Source of the DNA: Mycobacterium senriense | Lineage (GTDB): Bacteria > Actinomycetota > Actinomycetes > Mycobacteriales > Mycobacteriaceae | Length of the DNA: 64,000 nucleotides | Reading direction: 5' to 3' | Assembly: GCF_019668465.1 (NCBI RefSeq) | Contig: NZ_AP024828.1 | Coordinates: 1,612,001 to 1,676,000 of the forward strand | Part shown: positions 1 through 64,000 of the stretch, piece after piece | How positions within the stretch are numbered: the first letter of the stretch is position 1 | Layout of the letters: each line of letters starts with the position of its first letter | Translations under genes and position numbers: made by a program | The notes under the pieces: model-generated | The model's input: the letters and a program-made list of their open reading frames with translations, nothing else | The model's database searches: none | What the model was told of the DNA's origin: nothing

Positions 1-552
1 CGTCTGATGGCCGCGCAGCCGCCGGCACCCATGCCCACGCGGCGCAGCGGACCGGTGGTGGTGGACCGTCACAGCGACACAGAAGTGCTGGAAGGCTATG
101 CCGAAGCGCAGCTCGATGCTCTCAAATCAGTCATCGATCGGTTGCCTGCGACAACATCAAACGAATATGAGACGTATATTCTGTCTGTGATCGCGCAATG
201 CGTGAAGGCAGAGATGCTCGCCGCCAGTTCCTGGCGGGTGGCGGTGAACGCCGGCGCCGACTCGACCGGCCGGCTGATGGAGCATCTGCAAGCCCTGGAG
301 GCGACGCGTGCGGCGCTGTTGGAGCGGATGCCCACCAGCTTGAGCGCCCGTTTCGACCGGGCGTGCGCGCAGTCGTCGTTGCCGGAGACCATTATCGCGG
401 CACTGGTCGGCGTGGGTGTCGACGAGATGTGGGACATCCGCAACCGGGGGGTGATCGCGCCGGGTGCCCTCCCCCGCGTCCGTGCCTTCACCGACGCGGT
501 CGAGTCCGGTCAGAACGAGGCAGGCCAAGCCGACGACGAGGGGGCGCCGTGA
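1..552 (+). CDS. C-terminal part of Rv0023-like transcriptional regulator (5' end outside window)
   Basis: The frame is open from the first base and ends at TGA 550-552, so this is the C-terminal 183 codons of a longer gene. From memory, the segment closely matches the part of M. tuberculosis Rv0023 after its N-terminal Xre-type helix-turn-helix, so the DNA-binding half should lie upstream of the window. The visible part is a mostly helical, charged domain with no catalytic motif that I recognise. The next gene starts within its stop codon (GTGA overlap), indicating translational coupling with the NlpC/P60 gene. The internal ATG at 7 is unlikely to be the true start because the frame continues upstream. 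Confidence 0.8.
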   Translation, partial: RLMAAQPPAPMPTRRSGPVVVDRHSDTEVLEGYAEAQLDALKSVIDRLPATTSNEYETYILSVIAQCVKAEMLAASSWRVAVNAGADSTGRLMEHLQALEATRAALLERMPTSLSARFDRACAQSSLPETIIAALVGVGVDEMWDIRNRGVIAPGALPRVRAFTDAVESGQNEAGQADDEGAP

Positions 553-1370
553 GTCAAAGCGAAGTCGAGGCATTGAGCCGCGCCCATCAACTGTTCGCCG
601 GCAGCACGCATCCGTCGTCCCTGGCCGCGGGCACCGCGCACTACAGCAACGTGTTGCAGCAAGCCGCACGGCTGAGCGACAAGATGGCGCACGGCGGTTA
701 CCAACTCGCGGTGGACCACAGCCGGCAACGGCTTACCGAGGCGGCCGGCACCGACGCCGCGGCCACTGACGTCATCGCCGGCGCGCACCGCGATCGGGCA
801 CAGGCCCGCGACCTGACTCGAAGCGTGCTGGACGCGGCCCGGGCGGATGCCGATCTGCAGGTGACGCCACTGGCCCAGCGGGAGGCGATGCGGCGCCGCG
901 CGATTCGCCTGCGGGCCCAACGGGCGCACGTCTTGTCGGCGCGCTCGCGTGCGCGGCGGCGCTATGCGGAACTGTTGGCCTTGCGCTATCGGCTCCGGCA
1001 CGACCGTCGGCTCGGGCTGGCGGGATTGCCGAACGGCCGCGCCGCACTCGCGGTGCGTGCCGCCTTGTCGCGCTTAGGGCGACCGTATGTCTGGGGCGCG
1101 ACCGGCCCAGACCAGTTCGACTGTTCTGGGCTGGTGCAGTGGAGCTACGCGCAGGCCGGTATCCACCTGGACCGCACCACGTATCAGCAGATCAACGACG
1201 GCTTCCCGGTCGCCCGTTCCCAGGTGCGACCGGGTGATCTGGTGTTTCCGCACGCCGGCCATGTGCAGCTGGCGATCGGGAACAACCTGGTTGTGGAAGC
1301 GCCCTATTCGGGCGCCTCGGTGCGAATAAGCCGACTGGGCAACAACGTTGCGATCCGCCGAGCGATATGA
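549..1370 (+). CDS. NlpC/P60 family peptidoglycan hydrolase (Rv0024-like)
   Basis: 273 aa. The C-terminal third carries the NlpC/P60 fold: catalytic Cys about 192 in DCSGLV and His about 238 in GHVQLAIG. These enzymes cleave the D-Glu-to-diamino-acid bond of peptidoglycan stem peptides. The N-terminal 150 residues are helical and rich in Arg and Ala, probably a coiled-coil or targeting region. No conventional signal peptide is visible from the chosen GTG start, so export would need another route; the neighbours downstream look ESX-associated. The GTG at 549 is chosen because it overlaps the preceding stop codon; the same frame is open further upstream, but that would run through the Rv0023-like gene. 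Confidence 0.85.
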   Translation: MSQSEVEALSRAHQLFAGSTHPSSLAAGTAHYSNVLQQAARLSDKMAHGGYQLAVDHSRQRLTEAAGTDAAATDVIAGAHRDRAQARDLTRSVLDAARADADLQVTPLAQREAMRRRAIRLRAQRAHVLSARSRARRRYAELLALRYRLRHDRRLGLAGLPNGRAALAVRAALSRLGRPYVWGATGPDQFDCSGLVQWSYAQAGIHLDRTTYQQINDGFPVARSQVRPGDLVFPHAGHVQLAIGNNLVVEAPYSGASVRISRLGNNVAIRRAI

Positions 1371-1418
1371 CAACCCAAGACCGCCCGGCGATGCGGGCAC
1401 GACGAATGGGGTGAGCCG

Positions 1419-1784
1419 ATGCCGGAACAACAACCGGGGCCATCGTTAGAGGCAGTTGAGGCGCGGCGGTCGGCGCTGGCGAGTCAGCACGGCACCGCGT
1501 CGGAAGCCGATCGGGTGCTGACCGAGGTGCTGACGAGTGCTCACGAGGCAGCGCGCGAGAGCGTCCGGCGACTGGACTTCATCGCCGAGCAGATCGACCA
1601 CGCGACCGTGAACCAGGCGGACCTCGCGCTCGACACGCCCATGGGGGCGCGCGAGTTTCAGAAGTTCCTGATGGCCAAGCAACGCGAGATCGCCTCGGTC
1701 GTGACCGAAGCGCGCGAATTCGGCCAGGCGAAAAAGGCTGTGTTGCAGAGCCTTCGGGCTCAGTACGGCGCCGACAGCGGCTAG
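1419..1784 (+). CDS. DUF4226 family protein (Rv0025-like)
   Basis: 121 aa, all helical and charged, close in length to M. tuberculosis Rv0025. The C-terminal block DTPMGAREFQKFL followed by a long helix recurs in the next gene (DTPAGARDFQRFL), so the two share the DUF4226 module. The function is unknown. The neighbourhood of small helical proteins resembles ESX secretion-associated sets, which is inference. The ATG lies 48 bp after the NlpC/P60 stop and is preceded by a weak purine stretch. Confidence 0.8.
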   Translation: MPEQQPGPSLEAVEARRSALASQHGTASEADRVLTEVLTSAHEAARESVRRLDFIAEQIDHATVNQADLALDTPMGAREFQKFLMAKQREIASVVTEAREFGQAKKAVLQSLRAQYGADSG

Positions 1785-1829
1785 CCAGAACTAGTCCACA
1801 CCGTGCAATGCAGTGAATTGTCGATAGCT

Positions 1830-3371
1830 ATGCCCCTGAGTACTGTCGCCGAACATGGAGGGGTCGCGTCATTTTTGGCAGCAGCGTTCGAGCAGGCTGC
1901 GGCGCCGCCTGGCTGGCTGATGTCGGCATATGACGACCTGCTTGCCGCGGTGAAATACGTCCGAGACCGCACTGGTGATCCGAACGCATGGCAGACGGGA
2001 TTGGCGCCCGCCGAAGTGACCGCCGTGATCACCCCGACCACTCGGCCCGAACAGGTCGAGGCGATCCTGCGCAAGGTCCGCCAGCAGCACGCCGGCGTCT
2101 TCGGCGCCGCAACGGCGGCCAATCCGCCCGTGCAGCGGCCGTCCGCCGAAACCTCGGCACCGCCGGATCGCGAGACGGGCGCTGCGGCTGACGCCATCGC
2201 CAATGCCGAAGCTGCTCTTGCGCAACAGAACTCGGCGAGCTCGCAGCTGGACATGCAGGTGGTCTCGGCGATCCTGAACGCGCACCTGCGGGCCGTTGAC
2301 GGCAGAGAAACCCTGACCAAGTTGCAACACGAAACCGAAGCCGCGGTGCGGACCAGGTCAGACCTGGACACCCCGGCGGGGGCGCGGGATTTCCAGCGCT
2401 TCCTCATCGGCAAGCTCCGGGACATCCGCGAGGTAGTCCTGAACGCCAGCCTGGACGACACGTCGAAGTCAGCGCTGATGGCCTCCTGGACGTCGCTGTA
2501 CGACGCCTCCAAAGGCGAACCGCATGCGCCAGGCGAACAACCGCGGGCCGCGGTGCCGGTTGGTGATACATCCGCGGGCGGCGCGACCGATGATCTCGAC
2601 GCCGAAGTGGATCCGCTGTTGGACTCCTTGTTGGCCGACGATGACGACCTGTCCGGGGATGTCCTGGGGCCGGATCCCGGTGCCGGCGCGGCGATGCCCG
2701 CCGTACCGCAGCCGCCGATGGCGCCCGCCATGCCCAACTTCGGTGGGTCCCTGCCGGGGCTCGGCTCCATGCCGTCGATGGCCGGGTGGCAGCCCGGCGG
2801 CCTTCCGCTCTCCGGACCGGAAGGTGGCGACGGGACCGATCCGGCTGTTCAAGAACTGGCCGACGACGAGCTGCCGGACGACCAGGTCCAGGACCCGGGA
2901 GCGCGCGACGCCTCGGACGAGGCGGCTGACGGGACCGACGCCCAGGACGGCACGTCGTCGGATGAGTCGCCGGCCGGTCCGACACCGGTGACCTTGCCCG
3001 ACGGGGAAACGGTGACCGCCGCCAGCCCACAGTTGGCGGCCGCGATCACGGCCGCCGTCGCCGGTACCCCGATAGCCGAGGCCTTCCAACAGCAGGGAAT
3101 GACCATTCCCCCACCGGGAACCGCGGTGTCCAGCCCCGTCGATGCCCTACAGGTGGCACCCGGCGACATCGGGATGCTCACCGATCGTCACGCGCTCGCC
3201 CTCGGCTCCGGCAAGGCGCTTCTCGATGGCCAAATTCAGCACATCGCCACCGTGAGCGGGCCGACCTTCTTAGGCTGGGAGCATCCGCCGGCGGCGGCCG
3301 CGGCAATACCGACGCCGGCCAAGCCTGACCCACCGACACCTACCCGGCCGGCGACTTCGTCGACCACCTGA
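1830..3371 (+). CDS. DUF4226-containing acidic proline-rich protein (Rv0026-like)
   Basis: About 513 aa from ATG 1830; an upstream GTG at 1803 in the same frame would add nine residues, and neither has a strong ribosome-binding site. Layout: an N-terminal helical domain (about 1-110), an Ala/Pro/Gln linker, a DUF4226 helical domain around residues 130-220 with DTPAGARDFQRFL, a long acidic disordered stretch (Asp, Glu, Pro, Gly) to about 390, then a conserved C-terminal block with GDIGMLTDRHALALGSGKAL. It is longer than the roughly 450 residues I recall for Rv0026, mainly through the disordered linker. This architecture resembles secreted or cell-envelope mycobacterial proteins, but no function can be assigned. 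Confidence 0.75.
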   Translation: MPLSTVAEHGGVASFLAAAFEQAAAPPGWLMSAYDDLLAAVKYVRDRTGDPNAWQTGLAPAEVTAVITPTTRPEQVEAILRKVRQQHAGVFGAATAANPPVQRPSAETSAPPDRETGAAADAIANAEAALAQQNSASSQLDMQVVSAILNAHLRAVDGRETLTKLQHETEAAVRTRSDLDTPAGARDFQRFLIGKLRDIREVVLNASLDDTSKSALMASWTSLYDASKGEPHAPGEQPRAAVPVGDTSAGGATDDLDAEVDPLLDSLLADDDDLSGDVLGPDPGAGAAMPAVPQPPMAPAMPNFGGSLPGLGSMPSMAGWQPGGLPLSGPEGGDGTDPAVQELADDELPDDQVQDPGARDASDEAADGTDAQDGTSSDESPAGPTPVTLPDGETVTAASPQLAAAITAAVAGTPIAEAFQQQGMTIPPPGTAVSSPVDALQVAPGDIGMLTDRHALALGSGKALLDGQIQHIATVSGPTFLGWEHPPAAAAAIPTPAKPDPPTPTRPATSSTT

Positions 3372-3421
3372 CAAAAATGAATCCGCCGGCACAACCGGCG
3401 GTCGTCAACAGGAGACAGCGG

Positions 3422-3739
3422 ATGGCAGATTCAATTCATGTAGTGCCTGCGCACCTACGTCAGGCTGCCGCGCATCACCAGGACACCTCGGAGTACTTGC
3501 GTACCGTTCCTTCGTCGCATGCGGCGATTCAAGAGAGCCTCGATTCGCTCGGGCCGATCTTCAGTGAACTGCGCGACGCGGGCCGGGAGCTGCTGGAGCT
3601 TCGACGCCAGTGTTATGAGCAGCAAGCTGCTGACCACGCGGATCTGGCCGACAAACTGACGGTTTCGGCGACGATGTGGGAGCAGCACGAGCAGGAGGCG
3701 GCAGGGAAGTTCGGCGACATCGTCGACCGCGGTCGATGA
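3422..3739 (+). CDS. Small ESX-type helical protein (Rv0027-like)
   Basis: 105 aa, the length I recall for Rv0027. The start is ATG 3422, chosen because AGGAG sits 6-8 nt upstream; the frame also opens earlier at 3377 but without such a site. The sequence is a two-helix, WXG100/EspC-like pattern with heptad-like spacing and no membrane segment. A Trp (in MWEQHE) lies near the end of the second helix. Its stop overlaps the start of the next gene (ATGA), so the two are translated together. A role as an ESX-secreted partner is inferred from size and fold only. Confidence 0.8.
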   Translation: MADSIHVVPAHLRQAAAHHQDTSEYLRTVPSSHAAIQESLDSLGPIFSELRDAGRELLELRRQCYEQQAADHADLADKLTVSATMWEQHEQEAAGKFGDIVDRGR

Positions 3740-4047
3740 CCGACGCGAATCCCGCTTTCGACACCGTTCACCCGAGTGGACACATCCTCGTCCGCTCTTG
3801 CCGCGGCGGCTATATGCACAGCGTCGCGCTGAGTGAAGAGGCGATGGAAACCGACGCCGAGACGTTGGCGCAGGGCATCCTGCTGACCGCCGACGTGTCT
3901 TGCCTCAAAGCGTTGCTGGAAATTCGCGACGAGATTGTCGCGGCGGGGCACACTCCGTCCGCGGAGGTTCCGACCCCCCGAGATCTCGATGCGGCCATCG
4001 AAAAGTTGCTGGCGCACAAACTGCGTCGCCGCAGCGGTGTGATTTAA
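3736..4047 (+). CDS. Conserved small protein (Rv0028-like)
   Basis: 103 aa, with ATG 3736 inside the stop codon of the preceding gene. Residues 15-45 (HPSGHILVRSCRGGYMHSVAL) look like a beta-rich segment, followed by helices. This matches YbaB/EspG-partner-like small proteins in mycobacterial gene clusters, but I do not recognise a defined domain. It pairs with the 105-aa gene upstream through the 4-bp overlap. It ends 23 bp before the convergent 47-aa gene. Confidence 0.75.
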   Translation: MTDANPAFDTVHPSGHILVRSCRGGYMHSVALSEEAMETDAETLAQGILLTADVSCLKALLEIRDEIVAAGHTPSAEVPTPRDLDAAIEKLLAHKLRRRSGVI

Positions 4048-4070
4048 GGGCTTTCAGGCGAGCTGCCGGC

Positions 4071-4214
4071 CTAGCGCAACCACGGCTTAGCCGCGCTGGG
4101 ATCAGGGGCGATACCGGTCGGCGGCTCTATCGGATTGGGGCCGAACAACTCTCGCGCGCGAGCGAGCATGGCGCGCACCTCGTCGAGTTGCTGCTGCAGT
4201 GCAGAATCAGCCAT
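4071..4214 (-). CDS. 47-aa hypothetical protein, probably leaderless
   Basis: A small frame on the minus strand from ATG 4214 to TAG 4071. The first half is an amphipathic helix (ADSALQQQLDEVRAMLARAR) and the second a Pro-rich tail ending in KPWLR. The coding call rests on the predicted helix, normal mycobacterial codon use, and a -10 element (TAGCGT, 4226-4221) exactly six bases before the ATG, the layout of a leaderless mycobacterial mRNA. No ribosome-binding site is needed in that case. It is divergent from the Rv0029-like gene and convergent with the Rv0028-like gene. The function is unknown. Confidence 0.6.
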   Translation of the reverse strand: MADSALQQQLDEVRAMLARARELFGPNPIEPPTGIAPDPSAAKPWLR

Positions 4215-4220
4215 GCCCTT

Positions 4221-4226
4221 ACGCTA
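4221..4226 (-). promoter_or_regulatory. -10 element of leaderless 47-aa gene
   Basis: On the minus strand this reads TAGCGT, matching the mycobacterial TAnnnT -10 consensus, with exactly six bases to the ATG at 4214. Transcription would begin at or next to the A of the start codon. Confidence 0.5.
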
Positions 4227-4284
4227 CCCAGGGCCTTGCGAGCGCACAATTCACTGACCGCACAAGTCGCCCGCCGGGTCCCGG

Positions 4285-4290
4285 TACGCT
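4285..4290 (+). promoter_or_regulatory. -10 element for leaderless Rv0029-like gene
   Basis: TACGCT, six bases before GTG 4297. This supports a leaderless transcript and decides the start codon, since no Shine-Dalgarno sequence precedes it. It is divergent from the -10 at 4221-4226. Confidence 0.5.
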
Positions 4291-4296
4291 TAGCCG

Positions 4297-5994
4297 GTGG
4301 CGGTCTTCGGTCGGATGTCGGCGCGCCAGCGCCTCCGGAGAGCTACCCGGGAATCACTGGCGACGCCGGCTTTCAGCTCCCCTATCGACTGCACCCCGTG
4401 GGTGACAGGCGGGTTGTGGCCTGCCGAATTGTCGACTGTGACGCCCGAAACCGCCACCCTCGCTGAGTATCTCAAGGCTGACCTGGAGCGAATTGCTCGC
4501 GCCGCCAACGACGAACTGAAGTTGATCAAGCGATCGGGAATGACCGACCCTTCCCGTCAGGCGGCGGAGGCGCGCGTCATCGACGCCGCCCGCGGCCGTG
4601 CGGTGCGCCGAGTCGAATCGACGATCCGCTATTTGCATGCGGTGCAGAGCGGAGCCCGGCCCCCCGCGGCTCCCCCACCGAGGGTCGAGCCGTCGGACAC
4701 GGACCTGCAAAAGACGCAGGTGCTGCCGGCAATCCGCGAGGTGAAGCCGGTCGCCGAGGCGCGCCCACCGAGCCCGCCCGAGTCGGTCCCGCGGCCGGGC
4801 AGAAGGCGCCGCCGAGAGTCCGCGGAAGAGGCCGTCACCGACACCGCTACACCGCAGGCAGCTGGGCCGAAGGCCCGTGCGGACGACGCGGCCCGCCGCA
4901 GCGCCGATGCGTCAGATCTCGACGAGACGCAAGTCATCCCGGTGATCAGGGAGGAGCCGGTTTCGCCGATGCCGGCGGATCCCGCGCCCCCGGAGCTGAC
5001 CGACTCCGGTCGTCACCACGCGATCGTCGACCCGGGCGACGAGGACGAGCCGCAGGCGGCGGCGCCCGAGCACGAGCCTCCCGGTGCCGTCGATGCGCCG
5101 CATCTCGAGGAGACGCAGGTCATCCCGGTGGTCACGCGGACGGAGCCGGTGTTCGAGGCGCCAGCGCAGCGCGCGCCCGAGCCGGCCCCGGACCAGGCCG
5201 ATTCCGGTCGCCACCACGCGGTCGTCGACGAGCCGGCCGTCGCGAAGGCGGAGCCGGTCCCGCAGGAACCCGCGGCGGCCGACGTGGCCCTCGCGGCGGC
5301 CGACGTCGCTCCCGCCGTCGAGGCCGACACGGCCGCGTTCGCCGCCGCCGGGCCGCAGATCGAAAAGCCAACGCCGCCAACACGATCCGACGGCGAGCGG
5401 CTGAATCGGCTACTGGAGTTCGTGGTCCGGCAGGAGCCACGCGTGAATTGGGCGATCGGAGAGCGCGCCGACGGGACGACCGTGCTCGTCACCGACCTCG
5501 CTCACGGGTGGATCCCGTCCGGCATCACCCTTCCGGCGGGCGTGCGGTTGTTGGAGCCCGAGCGGCGCACCGGCAGGGTTGCCGCGCTGATCGGAGAAAC
5601 GGCGCGCGTCGTCACTTACGCTCCCGGTGATTCGCTACGCCGCTCGGTCGACTTCGCCGCGACCAGGTCGTCGGTGGAGCCTCGCACCCTGCCCGCGATC
5701 GATGATTTGGCGAACGTGCTCAGCGCGGCCACCCGCGGACGTGCCGAGCTGCCCAAGATCGTGCCGAGGTTGGCAGAGGCCGCCGCCGCGGGAACGGTCA
5801 TCGTCGACCAGGAGGTCGACGTGCTGCGGGTACACCTCGATACCGCGCGCTACCAACTCCTCGTTCAGTACCCGAACGTCAATCCCGCGCTTCTGCTCAA
5901 GTGCCTGTTGATGGCCGCGACCGAGGGGATCGCCAGCGGCGACGCGGTGTCGGCGAACTATCACCTCGCCTGGTATCAAAAGCTCGGCGGGTGA
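4297..5994 (+). CDS. DUF5631/5632-type protein with expanded repeat linker (Rv0029-like)
   Basis: 565 aa. The N-terminal helical domain (1-110) and the C-terminal globular domain (about 365-565, from ERLNRLLEFVVRQ to WYQKLGG) are the conserved parts. The C-terminal part matches my recollection of Rv0029, annotated with DUF5631/DUF5632. Between them is an acidic, Pro/Ala-rich disordered linker, which explains why the protein is some 200 residues longer than the roughly 365 aa that I recall for Rv0029. The linker holds three related blocks with the core TQV(I/L)P, two of them followed by SGRHHA(I/V)VD. No membrane segment or catalytic motif is seen. It is downstream of ESX-like small genes and upstream of the DUF2710 gene. 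Confidence 0.8.
   Translation: MAVFGRMSARQRLRRATRESLATPAFSSPIDCTPWVTGGLWPAELSTVTPETATLAEYLKADLERIARAANDELKLIKRSGMTDPSRQAAEARVIDAARGRAVRRVESTIRYLHAVQSGARPPAAPPPRVEPSDTDLQKTQVLPAIREVKPVAEARPPSPPESVPRPGRRRRRESAEEAVTDTATPQAAGPKARADDAARRSADASDLDETQVIPVIREEPVSPMPADPAPPELTDSGRHHAIVDPGDEDEPQAAAPEHEPPGAVDAPHLEETQVIPVVTRTEPVFEAPAQRAPEPAPDQADSGRHHAVVDEPAVAKAEPVPQEPAAADVALAAADVAPAVEADTAAFAAAGPQIEKPTPPTRSDGERLNRLLEFVVRQEPRVNWAIGERADGTTVLVTDLAHGWIPSGITLPAGVRLLEPERRTGRVAALIGETARVVTYAPGDSLRRSVDFAATRSSVEPRTLPAIDDLANVLSAATRGRAELPKIVPRLAEAAAAGTVIVDQEVDVLRVHLDTARYQLLVQYPNVNPALLLKCLLMAATEGIASGDAVSANYHLAWYQKLGG
4915..5229 (+). repeat. Two imperfect in-frame repeats in the Rv0029-like linker
   Basis: Unit A (4915-5031) and unit B (5101-5229) each encode a D/E-rich start, ETQVIPV, a Pro-rich spacer and SGRHHA(I/V)VD. 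A third, partial copy of the first half (KTQVLPAIREVKPV) lies at about 4709-4755. Confidence 0.7.
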
Positions 5995-6063
5995 ACCCCC
6001 GGTAGGCCGGTCGCAAACCTGTTCGCGTATGAATTGACGCTGGTCGGAGGGGTCGACGATACT

Positions 6064-6387
6064 GTGATGGTGGCGGGTTCGGGCAGTCGCGCGAATCTCA
6101 GCGAGAAGGATCTCGTCGAATCGGTTCTTCGGGAACTGAGCGAGGCGGCCGACAAGTGGGAAGCCCTCGTGGCGCAGGCCCAAGCCGTCACCTACAGCGT
6201 CGACCTCGGCGACGTCCACGCGGTCGCGAATTCCGATGGCCGGTTACTCAAACTGACTCTGCATCCCGGGGTGATGACCGGGTACGGCCACGGGGAGCTG
6301 GCCGAAAGGCTGAACCTGGCGATTGCCGCGCTGCGCGAGGAGGCCGAGGCCGAGAACCGGGCGAGTTACGGCGGCCCGCTGCACTGA
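6064..6387 (+). CDS. DUF2710 family protein (Rv0030-like)
   Basis: About 107 aa. The core ITYSVDLGDVHAVANSDG-type block seen here (VTYSVDLGDVHAVANSDGR) is what I recall from Rv0030 and its DUF2710 family. The fold is YbaB-like: helix, beta sheet, helix. The start is uncertain: GGAGGGG at 6046-6052 precedes GTG 6064 by 11 nt and ATG 6067 by 14 nt, while a TTG at 6034 lies upstream of that site. The function is unknown. It sits 70 bp after the Rv0029-like gene in the same direction and probably shares its transcript. Confidence 0.75.
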   Translation: MMVAGSGSRANLSEKDLVESVLRELSEAADKWEALVAQAQAVTYSVDLGDVHAVANSDGRLLKLTLHPGVMTGYGHGELAERLNLAIAALREEAEAENRASYGGPLH

Positions 6388-6461
6388 CGCGTGCTCCCCA
6401 CGCGCTCACCGACCGGTGCTCGACCTGATGGGCCCCGGCTCTCTTCGCGCGCTTCACGCGC

Positions 6462-7235
6462 TCATCGACCGGTGCCGGGTAGCCCCGCGAAAGCCTGCGC
6501 GATCTGCAACCACCGCTGGGCGTCGGCGCCTTGGGCGGTGATGTCGAGGGCACTCAACGGGCGGCGCTGGGTGACCAGGTAGCAGAAATCCTCCGCCGAC
6601 CCACTGACCCGCTGCTCGGCGTCGGGTGGCCCCCAGGACCAGGTATCGCCGGCGGGCCCGCGCAGCTCGACCAGGAACGGCTCGGCCGGTGGCGCCAGAT
6701 TGTTGACGGCGAAAGCGAAGTCGCGGGTGCGTACCCCAAGGTGAGCGATCGACCGCAGGCGCTCGGTCGCGGGCCGCGTCACGCCCAGGCTGTCGGCGAC
6801 ATCGAGGCCGTGTGCCCAGGTCTCCATCAGGCGCGCGGTGGCCATCGACCCCGCACTCATCGGCGGGCCGAACCACGGCAGCTTGCGGCCGGGCTGCACC
6901 GTGAGAAGCGCGTCGTGCAGCCGTGCCCGGGTAACCCGCCAGTCCGCGAGCAACGCGGCCGGCTCCAGCGCGGACAGCTCCTCGGCGCCCTTGTCGACGA
7001 AACCCGCCGGGTCGGCGGCCGCGCCCGCCAAAACCTCGGCGAAGCCGGCCTCGTCGGTGACCGCGATCAGGGCGACCCGATCCGTCCACAGCAGGTGGCC
7101 GATCTGGTGTGCGATGGTCCACCCGGGCGCCGGTGTGGGGTCGCCCCAGCGGTCGGGCGGCAACGGCGCGACCAGCTCGTCGAGCGCGTCGCTTTCGGCG
7201 CGCAAATCGTCGACCATGGGCGCGGGGCCGGTCAT
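6462..7235 (-). CDS. TIGR03084/maleylpyruvate isomerase-like DinB-fold protein (Rv0036c-like)
   Basis: 257 aa, the same length as I recall for Rv0036c. The N-terminal half is the DinB/mycothiol-dependent maleylpyruvate isomerase helical bundle, with metal-ligand His residues in [12 protein letters not shown] (about residue 45) and in [12 protein letters not shown] (about residue 145). The C-terminal half (SCP2-like, [20 protein letters not shown]) is the usual partner domain. Such proteins use mycothiol or bind metal; the substrate is unknown. The start ATG 7235 was chosen over the longer frame because it gives the family length. It sits upstream of, and is not coupled to, the convergent DUF2710 gene. 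Confidence 0.8.
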
Positions 7236-7285
7236 CGCAGCCCTCGATTGTCGGCAGCGGCCATCGGACAAATCACGTCTGTACC

Positions 7286-8587
7286 TTAACGATCGTTGGC
7301 TTGCTCGCCGCGGCGCCCGATGACGCTGTGCACGGCCAGTCCGATCAGGTAGAGCACCGATCCGACCAGCGCGAATGCGGGTGCGTGCCCGTCGTCGGGA
7401 ATCAGGGCGCCGGCCACCGTGATCGAGACGATGAACGCAACCCAGAACAGCGCGTCCTGCACGGCGAACACATGCCCGCGAAGAGCGTCGTCGACGTCCA
7501 TCTGGATTGCGGTGTCGGCGCACAGCTTGACCATCTGACCGGTGACGCCGAGCAGGAAGCCGCACGCGACCATGACCGGGAGAAGCAGCTGGGCGCCGGC
7601 AACTTCGATGATCGCCGACGCCGCCAACGCGCCGTTGGCCGTCGCGTAGCGCCCCCAGCGGCGGATGGCGGGCGGCGTCAGGACGTTGGCCAGGAAGGCG
7701 CCAAGGCCAGCGGCGCCGAAGAACAGTAAGGCGGTGCCGAATCCCCCGCCCTCGAGGTTGGGCATGTGGTGCACCAGCAATAAGACCAGCAGCGAGTTGA
7801 TGCCGATGACCATCCGGTGGGCGGCCAAGCCGGACAGAGTGGCGGCCACCGTGGGACGCTGCGCCACCGTCCGTGCGCCATGCAGCCAGCCGGTGATCAC
7901 CGCGTAAAAGACCGGCCCGTGGATCGCTCGCCAGGTGTCGTCGGGCCCCAACACCCGCGCACCGAACCGCAAGGACAACAGCAACGCGATCGACACGGGA
8001 ACCGCCGTGAGGAATACGATCGCCGAGGCGCCCTTGTCGCTGGACCCGAAGATGAACCGGGGCACCAGCATGAAGTTTGCGCCGACGAATGCCGCGATGG
8101 CCCCGGTCGCGGTGGCAACCGAGTTCATCGTCACCACCTGCTCGCGCGGCACCACATGCGGCAGCGACGCCGACAGCCCGGACCCGACGAAGCGGGCCAG
8201 GCCGTTGGCGAACAGGGCCCCCAGCAACAGCGGCAGATCACCGGCTCGCACCGCCAGAATGGTGCCGATCGCGGCGAACAGGATCAGCCTGCCCACGTTG
8301 GCGCCGACGAGCACCAGCCGCCGGTCCCATCGGTCCATCAGCGCACCAGCGAACGGACCGAGCAGCGAATACGGCAAGAACAGGACCGTGAAGGCGCGCG
8401 CTATGGCGAGAGGATCGGCGGCCCGATCCGGGCTGAACAGCAGGGCGCCGGCCAGCGCCGCCTGAAACAAGCCGTCACCGAATTGGCTCGCAATTCGCAC
8501 CTGCAGCAGCCGCCAGAAATCCGGCAAACCACGCACGGACCGCCAAATCTCGACGGGTGCACTGGACTGCATCCGGGTTGGGATCAC
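7286..8587 (-). CDS. MFS transporter (Rv0037c-like)
   Basis: 433 aa with about twelve hydrophobic segments, typical of the major facilitator superfamily. The loop [18 protein letters not shown] after the second segment matches the MFS loop 2-3 signature (GxxxDRxGRR-like). Family members export drugs or metabolites by proton antiport; the substrate cannot be read here. It lies just upstream of the Rv0036c-like gene on the same strand (50-bp gap), so the two may form one transcript. The length agrees with Rv0037c. Confidence 0.8.
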
Positions 8588-8718
8588 CGAAACCGACTTC
8601 CACGATTGGGGCTGGCAAAGCTCGCGCGATCAGAGCCGTCCCAACCACAGTACAAATCTCCGTGGTCCACCCTCTCGATTGCCCTGGGCCACGATCCGCT
8701 GGATGCGATGATGGTGAG

Positions 8719-9324
8719 GTGCCGCCGCCGGAGGATCCAGAGGACTACGTCGCACCTGCCGCGCAACGGGTGCGTGCGGGCACGTTGCTGCTCGCCAACA
8801 CCGATCTCCTCGAACCGACGTTTCGGCGCAGCGTGATCTACATCGTCGAGCACAACGACGGAGGCACGCTGGGCGTCGTCCTGAACCGCGCCAGCGAAAC
8901 CGCGGTGTACAACGTGTTGCCCCAGTGGACCAAGCTGTCGGCCAAGCCGAAGACGATGTTCATCGGCGGGCCGGTCAAGCGTGACGCGGCGCTGTGTCTG
9001 GCGACGCTGCGGGTCGGCGCCGATCCCCAGGGCGTGCCCGGCTTGCGGCACGTTGACGGCCGGGTGGTCATGGTCGACCTGGACGCCGACCCCGACGTGA
9101 TCGCGCCGGTGGTCGAAGGGGTGCGAATCTTCGCGGGATACTCGGGTTGGACTATCGGTCAGCTGGAAGGCGAGATCGAGCGCGACGACTGGATTGTGTT
9201 GTCCGCCTTGCCATCCGACGTGCTCGTGGGACCGAGGTCCGACCTGTGGGGCCAAGTCCTGCGTCGCCAGCCGCTGCCGCTCTCGCTGCTGGCCACCCAC
9301 CCCATCGACGTCAGCCGGAATTAG
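8719..9324 (+). CDS. YqgE/AlgH family protein (Rv0038-like)
   Basis: 201 aa, the family's normal length. Hallmarks are AGTLLLANTDLLEPTFRRSV near the N-terminus, HNDGGTLGVVLNR, FIGGPV, and GYSGWTIGQLEGEI in the middle, all typical of YqgE/AlgH (DUF179). The function is not established in mycobacteria. GTG 8719 is taken as start because the conserved domain begins 15 residues later; the frame continues upstream into the spacer with the MFS gene but without conserved sequence. Confidence 0.85.
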   Translation: MPPPEDPEDYVAPAAQRVRAGTLLLANTDLLEPTFRRSVIYIVEHNDGGTLGVVLNRASETAVYNVLPQWTKLSAKPKTMFIGGPVKRDAALCLATLRVGADPQGVPGLRHVDGRVVMVDLDADPDVIAPVVEGVRIFAGYSGWTIGQLEGEIERDDWIVLSALPSDVLVGPRSDLWGQVLRRQPLPLSLLATHPIDVSRN

Positions 9325-9345
9325 AGCCTGTCCCCCGGCCTCAGT

Positions 9346-9687
9346 TCACTGGCACGACTGCGTGCAGCCGGCACAGCTGCCGGCGCAGGCGGGCGCCGCC
9401 GCATCCTGGCGCAGCGCGAAGCGGGCGCTCTGCCACGAGCCCGCGGCCAGCGTTCCCAGCGCGCCGACCACACAGACGATGAGCACCACCAGCGCCGTGT
9501 CCGGGACGGCGGCCACGGCCACCGCGCCGCCAGCCGCCAACATCACCGCAGCGGCCAACTGGGTGGGCGCCATCGCGCGCAGCGCCAACGCGGTGGCACC
9601 GAAATCCCGGTTGTGGGCAAGCGACCAGGTGCCGAAACCCGCCGAGGCCACCGCAGCACACATGCACAGCACGCCCGCAATCAGCAT
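9346..9687 (-). CDS. Small membrane protein with C-terminal Cys cluster (Rv0039c-like)
   Basis: 113 aa with three hydrophobic segments (about 2-20, 40-60, 65-85) and a short cytoplasmic or external tail containing four Cys in the spacing C-x3-C-x2-C-x3-C at the very end. Length and position fit Rv0039c. The tail could bind a metal or be oxidised, which is inference. It converges with the YqgE gene 22 bp away. Confidence 0.75.
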   Translation of the reverse strand: MLIAGVLCMCAAVASAGFGTWSLAHNRDFGATALALRAMAPTQLAAAVMLAAGGAVAVAAVPDTALVVLIVCVVGALGTLAAGSWQSARFALRQDAAAPACAGSCAGCTQSCQ

Positions 9688-9755
9688 GGGCTCACAATAC
9701 GAGCCGGCTTATCGACCTGCGCATCCGGCTCTATGGGTGCCGGCGCCGCCTTCCT

Positions 9756-10880
9756 CTAATGCTGCAGGAACGAGAAGTTCGGCAGCGGGGGCAGGCCCGG
9801 CACCATAGCCAACAGGCTGGGGGTGCGCTGCGGGTTCGTCACGGGCGCCTGCGCGGGAAGCCCGACCGGGGCCGCGGGTGACGTTTGGGCGAGCGGCACC
9901 AGCGGGGCCGCGCCGGGAGCCGGGGCGACGGGCGCGACCGGAGCCACAGCGGGTGCCGGGGCGGCGGGCGCGACCGGAGCCACAGCGGGTGCCGGGGCGA
10001 CAGGTGCGACGGGAGCCACAGCGGGTGCCGGGGCGGCAGGTGCGACGGGAGCGGCGCCGGGGGCGGTCACGCGGAATCCGTTGACGATCGCGTCGGTGGC
10101 CGGTGCGTCGGCAACGCTTACCGCGCGATCGGTGGTCACCGACAGCGACACGAGGTATTTGTCGTGTCCCGACGTGGCGATGACGTGGCGGCGCGACGTG
10201 TTGAGCGTCAAATCTCCGTCGCGGTAGGTGCCTTCGACGATCGACGACGGGAAGCCGCCGAAATCGGTCATCGCGGCGTTGGTGGGCTGCCACGCCGGGA
10301 GCTTCTGGCTGTCGACGTAACCGTGGGTGATGGCCTCTTTCGGGTCGAACGCACCGACCAGTTTGTACACCACGACCTGCGCGTTCGACGAATAAATGCT
10401 GCTGCCGTGCCGGTCGGCGATCACCGCGAACGCATCGGGCACGTTGGGATCAGGCACCTGGGTCCAGCGCGCGGGGACCGGCAAGGTGATGTCGAGTGCC
10501 TGGAAGCCCTGAGGCTTTTGCGCCTCGAGCTTCACGCCCTTCGACTGCAAGAACTCGCGGATCGTGCCGGACGTCGCGGGAGCGGGAGCCGGAGCCGGGG
10601 CCGGCGGGGCGACCGCGGCCGGCGCCGCGGTTCCCGGGGCGGGGGCGGCTGCCGGCGGGGTGATCTGGTTGCCGGCCGGCGGGGCCGCGAGGTATCTGCT
10701 CGGCGGCACCAGCTCGGGCCCGAGATTCTGCGGTGCCGGCGCGGGAACCGCGGGGACGGGTGCCGGCGCTGGGGGCACCGGGTCTGCCGATGCCGTGCCG
10801 CCCGCGACAACCGCCAGGCCCATCAGGCCAGCGACCATACCGCCGAGGAGTGCCCGGTGGACGGGGACGATCTCAATCAT
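9756..10880 (-). CDS. mtc28: Proline-rich 28 kDa antigen homolog, LpqN/LpqT-type secreted protein
   Basis: 374 aa. The start ATG 10880 has GAAGGA about 9 nt upstream; an in-frame ATG at 10898 is less likely. A signal peptide is clear: [12 protein letters not shown], a hydrophobic core, and an ASA-D cleavage site near residue 34. Then comes a Pro/Ala-rich segment, the LpqN-type domain (about 110-270, with [20 protein letters not shown] and [13 protein letters not shown]), and a C-terminal Ala-Pro-Val repeat tract. The central domain matches my recollection of M. tuberculosis Mtc28 (Rv0040c, 310 aa); the extra length is in the Pro-rich tracts. It is divergent from leuS, as in M. tuberculosis. 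Confidence 0.88.
9915..10058 (-). repeat. 36-bp tandem repeat in mtc28, about four copies
   Basis: Units at about 9915-9950, 9951-9986, 9987-10022 and 10023-10058, each 36 bp (12 residues of an Ala-Pro-Val pattern). The middle units differ by only a few bases, so copy number is likely to vary between strains. Confidence 0.75.
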
Positions 10881-11053
10881 CTGCGTCGGTCCTTCCAAAG
10901 GCGTCAGTATCAGAAGCCGTCGATAGTGGCTGACTGTAACTAGAGGTCAAAGGCGGTGAACAGGCTCGAAACACACCTGGGATGAACCTCTGATCGGCGC
11001 GCAACGGAACCGAGACCAACCTGTGGCCGGCGGACTCGTCGTGTCGGCCCTTA

Positions 11054-11059
11054 TACCCT
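11054..11059 (+). promoter_or_regulatory. -10 element of leaderless leuS
   Basis: TACCCT followed by exactly six bases to GTG 11066, with no Shine-Dalgarno sequence, which indicates leaderless transcription of leuS. Confidence 0.5.
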
Positions 11060-11065
11060 GTTCAG

Positions 11066-13975
11066 GTGACCGACTCCCCGACCGCTTCGCCGGCAAGCAG
11101 TTCCGGCGCCGCCGTGCCCGACTCTGATGCGCCGCCGCACCGCTACACCGCGGCGCTGGCGGGTCGTATCGAGGGCGCGTGGCAGGAGAACTGGGCGAAG
11201 CTCGGGACGTTCAACGTGCCCAACCCGGTCGGTTCGCTGGCTCCGGCAGACGGAGCCCCGGTCCCGGACGACAAGTTGTTCGTGCAGGACATGTTTCCCT
11301 ACCCGTCGGGGGAGGGGCTGCACGTCGGCCACCCGCTGGGCTACATCGCGACGGACGTATACGCCCGCTATTTCCGGATGACCGGCCGTAACGTCTTGCA
11401 TGCGTTGGGGTTTGACGCCTTCGGGCTGCCCGCCGAGCAGTACGCGGTACAGACCGGCACCCACCCGCGCACCCGGACCGAGGCCAACGTCGTCAATTTC
11501 AAGCGCCAGCTGGGACGCCTGGGCCTCGGCCACGACAGCCGGCGCAGTTTCTCGACCACCGACGCCGAGTTCTACAAGTGGACCCAGTGGATCTTCTTGC
11601 AGATCTACAACGCCTGGTTCGACACCGCCGCCAACAAGGCCCGCCCCATCGCCGAGCTGGTCGCCGAATTCGAGTCAGGTGCGCGCGGCCTCGAGGACGG
11701 GCGGGACTGGGCCGGGCTGTCGGCGGGGGAGCGGGCCGATGTGATCGACGGCTACCGGCTGGTCTACCGGGCGGACTCGATGGTGAATTGGTGTCCCGGT
11801 CTGGGCACCGTGCTGGCCAACGAAGAGGTGACCGCGGACGGTCGCAGCGACCGCGGCAACTTCCCGGTGTTCCGGAAACGGTTGCGACAGTGGATGATGC
11901 GAATCACCGCGTACTCCGATCGGCTGCTCGACGACCTCGACGTGCTGGACTGGCCCGAACCGGTCAAGACCATGCAGCGCAACTGGATCGGCCGGTCCAC
12001 CGGCGCCAAGGCGCTGTTCGCGGCGACCGGGCGCGATGGTGAGACGGTCGACATCGAAGTGTTCACCACCCGGCCCGACACGCTCTTCGGTGCCACCTAT
12101 TTGGTGCTGGCGCCCGAGCACGACCTGGTCGACGAGTTGGTGGCGACCGCCTGGCCGGACGGCACCGACCCGCGCTGGACGTACGGCGCCGCCACACCGG
12201 TGCAGGCCGTTGCCGCCTACCGGCAGGCGATCGGATCAAAGTCAGACCTCGAGCGCCAGGAGAGTAAAGCCAAGACCGGCGTCTTCTTGGGCAGTTACGC
12301 GACCAATCCCACCAACGGCAAACCGGTGCCGATCTTCATCGCCGACTACGTGTTGGCCGGGTACGGCACCGGGGCGATCATGGCGGTCCCCGGCCACGAC
12401 CAGCGCGACTGGGACTTCGCCCACGAGTTCGGCCTGCCGATCGTGGAAGTCATTGCGGGAGGCGATATTTCGGAGTCCGCCTACGCCGGCGACGGGGTTC
12501 TGGTCAACTCCGGCTACCTCGACGGGCTGGACGTGGCCGCGGCCAAAGAAAAGATCACCGCCCGCCTGGAGGCCGAGGGTCGTGGCTGGGCGCGTATCGA
12601 ATTCAAGTTGCGCGACTGGCTTTTCGCGCGCCAGCGGTACTGGGGCGAGCCTTTCCCCATCGTCTACGACACCGACGGGCGCGCGCATGCGCTCGACGAG
12701 GCCGCATTGCCGGTCGAGCTGCCCGACGTCCCGGATTACTCGCCGGTGCTGTTCGACCCCGACGACGCCGACAGCGAGCCGTCGCCGCCGCTGGCAAAGG
12801 CGACGGAGTGGGTGCACGTCGAGCTGGACCTCGGCGATGGCCTGAAGCCCTACAGCCGGGATACCAACGTGATGCCCCAGTGGGCAGGCAGCTCCTGGTA
12901 TGAACTGCGCTACACCGATCCGCATAACTCGGAACGGTTCTGCGCCAAGGAGAATGAGGCCTACTGGATGGGTCCGCGGCCGGCCGAGCATGGGCCGCAG
13001 GATCCCGGTGGCGTCGACTTGTACGTCGGCGGCGCCGAACATGCGGTGCTGCATCTGCTGTATGCGCGGTTCTGGCACAAGGTCCTCTACGACCTGGGCC
13101 ACGTGAGCTCACGGGAGCCCTATCGCCGGCTGGTCAATCAGGGCTACATCCAGGCTTTCGCCTACACCGACGCGCGCGGCTCGTACGTGCCGGCCGAGGA
13201 AGTGGTCGAACGAGACGGTGGCTTCGTCTACCCCGGACCCGGGGGAGAGGTGGAAGTCTTCCAGGAGTTCGGGAAAATCGGTAAGAGCCTGAAGAATTCG
13301 ATCTCACCCGACGAGATCTGCGACGACTACGGCGCCGACACGCTGCGGGTCTACGAGATGTCGATGGGCCCGCTGGAGGCCTCTCGGCCCTGGGCGACCA
13401 AGGATGTCGTCGGAGCCCACCGCTTCCTGCAGCGCGTATGGCGCTTGGTGGTCGATGAGCAGACCGGCGACGCCCGCGTGGTCGACGGACCCGCACAGCA
13501 GTTGGCAACCGACACGCTTCGAGCGCTGCATCGCACCATCGCCGGCGTCGCGGAAGACTATGCCGCACTGCGCAATAACACCGCTGCGGCCAAACTGATC
13601 GAATACACCAACCATCTCACCAAGGAGCACCGCGACGCGGTGCCCCGCGCGGCGGTTGAGCCGCTGGTGCTGATGTTGGCGCCCCTGGCCCCGCATATGG
13701 CCGAGGAGTTGTGGCTGCGACTGGGCCACCAGACCCCGCTGGCGCACGGCCCCTTCCCGGTCGCCGACCCCGCCTATCTGGTCGACGACACGGTGGAGTA
13801 CCCGGTGCAGGTGAACGGCAAGGTGCGCGGCCGGGTGTCGGTGGCCGCCGACGCCGATCAGGACACCCTGAAGGCGGCCGCGCTGGCCGACGAAAAGGTC
13901 CAGGCGTTTCTGGCGGGCGCCAACCCGCGCAAGGTGATCGTGGTGCCCGGCCGCCTGGTCAACCTGGTCGTGTAG
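11066..13975 (+). CDS. leuS: Leucyl-tRNA synthetase
   Basis: 969 aa class I synthetase that charges tRNA-Leu. The HIGH-box HVGH is at residues 86-89 after FPYPSGEGL; the editing (CP1) domain follows with [19 protein letters not shown]; the KMSKS-type loop is KIGKSLKNS from residue 737; an anticodon-binding domain and a C-terminal domain with VNGKVRGRV close the protein. The length equals that of M. tuberculosis LeuS. The GTG start is supported by the leaderless promoter six bases upstream. It is divergent from mtc28 and ends two bases before the convergent SDR gene. Confidence 0.97.
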
Positions 13976-13977
13976 CG

Positions 13978-14649
13978 CTATCGCCCGGCGGGGCGCAGCA
14001 CCACCTCGTGCAGGTGACCGTCGCGCGGGGTGCCCACCGCATGGGCGACCGCGGCCGCGAGCGTTTCGGGCTTCAAGAAGTTGGCGGGGTCATAGGTGCC
14101 GCCCTCGAACTCGACGAGTTCTCGCTGCATGTCGCTGTCGGTCCGGCCCGGATAGACCGTCGTCACCCGCAACTCCGGTTCGTCGCTGCGCAGCGAGTCC
14201 GCAAAGGCGCGCAGTGCGAACTTGCTGGACGAATACGAGGCCATACCCCGCGAAGCGGTGCGCCCCGCACCGGAGTTGATGAACACCACCTGGCCGCGCG
14301 CCCGTCGCAGCGCCGGCAACAGCGCCAGCGTAAGTTCCACCGGTCCAAAGACGTTCACGGCGAAGGTGGCACGCCACTCGTCGACGTTCGAGTCCGCGAC
14401 GCTGCCCGGGATGGCCAGCCCCGCATTGTGCACGAGCACGTCGAGCTCGTCCACAATTTCGCAGGCCGCGTCGATGTCGCCGGAGTCGGTGAGGTCCAGT
14501 GGGAACGTGGTGGCGCCGAGCCGCTCCGCGATCGCGTCGAGCCGATCGGACGGCCGGCCCGCCAGCAGCAGGGTGTGCGTGGGTGCCAGCGCTGTGGCGA
14601 TGGCCGATCCGATACCGCCGCCGGCGCCGGTGATGAGTGCATTGGGCAT
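13978..14649 (-). CDS. Short-chain dehydrogenase/reductase
   Basis: 223 aa. The cofactor-binding motif is TGAGGGIGSA at residue 7, the NAG motif is VHNAGLA, and the catalytic Ser and Tyr-x3-Lys are in NSGAG and YSSSKFALRAF. It is a classical SDR of short type that uses NAD(H) or NADP(H); the substrate is unknown. The start ATG 14649 places the Rossmann strand at residue 2, as is normal; the longer frame upstream has no domain. This gene is not in the Rv0041-Rv0042c interval of M. tuberculosis that I recall, so it is an addition here. Confidence 0.85.
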   Translation of the reverse strand: MPNALITGAGGGIGSAIATALAPTHTLLLAGRPSDRLDAIAERLGATTFPLDLTDSGDIDAACEIVDELDVLVHNAGLAIPGSVADSNVDEWRATFAVNVFGPVELTLALLPALRRARGQVVFINSGAGRTASRGMASYSSSKFALRAFADSLRSDEPELRVTTVYPGRTDSDMQRELVEFEGGTYDPANFLKPETLAAAVAHAVGTPRDGHLHEVVLRPAGR

Positions 14650-14707
14650 GCCCAGCAGTTTACCGACGCCGCAAATGTAAGCGAAAAGCGTTGACGGCGA
14701 GTTCTTT

Positions 14708-15211
14708 TCAGGCTTCCTTGCGTGCGGGTGGTACGCCGGCGGGTCCGGACGTCGGGTCACCGGAGGCTAGCCGCTCCAGTGGCGCCAGCGCCTGCATCAG
14801 GGTGTTGAGGTCGGACGTCGGAAGCTGGCTCAGCATCGCGGCCAGCGAGGCGCGCCGATTGGCCAGCGATTCGCCGTGCACGGCCCGTCCCCGCGGGGTG
14901 ATGTCCACGAGCACGGCACGCAGGTCGGACGGATCGCGGGAACGCTTGACCAGCCCCACCTTCTCCAGCCGCCGGATCGCCACGGTCGTGGTGGGGGTCC
15001 GCACCCGTTCGTGTGCGGCGAGATCGGTCATCCGGATCGGACCTTGGTCGAGCAGGGTGACCAGGATCGACAGTTGCGCCAGGGTCAGCTCCCCGGCCGC
15101 GGCGCCGCTGGGGTCTCCCCGGCGGAGAATCGCAAACAATTTGGACAGCGCTCGGTGCAAACCCTCGGCGAGCTCGGCTACCTCGGCCGGGTTCGATTCG
15201 CTGTCTGCCAT
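14708..15211 (-). CDS. MarR family transcriptional regulator (Rv0042c-like)
   Basis: About 167 aa from ATG 15211; an upstream in-frame start at 15280 would add 23 residues. The winged helix-turn-helix covers about residues 45-115: LTLAQLSILVTLLDQGPIRM, then the recognition helix with RTPTTTVAIRRLEKVGL and the wing RDPSDLRAVLVDIT. MarR dimers repress nearby genes and release DNA on binding small aromatic ligands. The target could be the adjacent SDR gene on the same strand or the ABC transporter upstream, but no clear operator was found. Confidence 0.85.
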   Translation of the reverse strand: MADSESNPAEVAELAEGLHRALSKLFAILRRGDPSGAAAGELTLAQLSILVTLLDQGPIRMTDLAAHERVRTPTTTVAIRRLEKVGLVKRSRDPSDLRAVLVDITPRGRAVHGESLANRRASLAAMLSQLPTSDLNTLMQALAPLERLASGDPTSGPAGVPPARKEA

Positions 15212-15276
15212 AAATCGGGAGTCTAACCCGATATGAGGTGCGTACAAGGGAGCTATTGCCCGCCAGTTAGTGGCGA

Positions 15277-16026
15277 TCAAAGCACTTGCGACAAAAACCG
15301 CTGCAGCCGTTCGGTCTCTGCGGCATCGAATATCTGCTCAGGAGGGCCCGATTCCACGACCTTGCCGTGATCCATAAACACCACGGCGTCGGAGGCCGAC
15401 CGCGCGAAACCCATTTCGTGGGTCACCACAACCATTGTCATGCCATCGGCGCCGAGGTCGGCAATGAGTTGCAGTATTCCCTTGACCATTTCGGGATCCA
15501 GCGCCGAGGTTGCCTCGTCGAAGAACATCACCTGCGGCCCCATGGCCAGCGCGCGGGCGATCGCCACCCGCTGCTGTTGCCCGCCGGACAGCATGCTGGG
15601 ACGGGCACCGGCCTTGTGTTTCAGGCCAACTCGGTCCAGCTGCGCCATCGCCAGGTCGCGGGCCTCGTCGGCCGGCAGACGCCGCAACTTTCGTGGTGCC
15701 ATCGCCACGTTGGCCAGCACGCTCAGGTGTGGAAAGAGGTTGAAATGCTGGAACACCATGCCGATGCGCTGGCGCAACTCGTCGGGATCGTCGCGCAGGA
15801 CCGACCGGCCATCGAGCAGAATGTCGCCGCTGTCGGGCTCATACAAGCGGTTCAGCGTGCGCAGCAGCGTCGACTTTCCCGAACCGGACGGCCCGATGAT
15901 CGCCACGGTGCTGCCCGCGGGTGCCTCGATATCGACGCCTCGCAGCACCTTGCTTCCGCCTATGGTTTGGTGGACGCCCTTGGCCGCCAGCGAAACTGAC
16001 GCGCGCCCGTGGATGCCGAAGGTCAC
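15277..16026 (-). CDS. Polar amino acid ABC transporter, ATP-binding protein
   Basis: 249 aa nucleotide-binding domain. Walker A is GPSGSGKST, Q-loop VFQHFNLFPHL, ABC signature LSGGQQQR, Walker B VMFFDEATSALDPE, and the switch His is in VVTHEMGFAR. The Q-loop HFNLFPH and ATSALDPE are characteristic of the polar amino acid (Gln/Glu/Arg) uptake family. The GTG start at 16026 has AGGAGATCAC in front and overlaps the stop of the substrate-binding/permease gene (GTGA). It supplies the energy for the fused transporter subunit upstream. Confidence 0.9.
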   Translation of the reverse strand: MTFGIHGRASVSLAAKGVHQTIGGSKVLRGVDIEAPAGSTVAIIGPSGSGKSTLLRTLNRLYEPDSGDILLDGRSVLRDDPDELRQRIGMVFQHFNLFPHLSVLANVAMAPRKLRRLPADEARDLAMAQLDRVGLKHKAGARPSMLSGGQQQRVAIARALAMGPQVMFFDEATSALDPEMVKGILQLIADLGADGMTMVVVTHEMGFARSASDAVVFMDHGKVVESGPPEQIFDAAETERLQRFLSQVL

Positions 16027-17837
16027 GTGATCTCCTGGCCGAACGTGGTCCCGAGCAGGTCGGCGTCGTCCTCGGGCGTGGCGGCGCGGCGGCCGCGGCG
16101 AAGCCGGGTGTCGATGTAGTTCACCAAATGCGTTAGCGGGATGGTCAATAGCAGGTAGAACAGACCCGCGGCCACCAACGGTGAGAGGCTCCCGGTCTGC
16201 GCGTTGAGATCCCGCCCCACCTGGAAGAGCTCTCGCTGATCGGCGATCAGGCCGAGGAAGTAGACCAGCGCGGAGGCCTTCAACAGCCCGATGGCCTGAT
16301 TGACCAGGGCGGGGAGCACGCGACGGATGCCCTGCGGCACCACCACCAGCCGCATTGCGGTGACGTAGCCGAAGCCCAGCGCCCGGGACGCTTCCAATTG
16401 TCCGGGATCGACGCTTTGAATGCCGGAGCGCAGAATCTCGCCGATATAGGCGGCGGCCATCAACCCCAGCGCGACGATGCCGAGCGGGTAGGGGTTCTTG
16501 TTGGTCAGCCCACTGACCAATGGGCCGATGCCCATCCCGATCAGCAAGATGATCACCACCTCGGGCAGACCCCGGAAGATGTCGGTGTACACCCGGGCGG
16601 GCCAGCGCAGCCAGCGCCGGTGCGAGATCCCGGCCATCGCCAACACCATTCCGAACGCCAGGCCGATGACCAGGGCGCTGTTGGTCAGGATCAACGTGTT
16701 CGGCAGGCCGGTGGTGAACAGCACGGGAATGGCCTGCCGGTACATATCCCAGTCGAAGAACGAGTCGCCCAACTGGGCCAGTGGAGATTTCGGGGCAGGT
16801 GGGCCCGCCGGCGAGCGGTGTTGTTTCGCGATCGCCGCGAAGTCCGGCAGCTTGGGGATGGGCGCGGCTTTGGAGCCGGGTTTCCAGCCGGGCGGCACTG
16901 TCCGCGGCACCCATTGGGTGTACAGGTGCGCCCAGGTGCCGTCGGCGATGACGGCGTCCAGCCCGGAATTGAGCGCGTCGATCAACGGCTTGTTGCCCTT
17001 GGCGACCGCATAGGCGACGAAATTGCCTGGGCTGTAGGTGTTCGCGGCGACCACCGCCGGATCGCCCGGGCGAATGACGGTCGCGGCAAGGGTCCCCGGT
17101 GCCACCCACGCATCGATCTGCCGGGACTTCAGGTTGGCGTACAAGGTGGCGAAGCCGGGATATTTCACGGGTTGCAGATGCAGCACGTCGACGACGTACG
17201 ACTCCTCGACGGTGCCTTGCACGACGCCGATCCGCTGGCCGCCGGCGAGGTCGCTGAATTTGTGGATGGCCGAACCGGGCGGGACCACCAGCGAATAGAA
17301 CCCGAAGTCGTAGCCGTTGGTGAAAGAGACGGTGTGCCGGCGGGCGTCGGTCGCCTTGACCGCTGCCGAGCCGACGTCGAAGCGCCGGGAAGCCACCTGG
17401 GCGAGCAGCGCGGAGAAGTCGGTGCTGACAAAGCGGACCTGCAGACCCAGCTTGGCGGCGATGGCGCGCAGCAGTTGGTTGTCAAAGCCGCTGAATTCGC
17501 CCGTGGGATTGATGCAGATGTTGGGTGGGGCGTCCGACAGCGTGCCGACGGTCAGGACACCCGGCACGCCGAGACCCAGGGAGCCGACGTCGACCGCGTC
17601 GAGCGGCTCGACCGACGCCGTGGTGTCACGGTCGTCCTCGCCGGTCGTCGGGCTCTCGGTCAGGTCCTTGGGCAGGGCCCGCGCGCTGTCCACGCCGGCC
17701 GGCGCGCATTGATTCCAGTCGGCTGCCGCCGGCGCGACCGGGCCCCCCAGCGTTAGGCCGCACACCACAAGGACGGTCGCGGCCAGGCCGAATGCCCTTC
17801 CGCGGCGCTCGGTGTGGCGGCCCACGCGCGAATTCAT
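16023..17837 (-). CDS. Fused amino-acid-binding protein and ABC permease
   Basis: About 604 aa. Signal peptide to about residue 37 (hydrophobic core, then APAAAD). Residues 85-315 are a periplasmic-type substrate-binding domain: GVLTVGTLSDAPPNICINP, GEFSGFDNQLLRAIAAKLGL and the DVGSAAVKATDARR segment. From about residue 360 comes a His/Glu/Gln/Arg/opine-type permease with 5-6 membrane segments and the EAA-type loop EASRALGFGYVTAMRLVVVPQG. Binding protein and permease are normally separate genes; the fusion tethers the receptor to the channel. The start could also be GTG 17846. The transporter is not present between Rv0042c and Rv0043c in M. tuberculosis. Confidence 0.88.
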   Translation of the reverse strand: MNSRVGRHTERRGRAFGLAATVLVVCGLTLGGPVAPAAADWNQCAPAGVDSARALPKDLTESPTTGEDDRDTTASVEPLDAVDVGSLGLGVPGVLTVGTLSDAPPNICINPTGEFSGFDNQLLRAIAAKLGLQVRFVSTDFSALLAQVASRRFDVGSAAVKATDARRHTVSFTNGYDFGFYSLVVPPGSAIHKFSDLAGGQRIGVVQGTVEESYVVDVLHLQPVKYPGFATLYANLKSRQIDAWVAPGTLAATVIRPGDPAVVAANTYSPGNFVAYAVAKGNKPLIDALNSGLDAVIADGTWAHLYTQWVPRTVPPGWKPGSKAAPIPKLPDFAAIAKQHRSPAGPPAPKSPLAQLGDSFFDWDMYRQAIPVLFTTGLPNTLILTNSALVIGLAFGMVLAMAGISHRRWLRWPARVYTDIFRGLPEVVIILLIGMGIGPLVSGLTNKNPYPLGIVALGLMAAAYIGEILRSGIQSVDPGQLEASRALGFGYVTAMRLVVVPQGIRRVLPALVNQAIGLLKASALVYFLGLIADQRELFQVGRDLNAQTGSLSPLVAAGLFYLLLTIPLTHLVNYIDTRLRRGRRAATPEDDADLLGTTFGQEIT

Positions 17838-17886
17838 CAGTGTCACCGTAACGACTGAACGGCGACCTGGCCCGCTCAGAGTCGGT

Positions 17887-18627
17887 TCACAGCACCAGCG
17901 ATGCTTCGTCGGAGATCGGGCCCGCGTCGGCGATCGCGGGCAGCGGGCCCGGAACGACGCGACCGACGTCGTCGGGCGGGGTGAAGACCCGCCGCCGGAC
18001 CAGTTCGGCCAGCATGGTCTGCGCCATCAGATAGGAGCGGTCGACGCACGCGGCCCGCGCGGCTTCGGGGTCGCGCCGCTGTATCGCCGCGGTCTCGTCT
18101 TCGTAGAACGGCAGCACTTCGTCGCGTCCGCTCTGGTAGGTCGTCCAGAACAGGCGGGGGATGAGATCCTGCGAGGCGCGGATCGTGGCATGCAGCCGCG
18201 GACCGGCGTACTCCTCGTTGAGGGTGCGCCGATACTCGGCGGCGATGTCGGTGAATGCGCGCGAATCCTTGGCGGTGCGCAGCGAGCGCATCAGGGTGTC
18301 GAGCTGGCCCAGGATTCTTGGCGTGGGACTGGTCGCCGCGCGTGCGGACGCAATCCCATTGAGCATTCCGTCGAGCTCATGGTGTTCGAGGACGGTGGCC
18401 TCATCGAACCGCTCGACGAACGCGCCCCGGTGATATCGCGTGGACACAATGCCGTCGTGTTCGAGTTGGACCAGTGCCTCTTGAATGGGCACCCGGCTCA
18501 CTCCCAAGCCCAGCGCAATTTCATTGCGGTCGACGCGGTCTCCAGTGCGCAGCTTCCCGGTCAACAACAGGTGCAGGATGTGCGAAACAACCAGGTCCTT
18601 TTCTTTGACCCCGTATTTCTTCGGCAT
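17887..18627 (-). CDS. GntR family regulator, FadR/FCD type (Rv0043c-like)
   Basis: 246 aa. N-terminal winged helix-turn-helix with [36 protein letters not shown] pattern elements (residues 25-65), then an all-helical FCD ligand domain with the metal-ligand His/Asp pattern ([35 protein letters not shown]). Such regulators respond to carboxylic or amino acids. It sits directly downstream of the ABC transporter start region on the same strand, so it may be transcribed ahead of the transporter. Length agrees with Rv0043c (244 aa). Confidence 0.85.
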
Positions 18628-18737
18628 CTTTTTGTTTCAGTCTCTTTCACGCCCGGTTCGGCAAGCCAGCGCTGAGAGTTTCTCACGAATTGACGCGCGC
18701 GTTTAGTGTTTGGCCGAGGAACCTGAATACGCCGGTT

Positions 18738-19550
18738 TTAACGGCTGTCGCGCCACTTGCATAGCGCTTCGGCGGCGGTCAGGTCGTAGTGCGGACCATT
18801 TACGCCGACGGTCAGCAGCGTCACGCCCAGGGCGGTGAGGCCTTCGGCGTTGGCGATCAGCCCGTCGAGGCCCTCGCCGCGGCGCACGCCGCTGTTGTTC
18901 TCGACGCCGGCCGACCTTTCGATGGTGGACGGGTCGCGCCCGACCGCGGCGCAATGTTCTTCCAGCACGGCCGCCGCCCCCGGATAGGTCTCGACGGTGG
19001 TGAAACCGTGCCAGATGTCGCCGTATTCGGCGACCATGCGCAATGTCTTCCGCGGGCCCTTGCCGCCGATGAGGATCGGGATGTCGCGGGTGGGAGCCGG
19101 GTTCAATTTAGCCAGCCGCGCGTTGATCCGGGGCAGTGCGGCCGCCAGGTCGTCAAGGCGGCTGCCGACGGTGCCGAATTCGTAGCCATACTCGTCGTAG
19201 TCCTTTTGTTTCCAACCCGAACCGATGCCGAGGATGAGCCGGCCGTCGGAAATGTGGTCGACGGTGCGGGCCATATCGGCCAGCAGCTCGGGATTGCGGT
19301 AGGAGTTGCAGGTGACCAGCGCGCCGATCTGGATGCGCGAGGTCTGCTCGGCCCAGGCCCCGAGCATCGTCCAGCATTCGAAATGCGCACCGTCGGGATC
19401 GCCGTAGAGCGGGAAGAAATGATCCCAGTTGAAGGCGATGTCGACGCCGATGTCCTCACAGCGGCGCACGGCGTCGCGCATCTGGCCGTATTGCGGAGCG
19501 TGTTGGGGCTGCAGCTGGACACCGATACGGATTCCGAACTCAGAAGTCAT
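18738..19550 (-). CDS. F420-type LLM class oxidoreductase (Rv0044c-like)
   Basis: 270 aa luciferase-like monooxygenase fold, a TIM barrel that binds FMN or, in most mycobacterial members, coenzyme F420. The sequence shows the family pattern: FNWDHFFPLYGDPDGAHFE near residue 40, RIQIGALVTCNSYRNPELLA and the GRLILGIGSGWKQKDYDEYG signature at about 105-125. The reaction is unknown. It matches Rv0044c in length and position. Confidence 0.85.
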   Translation of the reverse strand: MTSEFGIRIGVQLQPQHAPQYGQMRDAVRRCEDIGVDIAFNWDHFFPLYGDPDGAHFECWTMLGAWAEQTSRIQIGALVTCNSYRNPELLADMARTVDHISDGRLILGIGSGWKQKDYDEYGYEFGTVGSRLDDLAAALPRINARLAKLNPAPTRDIPILIGGKGPRKTLRMVAEYGDIWHGFTTVETYPGAAAVLEEHCAAVGRDPSTIERSAGVENNSGVRRGEGLDGLIANAEGLTALGVTLLTVGVNGPHYDLTAAEALCKWRDSR

Positions 19551-19565
19551 TAGCCCACCGTAGGC

Positions 19566-20492
19566 TCAGCGTGCGTCGAGCACTCCACGCAGAAGGTCGA
19601 TCAGCGCGCGTGGCTGGTCGCTTTGCACGGAATGGCCCGAATTCTCCACGACGTGCGCGGCGCGGAAATGCTTTGCGCGACGGGCCAACTCGGCCGCGTC
19701 GTCGTCGCTGACGAAGCCCGACGAGCCGCCGCGCACCAACGTCACGGGTGCGGACAAGGCGTCGACGTCGTCCCACAGGCCGGCGAAATCGGGGAAGGTA
19801 CGGATGGCGTCGTAGCGCCACGTCCACTGGCCGTTCTCCAGCTTGCGCGAGTTGTGAAACACCCCGCGGCGCAGAGCCTTCACCTCGCGGTGCGGGGCCG
19901 CCGCGACGGTCAAGTCGAGCATGGCCTGGAAGCTGGGAAATTCGCGTTCCCCGTGCATCAGAGCCACGGTGCCCTGCTGCTCCTTGGTCATCTCGGAATG
20001 CCGTTGCAGCGCCGACGGGGTGACGTCGATCAGCACCAGTTCTTTGACCAGTTCGGGTGCCACCGCGCCCAGCCGGATCGCGGTCAATCCGCCCAGCGAC
20101 ATGCCGACGACGAGGTCGGCGGACGCGGCGTGTTCGCGCAGGATCGGCAGCAAGGTGTCGGCGTTGTGCTGCGGCGAGTAGTCGCCGTCCTCGCGCCAGG
20201 CGGAGTGGCCGTGGCCGGGAAGGTCGACCGCCAGAGCGGGCTCACCGAGGCCGACGATGATGGTGTCCCAGGTGTGCGCATTCTGCCCGCCGCCGTGCAC
20301 GAACACGATTCGCGGGGGAGCGCTGCCCCAGCGCAGGGCGCTGATTTTGCTTTCGCCCGTGCCGGACTCGACGCGCTCGGCGTCGGGCAGGGGACCGGAG
20401 ACCCCGGCCTGCTCGGCGTTTTCGGACAGCAGCGAGAATTCGGACAGCCCGGCCAGTTCGTCTTCGGAAATCTCGGTCACGATCTTTGACAC
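19566..20492 (-). CDS. Alpha/beta hydrolase (Rv0045c-like esterase)
   Basis: 308 aa. The oxyanion motif is FVHGGGQNAHTWD, the nucleophile elbow GMSLG has Ser at residue 132, an acid candidate lies near VRGGSSGFVSDDDAAEL and the His in ENSGHSVQSDQP. M. tuberculosis Rv0045c is a described esterase of this fold (298 aa). Likely cytosolic ester hydrolysis; the physiological substrate is unknown. It ends 15 bp before the Rv0044c-like gene and begins 4 bp after the DUF1214-like gene, so it may be the tail of that operon. Confidence 0.85.
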   Translation of the reverse strand: MSKIVTEISEDELAGLSEFSLLSENAEQAGVSGPLPDAERVESGTGESKISALRWGSAPPRIVFVHGGGQNAHTWDTIIVGLGEPALAVDLPGHGHSAWREDGDYSPQHNADTLLPILREHAASADLVVGMSLGGLTAIRLGAVAPELVKELVLIDVTPSALQRHSEMTKEQQGTVALMHGEREFPSFQAMLDLTVAAAPHREVKALRRGVFHNSRKLENGQWTWRYDAIRTFPDFAGLWDDVDALSAPVTLVRGGSSGFVSDDDAAELARRAKHFRAAHVVENSGHSVQSDQPRALIDLLRGVLDAR

Positions 20493-20495
20493 TAG

Positions 20496-21710
20496 CTATA
20501 GGACGTACCGGCGGCGAACGCCACGGAAGCGCTGCCACATCGCGGCGGCGCGCTCCGGCGCGCTCACCATGGCGGTTTCCTCGGGCAGGGCGCCCGGCAG
20601 TGCGTCGTGCTTGACCAGCCGGGTGTCCAGCACAGCGGGCTCGCCCTCGAGCATGTGCCGGTAGGTCAGGTTGCCGCGTTCGAAGCCCTGGGTGTCCAGC
20701 CAGTTGTGCACGCTCGGATCGCGGTGAGCCATAACCAGGCGGATGCGGCCGTCGCGGTCGACCTTGGTGCGGCTCGGCGTATAGCTCACCGGGCGGTACA
20801 GGTAGTCCATGCTGTTGAAGAAGACACCCATATTGGTGAACATCCACAGCCCGTCGTGGGCGTCGAACTCGACGATCAGCGCCTCGTCGGCCGCCAGCTC
20901 CCAGTACATGTTGGCCGCGGCCCTGCCGCGTTTGTTGTCGGCGTCGGTGACGCCGACGTGCGGGAACGTGTTGGGGTGCTCGGCGTCGACGCCGCCGTAG
21001 TTGAAGGGGAATTCGGGCCAATCCGACATCAGGCCGGTGACGAAATCGCCGGCCCAGCGCATCGCGTCAACCATGTCGGTGGTGGTGGGCAACGGCTTGG
21101 GGGAGGCCATGTCGATGCGTTCGATGCGCAGCTGCGCCGGCGATTCGTCCCAGCGGTCAAACCCCTGGCGGATGAACAGTTTCCGGGACTCCGGTGTGGT
21201 GGGTAGCCAGTTCGGCCCGCGTTCGGGGCCTCCGAGGTAAAGCTCGAACCGCCCGTCTTCGCCGATGTCGAGTTGGTGGCCGACCAGGTTTGCCTCCGGT
21301 GTGTCGCCGAATGGCTCGTGCAAGACGCCCGGGCCGGGCGTGCGCCGTCCCTGCACGGTGACGTTGAAAAAGCGGGCGGTGCCGCGGGTGCCGGTGAGCC
21401 GATAGCTGGAGTGCCCGTCGATCCACGCCTGTTGATAGGTGAAGTCGGCGCAGTCCCCGCCGAGTTTGCGGGTGGGACCGCAGAAGGCATGCAGCGCCGG
21501 GTAGCCGGTGTCGCGGGTCTCGAGTGCCAGATCGAAGGCCTGGCCGAGGTTTTGGGTGAGAAATCGGTACGCATCGACGCGCTGCGATGCCTTGGCGGGG
21601 TTGGCGTCTTTGAACACCTGCCGGCCCGCGCGCTCCAGCTGGGCGCAGAATTCGGTCCACGCCGACTGCAGTGCCGCGTCGTCGGGGCCGTCGCCGAAAC
21701 CCATTGTCAT
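20496..21710 (-). CDS. DUF1214-like protein
   Basis: 404 aa, soluble, no signal peptide. The N-terminal half has a helical start (WTEFCAQLERAGRQVF), then a beta-rich domain with FCGPTRKLGGDCADFTYQQAW and RFFNVTVQGRR. The C-terminal half has MYWELAADEALIVEF and GLWMFTNMGVFFNSMDYL, similar to DUF1214 proteins found in mycobacterial catabolic clusters. No catalytic motif is certain. ATG 21710 overlaps the stop of the TIM-barrel gene upstream by 4 bp (ATGA), showing translational coupling. It belongs to the four-gene operon 24805-20496. Confidence 0.7.
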   Translation of the reverse strand: MTMGFGDGPDDAALQSAWTEFCAQLERAGRQVFKDANPAKASQRVDAYRFLTQNLGQAFDLALETRDTGYPALHAFCGPTRKLGGDCADFTYQQAWIDGHSSYRLTGTRGTARFFNVTVQGRRTPGPGVLHEPFGDTPEANLVGHQLDIGEDGRFELYLGGPERGPNWLPTTPESRKLFIRQGFDRWDESPAQLRIERIDMASPKPLPTTTDMVDAMRWAGDFVTGLMSDWPEFPFNYGGVDAEHPNTFPHVGVTDADNKRGRAAANMYWELAADEALIVEFDAHDGLWMFTNMGVFFNSMDYLYRPVSYTPSRTKVDRDGRIRLVMAHRDPSVHNWLDTQGFERGNLTYRHMLEGEPAVLDTRLVKHDALPGALPEETAMVSAPERAAAMWQRFRGVRRRYVL

Positions 21711-22510
21711 GCACCCAATCTGTTCAGCATCGCGCCCACGACATCGCAGGCGCGCCGCGCGGATTGCAGCCGGCCCTCGGCGTCGATGCGGGGGCCGATC
21801 AGTTCCAGGTCGAATCCGTGCGCGTAGCCGCCGGCCAAGGCCTGGCCGACGAACGCTTCGAGCGGGATCACGCCGTCGCCGGGCACCGCGCGACCCGGGA
21901 GCGCCCGGTCGCCCAGCACGTAATCGCTGAGCTGGATGAGCTCGGTTCGTGGCAATGCCCGCTGCACCATCGCTTCGACATCGCCTTCCGCCCAGCAGTG
22001 AAACAGCTCGATGCAGATTCCGAGTCCGCTCATCTCGGCCAGCGCGACGGTATCGCGCAGGGTATGCGCGAGATGAATGTCGGCGTAGAGGCTGGACGCG
22101 TTCTCGATCGCCAACGCCACCCCCGCCTGCCCCGCGTGCTCGACACAGGGCGCGATCAACGCGCTGAAGCGATCGGCGGCCTGCGGCCAGGTCAGTGCCC
22201 CCCGGCCGCCCGTGAGCAGGTAGACCACCCGGGCGCCGACCGCGGCCGCGGCGTCGATCACCGCCAGCAACGCGTCCCGGGCCGCGGTCCCGAATGCGTC
22301 GAGCCGGCCACCGCCGAAGATGTGGCACACCGCCTCCACGGTGTAGGTATTGCGCTGCAACAGCTTTGGAAATTGTGGGTCGAGCAGCTCGCTGTCCAAG
22401 ACGCTGAGCCGCGACACGCCGAGGGCCGCCCAATGCTGTGCCACTTCGGCCAGCGGCGCGCCGAAGAAGGTGACGTCGTGGACGGACAGGCGTTTGTGCG
22501 GCGACGTCAC
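21707..22510 (-). CDS. Xylose isomerase-like TIM-barrel protein
   Basis: 267 aa from GTG 22510. The pattern is that of AP-endonuclease/sugar-phosphate isomerase type 2 proteins: VYLLTGGRG strand, then Glu in ALAIENASSLYADIHLA, His/Glu in CIELFHCWAEGD, and Glu in FDLELIGPRID, which would form the divalent-metal site. Known relatives isomerise or epimerise sugars or keto acids; the substrate is open here. The start codon lies one base after the sulfotransferase stop and the stop overlaps the DUF1214-like gene. Confidence 0.75.
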   Translation of the reverse strand: MTSPHKRLSVHDVTFFGAPLAEVAQHWAALGVSRLSVLDSELLDPQFPKLLQRNTYTVEAVCHIFGGGRLDAFGTAARDALLAVIDAAAAVGARVVYLLTGGRGALTWPQAADRFSALIAPCVEHAGQAGVALAIENASSLYADIHLAHTLRDTVALAEMSGLGICIELFHCWAEGDVEAMVQRALPRTELIQLSDYVLGDRALPGRAVPGDGVIPLEAFVGQALAGGYAHGFDLELIGPRIDAEGRLQSARRACDVVGAMLNRLGA

Positions 22511-22511
22511 A

Positions 22512-23681
22512 TCAGCCCCGGGTTTCGATCTCGACACCGAATCGCTCACGGAATGGCCGGAATTCGGCGTGCAGCGCATCGAGGTCCTCGCCGATGTCGA
22601 TCAGCAGCCGGGTGGAGTAGCGGAACTTGCCGTACCGGTCGCCGCGGTTGTTGGCCAGGTAGTCGCGCATCGCCGATTCGGCCTCCGGCGTGAGTTTGCG
22701 TCCGGCGAACTCGTAATACCGCCGGACAGTCGCGATTTGATCGGCGACGAAGTCGGTGTAGCGGATGTGCAGGATGCGCGGATCGTCCACCATGGGGTTG
22801 CTCATGGTGTTGGCGACGCCATCGCGCGTCAACTCCAGATGCATCTTCGCCAGGGCGTGCAGGTCGACGGGACCGACCATGCCTTCGGCGATGTCGGCCA
22901 TCATCATCGTGCGTGAGGCCGCGACCTGCACCGGGTCGCGGTGCAGCCACACCAGGGTGGCGTCGGGGTAGGCGTCGAACATCTCCTTGAGGCGAAATCC
23001 GTGAAACCCCTTCAGCACCCAGTATTTCCGGGGCCGTCGGTACTGCAGTTGTTGCAGCATGGCCTTGTGCAGCCGGTACTGCGCGGCCGCGTCGGTTGCC
23101 AGGCCGCCGACCAGCGACTGCATGGGCACCCGCCACCACGCCGTCGGCGTCATCACCCGGAAGTCGAATGCCCAGGTGCGCTCGTCTTCGGGAAGGCCGT
23201 CGCCCAGCATGTCGTTGTAGGGGTGGCTGTGCAGCCATTTCGGCATCTTGGCGTTGATCTCGCGCCAATCCGCGTCGGCGCGCGCCCGGCGGTCGTCGTC
23301 GGGTGCTGCGAGCCCCGGCGGCGGGGACGGATACATCACCTCCCAGAACCGCAGCGCGCGGGCGCGCGGGTCGACGGACATCAGGGCATGCATAAGCGTT
23401 GTGCCCGAACGGGGTTCGCCGGTGACGAACATCGGCGACTCGATCACCTCAGCACCGATCGGGTAGCGGTTGCGGTCTTCGATGAGTTCAAGGCGCGACG
23501 TCAGCAGCCAGCGACACACCTGCGCGGCTTCGAAGCGGCCATCGGCATCCATGCCCAGACCGTTGAGGTGGTCGACGGCGACGGCGAAGCGTTCGGGCAG
23601 GGTGGCATCACCGTAATCGCGCAGTCCGGTCTCCGCCTCGGCGGCGGCGAGCATCTCCGCGGCGTCCAAACGTGGTGTCAC
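22512..23681 (-). CDS. Sulfotransferase family protein
   Basis: 389 aa. The 5'-phosphosulfate loop FVTGEPRSGTTLMHAL is at about residue 90, followed by a 3'-phosphate region around RDPVQVAASRTMMM. This is the Sulfotransfer_3/Stf-like family common in mycobacteria, which moves sulfate from PAPS to hydroxyl groups of lipids or small molecules. GTG 23681 is the start because it overlaps the stop of the LLM oxidoreductase gene (GTGA). It is the second gene of the operon. The acceptor is unknown. Confidence 0.85.
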   Translation of the reverse strand: MTPRLDAAEMLAAAEAETGLRDYGDATLPERFAVAVDHLNGLGMDADGRFEAAQVCRWLLTSRLELIEDRNRYPIGAEVIESPMFVTGEPRSGTTLMHALMSVDPRARALRFWEVMYPSPPPGLAAPDDDRRARADADWREINAKMPKWLHSHPYNDMLGDGLPEDERTWAFDFRVMTPTAWWRVPMQSLVGGLATDAAAQYRLHKAMLQQLQYRRPRKYWVLKGFHGFRLKEMFDAYPDATLVWLHRDPVQVAASRTMMMADIAEGMVGPVDLHALAKMHLELTRDGVANTMSNPMVDDPRILHIRYTDFVADQIATVRRYYEFAGRKLTPEAESAMRDYLANNRGDRYGKFRYSTRLLIDIGEDLDALHAEFRPFRERFGVEIETRG

Positions 23682-24805
23682 GGCAGGTCTCCGCAGAGCC
23701 GCAGCAGTTCGTCTTCGGCCGCGCGAACGTTGGCCGCCGAGGCCTGCGCGTATTTCACGCCGGCCATCGCGCCGTAGTCGAGGATCTTGGGCACGCGCAG
23801 GCCGGCGTCGACGTATGTCTTGACGATTTTGGCGACCTCTTTGGGCGTGCCGTGCGGTACGACGGCCAGCACCATCTCGGGTTGCACGTTGTCCAGAAAT
23901 TCCACGATCCGTTCCCGGGTGAGCACGGCCGGGTCGATGTCCTGGAATCCCCGCCAGCTCTCGCCCATCGGGTGTTCGAACCCGAAGTCGCGCAGCGTCT
24001 TTGCGGAGACCTGCAGCAGGAAGGCCTTGACCAGGGGAGCCTGCAGGATCTCGGCGAGGGCGGCGTCGTCCGAGCCGATCAGGCACACCTGGATGAAGCA
24101 CGGGGTGATCGCCATCGGGTCGCGCCCGGCGCGGTCTGCGGATGCCCTTACCGCGGTGAGCATCTGGGCGTAGTGCTCGGGAGTCCAGGCGCCCGCCGGC
24201 CACCACCCGTCGGCGTAGCGGCCCGCGATGTCGAGCATCCGGGGGCCGCTGGCGCCGATCCAGATCGGGGGCTGCCGGCCCTCGTAGGGTTCGGTGTCCA
24301 GGCGGGCATGATGTAGCGAATAGAACTGGCCGTCGAAGTCGACCGGGCCGTCACTGCGCCACAGCAGCTGGATCACCGCAAGCGCCTCCTCGAAACGGCT
24401 GACCGAACGCGAGAAGTCGAAGCCGTAGGGCAGCGTGTTCTCGCTCTCGCCGCTGCCCAGCCCCAGGATGAAACGCCCCTTGGCGAGGTGATCGATGGTC
24501 AGCGCCGTCTGGGCGAGCATGGCGGGATGGCGGCGCACGGTGTCGACCACGGCGCTGACCAGAGGAACCCGCTCGGTCAGCACGGCCGCCGCGGCCGCCA
24601 CCGCGAGCCCGTCCAGGTGGCGGTGCGGCGAGGGGGAAGCGGCGGCCAGGTCGGTGAATTCGGGAGTCCAGAGCGAGTCCGGCCAGAAGCTGACCATGTG
24701 ATCGGGCAGCCAGATGGAGTGGTACCGGCCGCTGTCGAGTCCGGCGAGCCCGGACAGGTCAAGGGGCAGGGTGGTGCGCAGGAACGCTGCGGGTTGAACG
24801 GTCAT
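23678..24805 (-). CDS. F420-type LLM class oxidoreductase
   Basis: 375 aa luciferase-like TIM barrel. Family marks: SIWLPDHMVSFWPDSLW near residue 30, TVRRHPAMLAQTALTIDHLAKGRFILGLGSGESEN at about 87-120, and GASGPRMLDIAGRYADGWWPAG at about 190. These resemble F420-dependent glucose-6-phosphate dehydrogenase and mer-type reductases. First gene of a four-gene operon with the sulfotransferase, TIM-barrel and DUF1214-like genes, joined by 1-4 bp overlaps or gaps. Confidence 0.85.
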   Translation of the reverse strand: MTVQPAAFLRTTLPLDLSGLAGLDSGRYHSIWLPDHMVSFWPDSLWTPEFTDLAAASPSPHRHLDGLAVAAAAAVLTERVPLVSAVVDTVRRHPAMLAQTALTIDHLAKGRFILGLGSGESENTLPYGFDFSRSVSRFEEALAVIQLLWRSDGPVDFDGQFYSLHHARLDTEPYEGRQPPIWIGASGPRMLDIAGRYADGWWPAGAWTPEHYAQMLTAVRASADRAGRDPMAITPCFIQVCLIGSDDAALAEILQAPLVKAFLLQVSAKTLRDFGFEHPMGESWRGFQDIDPAVLTRERIVEFLDNVQPEMVLAVVPHGTPKEVAKIVKTYVDAGLRVPKILDYGAMAGVKYAQASAANVRAAEDELLRLCGDLP

Positions 24806-24863
24806 CGAAACATGATGCTAAGCACCTGCACAGCATCGTGTCGATGATTTGGCGATGATGCGC

Positions 24864-24922
24864 CGAGTGTGGGCCCTCGGCAGGGGGACAGCGCCCGAAT
24901 TCGTTCCCGGGGCCCACACTCG
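24864..24922 (-). terminator. Large stem-loop after ino1
   Basis: Perfect 13-bp inverted repeat, CGAGTGTGGGCCC at 24864-24876 and GGGCCCACACTCG at 24910-24922, with a 33-nt loop. It starts 29 bp past the ino1 stop codon on the ino1 strand. There is no T tract, as is usual for mycobacterial terminators. Confidence 0.65.
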
Positions 24923-24950
24923 ACGGTAGGAGTCGGCCGAGCGTCGGGCC

Positions 24951-26048
24951 TTAGCCCGAGATGATGAACTCTTCGAGTTGGGTGCGCGCGATGTCGTCGG
25001 GCAGCTGCTGCGGTGGGCTCTTCATCAGGTACGCCGATGCCGGGATCACCGGGCCGCCGATGCCGCGGTCCTTCGCGATCTTGGCGGCGCGCACCGCGTC
25101 GATGATGACGCCCGCGGAGTTCGGGGAGTCCCAGACCTCGAGCTTGTACTCCAGGTTCAGCGGCACGTCACCGAAGGCGCGGCCTTCCAGCCGCACGTAG
25201 GCCCACTTGCGGTCGTCGAGCCAGCCGACGTGATCGGACGGGCCGATGTGTACGTCCTTGGTCTTGAACTCGCGCTGCAGGTTACTGGTGACGGCCTGCG
25301 TCTTGGAGATCTTCTTGGACTCCAAGCGCTCACGCTCGAGCATGTTGAGGAAGTCCATGTTGCCGCCGACGTTGAGCTGCATGGTGCGGTCCAGCTGCAC
25401 GCCGCGGTCCTCGAACAGCTTGGCCATCACGCGGTGAGTGATGGTCGCGCCGACCTGGCTCTTGATGTCGTCGCCCACGATCGGCACGCCGGCGTCGGCG
25501 AACTTCTTGGCCCACACCGGGTCCGAGGCGATGAATACCGGCAGCGCGTTGACGAACGCCACGCCCGCGTCGATGGCGCACTGGGCGTAGAACTTGTCGG
25601 CCTCTTCGGAGCCGACCGGCAGGTAGGAGACCAGGACGTCGACGTTGGCCTCGCGCAGCGCCTGGACCACGTCGACGGCCTCGACATCGGACACCTCGAT
25701 GGTGTCGGCGTAGTACTTGCCGATGCCGTCCAGCGTCGGGCCGCGCTGCACCGTCACGTTGGTGGGCGGTACGTCGGCGATCTTGATGGTGTTGTTCTCC
25801 GACGCGAAGATCGCCTCGGACAGGTCGAAGCCGACCTTCTTGGCGTCCACGTCGAACGCCGCGACGAACTTCACGTCGCGGACGTGGTACTGACCGAACT
25901 TCACGTGCATCAAGCCGGGCACGGTGCTGTTCGCGTCGGCGTCGTAGTAGTACTGCACGCCCTGAACCAGCGAAGACGCGCAGTTACCGACGCCGACAAT
26001 GGCGACTCGTACCTCCGTCGACGCCTGCGGCGCGTTCTGCTCACTCAT
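24951..26048 (-). CDS. ino1: myo-Inositol-1-phosphate synthase
   Basis: 365 aa (M. tuberculosis Ino1, Rv0046c, is 367). It converts glucose 6-phosphate to inositol 1-phosphate with NAD+, the first step to phosphatidylinositol, lipoarabinomannan and mycothiol. The NAD-binding motif is [16 protein letters not shown] at residue 14; further family blocks are [42 protein letters not shown] and [17 protein letters not shown] stem-loop terminator follows. The PadR gene lies upstream on the same strand with a 56-bp gap, so regulation of ino1 by or with PadR is plausible. Confidence 0.97.
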
Positions 26049-26104
26049 ATGGGCGTTCTCCTAACCTCTAACCACTGACTGGGATGCTGGGTATGTGCAG
26101 GGAT

Positions 26105-26647
26105 TTACGTTTGCTCGGAGAGGCCGGGCATAGCCCGCTCCGCAGCAATGAGCTCGTTGAGCCACTTGACTTCGCGCTCACTGGACTCGAGCCCCAATTG
26201 ATGAAGCTGACGGGTGTAGCGATCAAACGAGCTACTGGCCCGCGCCACGGCGTCGCGCAGGCCTTCCCGTCGTTCCTCGACCTGACGGCGGCGGCCTTCC
26301 AGAATGCGCATCCGCGCCTCTGCCGGAGTCCGGTTGAAGAACGCCAGGTGTACGCCGAAGCCGTCGTCGGTGTAGTTGTGCGGACCGGTGTCGGCCACCA
26401 GCTCACCGAAGCGCCGGCGGCCCTCGTCGGTCAGCTGGTAGACGCGCCGGGCCCGCCGGACCGGCGTCCCGGCCGGCGCGGCATCCTCGGCGATCAACCC
26501 TTCGGCCTGCATGCGCCGCAGGGCGGGGTAGAGCGATCCGTACGAAAACGCCCGGAACGCACCGAGGAGACCGGTCAGCCGCTTGCGCAACTCGTAGCCG
26601 TGCATGGGCGACTCGATCAGGAGACCCAGGATGGCAAGCTCCAGCAA
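26105..26647 (-). CDS. PadR family transcriptional regulator (Rv0047c-like)
   Basis: 180 aa, equal to Rv0047c. The TTG at 26647 is chosen because GGAGGT lies at 7-nt spacing and the winged helix domain begins at once (LELAILGLLIESPMHGYELR). The recognition part is SYGSLYPALRRMQAEGLI, and the C-terminal helical dimer domain is the Vir_act_alpha_C type. It lies immediately upstream of ino1 on the same strand. PadR proteins repress near genes and autoregulate; the ligand is unknown. Confidence 0.88.
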   Translation of the reverse strand: MLELAILGLLIESPMHGYELRKRLTGLLGAFRAFSYGSLYPALRRMQAEGLIAEDAAPAGTPVRRARRVYQLTDEGRRRFGELVADTGPHNYTDDGFGVHLAFFNRTPAEARMRILEGRRRQVEERREGLRDAVARASSSFDRYTRQLHQLGLESSEREVKWLNELIAAERAMPGLSEQT

Positions 26648-27178
26648 CCGAATCACCTCCCTGAAAAGATTTGCGTGGCTGGTTACGACGGTTCGACGCC
26701 TCGCGCAATCGTATCGTCTCGATATATTAGCCACAACACCACTGACTGTTGGTTTGCCGTTCGTCACAGTGCACGGGTGTGAAACGAGCCGGAGGACCGG
26801 GCTTTACGTGGGCAGACTCATCTGCGAGAGCCCACCCGGTGTGGTCGGGTCGGTCGGGCTCGACGATCGAGTACGTGGTTTTGGCGCGGCTGGTCCGCAA
26901 GGTCGGTGAGCGCGGGCGCGCTCACCTGGCGCGACCAATCGATATGGGCCGCCGCCACACCGGCCTCATGGGCACCGAGATGGCACCCATGGGTGACTCC
27001 AAAACGTGCTAGCGCCGGCGCTATCGCACTTCGAAAAGACCATGCACTCCCGGAGCCGGGACTGCAGGGGCGGCAGTGACGCGCGCGAGCCCACAGATAC
27101 CGTCGTCGAACGCCCGGCACGGACCGCCGCGGTTCGGTTGCGTATCACTGGTCGGGATGGCGACGTACTCTGGTGGGC
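26648..27178. other. Intergenic region without a convincing gene
   Basis: About 530 bp between the divergent PadR and Rv0049-like genes. In M. tuberculosis this interval holds Rv0048c; no frame here resembles a 289-aa membrane protein. The left part is A/T-richer and should hold the PadR promoter. TACTCT at 27166-27171 is a likely -10 for the Rv0049-like gene. I see nothing else. Confidence 0.5.
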
Positions 27179-27613
27179 GTGCGACTGCAGCGACAAGTGG
27201 TGGACTACGCGCTCCGACGGCGCTCACTGCTGGCCCAGGTGTACTCGGGCCGCACCGGTGTGTCCGAGGTTTGTGACGCGAACCCGTATCTGCTGCGCGC
27301 CGCCAAGTTTCACGGGAAACCCAGTCAGGTCATGTGCCCGATCTGCCGCAAGGAGCAGCTGACGCTGGTGTCGTGGGTGTTCGGCGAGCACCTCGGTGCG
27401 GTGTCGGGCTCGGCGCGCACGGCCGAAGAATTGGTGATGCTGGCCACCCGCTTCGAGGAGTTCGCCGTCCACGTGGTGGAGGTGTGCCGGACCTGCAGCT
27501 GGAACCATCTCGTCAAGTCCTATGTGCTCGGCGCGGCGCGCACGGCACCTCCTCCCAGGGGGACCGGACGCACGCGGACGGCGCGCAACAACGCTCGCAC
27601 GGCCATTGAATAA
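27179..27613 (+). CDS. DUF5318 family zinc-ribbon protein (Rv0049-like)
   Basis: 144 aa. Two Cys pairs, CPIC at about residue 54 and CRTC at about residue 103, make a probable zinc ribbon. The C-terminal tail is Arg/Pro-rich. It is nearly collinear with Rv0049 as I recall it. GTG 27179 is preceded by TACTCT seven bases away, consistent with leaderless transcription; GTG 27173 two codons earlier is the alternative. The function is unknown. It overlaps the presumed start of ponA1 and is probably co-transcribed with it. Confidence 0.82.
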   Translation: MRLQRQVVDYALRRRSLLAQVYSGRTGVSEVCDANPYLLRAAKFHGKPSQVMCPICRKEQLTLVSWVFGEHLGAVSGSARTAEELVMLATRFEEFAVHVVEVCRTCSWNHLVKSYVLGAARTAPPPRGTGRTRTARNNARTAIE

Positions 27614-30293
27614 CGAAGGACGCCACAGCCAGTCGTCCGGTGACCAACGTGGGCCAGCGACTGAGCATGTAGGCAATCAGAGTTCTGACAAGCGCCCGGA
27701 GCCCGACCGTCCGGACGCCGGTCGTCGGGATCCCGAACGCCGGGAAGCGCCGCCGACCATCAACCGCCGTCGCCGTCAGGCCCCGCCCGACGATCGGCTG
27801 ACGACGATCCTGCCGCCGGTCCAAGACGACCGGGCGCCACGACGCTCCGACCCCATCGACGAAGTCAAGGCTGCGCTGGCCGGCCCCCCGTCGACGCCCT
27901 TACGGCGCGACGCGCTCGACGAGGTCAAGGCCGCACTCGACGGCCGGAGACCGACGTCCGGCCGGCTCGATCGCCCCGGCCTCGGCGGTGGTCCGCCCAG
28001 CGGCCCGCCCCCTCCGCCCCGCCGGCCAGGAGGTCCGGGAGGACCCGGCGGTCCCGGCGGCCGGCCGCTGCCGCCGTGGCGCGACTGGACCTGGACCGAG
28101 CAGATCAACTGGCTATGGGTGCGGCGCGGGGCCTACCTCTGCGCGGCCGTGCTGGTGCTGCTGCCGATCGTCACGTTCGCCATGGCGTACTTCATCGTCG
28201 ACATCCCCAAGCCGGGTGACCTTCGCACCAATCAGGTTTCGACGATCCTGGCCAGCGACGGCTCGGAGATCGCCAAGATCATTCCGCCCGAAGGCAATCG
28301 GGTCGACGTCAACATCAATCAGGTTCCCGTGCATGTGCGCCAGGCGGTGATCGCCGCCGAAGACCGAAACTTCTACTCGAACCCGGGATTCGATTTCAGC
28401 GGCTTCGTGCGCGCAGTGAACAACAACCTCTTCGGCAGCGGTGATCTGCAGGGCGGGTCGACGATCACCCAGCAGTATGTGAAGAACGCGCTGGTCGGTT
28501 CGGCCCAGCACGGGGTCAGCGGCCTGATGCGTAAGGCCAAGGAACTTGTCATCGCCACCAAGATGTCGGGGGAGTGGTCGAAAGACGATGTGCTGCAGGC
28601 CTATCTGAACATCATCTACTTCGGTCGGGGCGCCTACGGGATTTCGGCCGCCGCAAAGGCCTACTTCAACAAACCCGTCGAGCAACTCACGGTCTCCGAG
28701 GGCGCACTGTTGGCGGCACTGATCCGGCGGCCGTCCTCATTGGACCCGGCGATTGATCCGCAGGGCGCCCGTGCCCGCTGGGCGTGGGTGCTCGACGGCA
28801 TGGTGGAAACCAAGGCGCTGTCTCCGAGTGATCGCAGGGCGCAGGAATTCCCGCCGACCGTGCCGCCTGATCAGGCGCGCGCGCAGAACCAGACGACCGG
28901 GCCCAACGGGCTGATCGAGCGTCAGGTGACCAAAGAGTTGATGGAACTGTTCAACATCGACGAGCGGACCCTGAACACCCAGGGCCTACAGGTCACCACC
29001 ACCATCGATCCGAAGGCCCAGCAGGCCGCGGAGAAGGCGGTGTCGAAGTACCTCGACGGCCAGGATCCCGATATGCGTTCGGCCGCGGTGTCGGTCGACC
29101 CACACGACGGCGCGATACGTGCGTACTTCGGCGGCACCGACGCCAACGGGTTCGACTTCGCCCAGGCCGGCCTGCAGACCGGGTCGTCGTTCAAGGTGTT
29201 CTGCCTCATCGCCGCGCTCGAGCAGGGGATCGGCCTGGGCTACCAGGTGGACAGCTCACCGCTGACCGTCGATGGCATCAAGATCACCAACGTCGAGGGC
29301 GAGAGCTGCGGAACCTGCAACATCGCCCAGGCGCTCAAGATGTCGTTGAACACCTCCTACTACCGGCTGATGCTCAAGCTCAAGGGCGGCCCGCAGGCCG
29401 TCGCCGACGCAGCGCACCAAGCCGGCATCGCGACCAGCTTCCCTGGCGTCGACCACACCCTATCCGAGGACGGCAAGGGCGGACCACCCAACAACGGAGT
29501 TGTGCTGGGCCAGTATCAAACCCGGGTGTTCGACATGGCCTCGGCGTACGCCACGCTGGCGGCCTCCGGCGTCTATCACCGCCCGCACTTCGTGCAGAAG
29601 GTCGTCAACTCAGACGGCCAGGTCCTGTTCGATGCCGCCAACTCCGACAACAAGACCGAGCAGCGCATCCCCAAGGCCGTCGCCGACAACACCACCGCGG
29701 CCATGGTGCCGATCGCCGCCTATTCGCGTGGCCACGCCCTGTCCGGCGGTCGGCCGTCGGCGGCCAAGACGGGCACCACCCAGCTCGGTGACACCACCTC
29801 GAACAAGGACGCCTGGATGGTGGGTTACACGCCGTCGCTCTCGACGGCGGTGTGGGTGGGCACCGCCAAGGGCGATAGCCCGCTGGTAACGGCTTCAGGC
29901 GGACCGGTTTACGGCTCGGGGCTGCCGTCGGACATCTGGAAGTCCACCATGGACGGCGCGCTCAAGGGCACGTCCAACGAATCCTTCCCCAAGCCGACCG
30001 AGATCGGCGGTTACGCGGGCGTGCCCGTTGCACCCCCGCCGCCCCCGCCGCCGTCGGAGACCGTCATCCAGCCCACCATCGAAGTGGCGCCGGGCATCAC
30101 CATTCCGGTCGGTCCGCCCACGACGATCACCGCGGCGCCACGGGCGCCTGTCGGTCCGCCGGGTGGGCCGGAGCAGGGTGGTGGCCCGGAGCCGGGTGGT
30201 CAGTTTGGTGGCCCCCCGGGTGGCCCGTTTGGTGGTCCCCCGGGTGGTGGCGTCCCGCCGGGTGGAGCCCAAGCGCCGCCACCGCCACCGTGA
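27606..30293 (+). CDS. ponA1: Bifunctional penicillin-binding protein PonA1
   Basis: 895 aa if started at TTG 27606, which overlaps the previous stop; the next downstream starts lie inside the conserved region. Layout: a cytoplasmic Pro/Arg-rich tail (1-170) with two copies of DEVKAAL, a membrane segment (175-198), GT51 transglycosylase with catalytic Glu 252 in AAEDRNFYS and GGSTITQQYVKN, then the transpeptidase with SxxK at Ser 527-Lys 530, SLN motif in MSLNTSYY and KTG at 721-723. The C-terminus is Pro/Gly-rich. It polymerises and crosslinks peptidoglycan at the cell pole. The original M. tuberculosis annotation (678 aa) begins at the membrane segment. Confidence 0.93.
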   Translation: MNNEGRHSQSSGDQRGPATEHVGNQSSDKRPEPDRPDAGRRDPERREAPPTINRRRRQAPPDDRLTTILPPVQDDRAPRRSDPIDEVKAALAGPPSTPLRRDALDEVKAALDGRRPTSGRLDRPGLGGGPPSGPPPPPRRPGGPGGPGGPGGRPLPPWRDWTWTEQINWLWVRRGAYLCAAVLVLLPIVTFAMAYFIVDIPKPGDLRTNQVSTILASDGSEIAKIIPPEGNRVDVNINQVPVHVRQAVIAAEDRNFYSNPGFDFSGFVRAVNNNLFGSGDLQGGSTITQQYVKNALVGSAQHGVSGLMRKAKELVIATKMSGEWSKDDVLQAYLNIIYFGRGAYGISAAAKAYFNKPVEQLTVSEGALLAALIRRPSSLDPAIDPQGARARWAWVLDGMVETKALSPSDRRAQEFPPTVPPDQARAQNQTTGPNGLIERQVTKELMELFNIDERTLNTQGLQVTTTIDPKAQQAAEKAVSKYLDGQDPDMRSAAVSVDPHDGAIRAYFGGTDANGFDFAQAGLQTGSSFKVFCLIAALEQGIGLGYQVDSSPLTVDGIKITNVEGESCGTCNIAQALKMSLNTSYYRLMLKLKGGPQAVADAAHQAGIATSFPGVDHTLSEDGKGGPPNNGVVLGQYQTRVFDMASAYATLAASGVYHRPHFVQKVVNSDGQVLFDAANSDNKTEQRIPKAVADNTTAAMVPIAAYSRGHALSGGRPSAAKTGTTQLGDTTSNKDAWMVGYTPSLSTAVWVGTAKGDSPLVTASGGPVYGSGLPSDIWKSTMDGALKGTSNESFPKPTEIGGYAGVPVAPPPPPPPSETVIQPTIEVAPGITIPVGPPTTITAAPRAPVGPPGGPEQGGGPEPGGQFGGPPGGPFGGPPGGGVPPGGAQAPPPPP

Positions 30294-31954
30294 CCGACGC
30301 CGCGGAGCACGGCGCGACGACCTCACCGCAGCGGCTCGCCGCGGATCTGCGCAGCGCCGACAGCCGAGATTGCCCGAGCCGCACCGACTTTCTGGGTGCC
30401 GCACTCGCCGACGTCGTCGGCGGACCGGTCGGCCGGCACGCGCTGATCGGCCGCTCCCGGCTGATGACCCCGGTGCGGGTGATGTTCTTGATCGCACTGG
30501 TGTTCCTGGCGCTCGGCTGGTCGACGAAGGCGGCCTGTCTGCAAAGCACCGGCACCGGGACCGCCGACCAGCGGGTTGCCAACTGGAACAACCAGCGCGC
30601 CTACTACGAGCTGTGCTACTCCGATACCGTGCCGCTCTACGGCGCAGAATTGTTGAGCCAGGGCAAATTTCCCTACAAGTCGAGCTGGGTCGAGACCGAC
30701 TCGACCGGCGCCCAGCAGATCCGTTACGACGGCCGGCCCGCGGTGCGCTACATGGAGTATCCGGTGCTGACCGGGATCTATCAGTACGTGTCGATGGCGC
30801 TGGCCAAGACCTACACCGCGCTGAGCAAGCTGGCCCCGCTTCCGGTGGTCGCCGAGGTGGTGATGTTCTTCGACGTCGCGGCCTTCGGGCTGGCACTGGC
30901 CTGGCTGGCCACCGTCTGGGCGAGCGCCGGTCTGGCCGGGCGGCGGATCTGGGATGCGGCCCTGGTGGCCGGCTCCCCGATACTGATCTTTCAGATATTC
31001 ACCAACTTCGACGCGCTGGCAACGGCTTTCGCGATGGCCGGGCTCCTGGCCTGGGCGCGACGAAAACCGGTGCTGGCCGGGGTGCTGATCGGATTGGGTG
31101 CCGCGGCGAAGCTATATCCGTTGCTGTTCTTGGGCCCGATGCTGCTGCTGGGAATTCGGACCGGACGTCTGCGTGCATGGGCCCGCACCACGGTCGCGGC
31201 GGGCGTGACCTGGCTGCTGGTGAACCTGCCGGTGCTGGTGTTCTTTCCGCGGGGCTGGTCGGAGTTCTTCCGGCTCAACACGCGTCGCGGCGACGACATG
31301 GACTCGGTGTACAACGTCATCAAGTCGTTCACCGGCTGGCGGGGCTTCGATCCCAAGCTCGGGTTCTGGCAGCCGCCGACGGTGCTCAACACCGTCGTTG
31401 CGGTGCTGTTCGTGGCGTGTTGTGCGGCAATCGCATTCATCGTACTGACCGCCCCGCAACGGCCACGCGTGGCGCAGTTACTGTTCCTAGTGGTCGCCGC
31501 TTTCCTGCTGACCAATAAGGTTTGGAGCCCGCAGTTCTCGCTGTGGCTGGTGCCGCTGGCGGTGCTCGCACTCCCGCATCGCCGGCTACTGCTGACGTGG
31601 ATGACCCTTGACGCGCTGGTGTGGGTGCCGCGGATGTATTTCCTGTACGGCAATCCCAACCGTTCGCTACCCGAACAGTTCTTCACCACCACGGTGCTGC
31701 TGCGCGACATCGCGGTTATCGTGTTGTGCGCGTTGGTGATTCGCCAGATCTACCGGCCCGGTGAGGATTTGGTGCGCTGGGACGGCCGGGTGGACGATCC
31801 GGTGGGCGGGCCGTTCGACCGCGCACCTGACGCGCCACCCCGGTGGGTGCCGGACCGGCTGCGGCCGATTGGTTCGCGCCGCTCGGGCGTCCCGGAATCC
31901 CACGCCGCTGACGAGCAACCCGCGGTGGCCAGCGAAGTGGCCTCAGCGCCGTGA
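30290..31954 (+). CDS. Polytopic membrane glycosyltransferase, GT87-like (Rv0051-like)
   Basis: 554 aa with about ten membrane segments from residue 60 on. The first large extracytoplasmic loop holds the sequence DTVPLYGAELLSQGKFPYKSSW, typical of polyprenol-phosphate-sugar-dependent glycosyltransferases (GT-C, family 87-like), where an acidic residue in this loop is catalytic. It probably adds mannose or arabinose to envelope glycans, which is inference. The start GTG 30290 overlaps the ponA1 stop, and the stop overlaps the next gene, so ponA1, this gene and the DJ-1 gene are one operon. Confidence 0.82.
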   Translation: MTDAAEHGATTSPQRLAADLRSADSRDCPSRTDFLGAALADVVGGPVGRHALIGRSRLMTPVRVMFLIALVFLALGWSTKAACLQSTGTGTADQRVANWNNQRAYYELCYSDTVPLYGAELLSQGKFPYKSSWVETDSTGAQQIRYDGRPAVRYMEYPVLTGIYQYVSMALAKTYTALSKLAPLPVVAEVVMFFDVAAFGLALAWLATVWASAGLAGRRIWDAALVAGSPILIFQIFTNFDALATAFAMAGLLAWARRKPVLAGVLIGLGAAAKLYPLLFLGPMLLLGIRTGRLRAWARTTVAAGVTWLLVNLPVLVFFPRGWSEFFRLNTRRGDDMDSVYNVIKSFTGWRGFDPKLGFWQPPTVLNTVVAVLFVACCAAIAFIVLTAPQRPRVAQLLFLVVAAFLLTNKVWSPQFSLWLVPLAVLALPHRRLLLTWMTLDALVWVPRMYFLYGNPNRSLPEQFFTTTVLLRDIAVIVLCALVIRQIYRPGEDLVRWDGRVDDPVGGPFDRAPDAPPRWVPDRLRPIGSRRSGVPESHAADEQPAVASEVASAP

Positions 31955-32592
31955 CGCAGGTGGCCATCCCGGTCTTCCCGCGATTCACCGCGCTCGACGC
32001 GGTGGGTCCGTACGAGGTGCTGCAACGCATCCCGTCGATCGACGTCGTGTTCGTCGGGCACCAGCGCGGTGAAATGCGGACCGAGAACGGCATGCTCGGC
32101 ATCAGCTGCGACGCCACCTTCGACGAGGTGGCTACACCCGATGTGGTGGTGTTCCCCGGCGGCATCGGTACCCGGCAGCTCGTTCACGACGAGGCCATCA
32201 AGGGGTGGCTGCTAGCGGTACATCCCAACACGACGTTCACCACCTCGGTGTGCACGGGTGCCCTGCTGCTCGCCGCGGCCGGTTTGCTGGATGGGCTCAC
32301 CGCCACCACCCACTGGCGGGCCGCGGACCTCCTCAACGGCTTGGGCGCCCGCTACGTGCCGGAGCGCGTCGTCGAACATTTGCCGCAGCGGATCATCACC
32401 GCGGCCGGAGTGTCCAGCGGCATCGACATGGCCCTACGTCTGGTGGAGCTGCTCGTCGATCGCGAGGCCGCGCAGGCGGCGCAGCTGCTCATCGAATACG
32501 ACCCGCAGCCGCCGTTCGACTCGGGCGCGCTCGCCAAAACCGATCCCGCGACGGTGGCGAGGGCCGAGGAATACTTGGCCGCCCGGCAGTAG
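31951..32592 (+). CDS. DJ-1/PfpI (GATase1-like) family protein (Rv0052-like)
   Basis: 213 aa. The nucleophile elbow SVCTGALLLAAAGLLDG at about residue 94 has the conserved Cys, and the acidic partner lies in PRFTALDAVGPYEVL. It resembles isonitrile hydratase/ThiJ-like and AraC N-terminal domains, but no HTH follows. The function is unknown. It is translationally coupled to the GT87-like gene (GTGA overlap). Confidence 0.8.
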   Translation: MTQVAIPVFPRFTALDAVGPYEVLQRIPSIDVVFVGHQRGEMRTENGMLGISCDATFDEVATPDVVVFPGGIGTRQLVHDEAIKGWLLAVHPNTTFTTSVCTGALLLAAAGLLDGLTATTHWRAADLLNGLGARYVPERVVEHLPQRIITAAGVSSGIDMALRLVELLVDREAAQAAQLLIEYDPQPPFDSGALAKTDPATVARAEEYLAARQ

Positions 32593-32639
32593 CAAGGTTG
32601 CCCAAACGACCGGATTTTTCTGGTCAGCCCGCTGTCCGG

Positions 32640-32645
32640 TACTCT
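32640..32645 (+). promoter_or_regulatory. -10 element of rpsF operon
   Basis: TACTCT, 48 bp after the previous stop codon, gives a leader of about 75 nt before rpsF. Confidence 0.4.
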
Positions 32646-32675
32646 GATGCGGTTGCCGACGCAGGCGACCCTCCT

Positions 32676-32694
32676 GCCACGGAACGTCCGTGGC
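32676..32694 (+). promoter_or_regulatory. Hairpin in rpsF leader
   Basis: Perfect 8-bp stem (GCCACGGA and TCCGTGGC) with an ACG loop, 32 bases before the rpsF ATG. rpsF leaders in many bacteria carry an S6:S18-binding structure; whether this hairpin is that element is inference. Confidence 0.4.
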
Positions 32695-32725
32695 CGCACA
32701 GACCAGAGGAGGTGGTGAGGTTTCC

Positions 32726-33016
32726 ATGCGTCCATACGAAATCATGGTCATTCTTGACCCCACGCTCGACGAGCGCACCGTTGCCCCGTCATTGGAGACG
32801 TTCCTCAACGTCGTCCGCAAGGATGGTGGATCCGTCGACAAGGTCGACATCTGGGGCCGGCGCCGTCTGGCTTACGAGATCGCCAAGCACGCCGAAGGCA
32901 TCTACGTCGTCGTCGACCTGAAGGCCGAGCCGGCGACGGTGTCCGAGCTCGACCGCCAGCTGAGCCTCAACGAGTCGGTACTGCGCACCAAGGTGATGCG
33001 CACCGACAAGCACTAA
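32726..33016 (+). CDS. rpsF: 30S ribosomal protein S6
   Basis: 96 aa, the mycobacterial length. Typical S6 sequence: [15 protein letters not shown] at the start, [20 protein letters not shown] in the middle, and [12 protein letters not shown] at the end. It binds S18 and the central domain of 16S rRNA. ATG 32726 follows a GGTGAGG site. First gene of the rpsF-ssb-rpsR-rplI operon. Confidence 0.97.
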
Positions 33017-33130
33017 CAGCCTTGGCTGCGTCGCGTGCTTCTCGTCGGCGCACCTGCTTAGGCTGTGGAGAGCTCAGCGAAAGTACGCTCATGACACCCA
33101 CCACCCGAGCGGCGGACCCAGGAGGAAATT

Positions 33131-33667
33131 GTGGCTGGTGACACCACTATCACCGTTGTTGGAAACCTGACCGCCGACCCCGAATTGCGGTTCACCCCGT
33201 CGGGTGCGGCCGTCGCGAACTTCACCGTGGCGTCGACCCCCCGGATCTATGACCGCCAAAGCGGGGAATGGAAAGACGGCGAGGCGCTGTTCCTGCGGTG
33301 CAACATCTGGCGGGAAGCCGCCGAGAATGTCGCGGAAAGCCTCACGCGTGGTGCCCGGGTGATCGTCACGGGCCGGCTCAAGCAACGCTCCTTTGAGACT
33401 CGTGAAGGTGAGAAGCGCACCGTCGTCGAGGTCGAGGTCGACGAGATCGGCCCCTCGCTGCGGTATGCCACGGCCAAGGTCAACAAGGCCAGCCGCAGCG
33501 GCGGTGGCGGTGGCGGTGGCGGCGGCTTCGGCGGTGGCGGCGGTGGTGGCGGCGGCGGATCCCGCCAGCAGTCGGCGCCGGCGAGCAGCGCACCCGCGGA
33601 CGATCCGTGGGGCAGTGCCCCCGCATCGGGCTCGTTCGGCGGCGGCGACGACGAACCGCCCTTCTGA
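33131..33667 (+). CDS. ssb: Single-stranded DNA-binding protein
   Basis: 178 aa. N-terminal OB fold (1-115: [41 protein letters not shown]), then a Gly-rich linker of about 35 residues and the acidic tip DDEPPF, which recruits partner proteins. The GTG start is preceded by AGGAGG at ideal spacing. It coats single-stranded DNA during replication and repair. Confidence 0.97.
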
Positions 33668-33710
33668 TTTGAAGAAACTTCAGTAATAGAGAACGGAAAG
33701 AAAAACAGAC

Positions 33711-33965
33711 ATGGCCAAGTCCAACAAGCGGCGGCCGGCTCCGGAAAAGCCGGTCAAGGCGCGGAAATGTGTCTTCTGCTCGAAGAAGGGACAAGCGATC
33801 GACTACAAGGACACCGCGCTGCTGCGTACGTATATCAGCGAGCGCGGCAAGATCCGTGCGCGTCGCGTCACCGGCAACTGCGTGCAGCACCAGCGTGACG
33901 TCGCCGTCGCGGTGAAGAACGCCCGCGAAGTGGCGCTGCTGCCCTTTACCTCCTCGGCGCGATAG
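33711..33965 (+). CDS. rpsR1: 30S ribosomal protein S18, zinc-binding type
   Basis: 84 aa. The Cys/His set CVFC (about 20-23) and CVQHQ (about 56-60) marks the zinc-binding (C+) form, as in M. tuberculosis RpsR1; the paralogue RpsR2 lacks it and is made in zinc limitation. It pairs with S6 in the 30S platform. AGAACGGAAAG lies ahead of the ATG. Confidence 0.95.
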
Positions 33966-33995
33966 TCGCCGCAGGCCTACCGAAAGTACGAAACG

Positions 33996-34454
33996 ATGAA
34001 GCTGATTCTGACGGCTGACGTCGACCACCTTGGTACCGTCGGCGACACTGTCGAGGTCAAGGATGGTTACGGCCGTAACTTCCTGCTCCCGCGCGGGCTG
34101 GCTATCGTGGCCTCCCGCGGCGCGCAGAGGCAGGCCGACGATATCCGCCGGGCCCGCGAAACCAAGGCGGTCCGCGACCTCGGGCACGCCAACGAACTCA
34201 AGACGGCGATCGAGGCGCTCGGCCCGGTCGCGCTGCCGGTGAAGACCGCGGCCGATTCCGGGAAGCTGTTCGGTTCGGTGACGGCCAGCGACGTCGTCGC
34301 GGCGATCAAGAAGGCCGGCGGCCCCAACCTGGACAAGCGCATTGTGCGGTTGCCGAAGTCGCACATCAAGGCCGTCGGGACCCACCCGGTGGCGGTGCAC
34401 CTGCACCCCGAGGTCGACGTCGAGGTCGCGCTCGAGGTCGTCGCGCAGAGCTAA
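33996..34454 (+). CDS. rplI: 50S ribosomal protein L9
   Basis: 152 aa, full length. The N-terminal domain has [21 protein letters not shown], a long connecting helix follows, and the C-terminal domain has [13 protein letters not shown] and [11 protein letters not shown]. Last gene of the ribosomal operon; a stem-loop follows 18 bp after the stop. Confidence 0.96.
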
Positions 34455-34472
34455 GCATCCGACATTTGCTCA

Positions 34473-34509
34473 CAGCCCGGCGGTGGCCTGATCGGCCGCC
34501 GCCGGGCTG
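34473..34509 (+). terminator. Stem-loop after rplI
   Basis: A 16-bp stem with one mismatch: CAGCCCGGCGGTGGCC at 34473-34488 pairs with GGCCGCCGCCGGGCTG at 34494-34509, with a 5-nt loop and no T tract. The position suits a terminator of the rpsF operon. Confidence 0.65.
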
Positions 34510-34983
34510 CGTTGCGCTGCGGCCACGCGGGCACACTCCGGTGACAGCAATCGCGGACGTGCCCCCCGGCGAACTATTTCTGGGGTGTATTCCGCCAGGG
34601 CGCTTTACCGGCCCGTAACGCTGGGAAAACACGGCCGAAAGCCAACACGCCCGGCACAGTAACCTGGCCCGACACGCCGTAGAGATTCTTGTCCACACGA
34701 ATTCCATGCCGTTGTATGGCCGGTATCTGCACTGATGTCCTAGCCCTTTGCATTAATCCACAGGTTCTCCACACCCCGCTCAACACAGGTGTCGACGGAT
34801 ATGCACACACGATGCACAGGTTCATAAACAGCGCCCCCTTTGCGTACTAGCCAGCAACGTTTAACGTCGTCCCGGCGCCGGGCGTGCGGGTGCTCTGGGC
34901 GCAGGTTGTCAGCACCTTGACTTACGCTCGAGGTCGACTTCGAATGTATGTTCGGATGCGTGAATCAGGGGAGGAGGGAATCC
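34510..34983. other. Intergenic region upstream of dnaB
   Basis: About 470 bp. No frame on either strand looks like a gene. The part 34700-34860 is A/T-richer with short direct elements around TCCACA (34757-34775) that recall, but do not match, DnaA boxes. The dnaB promoter should lie near 34900, and GGAGGG precedes the GTG 34984. Confidence 0.45.
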
Positions 34984-36360
34984 GTGGCGGTCGTCGATGA
35001 CTTGGCGTCGGGCATGGATTCCTCGCCGCCAAGCGAGGACTTCGGCCGGCAGCCACCGCAGGACATGGCGGCCGAGCAGGCGGTGCTGGGCGGCATGCTG
35101 CTGAGCAAGGACGCCATCGCCGATGTGCTGGAACGGCTGCGGCCTGGCGACTTCTACCGCCCCGCCCACCAGAACGTCTACGACGCGATCCTCGATCTCT
35201 ACGGGCGCGGCGAGCCGGCCGACGCGGTGACGGTCGCCGCGGAGCTGGACCGCCGCAACCTGCTGCGGCGCATCGGCGGGGCACCGTATCTGCACACGCT
35301 GATCTCGACGGTGCCGACCGCGGCCAACGCGAGCTACTACGCGACCATCGTGGCCGAGAAGGCGCTCCTGCGGCGCCTCGTGGAGGCCGGCACCCGGGTC
35401 GTGCAGTACGGCTACGCGGGCGCCGAGGGTGCCGACGTGGCCGAGGTGGTCGACCGCGCGCAGGCTGAGATCTACGAGGTGGCCGAGCGCCGGACGTCGG
35501 AGGATTTCGTTCCGCTCGAGGATCTGCTGCAGCCGACGATGGACGAGATCGACGCCATCGCGTCCAACGGTGGCGTCGCGCGCGGCGTGCCGACGGGTTT
35601 CACCGAACTCGACGAGGTGACCAACGGCCTACACGCCGGGCAGATGATCATCGTCGCGGCCAGGCCTGGGGTGGGCAAGTCGACACTGGGGCTAGATTTT
35701 TTGCGGTCGTGCTCCATCAAGCACCGCATGGCCAGCGTCATTTTCTCGCTGGAGATGAGCAAGTCCGAAATCGTGATGCGGCTGCTGTCGGCGGAAGCGA
35801 AGATCAAGCTCGCCGACATGCGGTCCGGTCGCATGAGCGACGAAGACTGGACGCGGCTGGCCCGGCGGATGAGCGAGATCAGCGAGGCGCCCCTGTATAT
35901 CGACGACTCGCCGAACCTGACGATGATGGAGATCCGCGCCAAGGCTCGCCGGTTGCGGCAGAAGTCCGACCTGCGACTGGTCGTGGTCGACTATCTACAG
36001 CTGATGTCGTCGGGCAAGAAGGTCGAGTCGCGGCAGCTCGAAGTATCCGAATTCTCGCGTCACCTCAAGCTTTTGGCCAAGGAGCTCGAAGTCCCCGTCG
36101 TCGCGATCAGCCAGCTCAACCGTGGTCCCGAGCAGCGCACCGACAAGAAGCCGATGCTGTCGGACCTTCGTGAGTCGGGATCGCTCGAGCAGGACGCCGA
36201 CATGGTGATCCTGCTGAACCGGCCGGACGCGTTCGAGCGCGACGACCCACGCGGGGGAGAGGCGGATTTTATTCTCGCCAAACACCGCAACGGCCCCACC
36301 AAGACGGTGACGGTTGCGCACCAGCTGCACCTGTCGCGGTTCACCAACATGGCGCGGTGA
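34984..36360 (+). CDS. dnaB: Replicative DNA helicase DnaB, intein-free
   Basis: 458 aa. N-terminal helical domain (to about 170: PQDMAAEQAVLGGMLLSKDAI), linker, and RecA-like ATPase with Walker A ARPGVGKST (Lys 232), Walker B LVVVDYLQLM, and the DnaB motifs SLEMSKSEIVMRLLSAEA and SDLRESGSLEQDADMVILLNR. GTG 34984 is chosen for its GGAGGG site; the frame opens at 34948 without one. Many mycobacterial DnaB proteins contain inteins at the P-loop or the RESG site; both sites are uninterrupted here. The Tn7-like module begins directly after the stop codon. Confidence 0.96.
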   Translation: MAVVDDLASGMDSSPPSEDFGRQPPQDMAAEQAVLGGMLLSKDAIADVLERLRPGDFYRPAHQNVYDAILDLYGRGEPADAVTVAAELDRRNLLRRIGGAPYLHTLISTVPTAANASYYATIVAEKALLRRLVEAGTRVVQYGYAGAEGADVAEVVDRAQAEIYEVAERRTSEDFVPLEDLLQPTMDEIDAIASNGGVARGVPTGFTELDEVTNGLHAGQMIIVAARPGVGKSTLGLDFLRSCSIKHRMASVIFSLEMSKSEIVMRLLSAEAKIKLADMRSGRMSDEDWTRLARRMSEISEAPLYIDDSPNLTMMEIRAKARRLRQKSDLRLVVVDYLQLMSSGKKVESRQLEVSEFSRHLKLLAKELEVPVVAISQLNRGPEQRTDKKPMLSDLRESGSLEQDADMVILLNRPDAFERDDPRGGEADFILAKHRNGPTKTVTVAHQLHLSRFTNMAR

Positions 36361-36510
36361 GGCTGCTGCCGAGATGCAATGAAGATTGACAAGCGCGCAT
36401 TGATTGTTAAACAACAGCGTCAGTCGATCTGAGTGTCTGGCAGCATAAGTGCAGGTCAAGCCGCTAACTGCCGACTCGGCCCCAAGATCTTGTCAAAGTA
36501 GCTGCTCGAA
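36361..36510. other. Spacer between dnaB and tniQ1, probable left end of the element
   Basis: 150 bp, clearly A/T-richer than dnaB. It contains a near-palindrome TTGTTAAACAA (36402-36412) and an 8-bp inverted pair, TTGACAAG at 36386-36393 and CTTGTCAA at 36489-36496. Tn7-like elements have repeated transposase sites at their ends; these motifs are candidates only. Confidence 0.35.
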
Positions 36511-38238
36511 ATGAGAGTCGCGCGCCGCTGGCTTCCGCTTCAGGTGCAACCACTTAAGGGTGAATCGATCGATTCGTGGCTGGAGGCCAGTGCACGTGCA
36601 ATGGGGGGCACCGTCGGAACCCTTGCGGCAGCCGCAAAGCTTCCGGCTACCGCGAAGCCGCCTTGGTTGACCTGCCTGCCGCCGGCGCAGGCGCAGTTGC
36701 TCGCGGCGGCCACCGGTGTACCGGCGGAGTCGTTCGAAGCGATGACGCTGAGCAAGTACGACGGGACCGCCTTGCATATTGATGCGGACACGGAGCGCCT
36801 CAATCCAAAATTCCCCTTCGGAGCTCTGCCAAGGTCCCGGTTCTGCCCTGCATGCCTACGCGAAACGGGCGGTCGGTGGCAATTGCGCTGGCGCCTCGGT
36901 TGGTCCTTCGCGTGCCTGGAACACAATTGCATCCTCGTCGACCAATGTCCCGGCTGCGGAAGCTATCAGCGATCGACCCAGTACTACCGCCGCATCGAGC
37001 CTCCAGCCACCTGCCGTTGCGGCCTCCCACTGGGAACGGTTCCAGCATTGCGGTGGACCGATAGACACGACTTTTCGTGGGCGCAGGAGGCGGTCAATGA
37101 GGTTATTGACGACGGCTACTATGATTTCGGAATTTTCGACGCGTACCCACGACTTTTGGAGGAGGTCCTGGGGGCTGTCCGAAGCCTTGCCAACAGGATC
37201 TTGAACTATTCGTCGACCCACAGCCTGACGATTCAGGGCATTGAGGATGACCTGACGGGCGAGCATACGGTAGGTTTCACGTCCTCACAGGCGCGAGAAA
37301 CACTGAATAACAAAGCGCCGCTTCGTGCTCTGGATGTTGCCGTCGGTACCACATTGGCCTTGAAGGTGTTGCGGCACGCAAGCGTGGCCGACTGTGGGAT
37401 GGCCGCACGATGGTTCATTGCAGGGCAGAACGCCACCAGCGGCCCAGCGGAAATCCGCTCATGCGTTCGAGATAGCGACATCGCCGCTGCCATCGTCTTG
37501 AAGGCGCGTAACGCCGATCTGGGTCCTGAACTCCAGCTGCGATACCGCACTGCAACGACGCTGCCGTGCGCACCGATCCCCGGTCAGAAGCGAATCCAGA
37601 AGAAGGCTGCCCGGCTGCCGGCGGCAATCTGGACGCGATGGGCGTCTGTGTTGCTATCCGGCCGTCGCAAGACTTTGGTACTCCGCGAGACATTGTCGTG
37701 CGCCACACTGCTCGTGGGTGCAACCATCAGGCCCGTTGCGGCAGTGGGCCTCCTGGGCGTCGTCGAGAGTCACAGCATTTTGAATAACAGGCTGTGGGTT
37801 TTGTGCGACTCAAACTACTGGGAGTCGATGCAGCAGGCGCTCGTCCGGTTAAGTGACTTCCTAGAGCAGGGCAGTGGCCGGATCAACTACGAGCGCCGCC
37901 GCCAGCTCGATTACTCCCTGTTGGTCAGCGATGACTTCTGGCAGCAACAGATGGAAGGCGATGCTGGCTCGCTGCCGACGGGGAGCTCGGTTGTGGCCGC
38001 GCATTGTTATTTGATTGAAAGGATAAGTGGTTCCCCGCGTCTCGCCCTTCAGTTCCACCCCGAGTTGGACTACTGGAGTTTGACGAAGCTCGTGACCGCT
38101 TTCACGGCGCACCTGACCGAGCCGGCGGTGGCGGCGCTGGATCAGCGTGCACGGAGCTTCCTTGCGGAGCAGGGAGTCAGTGAACCGGTGTACTGGCACC
38201 CGCCTCTCAAACTTCTTGACGGACTTAACTTCTCATAG
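36511..38238 (+). CDS. tniQ: TniQ/TnsD-type target-selection protein 1
   Basis: 575 aa. The N-terminal TniQ domain begins with LPLQVQPLKGESIDSWLEASARA, and zinc-finger Cys pairs follow: CPAC at residues 112-115, then CLEHNCILVDQCPGCG at about 137-152 and CRC near 170. The long C-terminal part (200-575) is specific to TnsD-like members that bind a chromosomal attachment site; it ends with EPVYWHPPLKLLDG, a block I recall from other actinobacterial TniQ proteins. TniQ links target DNA to the TnsC ATPase. GC is lower than in dnaB. The ATG has only a weak ribosome-binding site. Lying next to dnaB, it is the best candidate for the protein that chose this site. Confidence 0.85.
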   Translation: MRVARRWLPLQVQPLKGESIDSWLEASARAMGGTVGTLAAAAKLPATAKPPWLTCLPPAQAQLLAAATGVPAESFEAMTLSKYDGTALHIDADTERLNPKFPFGALPRSRFCPACLRETGGRWQLRWRLGWSFACLEHNCILVDQCPGCGSYQRSTQYYRRIEPPATCRCGLPLGTVPALRWTDRHDFSWAQEAVNEVIDDGYYDFGIFDAYPRLLEEVLGAVRSLANRILNYSSTHSLTIQGIEDDLTGEHTVGFTSSQARETLNNKAPLRALDVAVGTTLALKVLRHASVADCGMAARWFIAGQNATSGPAEIRSCVRDSDIAAAIVLKARNADLGPELQLRYRTATTLPCAPIPGQKRIQKKAARLPAAIWTRWASVLLSGRRKTLVLRETLSCATLLVGATIRPVAAVGLLGVVESHSILNNRLWVLCDSNYWESMQQALVRLSDFLEQGSGRINYERRRQLDYSLLVSDDFWQQQMEGDAGSLPTGSSVVAAHCYLIERISGSPRLALQFHPELDYWSLTKLVTAFTAHLTEPAVAALDQRARSFLAEQGVSEPVYWHPPLKLLDGLNFS

Positions 38239-38257
38239 GTGGCACACAAAACCGTGA

Positions 38258-38279
38258 GTGCACAGCAAATGCTGTGCAC
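38258..38279. promoter_or_regulatory. Perfect 22-bp palindrome between tniQ1 and tnsA
   Basis: Arms GTGCACAGCA and TGCTGTGCAC of 10 bp with an AA centre, in the 144-bp spacer between tniQ1 and tnsA. It has the form of an operator for a dimeric repressor, or an RNA hairpin that would limit read-through into tnsABC. Confidence 0.6.
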
Positions 38280-38382
38280 GAGTGAAAATGCACGTAAAAG
38301 TTTCGAAAATCGACCCAGTAGCTACCTCCAAGATGCATATCGTGGCGCACCTGACCCTACGTCGAAGGTGGAGGTAAATCCG

Positions 38383-39151
38383 ATGAGTCGCAACAATGCA
38401 CGGCAAAATGGCCAAGGCGCAGCAGACGGCGTTGTGCAGCTTGAGTGGACACTGCGTTTCCGCGACGGTGTGGAAACCGTATGGCTATGGCAAGTCCAAG
38501 GTGCTCCACCACTGGACCTGCTGGCTCCGATCCGGACCCCTCGGTCTTCGGCGAGTAATCGCCATATCCCAGTGTCGGCTTACACATTTACCAATTCTGG
38601 TGTCGTACATCTGGAATCGGGGCTTGAGCACGACCTGGTTCGCATGCTAGACCGTGACTCCACCGTCTTGCGGATAATTTTCCCAACCGTTCCGGTTGTC
38701 ATGGCATACCGAAGAACCGGTTACCCACTTCCCCGACCTATTGACTCAGCACATCGATGGGAGCGTCACCGTATGGGATGCCCGACCACAAGAAAAGCAG
38801 GACGACGACTTTCAGGCCAAGAGCGTCGTGACCCGTCGCGCCTGCCAGCGGGTTGGATGGCGCTACACGGTGTTCGCCGGAACAACCGTAACGGAACGAA
38901 TGAACATGTTGTGGCTGCACGGATTTCGCCGCAGACCTCCATGGGCAACGCATTTCGAGGAACAGATACAGCAGCTGGCTGAATGTGGCGACACGACAGT
39001 GGGCTCGCTTCTTTCGGCAGATGACGGGACAGGCGAACTCAAAACGGTGGTCTGGCACATGATGTGGACGGGCGCATTGGACATCGACATGACCGTGCCG
39101 TGGACGCTGCACACACCCGTTGTAGCGAGCAAGGAGCAGAGCCATGTCTAG
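38383..39151 (+). pseudogene. tnsA: TnsA-like transposase endonuclease subunit, +1 frameshift
   Basis: ATG 38383 follows AAGGTGGAGGT. The first frame runs through HLESGLEHDLVRMLDRDS and then loses similarity; the second frame carries HFPDLL, VTVWDARP and CQRVGWRYTVFAG to the stop at 39151. Removing one T from the TTTT run at 38678-38681 joins them through IISQPFRLSWH, exactly the SQPF block of this family, and gives 255 aa. TnsA cuts the 5' ends of the element in Tn7. Catalytic candidates in the restored protein are Glu 78 or 82, Asp 118 and, at the place of the TnsA Lys, Arg 134. The alternatives are a true mutation, a sequence error or programmed frameshifting. The stop overlaps the tnsB start. 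Confidence 0.8.
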
Positions 39152-41282
39152 TGGCCGTACCAACCTGGTCGAAGGAACACGCGTACTGACTAATCGAGGG
39201 TTCGCGGTCATCGACAAAGTCGAAGCAGCCAGCGTCATCTTGCAGTATGCCTACGGCGATACAACGAAAACCGGTTATGCGAACATTGATTCAATCCGCA
39301 TCCTTGAGAACGGCGAAGCGTCAGCACTCTGCGAACCGCTTCGCCCACGGTGGGACGCCGTCAGCGACGAAGCCCGCGAGGCGGCGCTTTTCAAGTTGGG
39401 AATTGTTCAAGAGATCTTGACCGGTTACCGAGACGGCCACCCCGCTCTGGCACGTCCTGGTGAGCCGAGACCGCCGTTCGGTCCGAGTGGGGCTTCGGAG
39501 AGCCAGCGCTGCAGTGCGATGGCCATGGAATTGAATCTCGGGGCGCAACTCGATCGCAAACCGCCCCGTCGGATTCAGGACGAGGATTGCAGCACAGCGC
39601 ATTACAGCCCGGTCACGATCAGAAGCTGGGTACGCGGGTTCAAAGAGCGTGGCCTGCTCGCGCTGATCGATGCACGAAGTACTCGCCAGAGCAAGTCCTG
39701 GGAGTTGATCGACGAGCGATACCGTCAGGTGGCCACCCAGATAGTGGACACCTTGGACGGGGACCGATCGACTATCTCTAATCAGGAGATCGATCGCCGA
39801 ACCAGAGTTCGACTGAAGGAAAACGGGATTAAGGACTTCCAGGCGCCGCAGCGAATCACCGGCCAGTTCCTGGCTGCCCTCAAACGGGAGCGAGGAGCAA
39901 CGACGCGTGCACAAAAGAGCCGGAAGCACCGCAAGGTTTCAGGCGCAAAACACTACCCGGCGATTCGCCCGGGCCAGGTGGTCGCCATCGACGTCACCCG
40001 CGCCGACAATCTCGTTTACGACACACTGACTGGCCGCGCATGCAGCGTGGAGATCATCACCGCCATCGATGTCGCGACCCGCGTGGTTCTCGCGCTACGC
40101 GTCGTTCCCAGAAGCGCCAATGGTATCGAGGCAGGGCTGCTGCTCTACGACATCTGCCGCCCTTTCTCATTGCTGGTCGAGGGTACGTCCATCAGTCAGT
40201 GGAGGTGGGCGGGCCTACCTGGGCAGCTCGATCTCCGCGGCGTGGCCGTACGGGTCGGCAAGCGCCTGCTGGCACCGGACTTCAGCACTCTGCAGGGCGA
40301 GCACGGCATCCCGTCCGTGTTACCGGATGCCATCCGCTGCGACCACGGATCAATCTTCGTCTCTCAACATTTCCGGGCGCTGCTGGCGACCCTGGGAATC
40401 GACCTGATGCTAAATCGCGGCGGCAAGGCCAACGACAACCCACATGTGGAACGTTGGCACGAAACCATTCAGCGTGGGTTGCAGCAGATCCCGGGATACA
40501 AGGGCCGCAACACCTCTGAGCGCGGCAGACTGGTTAGCGAGGAGCCCCTGTTGACCGCATCGCAGCTGCGGGATCACTTACGTCGTTTCGTCGCACTCGA
40601 TTACCACCGCAGCGCGCATGAGGGCCTGATCCTGCCCGGTGAAGAGGAGGCAAGGATGTGCCCGCTCGAGATGTGGGATGCGATGACTGAACTCACTGGG
40701 AGAATCGATGTGCCGCAACAATCGGATCTGATCTACCAGTTCCTCCCGGTTCGATGGGGGACCATCAGCCACGCCGGTGTGGAGTTCAAGAACCTGGTGT
40801 ACGACTCGCTGAGAGTCTTTGAGCCCTATCGTTCGGTGCCAGTCGGGCAGTTCCGACCTGAAGACCGCGCGGCACCCTTCTTCTACGATCCGCAAGATCT
40901 CTCGCGGATCTGGTTTCGCGATCCCGCGACGAAGCGAGTCGAACCCATTGAATGGCGCGGCTCGGATCGCAGCGTCGCGCCCATGACCGCGGCGATCGTC
41001 GATGCCGCGTGTCGACGGATACGCCACCGAGGCGGCAACCTGGTCTTGAATGGCGATTCCGCCACGCGCCAGATCCTCGACGAACTCACCCAGATCACCG
41101 AGGCACCTGCAAAACCGAAACTGCGCAAAAAGCTCATCGCCGCCCGGTTGCGGGTGGAGCAGGCCAAGGCCGATCACGCCGAGGCGCAGCAGCATCAAGA
41201 CCAGGTGCCGCCCTCGCGGTCACGCCCACGGCGGCCATCGCCGGCGCACGACGTGTGGCCCGAGCTTCCGGAAGGTGCCTAA
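39144..41282 (+). CDS. tnsB: TnsB-like DDE transposase (Mu/TniA type)
   Basis: 712 aa. N-terminal DNA-binding region (1-260) with helix-turn-helix-like segments (STAHYSPVTIRSWVRGFKERG, TISNQEIDRRTRVRLKENG). The integrase core has Asp 283 (VAIDVTRAD), Asp 400 (IRCDHGSIFVS) and Glu 436 (NPHVERWHETI), with 35 residues between the last two, a DD(35)E triad. The C-terminal Mu-type beta barrel and a Lys/Arg/Pro-rich tail that would contact TnsC follow. It carries out 3'-end cleavage and strand transfer. ATG 39144 has AAGGAG upstream and overlaps the tnsA stop by 8 bp. All key residues are present. Confidence 0.92.
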   Translation: MSSGRTNLVEGTRVLTNRGFAVIDKVEAASVILQYAYGDTTKTGYANIDSIRILENGEASALCEPLRPRWDAVSDEAREAALFKLGIVQEILTGYRDGHPALARPGEPRPPFGPSGASESQRCSAMAMELNLGAQLDRKPPRRIQDEDCSTAHYSPVTIRSWVRGFKERGLLALIDARSTRQSKSWELIDERYRQVATQIVDTLDGDRSTISNQEIDRRTRVRLKENGIKDFQAPQRITGQFLAALKRERGATTRAQKSRKHRKVSGAKHYPAIRPGQVVAIDVTRADNLVYDTLTGRACSVEIITAIDVATRVVLALRVVPRSANGIEAGLLLYDICRPFSLLVEGTSISQWRWAGLPGQLDLRGVAVRVGKRLLAPDFSTLQGEHGIPSVLPDAIRCDHGSIFVSQHFRALLATLGIDLMLNRGGKANDNPHVERWHETIQRGLQQIPGYKGRNTSERGRLVSEEPLLTASQLRDHLRRFVALDYHRSAHEGLILPGEEEARMCPLEMWDAMTELTGRIDVPQQSDLIYQFLPVRWGTISHAGVEFKNLVYDSLRVFEPYRSVPVGQFRPEDRAAPFFYDPQDLSRIWFRDPATKRVEPIEWRGSDRSVAPMTAAIVDAACRRIRHRGGNLVLNGDSATRQILDELTQITEAPAKPKLRKKLIAARLRVEQAKADHAEAQQHQDQVPPSRSRPRRPSPAHDVWPELPEGA

Positions 41283-41285
41283 ACC

Positions 41286-42314
41286 ATGGATGCGCAGCTA
41301 TGGCACGACTACTGCACGATGCAGCCACCAGCAGAGCCCCAACCGGTCACCGTCCGGCAGTGGAAGGTAATGACACGTCAGCAACGGGCAGCCCATATCG
41401 ACCATTTGACCGAATGGCTGCAGAGCCTGTTTCTGCCCACTGGCGATGTGGTGGCGATCTACGACAGTGCCGACAACATTGTTCGAATCAATAAGTTGAC
41501 TCCACCGGGTGCGAAGAGCCTGCCCGCGCTCTCAGGACCGAACTACGCCGGCAAGAGCACGATGATGATGCGCTGGGCGCGCGAGAAGTACCTAGCGTGG
41601 ATTGCTGACGCTGAATTGGACCCCTATGGCCGACCGATCATCCGCCCAAAACCGGGGTGGGAAGTCGATCTGGATCCCGTTGTGTGGATTGACCTTGACG
41701 CCGCTGCCCAGATCAAAGACGTCGACGCAGCAATCCTGGGGTTCTTCAACCTGTCGGCCGAGGGAGCAAAACGCGACATATCGATGGCGGCGATGGACGC
41801 GGTTCGAAGACACCGAACACAGATCGTCATTATCGATGACGTTCACCTGCTCAAGACGAACTGGAAATCGGGACGCGACGTGCTCGACCATATCAAGCAC
41901 CTCAATACACGTCTTGGTCAGATCGGCGTCACACTTGTTCTCATCGGTGCCGATCTCGAAGCCCGAGACCTAGTGCATGACTCACAAATCGCGGCCCGTC
42001 TCCGGCTGAATCGGTTCGGGCCGTACGAGATCGACGATCTCGACGCCGATCGGATCGGTTGGCAAGTGATCGTGCGTGATTTCGAGAAGCTGCTGCTGCC
42101 TCATCTGCCGCGAAGTCGGCCGAACGAGCTGCACACCAAGCTTGCGGCCGAGCTCTATCACCGCACGCAGGGCTACCTCGGAGACCTCAAAGCGCTGCTC
42201 TGCGAGGCGACGATCGGGGCAATCACTGATGGCACCCACAGGATCCTGCTCCGGCATCTCAACGTCGTGATGTTGAGCAAACGTGCAGAGGAACAACGTC
42301 TGGTACCCAGCTGA
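41286..42314 (+). CDS. tnsC: TnsC/TniB-like AAA+ ATPase
   Basis: 342 aa. Walker A is GPNYAGKST with Lys 90, Walker B is IVIIDDVHLL with Asp 184-Asp 185, and sensor region TLVLIGADLEARDLV follows; RLNRFGPYEIDDLD resembles the arginine-finger/lid segment of TniB. It polymerises on DNA, receives the target from TniQ and activates the TnsB transposase. It starts 3 bp after the tnsB stop, so tnsA-B-C are one operon. The frame appears intact. Confidence 0.9.
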   Translation: MDAQLWHDYCTMQPPAEPQPVTVRQWKVMTRQQRAAHIDHLTEWLQSLFLPTGDVVAIYDSADNIVRINKLTPPGAKSLPALSGPNYAGKSTMMMRWAREKYLAWIADAELDPYGRPIIRPKPGWEVDLDPVVWIDLDAAAQIKDVDAAILGFFNLSAEGAKRDISMAAMDAVRRHRTQIVIIDDVHLLKTNWKSGRDVLDHIKHLNTRLGQIGVTLVLIGADLEARDLVHDSQIAARLRLNRFGPYEIDDLDADRIGWQVIVRDFEKLLLPHLPRSRPNELHTKLAAELYHRTQGYLGDLKALLCEATIGAITDGTHRILLRHLNVVMLSKRAEEQRLVPS

Positions 42315-42470
42315 AAAGCTGGGCAACGCCAGCACGAAAGTCACGGCGATGGTCCAGTGACCGCTGCCCCGATCGCACCTCCTCGTCAACCACGACTGGA
42401 GTAGTGCACATGGCGGTGGCTCACCGGGGCCCAGGCGCGGAGGCGCGGGAGCCGCGAGGACGTTAACCAG

Positions 42471-44162
42471 CTATTCCACGGAATGATGTGGCGACGACTG
42501 GTCGAGCACAAGCGAGCGCAGCGCCGCGCGCGCCGGCTCCGGAAGGCGATCGCGGAACACGCGGTAGGTCGCCTTGATCCGCGGGGTAGGCGGCGCTGGC
42601 CAGGCAGGGCTGACATCGAGTAAGCCTTGAGCCACCTCGCACCACATCCAGGTGATCGCGTAGGGCGACGAAGTGGGCCGCCGATGCGGTGTCGTCGTCG
42701 TCCGCCAAGTTTCGAACCAACCGCCGGGGTCTCGGGTCAGTGCGCGGACCCGAGCCTCATGCTCGCGGAAATTGCGACTGCACGAGAGCATGTCCATCGC
42801 GGTGTTGACGGCGTCGGCGAATACCTTTGGAGTGACCCGCAATCGGGCGCTGGATGCGCGGGCGGCGCGGGCACCGATCGCGGGAGCCAGACCGATTCTT
42901 ACTGCGGCATCCGACCAATTGGCCACGTCTGCCACGAGTCTGACCATGCACAGTGACACATACAATCTGCCCGTCCATTCGTATCCACCGAGCATCTCGT
43001 CAAAACATGCGTGGTAGATGTCGGTGTCGATCAGTTGTGGAATGGCCGAGCCTTGAAGCAATTCACTGCGACGAACCTTCTGAAGGCGTCGCCCGACGTG
43101 GTGACGCTGCCTAGCTGCGGTATTGATGAGCCGCTCCATCGTCGGTGTGCGTGTCGTGCGATTCACTAACCACGCGCATGGGCCGTTTTTCGCCTCGGCG
43201 ATCAGACCCAGCCAGGGGCACAGGCGGGTAGCGGCGCCTTCAATGTGTATCTGCTGAAGGATGTCGGCAGCATCGGTGAGAACGTGCCCTCGGACCACCG
43301 CACTCTTGGGTGGGCTGATTCCCCAGCGTGGCCCGCGAAGGTTTGTTGTGCGCTCACGGGCTTCGGCGTGGAGAACCTCGGCCCAGTTCCTTACCTGCGG
43401 TCCGTCTGGCCGCGACAGCAGGTGAAGCAACAAGGTTGCGACATGCCGTATCTCAGCGAGGAAGAGTCGAGGGTCAACGCGCCTGCCTAGCATCGGCACG
43501 GTCTCGCCGGCCAGCGCTTCGGCCAAGATTGTTGCGGTGCTGAGCACCTGTGGTGGAGCTGACTCTGGAACGTGTCTAAGCACCGATTGCCTGCATGGAT
43601 TGCGTAGGCCGACAGGGTTCGCGCATAACTGTTGCGGGCCGGCCAGGGGGCGCAACGGCGAATAGCGGTGAGTGCGGAATCGATGACCGCAACCACTGCA
43701 GTGCGTCGTCAGGAAGACCCCGTGGCGAGGACACGTCGCGGCAAGAGGCAGTCGCCATTCCACCGCCCAGATGCCGTCCTCGACCAAGCACAGCGGGCAC
43801 GCCTGCGAGCCGCACTGGGGAAACCAGCCCTGGGTCACCACGTGCCGGAAGGTGTGCCGACGAAGAGGATCCAGCCCGTCGAGATACAGCGGCAACCCGT
43901 CGTCGAACCGCAGGAGGGTGGCATGGGCAACGGAAGCCTCATCGACGCCACTCAACCTGGCGATCCTGCTGATGATCAAAGGATCCGGTTTGATCATCAT
44001 GAAAGCCGCACTGGGGGAGCCGAAATGCTCAGCCACGGTAAGAAGCCGCAGCAGCTGAGGTGGTGACAAGCCGTTGGCGATAGCGAGCCGTTCCAGGAAG
44101 CTGTCAAGGGATTCCCGCTCGTCCAAGGCTGGTCGACTCGGCAGCAGGCCTCGTGTAACCAC
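42471..44162 (-). CDS. tniQ: TniQ/TnsD-type target-selection protein 2
   Basis: 563 aa on the opposite strand, convergent with tnsC (156-bp gap). The N-terminus LLPSRPALDERESLDSFLER is the TniQ start; the zinc finger has CPLC (Cys 122, 125), then TCPRHGVFLTTHCSGCGH (about 141-158). The rest has no motif I know but is long, as in site-specific TnsD rather than short TniQ. GTG 44162 has GGCGGAG 6-7 nt upstream. Two large TniQ proteins in one module suggest two target pathways, as Tn7 has with TnsD and TnsE. It may instead belong to the right part of the element with its own promoter; a CTACTAGTAG palindrome lies 150 bp upstream. Confidence 0.82.
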   Translation of the reverse strand: MVTRGLLPSRPALDERESLDSFLERLAIANGLSPPQLLRLLTVAEHFGSPSAAFMMIKPDPLIISRIARLSGVDEASVAHATLLRFDDGLPLYLDGLDPLRRHTFRHVVTQGWFPQCGSQACPLCLVEDGIWAVEWRLPLAATCPRHGVFLTTHCSGCGHRFRTHRYSPLRPLAGPQQLCANPVGLRNPCRQSVLRHVPESAPPQVLSTATILAEALAGETVPMLGRRVDPRLFLAEIRHVATLLLHLLSRPDGPQVRNWAEVLHAEARERTTNLRGPRWGISPPKSAVVRGHVLTDAADILQQIHIEGAATRLCPWLGLIAEAKNGPCAWLVNRTTRTPTMERLINTAARQRHHVGRRLQKVRRSELLQGSAIPQLIDTDIYHACFDEMLGGYEWTGRLYVSLCMVRLVADVANWSDAAVRIGLAPAIGARAARASSARLRVTPKVFADAVNTAMDMLSCSRNFREHEARVRALTRDPGGWFETWRTTTTPHRRPTSSPYAITWMWCEVAQGLLDVSPAWPAPPTPRIKATYRVFRDRLPEPARAALRSLVLDQSSPHHSVE

Positions 44163-44308
44163 AGCAGGCTCCGCCTACAGTTCCAGCGATGCGGCACCGC
44201 GTCGGTACGAAGACCCACGGCGGCACAGTTCAGTGCCCTCACCGACGACTGGTGCGGTCAAAACGACACCCAGAGGTCGGCATCGAGGAGTACCCCCACC
44301 AACGCAAT

Positions 44309-44324
44309 GTACTACTAGTAGGGC
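44309..44324. promoter_or_regulatory. CTACTAGTAG operator-like palindrome, copy 1
   Basis: Core CTACTAGTAG at 44312-44321 with the right arm GGGC intact and the left arm degenerate. It lies between tniQ2 (start 44162, minus) and the xre gene. Confidence 0.5.
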
Positions 44325-44637
44325 ATTAGGAGTGAGTCGGGCGTGTGGCCAATCTGCGACGACAGACGCCGGCGCGCCGGGTCGATCACAAGCGCAAGGC
44401 CACGTCAACGGCAAGTGGTTCGCCACCGCTAGCCGCCCAGGTAGGGGTCAGGGCCTCCGGGGTCGCAAGGGCAACCCGGCTCGGCGGCGCCCCCGCGGCC
44501 CGTAAGGATCTGTCATCGCTAAGTGCTGCCGGCCGCGATCGCATCGCACACCTCTCGATGCGGAACAACTTCGCCGTGTCCAACGGGACGGTGCGGCGAG
44601 GGCGGGAAAAGACCCGATCGCCGTACCATCCACAGAA

Positions 44638-44655
44638 AGCCCTACTAGTAGGGCT
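44638..44655. promoter_or_regulatory. CTACTAGTAG operator-like palindrome, copy 2 (xre promoter)
   Basis: AGCCCTACTAGTAGGGCT, a perfect 18-bp palindrome, 35 bp before the xre start and 7 bp before a TAGGGT -10 candidate (44662-44667). The position fits autorepression by the Xre protein. Confidence 0.65.
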
Positions 44656-44689
44656 GACTTCTAGGGTTTGAGCGTGAGTACTGGATTGC

Positions 44690-44950
44690 GTGCCGACGCG
44701 CCCCAGTCAAAACGACCCCAAGCGCGTCGCCGCATGGGAGCGCCGACGTCGGATGGTCGGGACACGGATCCAACGCTTGCGTATCGAGCGCGGCTTAACT
44801 CAGGAACAACTGGCGCAGCTGTCGGGGGTCTCGCGCAACGTGTTGATGGATGTCGAGCATGGCCGCCGGGGAATACTGCATGAGCGGCTCTTCGACATCG
44901 CCAAGGCATTGGGCGTACCGGCCGTTGATCTCCTCGAAGGCATTCGCTGA
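44690..44950 (+). CDS. Xre-type HTH transcriptional regulator
   Basis: 86 aa from GTG 44690. The helix-turn-helix of the HTH_3 family is at residues 30-60: RIERGLTQEQLAQLSGVSRNVLMDVEHG. It is of the single-domain kind that controls plasmids, phages and restriction or toxin modules. A perfect palindrome precedes it and the same core recurs at 44312 and 45317. The start is uncertain: a leaderless-type GTG at 44674 fits the promoter better but is in another frame. Confidence 0.8.
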   Translation: MPTRPSQNDPKRVAAWERRRRMVGTRIQRLRIERGLTQEQLAQLSGVSRNVLMDVEHGRRGILHERLFDIAKALGVPAVDLLEGIR

Positions 44951-45312
44951 GAGCGATCAGCGATGCGACCCGGCCAGGTTCGGCGAACCGCAGTTCAACT
45001 GCGAACCGTCGGCCACGCAAAACCACCCTTTTTCTAAGTCGGTCAGGATGCCGTGATGGCTCAGCCCCGCTCACCCGATGTGTGGCCGCCTGGTCGATTC
45101 GCTGCCCCGGTCCGATGTGACACCCTGGCCGCGGGTGCGGGACAGGTGGGTGATCCGCAAAACGGTGTCTCGGCCAAAATGTGTTGAGCGAGCGGTGTGG
45201 TTCTTGGGCGGCAAGGACGACGCCTTTCCTTTGGCCAACGAGGTCACTTCCGCCCGGCCGGGGTTGAGCGCGAAATCGCCCTTCCGATGGCTATAGTGCA
45301 GATACGCTTGCT

Positions 45313-45330
45313 AGCCCTACTAGTAGGGTT
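45313..45330. promoter_or_regulatory. CTACTAGTAG operator-like palindrome, copy 3
   Basis: AGCCCTACTAGTAGGGTT, one mismatched pair from copy 2, located 64 bp upstream of the 45394 gene, which is therefore a likely target of the Xre regulator. Confidence 0.6.
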
Positions 45331-45393
45331 TTACGACGACGTTCGGAGGTTCTTCCTGTTGCAGAGTGGGGCTCGACGCGGGGAAGACGCAGA

Positions 45394-45807
45394 ATGCGAC
45401 GGTATGGGCGCGGCGGCGGACAGCAGATTGTGAAAACAGCGAATCGCCGACGCAAAGCCGCGCGGCGCAGAGCGCGCCAGCTCGGGCGGAATGACGCGGG
45501 TTGCCAGGCTCACCCAAGGACTTGCGACGCTCGCCGAGCCGTCGACGCGAACCTCGACAAACTGTTGATTGACCGCGGCTGGATGCTGGTTGAACGTAGT
45601 TGGGCGGGCGATGTCTATGAGTGGCCGGCTTCTGCGGCGAATCGTGGCCACGAGGTGACCTATCTGATCGCTGCAGCGGATGACAGCCTGGACAGCGGCG
45701 CGCCGTACCGGGTGGCGCTGATCGATGGAGAGTTAAGGGCTTACGACGATAAAGACTGCCTCGCTGCGGATCTCGACGGTATTGAGGCGCGGCGGTTCGG
45801 CTGCTAG
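45394..45807 (+). CDS. Hypothetical protein, 137 aa
   Basis: Not a family I recognise. The first 50 residues are Arg-rich; the rest (RGWMLVERSWAGDVYEWPAS, GAPYRVALIDGELRAYDD) has an alternating beta pattern with an aromatic core, like small single-domain proteins of plasmids and islands. ATG 45394 has GGGGAAGACG upstream; GTG 45430 is an alternative that would remove the first basic stretch. A copy of the Xre palindrome lies in front. There is no membrane segment. Confidence 0.5.
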   Translation: MRRYGRGGGQQIVKTANRRRKAARRRARQLGRNDAGCQAHPRTCDARRAVDANLDKLLIDRGWMLVERSWAGDVYEWPASAANRGHEVTYLIAAADDSLDSGAPYRVALIDGELRAYDDKDCLAADLDGIEARRFGC

Positions 45808-45897
45808 ATCCCGTGGATCTGAAGGATTTGACCTCGTCGCGGCTGTTTCGGCCGCAGCGAAATGTCGTCGCTTTTGCCCTGTCCCGTGGCCGCGCGG

Positions 45898-46750
45898 TCA
45901 CGGGTTGGGCAGGCGAGTTCCACAGGCAGGACACCAGGTGACGTTGGTGCCGAGCAATGCTTCGATCGAGGACAGATCGTCGCGGTGCAGTGTGCAGGCC
46001 TGGCGGGCGAGGTGGATACGGATGGTGTCGATGATGAACTGTGCCCGCTCAACGGGCGTGGTGCCGTAGCCGTCGTCATCGGTTGTGCCGTGGGCGATTA
46101 CGTCGCCTTCGTCTAGCTCTTTATCCTTGTAGTGGATTGTGCCGTCGGTGTGGGTGCCGGCGATAGTGCGGGCGAAACGGCCACTGGGCTGCAGGTCGAG
46201 TTCGATGCGCCACTCACCGTGGCGCTCGCGGAAGTAGAAGCTGTGGCCGTCCACGGCGCCGTCCCACTGCTCAGGTGCCAGTCCGCCGTGGCTGCTCACG
46301 ACGACCTCGTGCTGTGTCGCCAGCCAGGCTTGGAGGGCGGCTTCGGCGGCCTGTTCATCGGCGGTGATCTGTTGGCCCGCTGGTGATTCCCAGAAGGCTT
46401 TGATGTCGTTGCGCCATTCCCCCCAGGCGCGGCGGCGGTCTTGGGGAGTGCGGGCACAGGGGCAGGCGAATCCGTAGTCGTGCAGGTCGGTTTCGGGCAG
46501 CCCGTGGGTGACACGAGCACCGGCAGCGTTCACCGGTGTCGATGTAGCGCCAGACGGTGAGTGCATCGAGGGTGACGTCGGCGAGCACGTCGGGGTCGGC
46601 GGTGCCGTGCAGGTCGAACACTGTGGTCAGGTGGTCGCGGTAACGTTGGCGTGCTTCGATGCGGGCGCGTTCGAGCTGCTTCTGGTGGTCGGCGGCTCCG
46701 GGAGTGTTAGAGAAGTCGGCGACATAAAGCTCCTTGGATTCTTCATCCAT
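45898..46750 (-). pseudogene. Cys-rich/zinc-ribbon hypothetical gene, single-base frameshift
   Basis: Frame 1 from ATG 46750 reads MDEESKELYVADFSN to VWRYIDTGERCRCSCHP; frame 2 continues as LPETDLHDYGFACPCAR to the end WCPACGTRLPNP. Deleting one base of the CCC run at 46501-46503 (GGG on the coding strand) fuses them as CHPRLPETD and gives 283 aa. A relic of the same family at 51670-51744 reads straight through this point (CACQQRLPES), which proves the ancestral frame. Four N-terminal Cys and the terminal CPAC suggest metal binding. The function is unknown. It is divergent from the AAA+ gene. Confidence 0.7.
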
Positions 46751-46905
46751 GCCATCGAGGATGGCATGAGCGCGCCGTGGTGTCGCCTCAATTGGTTGGG
46801 TCAGTGGAGCGGGTCGACCTTCAGCGTTTGCGGGGTGGGCCGCAATGCGTTCCGTGTGGATGGTGCTGCGTGGCAAGCTGAATCAGCGCTTGCTGGAAGA
46901 CAAGG

Positions 46906-48369
46906 TTGACGACAGACTCGGTGGGTGCGATGCTGTTCGACTGCCCTTTTTCCGACATGATGAATGAGGCGATGAACCGAACTGAGGACGAACTGAGCGA
47001 CCTGACCGCGGAGCCTGCGGGCGGCGCGGAGGCGCATCGGCGACCTATTACCGACGTCGGCACGTGGCTGGAGAGCGTCGACGGTGGTGTGCGGCCCGCG
47101 CTGCGCGCCCTGGGCGAGCTGCTGGTCGGTGTCGCTGAGCACAGTGGCGCCGAGAAACCGGTGAACGCCGATCAGTTCACCGCCCGCTGTCTGGGAGTGG
47201 CGGGCTGCGGGCAACTGGTTGACGAGGAACGCGGCCTTAACCCGTTGTCGTGGTTCACCGTCGCGCTGGCGCTGGCCGAGTGGATCGATAAGTATGCGCG
47301 GGTTTGTCAGGTCGGTCCCGGTGAGTACGCCGACCCGCCGAGGTGGACGCAGACCCGGATCGGCGGTCAGGACTACCGCCACCCGCTATGTTTGCGGGTG
47401 TATTTTCCCGCAGGGACGCTGCTCGACGATGCCGGGTGTGTGATCGCCCTGCAGGGCCGGCAGAGCATGCTGCGGTCGGTCGGTGTGAGCGCCTACGTGG
47501 CGCCGGCCAACCAGGACCGCGCCCGCGTGCTTTTGGACGGGCTCGCTGAACGCGCCAACGAGCTCAATCCTTACCGGGGCCACGCGGTGCGCGCCACCCA
47601 CACCGCCGGACTGACATTGACCGTCATCGACTTGCCCTCGACCGCGACCCGAGAGAACGTCATTGTCGCCGACCAGGTGTGGACTGAAATCGATCTCGGC
47701 GTCCGCGCGGTGCGAGACCGCCACGACCTGCTCAACGCCCACAGCCTCGGTGCGCGCCGTGGTGTGCTGTTGTGCGGTCCGCCAGGCACCGGGAAATCGG
47801 CCGTGAGCGCCGTCGTGGCTTGCGAGGTCGTCGGGGAATTCACCGTTATCTACCTCGAGGCCAAAGCCGGTACCCAGCTGCTCAGCGCCGTCGTGGAGGA
47901 AGCGCAGCACCTCGGCGGCCCGGTGCTGCTCGTGCTCGAAGACATTGACCTGTGGTGCCGAGACCGCAGCACCGGCGGTGCCGGGTTGTCGGAATTGTTG
48001 CAGGCCATGGACATTCAGCCCGACGCCCGCATCCTGACGCTGGCGTCCACCAACGACGCCGCCACTTTGGACCAGGCGGCCATTCGCACCGGGCGGTTCG
48101 ACTCCATCGTCGAAGTCGGCTATCCGAACCCAACTGATTCCGCCCGGATTTTGGCGGCGCTGATCCGTGATCTGCCTGGCGGCCGCGCGGTCGACTGTGC
48201 GGGTGTGGTGGCGGCGCTTCCCGAGCGCACCAGCGGCAGCGACATCCGTGAGATCGTGCGCCGTGCCGTGCTGGCCGGTCATGACAGACGCGTTAGCACC
48301 GCAACGCTTTTGGCGGAGGTGGGCAGCGGGCGCTACCGCCCCACGATTCCTGAAGGGATGTACCTCTAG
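46906..48369 (+). CDS. AAA+ ATPase, Cdc48/FtsH-like core
   Basis: 487 aa with TTG 46906 as start (GGAAG upstream; GTG 46921 or ATG 46930 are alternatives). The N-terminal 280 residues are unique. Then Walker A GPPGTGKSA (Lys 297), Walker B LLVLEDIDLW (Asp 345 region), sensor 1 ILTLASTNDAATLD, Arg finger AIRTGRFDSIVEV and a sensor 2 helix SGSDIREIVRRAVLAGHD. It is a classic AAA protein that remodels or unfolds a partner, probably the product of the next gene, which follows in the same frame with only a TAG between. Mycobacterial islands often carry such pairs. All catalytic residues are present. Confidence 0.8.
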   Translation: MTTDSVGAMLFDCPFSDMMNEAMNRTEDELSDLTAEPAGGAEAHRRPITDVGTWLESVDGGVRPALRALGELLVGVAEHSGAEKPVNADQFTARCLGVAGCGQLVDEERGLNPLSWFTVALALAEWIDKYARVCQVGPGEYADPPRWTQTRIGGQDYRHPLCLRVYFPAGTLLDDAGCVIALQGRQSMLRSVGVSAYVAPANQDRARVLLDGLAERANELNPYRGHAVRATHTAGLTLTVIDLPSTATRENVIVADQVWTEIDLGVRAVRDRHDLLNAHSLGARRGVLLCGPPGTGKSAVSAVVACEVVGEFTVIYLEAKAGTQLLSAVVEEAQHLGGPVLLVLEDIDLWCRDRSTGGAGLSELLQAMDIQPDARILTLASTNDAATLDQAAIRTGRFDSIVEVGYPNPTDSARILAALIRDLPGGRAVDCAGVVAALPERTSGSDIREIVRRAVLAGHDRRVSTATLLAEVGSGRYRPTIPEGMYL

Positions 48370-48890
48370 ATCAGCGAGGAGCACGACCTCCCTGAGCTCA
48401 CCGATGCGCAGAAGATGCTTTGGCGGGCCGCGACCTCCGACCTGAGCGAAAAGGCAGAGCGTGTCTGCGACGGCACCGCGGCCACAGAGGACATGCACGC
48501 CGCACTCAGCCGCGTTATCTTCTGCGACATCGACCCCGAGACGTGTGCAACACCTCGTGCGTCCCGCCCGATGCTTGGCCGGTACGTTGAAGTGCTGGAG
48601 CGCATCCTGCGCAGAATCCCCGACGGCTGGGGCCGCTGGATCAGCCACGACGCCAGCTGGTACCCGATCGTCTCCAACCCCGATGAACGGCCGACCGCCA
48701 TTGATCCGACTACGTCGACCATCGAGTCAAAGAGGAATTCGGTGCCCTGCGCTACTACTGCGCGCCCAGCGATGATGCGAGCATCGCGCTCCAACAAGCG
48801 TTCCCCGACGTCATCGACGAAGCTGAACGCATGCGTCTCGGCAAGGGAACACCGCCGCCCGCTCAACGGGCGTCATCCCTTACGCGATAA
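48370..48890 (+). pseudogene. Partner gene of the AAA+ ATPase, start lost and frameshifted
   Basis: The frame stays open directly after the AAA+ stop codon and looks coding (EEHDLPELTDAQK) but has no start before ATG 48415; the first codon ATC may be a former ATG. The first frame reads to NPDERPTAID (48705), then quality drops; the -1 frame continues as YVDHRVKEEFGALRYYCAP to TAA 48888-48890. Adding one C to the CC at 48706-48707 restores AIDPDYVDHRVKEEF. From ATG 48415 the repaired protein has 158 aa. The WYPI and VKEKFGTLRYY-like blocks match a small mycobacterial hypothetical family that I recall without a known function. Confidence 0.65.
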
Positions 48891-49189
48891 CGGCTAAGGC
48901 CACCCGGGGCGGGTAGGTCTCCGATGAAGCGTGAATGTAGTCGTAGTTCAGCGACCGGAAGAACCGGGCGTAGGTCGCGTTGAGCCGACATTCAAGACCC
49001 CTGTCGCCGAGTTGAGGATGCGGCGGGCACGATTGTTGCAGCTCAGACCGACACACCATGCCGGTGGTTCCGGATCAACCACGCTGCCGCGGTGTTCCAC
49101 ACGATCGTTGTGTGCGCGAAGTAGCGCTGTTAAAACCAGTGGGTCCGTCTGTGACTTCGGAATCGGGCAGCGAGCCGTAAACGGCCTGG

Positions 49190-49216
49190 TTGAAGGCCAC
49201 GGTCGGCCGGTAGGAT
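49190..49216 (+). promoter_or_regulatory. Probable promoter of the fic toxin-antitoxin operon
   Basis: TTGAAG (49190-49195) and TAGGAT (49211-49216) separated by 15 bp, 33 bp before the antitoxin start. Confidence 0.4.
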
Positions 49217-49249
49217 GAGCCAAGGCTTTGAGTTTGAGGAGGTGCAGCT

Positions 49250-49423
49250 GTGGAACGTCGGACACCTAAGAAGGTGGTCGTGTCAACGGCTGCCGTCAAG
49301 AAGGCGGGGATGCGCGCCACGAAGGCCTCGGCCAAGTTGGAAGGCAGGGTGGTTCCCGCTGGTTACAGCCGGTCGGCCAGCGTGAAGGCCTACATCGCGA
49401 AGCAGCAGTCACCTAAGCGCTGA
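49250..49423 (+). CDS. Fic antitoxin, small VbhA-like class I inhibitor
   Basis: 57 aa from GTG 49250, preceded by GAGGAGGT. It is Lys/Arg/Ala-rich and contains SAKLEG at residues 27-32, matching the Fic inhibitory motif (S/T)xxxE(G/N), in which the Glu blocks ATP binding in the toxin. Its TGA overlaps the toxin ATG (ATGA), the usual antitoxin-first order. The sequence otherwise differs from VbhA, so the class assignment rests on the motif, size and gene order. Confidence 0.7.
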   Translation: MERRTPKKVVVSTAAVKKAGMRATKASAKLEGRVVPAGYSRSASVKAYIAKQQSPKR

Positions 49424-50046
49424 TGCCGCTGACGCCGGGCTACGGTGAGACTCCACTTCCGCATGACGAACTCACTGCCCTGCTCCCGGAGGTCGTCGAG
49501 GTCCTGGACAAGCCGGTCACGCGCGCTGCCGTCTATGATCTCGAACAGGGTCTTCAGGATCGGCTGTTCGATGAACTGATGCCGTCGGCGCTCGACGGCT
49601 CGTTGCCGCTCAATGAGCTTCTCAGCGACTACTTCGTGCGCGGTCTCCATGCGCGACTGTTCGGCCCGGTATGGAACTGGGCCGGTCGGTGGCGGCGATT
49701 AGAGCTCAACATCGGCGTCGCGCCTGAGCAGATTGCCGTTAAGCTGCGAAACGCGCTCGACACTATTGCTTACCGGTGGGAACGAACCGAGGACTGGACG
49801 CCTCGGCAATTGGGTATCGTCGTGCATGCCGAAACCGTGCGAATCCATCCTTTCGTGGACGGAAATGGGCGCACCACAAGGTTTCTCGCTGACCTCGTGT
49901 TCGCGGCAGCTCAGAATCCCACCCAGTTGCAGTACGACTGGGACCTTGACAAGACGCGGTATATCGAGCTGCTTCGGGCCTACGACGGACACCGCGACGT
50001 GGCCGATCTAGCGGCTTTCATTGGTGTGGAGCCTATCGAGCCCTAA
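49423..50046 (+). CDS. fic: Fic/DOC family protein, probable AMP-transferase toxin
   Basis: 207 aa. The Fic motif HPFVDGNGR is complete, His 142 to Arg 150, so AMP transfer from ATP to a target hydroxyl is possible. The flap/target-docking segment LFGPVWNWAGRWRR lies near residue 80, as in Fic proteins. The N-terminal ETPLPHDELTALLPE and helix DLEQGLQD resemble the group annotated as mobile mystery protein B. Coupled to the upstream antitoxin. Known Fic toxins of this layout modify gyrase or topoisomerase IV; the target here is not visible. The frame is intact, unlike its neighbours. Confidence 0.88.
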   Translation: MPLTPGYGETPLPHDELTALLPEVVEVLDKPVTRAAVYDLEQGLQDRLFDELMPSALDGSLPLNELLSDYFVRGLHARLFGPVWNWAGRWRRLELNIGVAPEQIAVKLRNALDTIAYRWERTEDWTPRQLGIVVHAETVRIHPFVDGNGRTTRFLADLVFAAAQNPTQLQYDWDLDKTRYIELLRAYDGHRDVADLAAFIGVEPIEP

Positions 50047-50946
50047 CTGAAATACCCTGCTACACAACGTAATAGGAAAGGCGGCGTATTTTACCGGTAA
50101 GGCTGCATATCCGATTCCGTCGGTGTCGCCCCTGTCGTGACGCGGCGAGAAGGTGAAGGTGCAGCTAGGGGAGGCGCCCTGAATGCTGACCCGTTTCCGC
50201 GCAGCTGATCGGGCTTCATCTGCTGCAATATGCAGACTAATTTCATGGATAATGCCGATTGTCGCTGGAGGACCGTAGCCCTCCGAATTGAATGTGGTGA
50301 CTTCGCCTCTAAACCGACCGGAGTGATTGGCTATTCGACGTAGTTTCCGACATCTACGTCATCCGATGGGTGGCTGGATCCAGGTTGCTCGGGTTTTGTC
50401 GATGAGCTATCCGAGCGTCGGGTGATCAACGATGGCCCCGAATTAGTAGGGCTTGATACCGCCTGTATCGGATCAAGGTTGGATTTGTGCTCGCCGTGCT
50501 CGCGAATACGGGGAAGTCTTGTAATTCGTCGCAAAGTCCTCGAGGATCCCAGGAGTCGTTGTTCGCCGAGACCGGCAGAAGCGTGCATCAGCAACTTCAA
50601 AAAGAGCTAACCCGGCCCTTCGGTGTATGCGGATCCTTGGAACGGAGTTGAAGTTTCGGGCAACGAGCGCCGCGCTGTGGGGCCCGAGCCAATTCTCGGT
50701 GTTGCAACGTCTTGCTGAATTATTTCTGCCCCGAATTGCTTTAAGAAGCTGGTTCCGACGAGCGTTGCCGGCGACGCTGCCGGGCGGCGTTTCACTTGGT
50801 TTCCCAGGTCGGTCTGCTCCGTGTGTAACCAGCCGAAGCGCCGCGCGCCGGGTGTCACTGAATGCCATCACCTGTGGTAGGTGTCCCAATTCAGGTCCTC
50901 GTCTTGGATCCCGGACCTGTCCGTGTCGGCCATGGTGGCTGTGCGC
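50047..50946. other. Gene-poor A/T-richer region
   Basis: About 900 bp after fic. Base composition is well below the chromosome average, especially 50050-50600. Frames up to 140 codons exist on both strands but none has a convincing start, codon use or known motif. On the minus strand this is where a toxin for the 50947 antitoxin would be expected; none is visible, so it was probably lost or scrambled. Confidence 0.4.
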
Positions 50947-51102
50947 TCAGCTCGCGAATGCGGCTTGTCGCTCAGCCTGTTCAGCTAGGTCTTCGAGGAG
51001 AGCCGCGATCGAGATGCCGCGCTGGCGAGCCTGCGCAGCGAGCTTGTCGTGAATTGGGGCCGGCACCTGAATGGCGCTTGTATCTGGTGCCATGGATTGC
51101 AT
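50947..51102 (-). CDS. Ribbon-helix-helix antitoxin, orphan
   Basis: 51 aa from ATG 51102 (AGGTGG about 13 nt upstream; ATG 51093 is an alternative). The pattern SAIQVPAPIHDKLAAQARQRGISIAALLEDLAEQAE is a beta strand followed by two helices, the VapB/MazE-type ribbon-helix-helix. Antitoxins of this size normally precede a toxin gene; none is recognisable downstream on this strand. Confidence 0.6.
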   Translation of the reverse strand: MQSMAPDTSAIQVPAPIHDKLAAQARQRGISIAALLEDLAEQAERQAAFAS

Positions 51103-51373
51103 ATTACCCTGTCCACCTTTCGTGCGCTTTAGATTTGTTTGCATTTTTTGTGCTTTAGAATCTAGGCGCCGGACGCCGTGGTTCCGGATTCGTGGCCAGC
51201 TGACTCTGGAATTCGTGGACATAACCGCTTTGCTTTCTAGTGCCTTGGAAAGCGACCACCATATTGCGCTCTATCTGCAAAAGCATCACAAATTCACCAC
51301 GACGCTTCCATGCCTGGTCAAGCTGCGCGCGCCATCAACAAGCCGAAGTTGCTTGGAATGGATGGTGTCGTTG

Positions 51374-51682
51374 ATGAAAAAACTCTCCCGCGATTACATA
51401 CACGCATCGTATAAGACTTTAGGCGGCTCGGAGATCGTGGTCGATTGGCCTGAGCTTGATGCTGACGCTGTGGCGAGAGGTAGACCGTGGCGGACACTTC
51501 CGTGGTATTTGGGTCAGCGCAACTATTCGGGACTTTATTGGTGCGCAACTGAGCGTGCCCACGTCGGATACGAGTCACGCCTGGAGCTGTCTCGCTTGAT
51601 GGTGGCGGATTTCGATCGTGCCGCGAAACGCATTGCTAGTCAGCCGTTCTGGCTGAACGTGGATTCGGGTAGCCGTTGCTGA
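51374..51682 (+). pseudogene. Truncated TnsA-like endonuclease, second subtype
   Basis: From ATG 51374 the protein reads KKLSRDYIHASYKTLGG, then WRTLPWYLGQRNYSGLYWC and YESRLELSRLMVADFD, ending with IASQPFWL just before the break. These are the N-terminal half of the actinobacterial TnsA-like family: the Glu-containing block and the SQPF strand. The part with Asp and Lys is missing; the sequence switches at about 51665-51670 to a relic of the zinc-ribbon gene on the other strand. It differs from the 38383 tnsA and must come from another element. Confidence 0.72.
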
Positions 51683-51744
51683 CATGCGCACCGGCAGCGC
51701 TCGCCGCTGTCGACGTAGCCCCAGACGGTGAGCAGGCTGGACAT
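51670..51744 (-). pseudogene. Relic of the Cys-rich zinc-ribbon gene
   Basis: On the minus strand it encodes LLTVWGYVDSGERCRCAC and QQRLPES, parallel to ALTVWRYIDTGERCRCSC and HPRLPET of the gene at 45898-46750. About 60 bp of DNA is roughly three-quarters identical to 46497-46559. It is joined tail to tail to the truncated TnsA. Confidence 0.65.
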
Positions 51745-51846
51745 GTAAATCCCAACCCTGGATTACATACGAGGCTGTGACGGCTCAGGGAGGACCCAGA
51801 CATGCAACGTCCGATCACATCCACACACATCCCCGCATCGCCGCGC

Positions 51847-51852
51847 TACCCT
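51847..51852 (+). promoter_or_regulatory. -10 element for the Xre/MbcA-like antitoxin gene
   Basis: TACCCT seven bases before GTG 51860, consistent with a leaderless transcript. Confidence 0.45.
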
Positions 51853-51859
51853 GTGCAGG

Positions 51860-52447
51860 GTGGATGAGTCGACGGGTCGCGCGCTTAATGTGCTGTTGGC
51901 TAAACATCAGATTGATCTGACCGTCGACGAGGTCCTGGACGAGCTGGACTCCGCCTTTGCGGCCATCCCCTGGGCAACCACCCTGTCGGCGACAGAAGTG
52001 GATTTCCTGCGCATGCGCGTCGAACCCCAGGCAGCATCCGTGATCGACGCCTGGTCGGCCGATGACGAACGTCGGACCCGCGCCCACATTGCGGTGCGCC
52101 AACTCAGCAGCGCGCTCTCAGGATCGGTCAGCATCAAGGAAGCCGCCGCGATGCTCGGCGTCGACCGCTCCCGGGTGGCGCGGCGCATCACTGGAAAAGC
52201 GTTATGGGCCTTCGATCTTCAAGGAAGCCGACGCATCCCGCGCTGGCAGTTCCTAGGTGACGAACTGCTCCCAGGCTTGGACACGATCGTGCGCGCGATA
52301 CCACGGGGCATCACCCCCGCGGTTCTGGATATATTCATGCACACCCCGCAGCCCGACTTCGACGACCGCACCGCGATCGAGCACCTGGCCGGCGGCGGCG
52401 ACCCGGCGCTAGTTGCCGGATTCATCGCCGACCTCGGGCGCTGGTGA
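51860..52447 (+). CDS. MbcA/Xre-type antitoxin of a RES toxin system
   Basis: 195 aa. An N-terminal helical domain (1-85), a helix-turn-helix with SIKEAAAMLGVDRSRVARRI (about 91-110), RIPRWQF after it, and the toxin-binding end TAIEHLAGGGDPALVAGFIADLGRW. This matches the Xre/MbcA/ParS antitoxin group whose partners are RES-domain NAD+ phosphorylases. Leaderless-type promoter in front. The toxin gene follows with a 4-bp overlap but is cut short, so the antitoxin is probably an orphan, still able to bind DNA. Confidence 0.75.
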   Translation: MDESTGRALNVLLAKHQIDLTVDEVLDELDSAFAAIPWATTLSATEVDFLRMRVEPQAASVIDAWSADDERRTRAHIAVRQLSSALSGSVSIKEAAAMLGVDRSRVARRITGKALWAFDLQGSRRIPRWQFLGDELLPGLDTIVRAIPRGITPAVLDIFMHTPQPDFDDRTAIEHLAGGGDPALVAGFIADLGRW

Positions 52448-52593
52448 ACCTACGGCCCACCGAACGCGCCACGAACGGGCCCCCGAACACTCAGCAGGGA
52501 AGCCACCACATTGCCGACTACACCGGCGCGCTATGGCGGGTCCACCGCACCGAAGGTGCCTCAGCCGTGGAAACAAGCTGCGCACCTAGATAG
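52444..52593 (+). pseudogene. RES toxin remnant (first 49 codons)
   Basis: GTG 52444 overlaps the antitoxin stop. The protein has a polar leader and then ALWRVHRTEGASAVETSCAP, the opening of RES-domain toxins, and stops at TAG 52591-52593. The family is normally about 150-230 aa with catalytic Arg, Tyr and Glu further on; these are absent. No continuation was found in other frames downstream. Confidence 0.68.
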
Positions 52594-53262
52594 GGGCCGC
52601 GGCCGCGCGCGGTGGCACCTACACCCGGGTCCTGCTAGTCGGGAAGTAGCGAATGACGAGGTCCGGTCGGCGACGTAGTTGGTCATTATCGGCACAGAAT
52701 TATTTTCGCTCCGGTGCTGAGGGGGCGGGCTGATTGGCTGACGCGACGGCCGTTGCGGGGCACCGCGCCCATTTCTGAATCTCGACTGCCAGGCAAACCG
52801 ACCCGCGGAGGCGTGCTTGCACGGCAACACGTCGGCCTATACTTGCGTTCTCCTCGAATGACTCTGATGCCCGGTGCGACGGCAGCATCTAGGATCCGGC
52901 CGACACGATTGTTGTGACGCCCGCGGCATCGGGTAGGCGCGCACGTCGTCTACTGCGAACGGACCTCGGAGGGGTCTACCGCCGGGTGTAGGGCATGTCC
53001 GTCGAAGTCCGCGAGGTGGTCGACGACGGGGCGCGCAGCTTGATCGGGCACATCACCACACTGCGCGGCGAGGACTTGCCTGATACCGCCTCGATGACGG
53101 TTATTGAGGGATCATCGGCGGTGGGTCGTGTGCCCGATATTCTGGGCGTGTTTCACCCACACCCCGACGACGTCGAAAGGCGGATCTTCGAGCAGGAAGC
53201 GCAAGGTGTGCCCTCGGGGCGTTGCCCACATCCCACAGGATGACTCGATGCGGCACCGAACG
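52594..53262. other. Region without a supported gene, right edge of the island
   Basis: About 670 bp. An 82-codon frame at 52995-53243 (GARSLIGHITTLRGEDLPDT, PDILGVFHPHPDDVERRIF) could be a short gene or a relic but has no clear site or family. The catabolic cluster begins at 53263. No tRNA gene or attachment repeat was recognised here. Confidence 0.4.
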
Positions 53263-54105
53263 TTAGGACCCAGCCGAAGCGGTGTCCGGGGCGGCGAACA
53301 CTTTGCTGAGGTCGAGCTGGCCGGACTGCACGGCGCCGAAGAATCCGCCATCGGTCACCAGTGCTTCGCCGTTGATGTAGCTGGATCGGGGGCTGTTGAG
53401 GAAGATCAGCGGCCACGCCTGTTCCTCGGCGGTTGAGCGCCGCCGAATCGGGCCGACGAACGCATCGATGATGTTCTGCCCCGCGAATTCCACGAAGTGG
53501 GGCAGCATCGCGGTCTCCGTGGGGCCTGGGTTGATGCAGTTGAGCCGGATGCCATCGGTGATCAGCGTGGCGGCCCGGGAGCCAACCCAGGCGTTGATCG
53601 CCTTTTTCGAAAACGGGTATGCGCCAACGGCCCCCATCTCGTCATTGGCTTCGCACAACCGCTTGCCCTCGTCGAAGCCGTCTGTGGACACCAGTTCCAT
53701 CAGCTGTTCGAGCTCCAGTTGCCACCCCATTGCGGCATTGGATGCGACGACGGCGATCGCCCCGCCGGGCGGAATCTTGGGCAGGACCAGGTTCACTAGA
53801 TGCCGCGCCCCGACGAAGTTGACCAGTAGCACGTCGAGGCCGGAGAACGGCGGTCCAGGCAGGCCCGCGCAGCCGAAATAGGCATCCACCGGCCCCTCAA
53901 TGGCTTCGGCTCCCCGCTCGATGGATCCGCGATCGCGCAGGTCCACCTCGACCACCCGGTTGACGGGAAGGTCCGTGGGGCGCACGTCGAGCGCGGTGAC
54001 TCTCGCCCCCAGGTTGAGCAGAATTGAGGCGGTCGCAGCGCCCATGCCTGATGCGGCGCCGGTTACAACCACGTGGCGTCCCGCATATCCCAGTACGTCT
54101 TCCAT
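53263..54105 (-). CDS. SDR family oxidoreductase, hydroxysteroid dehydrogenase-like
   Basis: 280 aa. Cofactor loop TGAASGMGAAT at residue 16, acidic DVR after strand 2 (NAD preference), and the catalytic Tyr-Lys in YPFSKKAINAWV; NPGPTETAML is the substrate-side loop. The arrangement with GCAGLPGPPFSGLD and a large insert resembles 3-alpha-hydroxysteroid dehydrogenase-type SDRs. ATG 54105 has GGAGGA upstream. Divergent from the aldehyde dehydrogenase; a palindromic operator lies between them. Confidence 0.85.
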   Translation of the reverse strand: MEDVLGYAGRHVVVTGAASGMGAATASILLNLGARVTALDVRPTDLPVNRVVEVDLRDRGSIERGAEAIEGPVDAYFGCAGLPGPPFSGLDVLLVNFVGARHLVNLVLPKIPPGGAIAVVASNAAMGWQLELEQLMELVSTDGFDEGKRLCEANDEMGAVGAYPFSKKAINAWVGSRAATLITDGIRLNCINPGPTETAMLPHFVEFAGQNIIDAFVGPIRRRSTAEEQAWPLIFLNSPRSSYINGEALVTDGGFFGAVQSGQLDLSKVFAAPDTASAGS

Positions 54106-54149
54106 CGTTCCTCCGGCGTCTTTGAGAGTATCGTCTGTCCAAATAACGA

Positions 54150-54168
54150 TATAACAGGTGCTGTTATA
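54150..54168. promoter_or_regulatory. Perfect 19-bp palindromic operator in the SDR/ALDH divergent promoter
   Basis: TATAACAGGTGCTGTTATA: 8-bp arms and a GTG centre, 45 bp from the SDR start and 110 bp from the ALDH start. It is a typical TetR-family operator; the TetR gene at 56818 is the obvious candidate regulator. Confidence 0.65.
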
Positions 54169-54277
54169 GGAAGATAGCGTTCTCCTATTGGGGATAGGCT
54201 GCTAGCGTCCTGTGACATGGAGGCCTGCTCGGTGGTGCGACGGGCGTCAAATTTAGGCGAGTTGGAGGTAGTACGGG

Positions 54278-55807
54278 GTGGGTGACCGTTGGGATTACGA
54301 CGAGATGTTCATCGACGGCGCTTGGACGGCGGACGACACGGTGGGGGTCATCGAAGTCGTCGACCCGGCCACCGAGGAGGTCATCGGCTCGGCTCCCGAT
54401 GCGGGTCTTAAGGCCACCCACGCGGCGATCTTGGCTGCCCGGCGGGCGTTCGACGACGGGCCCTGGCCACGGACGTCGCCGCGAGATCGGGCCAAGGTCC
54501 TACGCAGATTCGCTGCCATCCTTGATGAGCGCCACGATTTCCTCAAGAAGCTGGTGATGACCGAGTCCGGGTCGGTTGGCTTCCTCGCCGACATCATCCA
54601 GGTGCGCGGAACGATTGACATCGCCGAGTGGATTGCGGAGGCCATGGAACTCGCGGTGCGCTGGACCGAAGTGTCGCCGCCGGCCGGGGGTCCAACTGGG
54701 ATGGCGGGACACGCGGTCGTCCGGGAGCCGGTTGGTGTGGTGGCCGCGATCACGCCGTTCAACTTTCCGTTCTTCCTCAACATCGTGAAGGTCCTGCCAG
54801 CTTTGGCGGCCGGCTGCACCGTGGTGCTCAAACCGCACCAGTGGACTCCCCTGGACGCCTTCGAAATCGCCAAAGCGGCCCAGGATGCCGACCTTCCGCC
54901 GGGCGTGTTCAACGTCATCGCGGGTGGCCCCGAGGCCGGCGCGGAGATGACCACCCACCCGCTGGTGGACATGGTCACTTTCACCGGCTCGACCGCCACC
55001 GGGCGGGCGATCATGGCGGCCGCAGCCCCTACGGTCAAGCGCCTGCAGCTCGAGCTCGGCGGCAAAAGTGCGTGCATTGTCTTGGACGACGTCCCCGAAG
55101 ACCATGTCGCCAACATGGGCATCATCAGCTCGATGATTCACGCCGGGCAGGGCTGTGCCATCCAGACCAGGATGCTGCTCCCCGAGCACCTGCTCGACGC
55201 GTACGTCGAGGGAGCCAGGAAGTCGGCGGCGTCGCTCAAGGTCGGCGATCCCCGGGAGCCTGACACGCTGATCGGTCCGTTGATCCGAGAACAGCAGCGA
55301 GCCCGAGTCGAGGCATACGTGCAGGCCGGTCTCGATGAGGGAGCCGAGCTGGTCTTCGGCGGCAAGCGGCCCGCGCACCTGGCCAAGGGGTTCTTCTACG
55401 AGCCGACGCTTTTCATCAACGCCCGCAACGACATGCGGATTGCGCAGGAGGAGATTTTCGGCCCGGTCCTCACCGCAATCACCTACAAGACCGAAGACGA
55501 AGCAATTCGCATCGCCAACGATTCGATTTACGGACTCGGTGGCGGCGTCATCGCCGGTAATACCGCGCGCGGCTTCAACGTCGCCCGTCGGATCCGGGCC
55601 GGAAACGTCTCGGTGCAGACAGTGGGGTCGCCCACCGTCAACGCCGAGGCCCTCGGAAGCTCGGGTCCAGGCTGGTCGGCCGATCAGCCGGGCGGGGTGG
55701 GCATTACCGGTGTCTTCGGCGGGTTCAAGCAGAGTGGCATTGGCAGGGAGTGGGGTCACCACGGAATCGAGGAGTTCACCGAACTCAAATCCATTGCCTG
55801 GAGTTGA
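54278..55807 (+). CDS. NAD(P)-dependent aldehyde dehydrogenase
   Basis: 509 aa, full length. Glu 259 in LELGGKSACIV and catalytic Cys 293 in GQGCAIQT; the Rossmann region VTFTGSTATGRAIM and the NFPF motif (ITPFNFPFFLNI) are in place; the C-terminal GVFGGFKQSGIGREWG is typical. Oxidises an aldehyde to an acid, which would then be CoA-activated. GTG 54278 has GGAGGT upstream. Divergent from the SDR gene. Confidence 0.93.
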   Translation: MGDRWDYDEMFIDGAWTADDTVGVIEVVDPATEEVIGSAPDAGLKATHAAILAARRAFDDGPWPRTSPRDRAKVLRRFAAILDERHDFLKKLVMTESGSVGFLADIIQVRGTIDIAEWIAEAMELAVRWTEVSPPAGGPTGMAGHAVVREPVGVVAAITPFNFPFFLNIVKVLPALAAGCTVVLKPHQWTPLDAFEIAKAAQDADLPPGVFNVIAGGPEAGAEMTTHPLVDMVTFTGSTATGRAIMAAAAPTVKRLQLELGGKSACIVLDDVPEDHVANMGIISSMIHAGQGCAIQTRMLLPEHLLDAYVEGARKSAASLKVGDPREPDTLIGPLIREQQRARVEAYVQAGLDEGAELVFGGKRPAHLAKGFFYEPTLFINARNDMRIAQEEIFGPVLTAITYKTEDEAIRIANDSIYGLGGGVIAGNTARGFNVARRIRAGNVSVQTVGSPTVNAEALGSSGPGWSADQPGGVGITGVFGGFKQSGIGREWGHHGIEEFTELKSIAWS

Positions 55808-56039
55808 GTTGCGGTGACAATCACAAGCCGCTGGGCGCGGCTAGGTCTGAGCATGTTAATCTCACGAGGTGGCACCTAAGCGTTTCACACTGGTAGAACG
55901 TGATAGGCGTCATGCAAGAATTTGGTAGACATAATCCGAGCGCACAGGGGCGACAAATGAAGGCGCAATTGGAGTCATCGGTCTTCGAACGGAGCTCTTG
56001 TCTGCCGGTGGCCGAGAACCATGTTGTTCCGGGGCGTGG

Positions 56040-56834
56040 ATGACTGAGGAAGCGGGCGCGCCTCGCGCCTTCACCTATCAACACGACGGGCTGACGTTGG
56101 CCTATACAGTGGTCGGCGACGGGCCTCAGCCGATCTTGTTCGTCCATGGTGCCACCGCAACGGGTGAATTCGAGTGGGCTGGCCTGGCCAGCGCCCTAGG
56201 ACCCGGCTACCGCTGCATCCTGCCCGACCTGCGCGGCCACGGCCGGTCGGAATTCCGGCCGACGGCCACGACGGGGACCGCCGTCCGCTCCGACCTGAGC
56301 TATCTCATTGACCGCCTGGACCTGGGGCGCCCGCACGTCGTGGGTTTCTCGTATGGCGCGGAGATCGCCCTGACCTTAGAGCTGGACAAACCGGGAACGG
56401 CCCGATCTCTAATCCTCATCTCCCCTGGTACCGGACGTCCCAGCGACTACCGAGCTCCGCGGCTGGAGCATCTGCACCGGACGTGGCCCTTCGCGCTACG
56501 ACGCCTGCATGAAGCCGCCCATGGTCCCGAGCACTGGCGCGACCTGGTCACAGCGATGCACGAGGACAGTGTGTCCTGGCCCGAATTGTCCGATGACACG
56601 TTGGCTGGCATCGCGTGCCCGATTCTTTTGATGGCAGGCGAGCGGGACGAACTCACACGTCAGCAGCAGGGTCGACGGTTCGCACAAGTCAATCCCCGGG
56701 CCCGATTTGTAGAGATCGCGGGCGCGGCGCATTCGGCCCATCAGAAGTGCCCAGATACCGTCAGGGGAGTCATCGGTGACTTCCTGGCCGAAGTCGACCT
56801 TGAGAGAGCGGAGCGTCATGGCGCGGTCAACTGA
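56040..56834 (+). CDS. Alpha/beta hydrolase
   Basis: 264 aa from ATG 56040. Oxyanion motif LFVHGATATGEFEW, Ser 104 in GFSYG, Asp 203 in GERDEL and His 231 in AAHSAHQ form a complete triad. It may be an esterase or a C-C hydrolase in the pathway; sequence alone does not decide. The gene before it is 230 bp away; the TetR start overlaps its end by 17 bp, so the two are translated together. Confidence 0.85.
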   Translation: MTEEAGAPRAFTYQHDGLTLAYTVVGDGPQPILFVHGATATGEFEWAGLASALGPGYRCILPDLRGHGRSEFRPTATTGTAVRSDLSYLIDRLDLGRPHVVGFSYGAEIALTLELDKPGTARSLILISPGTGRPSDYRAPRLEHLHRTWPFALRRLHEAAHGPEHWRDLVTAMHEDSVSWPELSDDTLAGIACPILLMAGERDELTRQQQGRRFAQVNPRARFVEIAGAAHSAHQKCPDTVRGVIGDFLAEVDLERAERHGAVN

Positions 56835-57513
56835 GCTGAAGGCGAAGAAAGTTCATCAGCCGGGGGATGCGCCCGTGCCGAGTTGGCAGCGGGATAGCGT
56901 CGATCGGTCGCTACGCAACGCTCGCGCGCGTGCCCAGGCTCGCAGCGACCGTTTCGTCTCGGCAGCGATAGAGCTCCTCGGTGAGCGAGACGAAAGCGAC
57001 TTCACCATCCAGGACGTCGTCGACAAGTCCAGCATGTCGCAGCGGACGTTCTACACCTTTTTCGACGGCAAGGACAGCCTGCTCTTGGCGGTGTACGAGA
57101 CGATTCTGCGGACTACGGCGATGCCGATGATCCGTGAGCGGTGTGAGGACATCCCCGATCCCGTGCAGCGATTGCGGGCTTTGATGGAGGCGCTGTCCGA
57201 GATCACCGCGATGCCGGCCCGACTGGCGCGCGGGCTCAGTGTCCTGCACCTGCGCCTGGCCGAGTCGCGCCCCAATGACCTCACCTACGCTCTGGAACCG
57301 TTGCACTCCTTCATCGTTGAGTTGCTCGAAGAGGTTGCCGACGCGGGCTTGCTCCGCGACGACGTGCCGCTGGCCACCCAGGCTGCCCTGCTCCAGGAGC
57401 TCCTGCTGGCGACGTCGCACTCCGCGGTACTGTCCGGCGGGCGGTCGACCAGTGTCGATGATCTGTGGGCTTTCTGCTCGGCGGCGATCCTTCGCGTAGC
57501 AACCGAGCGCTAG
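56818..57513 (+). CDS. TetR family transcriptional regulator
   Basis: 231 aa from ATG 56818, with GGAG in front. The N-terminal helix-turn-helix spans about residues 40-90: RFVSAAIELLGERDESDFTI, VVDKSSMSQRTFYTFFDGKDSLL. The C-terminal helical part binds an unknown ligand, likely a CoA ester or pathway acid. It probably controls the cluster through the 54150 palindrome, and possibly the 59613 or 59666 palindromes. It is convergent with the CoA-transferase gene. Confidence 0.9.
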   Translation: MARSTELKAKKVHQPGDAPVPSWQRDSVDRSLRNARARAQARSDRFVSAAIELLGERDESDFTIQDVVDKSSMSQRTFYTFFDGKDSLLLAVYETILRTTAMPMIRERCEDIPDPVQRLRALMEALSEITAMPARLARGLSVLHLRLAESRPNDLTYALEPLHSFIVELLEEVADAGLLRDDVPLATQAALLQELLLATSHSAVLSGGRSTSVDDLWAFCSAAILRVATER

Positions 57514-57516
57514 TCC

Positions 57517-58740
57517 TCACGTCACCGCTCCACTGACCTTGAGCTCGATCAGTTCGTCGTCCGATTTGCCGAGCGCCCGCAGAATGTCGTCGGTGTGCTC
57601 AGCGAATTGCGGTGCGCGCTTGAGCTGTACCGGTTTCTCATCGAACTGGACTGGGTTGGCGACCAGTTCCCGCGTAGTGCCCTCAACGTCGAGCACTTCT
57701 GCGATAAGTCCATTAGCCCGCAACGCCGCGTCCTGGCCCACTTCCCACGGATCTTGCGCGATCGCCCACTGGCCTTCCATGCCGGCGAACCGGGTGACCC
57801 ATTCGGTAAGGGGCCGAGCGGCGAGTACCTCTTGCACGATCTCTGCCGCCACCGCCGCATTGCCCATCAATGCCTCGGCGGTGGCGAATCGCTCGTCGGT
57901 GATGAGGTCCTCGCGGCCGATGTGCCGACAGAACTCTGGCCAGTACCGCCCGGGCTGCAGCATGGCCAAAACGAGCCAACGGTCGTCCGCAGTCCGGTAG
58001 TTGCCGACCAGCGGGTTTGTCGGCGCCGAATTGCTTGCTGGGCGGGGCTCAGGAGGGCCGCCCTCCAACAGTGCGAAACCCACCGGGAGCGCGTTGGCCC
58101 AGGCGCCGACCCCGAGCAGGGACACATCAATGACAGAAGTCTCGCCGGTGCGCTGCCGCGCGAACAAAGCTGCGGCGATTCCCCCGGCAATGGTCATTCC
58201 GCCTAGCGAATCTCCGTAGGCCCCGGCAGGCATCTTGCACAGGCCGCCGTAGTCCACCGGGGTGGTCCCCACCGCGCTGCCGGCTCGTGCCCAGAAGGCG
58301 GTGCTGTCGTACCCACCCTTTTCGCTGTCGGGGCCGCTGTTGCCGAAGCCGGATCCGCGGACGTAGATGATGTCGGGGTTGATCTTGCGGACGTCGTCGA
58401 GTTCGATGCCCAACCGCCGGCGTGCTGCGGGCAGGAAGTTGGTCAGGAAGACGTCGCTGGTCCGGATCAGTTCGTGCAAAACCTCCAGCGCCCCGGCCTC
58501 CTCCAGCGCCAATCCGAGACTGCGTTTGCCCCGATTGGGGTGTTCCATCAGGGGAGCGAAGGACCCGCTGCCGACCGGCATGCCCATCAGAGCGCTCAGC
58601 CCGCGCTGGGCGTCACCCTTTTCGGCGTGTTCGACCTTGATGACGTCGGCGCCCCAGTCGGCCAAGACCGCACCCGCGGCGGGGACGAAGGTGAACTGTG
58701 CCACCTCCAACACCCGGACGCCGTCCATCGGTCGAATCAC
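57517..58740 (-). CDS. Class III CoA-transferase (CaiB/BaiF family)
   Basis: 407 aa. N-terminal block GVRVLEVAQFTFVPAAGAVLADWGADVIKVEH, then NRGKRSLGLALEEAGA, and the catalytic Asp in GYDSTAFWARAGSA; AYGDSLGGMTIAGGIAAALFAR follows. It moves CoA from one thioester to another acid, the activation step of the cluster, or isomerises an alpha-methylacyl-CoA. It stops 3 bp from the TetR stop and lies upstream of the following SDR gene on the same strand. Confidence 0.88.
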   Translation of the reverse strand: MIRPMDGVRVLEVAQFTFVPAAGAVLADWGADVIKVEHAEKGDAQRGLSALMGMPVGSGSFAPLMEHPNRGKRSLGLALEEAGALEVLHELIRTSDVFLTNFLPAARRRLGIELDDVRKINPDIIYVRGSGFGNSGPDSEKGGYDSTAFWARAGSAVGTTPVDYGGLCKMPAGAYGDSLGGMTIAGGIAAALFARQRTGETSVIDVSLLGVGAWANALPVGFALLEGGPPEPRPASNSAPTNPLVGNYRTADDRWLVLAMLQPGRYWPEFCRHIGREDLITDERFATAEALMGNAAVAAEIVQEVLAARPLTEWVTRFAGMEGQWAIAQDPWEVGQDAALRANGLIAEVLDVEGTTRELVANPVQFDEKPVQLKRAPQFAEHTDDILRALGKSDDELIELKVSGAVT

Positions 58741-58800
58741 TTTGTCTCCTTTGCAGTTTCAGTTTTCGGCCCGGACTGAGCCATTCGCGTCGGTGGCGGG

Positions 58801-59562
58801 TCAGCTGCTTGCCGGACGGACGTGGACCACGTCCATCATCACTTCGCGGGGCCGGGTGATGACGTCGTGCAGCACATCGGCAACGGTGCCCGGGGTGAGA
58901 CGCTTGGTGCCGCTCATTCGGGTCAGGTAGCCGTCGGCTTCCCACAGCGGCCAGGCCTTCTCGAGATCGCCCGGGCCGAAGTTCTCGTGGATGCCCGTAT
59001 CGTCGACCGCGCCGAGAACGACCAGGGTGACCCTGATGCCCTCTCGTCGCAGCTCCTTACTCATGGCTCCGGTGAAACCGTTCAGACCGTGCTTGGTGGC
59101 GGCGTAGAGGGTCATCATGGGCATGTCGTCGAGGGTGATTTCCGAGGAGATGTTCATGATGTCGCCGCCGCCGGCCGCGCGCAGCAGCGGAATGGCCGAG
59201 CGCGTGGTGTAAATCGGAGCCACCAGGTTGGTGTTGATCGTGACGGCAATATCGTCGTCGCTGGCCTCTTCGATCAGTCGAATCCGGCTGGCACCAGCGG
59301 AGTTAATCAGGACATCGATGCGGCCGAACTGCGTCGCGATCTGATCGAACGCGGCCTGCACGTCGTGGCTGTTGGTGATGTCGGTGACGATCGGGACGGC
59401 ACTGGTCCCGATGATCTCGACGACCTCGTCGAGAAGCAATTTGCGGCGGGCCAGCAACACCACTGTGGCGCCGTCCTGCGCAAGGCGAATCGCGGTGGCA
59501 CGCCCGACGCCCATCGATGAGCCGGCGATCACGGCGACTCGGCCCTCCATGCTCTGCGACAT
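58801..59562 (-). CDS. SDR family oxidoreductase
   Basis: About 253 aa from ATG 59562, which has AGGAG four bases upstream; the frame also opens at 59574. Cofactor motif GSSMGVGRATA, NSAG motif, catalytic Ser in ISSE and Tyr-Lys in YAATKHGLNGF. Substrate unknown; the position with the CoA-transferase suggests oxidation of a hydroxyacyl or alcohol intermediate. The gap to the CoA-transferase start is 60 bp. Confidence 0.87.
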   Translation of the reverse strand: MSQSMEGRVAVIAGSSMGVGRATAIRLAQDGATVVLLARRKLLLDEVVEIIGTSAVPIVTDITNSHDVQAAFDQIATQFGRIDVLINSAGASRIRLIEEASDDDIAVTINTNLVAPIYTTRSAIPLLRAAGGGDIMNISSEITLDDMPMMTLYAATKHGLNGFTGAMSKELRREGIRVTLVVLGAVDDTGIHENFGPGDLEKAWPLWEADGYLTRMSGTKRLTPGTVADVLHDVITRPREVMMDVVHVRPASS

Positions 59563-59612
59563 CAAGCTCCTCATGCTGGCCAGCTACGGCCCTATCGAAA
59601 TCCGCGGACCAC

Positions 59613-59631
59613 GGTGCATCATCGATGCACC
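59613..59631. promoter_or_regulatory. Palindrome 1 in SDR/aldolase divergent promoter
   Basis: GGTGCATC and GATGCACC arms of 8 bp around an ATC centre, 51 bp before the SDR start. Confidence 0.5.
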
Positions 59632-59665
59632 TGTTCCTTGCACCTGACGCACATATCGTTCTACC

Positions 59666-59681
59666 ATGACGCGTACGTCAT
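59666..59681. promoter_or_regulatory. Palindrome 2 in SDR/aldolase divergent promoter
   Basis: ATGACG and CGTCAT arms around CGTA, 56 bp upstream of the aldolase GTG. Form and position fit a TetR- or GntR-type operator. Confidence 0.5.
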
Positions 59682-59737
59682 AGTCATCACCTGGCCCGAG
59701 AAACTCGCGTCCGGCAATAGTGCAGAAGGAGTCGGTT

Positions 59738-60736
59738 GTGGCCACAGGTGTCACTGGCAAAGAGGCGAAGGACTGGGCGTCGGAGCACCTGTGGGGCAAC
59801 TGCAGTTCGCTCTACACTCCGTTCTGCGGTCTCGACGGCGACGAAATCGACTACGGGGCGCTGCGCGCATTGGTACGGCACTGCCTGGTCGAGCTGGACC
59901 AGGACGGTATTTGGCTGACCGGCGGCATCGCCGAATTCTGGTCACTGACCACCGAGGAACTCAAAGAAGTAGTCCGGGTCGCCATCGAGGAGGCCCGACG
60001 AGTCAAACCCGGCGCCCTGGTGCAGGTGATGTCAAGCACCGACACCGCCAAGCAGGCTGTCGAGCTCACGCTGAACGCCCAAGAGCTGGGGGCCGACATC
60101 TGCTACATACTGACACCCTATTTCGAGTGCTCCGGCAAGCCTGGCGTCCTGGAATACCTGCGCTACGTCGCCGATCGCACCGACATGCCGCTGGGCTTCT
60201 TCAACTCCCATTCGACAGGGCTGGTATTAACCCCCGAGGAATGTGTCGAGCTCTACCGTGAGATCCCCGCATTGTGCGGACTGAAGAACGGGCTGCTTGA
60301 CGCGCAGCACAGCCTCGCGATCCATCAGCTGGCCCCGGAAATGGTGTTATGGGAAGCAGCCGACGAGGCCGGTATCCGGTTGGGGATACCCCACCCCGGA
60401 GCCCTGGGGTCGGCGCTCTATCTCTACGAGAAGCGGGGCGCGCTGCTGTTCAGCGAGTGGCGAGCACTGCTGGTGCAAGGCGATTTCGAGGGTGCTGACG
60501 CCTTCGCGGCCGAGACCGGTTTGACCGCCATGCGTGAGGCGAGCCGCCGTTACCAGTCCCATCCTGCCCGCCCCGGAATGTTCACGCACTGGGGAGCCGG
60601 GTTCAAATTCGGCGCCTCGCTGCTTGGACTCCCCATCGGCGACCACCCGGCCCGGCCGCCACAGACCGCGTTCCCCGAGGAGTTGAAACAGCCGATCCGT
60701 CAGGCCTATGTCGACTCTGGGTTCATCGAGTCCTGA
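59738..60736 (+). CDS. Dihydrodipicolinate synthase family aldolase
   Basis: 332 aa from GTG 59738 (AAGGAG at 7-nt spacing; the earlier GTG 59720 lacks a site). Schiff-base Lys 183 in GLKNG and Tyr in YILTPYF are the class I DHDPS-type active site; GGIAEFWSLTTEE stands in place of the usual GTTGE. Relatives in catabolism are hydratase-aldolases or keto-acid aldolases that split or join pyruvate. Lysine synthesis is unlikely in this context. It starts the plus-strand operon that runs to the window end. Confidence 0.85.
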   Translation: MATGVTGKEAKDWASEHLWGNCSSLYTPFCGLDGDEIDYGALRALVRHCLVELDQDGIWLTGGIAEFWSLTTEELKEVVRVAIEEARRVKPGALVQVMSSTDTAKQAVELTLNAQELGADICYILTPYFECSGKPGVLEYLRYVADRTDMPLGFFNSHSTGLVLTPEECVELYREIPALCGLKNGLLDAQHSLAIHQLAPEMVLWEAADEAGIRLGIPHPGALGSALYLYEKRGALLFSEWRALLVQGDFEGADAFAAETGLTAMREASRRYQSHPARPGMFTHWGAGFKFGASLLGLPIGDHPARPPQTAFPEELKQPIRQAYVDSGFIES

Positions 60737-60751
60737 GAACGGAGGATTTTA

Positions 60752-61879
60752 GTGGAGGTGCGCGAATTTCGCGCTGGTGTGCGTGCATGGATCGAAGAGG
60801 TAGGAGAGCCGCTGGTTCCCGCGATCGAGGACCAAAGTGTCCGGAGTGCAGGGGCCCAGCTGGACCACCAACTTCGACTGCAGCGACTCCTGTTCGATGC
60901 CGGCTGGATGCGCTGCGGATGGCCGACCCGGCTCGGCGGCCTGGGGGGGTCGCCGATGCTGCGCGCCGTGCTCGGCGAGGAGCTCACCAGCCGAGCGCTG
61001 GTACACACTACGTCCTGGTCGATGCACGAAGTGCTCGGACCGGCGGTAGGTGAATTCGGCCCGGCCGAGCTGGTCGAGGAGATCTTCCCGCGGCTATTGC
61101 GGGGCGAGGAATTTTGGTGTCAGGGGTTCTCCGAGCCCGATGCGGGCAGCGACCTGGGATCCATGCGGACGACCGCGCGCCCCTGCGGCGGTGGCTGGGT
61201 GATCAACGGGGAAAAATTGTGGACCAGCTGGGCCCACCACGCCACGCGGTGCGTCGTTCTGGCCAGGACCGGCGACGCCGGGTCGCGGGGCATCAGCGCC
61301 TTTCTGGTGGATATGGACACACCGGGCGTGACCGCGAGCCCGCTGGAGACGATGGCCGGTGTTGACGAATTCTGCTCGACATCGTTCGTCGACGTCGAGG
61401 TGCCCGCGCAGCGCCTGCTCGGGGAGCCCAACGCCGGCTGGCGGGTCGCACAGTTCATCTTGGCCTGTGAACGCGGCGCGATTTTCTGGCAGCGCGGCGG
61501 CTGGCTTGCTCATCATCTCGGCCTGCTCCTCGACGGAGCAGTCGACGGCGCGGCGGCGTCGACGCTTGGTGAGGCCTATCAGTTGTTGTGGGCCTTTCGT
61601 GCCACCTCGAAGAACACGCAGGACCGCATCGCAGCGGGTGATCTGCCCGGACCGGAAGCCTCGGTGGACAAGATCATGATCGCCGCCGCCGATCAGGCCG
61701 TGTTCGATGCGGCGCGCGAATTGCTGCGCGGCGGCATGGAAACCGGTGACACCGCGCGCAGCCGGGCGTGGCGCCGCGAGTGGGCTTACTCGCGCGCCGC
61801 CACCATTTATGGGGGCACCAGTGAAATTCAGAAAGACATCGTGGCTTCGCGGCTGCTCGGATTGCCGAGAAGCGCGTGA
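60752..61879 (+). CDS. Acyl-CoA dehydrogenase, large subunit type
   Basis: 375 aa. All three domains are visible: the N-terminal helices, the beta domain with FSEPDAGSDLGSM and FVDVEVPAQRLLGEPNAGW, and the C-terminal helices ending in the FAD signature YGGTSEIQKDIVASRLLGLP. It makes an alpha,beta double bond in an acyl-CoA. GTG 60752 has GGAGG upstream. It overlaps the next ACAD gene by 4 bp (GTGA); such mycobacterial pairs often make one alpha2beta2 enzyme for ring or side-chain substrates. Confidence 0.92.
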   Translation: MEVREFRAGVRAWIEEVGEPLVPAIEDQSVRSAGAQLDHQLRLQRLLFDAGWMRCGWPTRLGGLGGSPMLRAVLGEELTSRALVHTTSWSMHEVLGPAVGEFGPAELVEEIFPRLLRGEEFWCQGFSEPDAGSDLGSMRTTARPCGGGWVINGEKLWTSWAHHATRCVVLARTGDAGSRGISAFLVDMDTPGVTASPLETMAGVDEFCSTSFVDVEVPAQRLLGEPNAGWRVAQFILACERGAIFWQRGGWLAHHLGLLLDGAVDGAAASTLGEAYQLLWAFRATSKNTQDRIAAGDLPGPEASVDKIMIAAADQAVFDAARELLRGGMETGDTARSRAWRREWAYSRAATIYGGTSEIQKDIVASRLLGLPRSA

Positions 61880-62871
61880 CTGAGGTCCAAACCTTCGACG
61901 CCGCCGAGCGGGCGCTGATGGCGACGACGATCCGCAGACTGGCGGAGGAACTTGACGGAGCCGAGCTGGCGCAGGCACTCGATGCGTTCGGCTTCGCGGA
62001 CCTGCTCGCCGAGGCGCCCCGGGACGCGGTGTCGGCGCTGTTCGCCGCGCTTGGTCGCGCCGGATCGATGTCGACGTCACTACAGGATGTGCTTCTGCGA
62101 CCGCTCGCCGAATACCTGCCTGCGGCGACGACAGGATGCAATGTCGTGCTGCCGGGAGTCGGCGCCGACCTGGTCGGCGCGACCAGCGGCGACTCGCTCG
62201 CTGTGCGCGGCCTGGTCATCGGGGCGCGGCCGGCTCGGAGCTATGTCGCGCCGGTCGCGATCGGCGGTGAGCTGGCCTGGGTTGGCCTGCAGGAGTCCTC
62301 GGGGGTCTCGACGCGACGGATTGATGGTCTTGATCCGGCGCTGGCGATGACCGAGGTCAGCGGCGTCGACGTGCCGGCCGACGTGATCCTGGCGGGCGAG
62401 CAAGCGGTGGCGGCTTGGGATGCGGTGGCGACGGCAGGCCGGCTGGCACTCGGATACCAGATCGTCGGAGCTGTCGGGCAGATGATCGACCTTGCGGTCG
62501 AACATGCCTGCAGCCGAGTGCAATTCGGCCGGCCCATCGGCTCCTTTCAAGCGGTGCGCACCCGGCTGGCCGACGCACACGTCGCTCGCGAGGGCGCCGC
62601 CGCGGCCCTCGCGTCGGCCTGGGACGCCGACGACCCGGTTTTGGCGGGACTGCTCGCGAAGTCGTTGGCGGGGCGCGCGGCCCGCGTCGCCGCGACCCAG
62701 TGCCAGCAGGTGCTGGCCGGCATCGGCTTCACCGCCGAGCATCCCTTCCACCGCTTCTTGGCCCGTGCGCTGGTGCTGGATTCAGTGCTGGGCTCGGCCA
62801 GCGAACTGCCCACTGTGATCGGCGCCCGTTTGATTTCGGCAGGGACGATCCCCCGGCTGGTCGAGCTGTGA
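61876..62871 (+). CDS. Acyl-CoA dehydrogenase, small/atypical subunit
   Basis: 331 aa, short for the family. The C-terminal helical domain is clear (CSRVQFGRPIGSFQAVRTRLADAH), while the N-terminal and beta domains are reduced and the YGGTSEIQ-type signature is missing. This is the pattern of the partner subunit in heteromeric mycobacterial ACADs, where the two chains share the FAD sites. Coupled on both sides by 4-bp overlaps, with the ACAD before it and the hydratase after it. Confidence 0.85.
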   Translation: MTEVQTFDAAERALMATTIRRLAEELDGAELAQALDAFGFADLLAEAPRDAVSALFAALGRAGSMSTSLQDVLLRPLAEYLPAATTGCNVVLPGVGADLVGATSGDSLAVRGLVIGARPARSYVAPVAIGGELAWVGLQESSGVSTRRIDGLDPALAMTEVSGVDVPADVILAGEQAVAAWDAVATAGRLALGYQIVGAVGQMIDLAVEHACSRVQFGRPIGSFQAVRTRLADAHVAREGAAAALASAWDADDPVLAGLLAKSLAGRAARVAATQCQQVLAGIGFTAEHPFHRFLARALVLDSVLGSASELPTVIGARLISAGTIPRLVEL

Positions 62872-63677
62872 GCGGCGATCTGTCCAGCGCGGATACGCAC
62901 CCGGCCGTCGTCGTCGACCGTGTCGGATCGGTGGCCCACGTGACCCTGGCCCGGCCGGAGAAGGCCAACGCCATGGACGCCGAGATCACCGATGCCCTGC
63001 TCAAAGTGGTCCTGGCGCTGCGTGACGACCCCGACGTGCACGCGATGGTGCTCACCGGTCAGGGCAACGCGTTTAGCGCCGGCGGGGACTTCGAGACCAT
63101 CCGCGCGATGCGCGTTGATCGTCCTCTACGCGACACCGTGCTGGCCGCCCACCAGGAACTGTTCTGGGCAATGATGCGCGTGCCGTTTCCGACTGTCGCC
63201 GCCGTCAACGGCGCCGCGGTCGGCGCCGGGGTCACCGTGGCGCTGCTGTGCGACCTGGTCGTCATGGCCGAAGACACCTTCTTCAGCGACCCGCGGGTCT
63301 CGCTGGGGCTGCTCGACGGCGCTGGCGGCTTGCTGCTTTGGCCGTTGCTGACCAGCCTGTCGGCCGCCAAGGAACATCTGCTCCTGGGAGACCGGGTCAG
63401 CGGCGTCGAAGCCCACCGCCTGGGGCTGGCGAACCGCGCGGTTCCGGCGTCCGAGGTGTTGGGGGAGGCGCTGCAGCTGGCCGAACGCCTCGCCGCGCTG
63501 CCGCCGCGGGCGGTCCAGCAGGCGCGCCAGCTGCTGAACTTCCACATCGATCGGGTCGCCCCGTTGCTGCCACTTTGTGCGCGCGCCGAAAGCGAGTGTT
63601 TTGACACCGAGGAGCATCGCGTGCTGCTGGAGCGGCTGAGCGCGCGAGTGGCAACCAAGAAGACGGGGACCCCGTAA
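62868..63677 (+). CDS. Enoyl-CoA hydratase/isomerase family protein
   Basis: 269 aa from GTG 62868, overlapping the ACAD stop. Crotonase fold: VTLARPEKANAMDAEI at the start, oxyanion-hole GNAFSAGGDFETI, and NGAAVGAGVTVALLCDLVVM. The usual catalytic Glu positions could not be assigned with certainty, so isomerase, hydratase or C-C hydrolase activity are all possible. It should act on the product of the ACAD pair. Confidence 0.88.
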   Translation: MSGDLSSADTHPAVVVDRVGSVAHVTLARPEKANAMDAEITDALLKVVLALRDDPDVHAMVLTGQGNAFSAGGDFETIRAMRVDRPLRDTVLAAHQELFWAMMRVPFPTVAAVNGAAVGAGVTVALLCDLVVMAEDTFFSDPRVSLGLLDGAGGLLLWPLLTSLSAAKEHLLLGDRVSGVEAHRLGLANRAVPASEVLGEALQLAERLAALPPRAVQQARQLLNFHIDRVAPLLPLCARAESECFDTEEHRVLLERLSARVATKKTGTP

Positions 63678-64000
63678 TGGGCCGCGTCGCCCTGGTCACG
63701 GGCGGGACCAGGGGGATAGGCCGTGCCATCACCGATCGGCTCGCGCACGCCGGAATCACGGTGGCCGCCGCGTACGCCCGCGATGCCGCCGCCGCACATG
63801 CGGTGCGCGACGACGCCGCGCGGTGCGGGGCCGCCGTCACCCTGCATCAGGCCGATGTCGGGGAACCGGCTTCCTGTCAGAGCCTGGTTGCCGAGGTTCT
63901 CGAGCAGCACGGGCGGCTGGATTATCTGGTCAACAACGCCGGGATGGTCAACGAAAAACGGCTCAGCGAGGTAAGCCCCGAGGACTGGCACCGCCAGGTC
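63677..64000 (+). CDS. SDR family oxidoreductase, 3' end outside window
   Basis: First 108 codons of a classical SDR: cofactor loop VTGGTRGIGRAIT at residue 7, then NNAG in VNNAGMVNEKRL. This part resembles 3-ketoacyl-ACP/acetoacetyl-CoA reductases. The ATG overlaps the hydratase stop (TAATG). The catalytic Tyr-Lys lies outside the window. It would oxidise or reduce the hydroxyacyl-CoA made by the hydratase. Confidence 0.85.
   Translation, partial: MGRVALVTGGTRGIGRAITDRLAHAGITVAAAYARDAAAAHAVRDDAARCGAAVTLHQADVGEPASCQSLVAEVLEQHGRLDYLVNNAGMVNEKRLSEVSPEDWHRQV

What the first reader, a model, noticed from the sequence alone, without database searches (positions are those of the whole stretch)
36361..44162. 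Tn7-like transposition module with two large TniQ proteins in a mycobacterium
The sequence shows tniQ1, tnsA-like, tnsB with a DD(35)E triad (D283, D400, E436), tnsC with Walker A and B, and a second, convergent tniQ of 563 aa. From Tn7 biology, one large TniQ/TnsD selects a fixed chromosomal site and another factor opens a second route. Two TnsD-sized selectors with no TnsE suggest two target pathways encoded only by TniQ paralogues.
Basis: partly seen in the sequence, partly recalled or inferred. Interest (0 to 1): 0.8.

Follow-up and report, generated by a model that had tools for sequence, protein, structure and literature searches.

The report
Giant Tn7-like transposon beside mycobacterial dnaB
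The gene cluster is the left edge of a roughly 255,000-base jumping element of the Tn7 kind that sits just after the dnaB gene of a mycobacterium, and a relative of it is found whole both on a plasmid and on a chromosome, carrying a large set of lipid-metabolism genes.

Summary
In detail: two PF06527 TniQ proteins (575 and 563 aa), tnsB with D283/D400/E436, tnsC and a TnsA-like nuclease. One correction: in this copy tnsA is split between two frames; three relatives have it in one. Two large TniQ genes are a known arrangement (998 dual loci in PMC10293859).

The dnaB-side end starts at 36367, 6 bp after the dnaB stop. The partner end is 255,389 bp away, far beyond the window, with the same 5-bp flank, GCTGC. 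Identical 5-bp flanks were found for 11 of 13 copies whose two ends were read. A 247,175-bp copy on an M. triplex plasmid-type contig matches the copy at dnaB in M. ahvazicum at 99.9-99.97% over 247,152 bp, although the flanks differ. The longest Tn7-like element in the survey I consulted is 140 kb. Cargo is rich in lipid catabolism, with Mce proteins.

Two kinds of site (chromosomal dnaB and a plasmid) are supported. Which TniQ serves which is unresolved; I lean to TniQ1 for dnaB. The window copy is probably immobile.

The parts
34948..36360 (+). dnaB (replicative helicase, 470 aa): the chromosomal attachment gene, left intact
   Evidence: DnaB matches in 198 of 198 genus genomes; left ends lie 5-11 bp after its stop in 11 elements
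36362..36366 (.). left copy of the 5-bp target-site duplication GCTGC; the right copy follows G000:C1:1903755, outside the window
36367..36510 (.). left (dnaB-side) transposon end, with TnsB-site-like repeats at element positions 18 and 124; reads TGC where relatives read TGT
36511..38238 (+). tniQ1 (575 aa, TnsD-sized)
   Evidence: PF06527 5.9e-20
38239..38982 (+). tnsA, N-terminal piece (frame broken in this copy; one frame in three relatives)
   Evidence: NF033179 profile 9-64, 1.4e-5
38696..39151 (+). tnsA, C-terminal piece (other frame)
   Evidence: NF033179 profile 72-209, 1.5e-23
39144..41282 (+). tnsB, DDE transposase (712 aa; D283, D400, E436)
41286..42314 (+). tnsC, AAA+ ATPase (342 aa)
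   Evidence: PF05621 2.8e-9, PF13401 7.9e-8
42471..44162 (-). tniQ2 (563 aa), convergent with tnsABC
   Evidence: PF06527 6.4e-21; own clade
46906..48369 (+). cargo: AAA ATPase resembling IetA defence ATPases
   Evidence: PADLOC IetA 1.5e-16, PF00004
49423..50046 (+). cargo: Fic-domain protein (resembles mobile mystery protein B, below that model's cut-off)
   Evidence: TIGR02613 4.1e-30, PF02661
53263..64000 (.). cargo: start of the lipid/acyl-CoA catabolic gene block that runs on beyond the window
   Evidence: inside the element bounded at G000:C1:1648367-1903755

Best explanation
Window 36367 onward is the left part of one Tn7-like transposon of 255,389 bp (G000:C1:1648367-1903755) inserted 6 bp after the stop codon of dnaB. 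Shown by sequence: paired inverted ends (TGTCGAGATGCA...TGCATCTCGACA), a 5-bp target-site duplication, a Tn7-type core (TnsA-like, TnsB, TnsC, two TniQ), left ends just 3' of dnaB in the same orientation in 11 related elements, and a 247-kb relative present end to end at two unrelated places in two species. Inferred from Tn7 and CAST biology: TnsA and TnsB cut the element out as one unit, TnsC licenses the target, and a TniQ/TnsD-type protein reads the 3' end of dnaB so that insertion falls just downstream and spares the gene; the second TniQ opens another route, most simply onto conjugative plasmids, giving a two-route life like that of Tn7. TniQ1 as dnaB reader and TniQ2 as second-route factor is my lean only (about 0.5). 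The window copy itself, with a broken tnsA frame and TGC instead of TGT at its left tip, is probably immobile now, unless these are assembly errors.
For: Core genes. Ends and duplications; 11 of 13 copies with both ends read have identical 5-bp flanks. Unit mobility: 247,152 of 247,175 bp of the M. triplex element are covered by M. ahvazicum contigs C3 and C9 at 99.89-99.97%, while 4,851 bp of the M. triplex left flank have no match in M. ahvazicum and the two species' dnaB regions are only about 89-90% identical. dnaB site: 11 elements with the left end 5-11 bp after the dnaB stop, plus ends at 6-13 bp in 6 further genomes without the close TnsB. End motif: found in 47 of 198 genomes, the backward control in 2 of 198. 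Plasmid copy: eccB, EccC-like, EccA, FtsK-like, AAA_10 and ParB-domain genes on the M. triplex backbone.
Against: M. triplex flanks agree at only 4 of 5 positions (CTTCG/CTTCT), and the G149 pair not at all (GCGGG/TCACC). A second right-end-like sequence lies inside the window's element at G000:C1:1876163 without a matching flank. In 7 of the 11 matched copies the two ends lie on different contigs. No clean empty site was found. Transposition was not observed. The window copy has a broken tnsA and an altered left tip.
Confidence: 0.87

Rival explanations
1. The Tn7-like element is an ordinary one of about 16 kb (36367 to about 52692) and the remaining DNA is an unrelated island; the distant right end is a coincidence.
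For: The close DNA match between G000 and M. colombiense breaks at window 52693, and the DNA right after it differs between G000, M. colombiense and M. ahvazicum/M. triplex.
Against: No end motif lies near 52692. The distant right end has the same 5-bp flank as the left end in G000, M. ahvazicum and M. colombiense. The 247-kb unit is shared end to end between two sites.
Confidence: 0.05
2. The large block moved by conjugal transfer and homologous recombination, not by TnsABC transposition.
For: A plasmid-type contig is involved, and movement between species needs some transfer route.
Against: The block stops exactly at the TGT/ACA ends, with a 5-bp duplication in M. ahvazicum, and the M. triplex left flank is not found in M. 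ahvazicum, so homologous crossing-over has no substrate there.
Confidence: 0.05
3. TniQ2, not TniQ1, reads dnaB; TniQ1 (or its substitutes) handles the other targets.
For: TniQ2 is present, whole or in part, in all 12 genomes with this TnsB. G020 sits at dnaB with TniQ2 and a different third TniQ. G030 at dnaB has a TniQ1 of another branch.
Against: Other Tn7-like families sit at dnaB with TniQ1-type proteins, whereas the TniQ2 clade held only copies from this TnsB family. G141 has a TniQ2 56% identical to the window's but sits elsewhere.
Confidence: 0.3
4. Both TniQ proteins act together at each target (one adaptor, one DNA reader) rather than as two routes.
For: The window, M. colombiense, M. 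ahvazicum and M. triplex copies keep both genes; TniQ plus a separate selector is described for Tn6022 (PMC10293859 section 11).
Against: Both are of TnsD size with their own long C-terminal parts, unlike a short adaptor.
Confidence: 0.2

Closest known systems
Tn7 (E. coli; TnsABCDE, attTn7 downstream of glmS)
   Same: TnsA/TnsB/TnsC core, TniQ/TnsD-family selector, TGT...ACA ends, 5-bp duplication, fixed orientation just 3' of an essential gene (Tn7 features recalled, in part from passages of PMC11406308)
   Different: Attachment gene is dnaB, not glmS; two TnsD-sized TniQ proteins; TnsE not seen (no TnsE model run); 255 kb here
Dual TniQ-TnsD Tn7-like transposons (Faure et al. 2023, PMC10293859)
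   Same: Two TniQ/TnsD genes with tnsABC; the paper counts 998 dual loci and includes pairs of two tnsD genes
   Different: The paper says the second protein is usually substantially smaller and that distantly related pairs are few; here both are about 570 aa and belong to well separated clades
Actinobacteria-dominated Tn7-like clade in Benler et al. 2021 (PMC8649781)
   Same: Tn7-like elements of Actinobacteria, none of that clade experimentally characterised according to the passage seen; membership by tree not tested
   Different: Longest element in that survey 140 kb, with sequence searched up to 125 kb either side of tnsB
Gordonia sp. KTR9 plasmid pGKT2 (NC_018580.1) element
   Same: Same left end motif, TnsA-like and TniB-type genes, related TnsB (58.6%) and TniQ2 (47%)
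   Different: tnsB region interrupted by an IS3-family gene; a third TniQ type instead of TniQ1; right end not read
153-kb lipid-metabolism island with an MCE operon in M. avium pPPE_S58a and an M. paragordonae plasmid (PMC12803027 section 3.7)
   Same: Large lipid/Mce cargo said to be spread among NTM plasmids 'through translocation'; a decayed right-end-like array lies beside the M. paragordonae block
   Different: No DNA match between our two elements and the M. paragordonae stretch compared (180-229 kb only); no intact end found in the four stretches of that plasmid scanned (100-180 kb and 279-306 kb not scanned)

Membership tests
Tn7-like transposon | TnsB-type DDE transposase | tested here: met
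   D283/D400/E436; PDB TnsB chains are the 4 matches
Tn7-like transposon | TnsC-type AAA+ ATPase | tested here: met
   TniB/AAA_22, Walker A and B, PDB TnsC at E 0.0034
Tn7-like transposon | TnsA-type endonuclease | tested here: inconclusive
   Both halves match NF033179, each below its cut-off; frame broken in the window, one frame in three relatives
Tn7-like transposon | TniQ/TnsD family target protein | tested here: met
   two, PF06527 5.9e-20 and 6.4e-21
Tn7-like transposon | Inverted ends TGT...ACA with repeated TnsB-site-like sequences | tested here: met
   the window's left tip reads TGC
Tn7-like transposon | 5-bp target-site duplication | tested here: met
   GCTGC both sides here; 11 of 13 copies with both ends read
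Tn7-like transposon | Insertion just 3' of a conserved gene, in one orientation | tested here: met
   dnaB, 5-11 bp after the stop in 11 elements (G081 from the L316 line of that call); 3 mycobacterial copies elsewhere
Canonical Tn7 (TnsABCDE) | TnsE | not tested
   no TnsE model was run on the 255 kb; searches list only the 25 commonest families of 61 and 56
CRISPR-associated transposon (CAST) | CRISPR array and cas genes in the element | tested here: inconclusive
   no array-like family among the 20 largest direct-repeat families in window 36200-64000; the other 228 kb not scanned
Dual TniQ-TnsD Tn7-like | two TniQ/TnsD genes in one element with tnsABC | tested here: met
Tn7-like transposon | Cut-and-paste movement under TnsABC plus TniQ | not testable with these tools
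   movement as a unit inferred from the copy shared at two sites

The most novel reading that the evidence does not exclude
A lineage of Tn7-like transposons in mycobacteria moves units of about 250-290 kb (255 kb here, 247 kb in M. triplex/M. ahvazicum, at least 291 kb in G141 if its two contigs join), shuttling whole lipid-catabolism superclusters with Mce genes between conjugative-type plasmids and a safe chromosomal site after dnaB, with two TnsD-sized TniQ proteins dividing the two routes.
Probability: 0.6. Interest if true: 0.9.

Novelty: new variant of a known kind. Interest (0 to 1): 0.78.

Why it matters
If right, a single Tn7-type transposition event can carry a quarter of a megabase, well beyond the 140 kb maximum in the survey I consulted, which searched up to 125 kb either side of tnsB and so could not reach the far end of an element of this length with tnsB near one end. 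It gives mycobacteria, for which my searches turned up no study of a Tn7-like element, a concrete chromosomal attachment site (the dnaB 3' end), a mechanism for the spread of large lipid-metabolism islands between species and plasmids, and a natural pair of nearly identical insertions on which the two-target question can be tested.

Tried and rejected
Taken at first and dropped: (a) that the element ends near 52692, where homology to relatives breaks: no end motif there; (b) that the long M. triplex/M. ahvazicum identity was ordinary shared chromosome: rejected once both ends and flanks were read; (c) a clean empty site: not found. The right flank of G000 gave only short matches in 3 of 11 sequences (63 bp G103, 259 bp G132, 92 bp M. 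colombiense) and none in the other 8. In the 8 of 11 relatives whose fetched stretch matched the dnaB region, that match stopped at the dnaB end (G132 has one further 77% match elsewhere); the other 3 gave no match, their stretches having been fetched from beside dnaB. (d) The TniQ tree (quick method, 54 rows, long branches warned of): the TniQ2 clade is firm, but among TniQ1-type rows the label dnaB needs 13 changes against a shuffled mean of 16.0 (32 of 500 shuffles as low) and the label 'other' 10 against 15.9 (1 of 500), so there is clustering but no assignment of the dnaB reader. (e) Structure prediction of the TniQ proteins never ran: the machine was busy at each of five attempts. (f) G149: its two ends (57546, 120967) do not share a flank; counted among the 13, not among the 11. 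(g) A plasmid search with the left end gave no match. (h) A first count of the distance from the dnaB stop assumed the stop directly after the aligned residues; one search found the true stops and changed the range from 6-14 to 5-11 bp.

Rows dropped before counts: G041 and pGKT2 (one end read) and G081:C45 (no matched pair) are outside the 13. The cargo family scan used 159 of 162 ORFs of at least 240 aa lying whole on one fetched stretch (3 left out by hand, all on L201); ORF picking was a simple codon-position heuristic. The tree left out TniQ matches under 350 aligned residues and proteins under 380 aa.
Full report
Observation. Both TniQ proteins match PF06527 well over the cut-off (5.9e-20 and 6.4e-21). 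TnsB carries D283, D400 and E436, TnsC carries Walker A and B motifs, and the only PDB matches at E 0.01 or better are TnsB and TnsC chains. One point is wrong: tnsA is not one open frame in this copy. Its two halves match the TnsA-like model NF033179 in different frames. In M. colombiense, M. triplex and M. ahvazicum the two pieces lie in one frame, so intact copies exist; this copy has a lesion or an assembly error.

How far the module is kept. Among 198 genomes of the genus, the close tnsB (at least 58% identity) occurs in 13 copies in 12 genomes, and tniQ2 (48% identity or more) occurs in the same 12 genomes, in G013 and G030 as pieces at contig ends and in G011 with a stop inside. TniQ1 is looser, from 92% down to about 28% among these elements, and is missing from the G020 element, where a third TniQ type of 515 aa stands next to TniQ2. 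In a tree of 54 rows TniQ2 forms one clade (SH-aLRT 100), whereas TniQ1 falls among TniQ proteins of other mycobacterial Tn7-like families (quick method, long branches present).

The dnaB side. dnaB ends at 36360. Comparing M. triplex and M. ahvazicum, whose elements are alike but whose left flanks differ, places the element's first base at TGTCGAGATGCA, which is 36367 here; the window reads TGC. Counted from the true stop codon, the left end lies 6 bp after dnaB here and 9, 10, 8, 5, 11, 7, 8, 7 and 8 bp after it in M. colombiense, M. ahvazicum, G013, G154, G020, G052, G041, G030 and G011; in G081:C32 it is 9 bp, read from L316, and that left end is assigned to the G081:C26 copy by its matching 5-bp flank. 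So 9 of the 13 genus copies are at dnaB. Three are elsewhere: M. triplex (held as G164 and G199), G141 and G149; one, G081:C45, is unresolved. End motifs 6-13 bp after dnaB also occur in six genomes without the close TnsB (G175, G006, G115, G075, G060, G066). Other Tn7-like families, with TnsB about 30% identical, also sit at dnaB. So dnaB is a shared attachment gene for several families.

The other end. The relatives' close similarity to the window stops at 52692, which first looked like the end, but no end motif is there. The M. triplex contig carries the inverted motif ending at C2:434652. A search with that stretch found it in G000 (twice), M. colombiense, M. ahvazicum and G013, and at C1:547938 in M. 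triplex itself. Reading the flanks (with left ends) gave GCTGC on both sides in G000 (C1:1648367-1903755, 255,389 bp), GCACG in M. ahvazicum, GCGTC in M. colombiense and TCCAA in G013. G011 (ACAAG, 72,936 bp), G052 (GCCGC, 51,492 bp), G020 (GCGCC, 81,518 bp), G154 (ACATG), G030 (CCTAC), G081 (CCACC) and G141 (CGAGT) follow. That is 11 of 13 copies with both ends read; M. triplex agrees at 4 of 5 positions and the G149 pair does not agree. In 7 of the 11 the ends are on different contigs; for G000, G030, G081 and G141 more than one candidate right end existed and the flank chose it. The G081 flank lies in a short GTG repeat, which weakens that match. G141 would be at least 291 kb if its contigs C16 and C15 join (inference). 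The motif search hit 47 of 198 genomes, its backward control 2 of 198.

One unit. M. ahvazicum contigs C3 and C9 cover 247,152 of 247,175 bp of the M. triplex element at 99.89-99.97%. The two species' dnaB regions are about 89-90% identical, and 4,851 bp of the M. triplex left flank have no match in M. ahvazicum. The block therefore passed recently between the two lineages and sits at two unrelated places with exact ends. The M. triplex contig has features of a conjugation-type mycobacterial plasmid: eccB, EccC-like, EccA, an AAA_10 protein (VirB4-like, from recall), an FtsK-like protein and a ParB domain; M. triplex has six eccB genes against five in M. ahvazicum, and one of the six is on this contig outside the element. 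No relaxase was found in the 10 large ORFs scanned, and the contig's last 9.8 kb and first 20 kb did not overlap, so it may be linear or incomplete.

Cargo. Of 159 ORFs scanned (of 162 of at least 240 aa, heuristic calls), the commonest Pfam families are acyl-CoA dehydrogenases (C-terminal domain in 18 of 112 and 1 of 47), short-chain dehydrogenases (15 and 8), AMP-binding enzymes (9 and 2) and P450s (4 and 4); six Mce/MlaD proteins and two MlaE permeases occur in the first set (each lists the 25 commonest families only). Pieces at 80% identity or more cover about 59% of the G000 element when it is compared with the M. triplex one, so cargo turns over.

Mechanism. From Tn7 and CAST biology (partly recalled, partly passages of PMC11406308): TnsA and TnsB excise the element, TnsC couples the transposase to a target complex, and a TniQ/TnsD protein selects the target. 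The dnaB 3' end plays the part of glmS. A plasmid-borne and a dnaB-borne copy of one element fit a two-route life. Which TniQ does what is open: TniQ1-type proteins occur in other families at dnaB, which favours TniQ1; TniQ2 is kept in the 12 genomes of this family, including G020 at dnaB without TniQ1, which favours TniQ2. I put about 0.5 on TniQ1, 0.3 on TniQ2 and 0.2 on joint action.

Known work. PMC10293859 (sections 8, 10, 11 and found passages) counts 998 dual TniQ-TnsD loci; its main text holds no word beginning dnaB or mycobacter. PMC12803027 (passages and section 3.7) describes a 153-kb lipid/MCE island shared between NTM plasmids 'through translocation'; a decayed right-end-like array lies beside the M. 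paragordonae block, a lead only. A listing also showed a 'megatransposon' paper on Thermoanaerobacter kivui (PMC12056078), which I did not open. I found no paper on a Tn7-like element at dnaB or of this size; searches: in an open-licence library that lacks most subscription papers.

Verdict. The two-TniQ arrangement is known. The element's length, its end-to-end presence at two sites, and the dnaB attachment site are the new parts.

Noticed in passing
G199 (M. triplex) C2:181970-182173 and about 435911-436115; C4:5969-6230, C4:9116-9435: Repeats of about 200-320 bp (the two on C2 95% alike) with starts, and on C2 also ends, resembling the transposon ends; the two on C2 lie 5.3 kb and 1.3 kb from either side of the 247-kb element. 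Could be tiny relatives or a target feature.
   Followed up: no
G000:C1:1876067-1876163 (window coordinate about 264,100, outside the window): A second right-end-like sequence inside the window's element, 27.6 kb before the matched right end, without a matching 5-bp flank: relic of an older end or a nested element.
   Followed up: partly
G092:C1:4950625-4967860; G075:C1:3230019-3233378: Paired end motifs about 17.2 kb and 3.4 kb apart beside dnaB in genomes without the close tnsB: possible non-autonomous elements; flanks of both ends not compared.
   Followed up: no
L102:10526-12073 (G020) and Gordonia pGKT2 record 100087-100410: A third, weakly matching TniQ type next to tniQ2 in place of tniQ1.
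   Followed up: partly
L321, NZ_CP025547.1 around 204043-204095 (M. paragordonae plasmid): Decayed right-end-like array beside the lipid-metabolism block; the terminal CATCTCGACA is missing. The published 153-kb island may have such an element in its past.
   Followed up: partly
dnaB loci of the genus: dnaB is interrupted by long inserts (open frames of about 800-1,200 aa, intein-like from recall) in many genomes and uninterrupted in others, such as the window's; Tn7-like insertion occurs next to both kinds.
   Followed up: no
window 46502-46561 and 51673-51732: A 60-bp repeat, 85% alike, 5.2 kb apart inside the cargo; copies and fragments of the neighbouring orf222 recur in the M. triplex element.
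   Followed up: no
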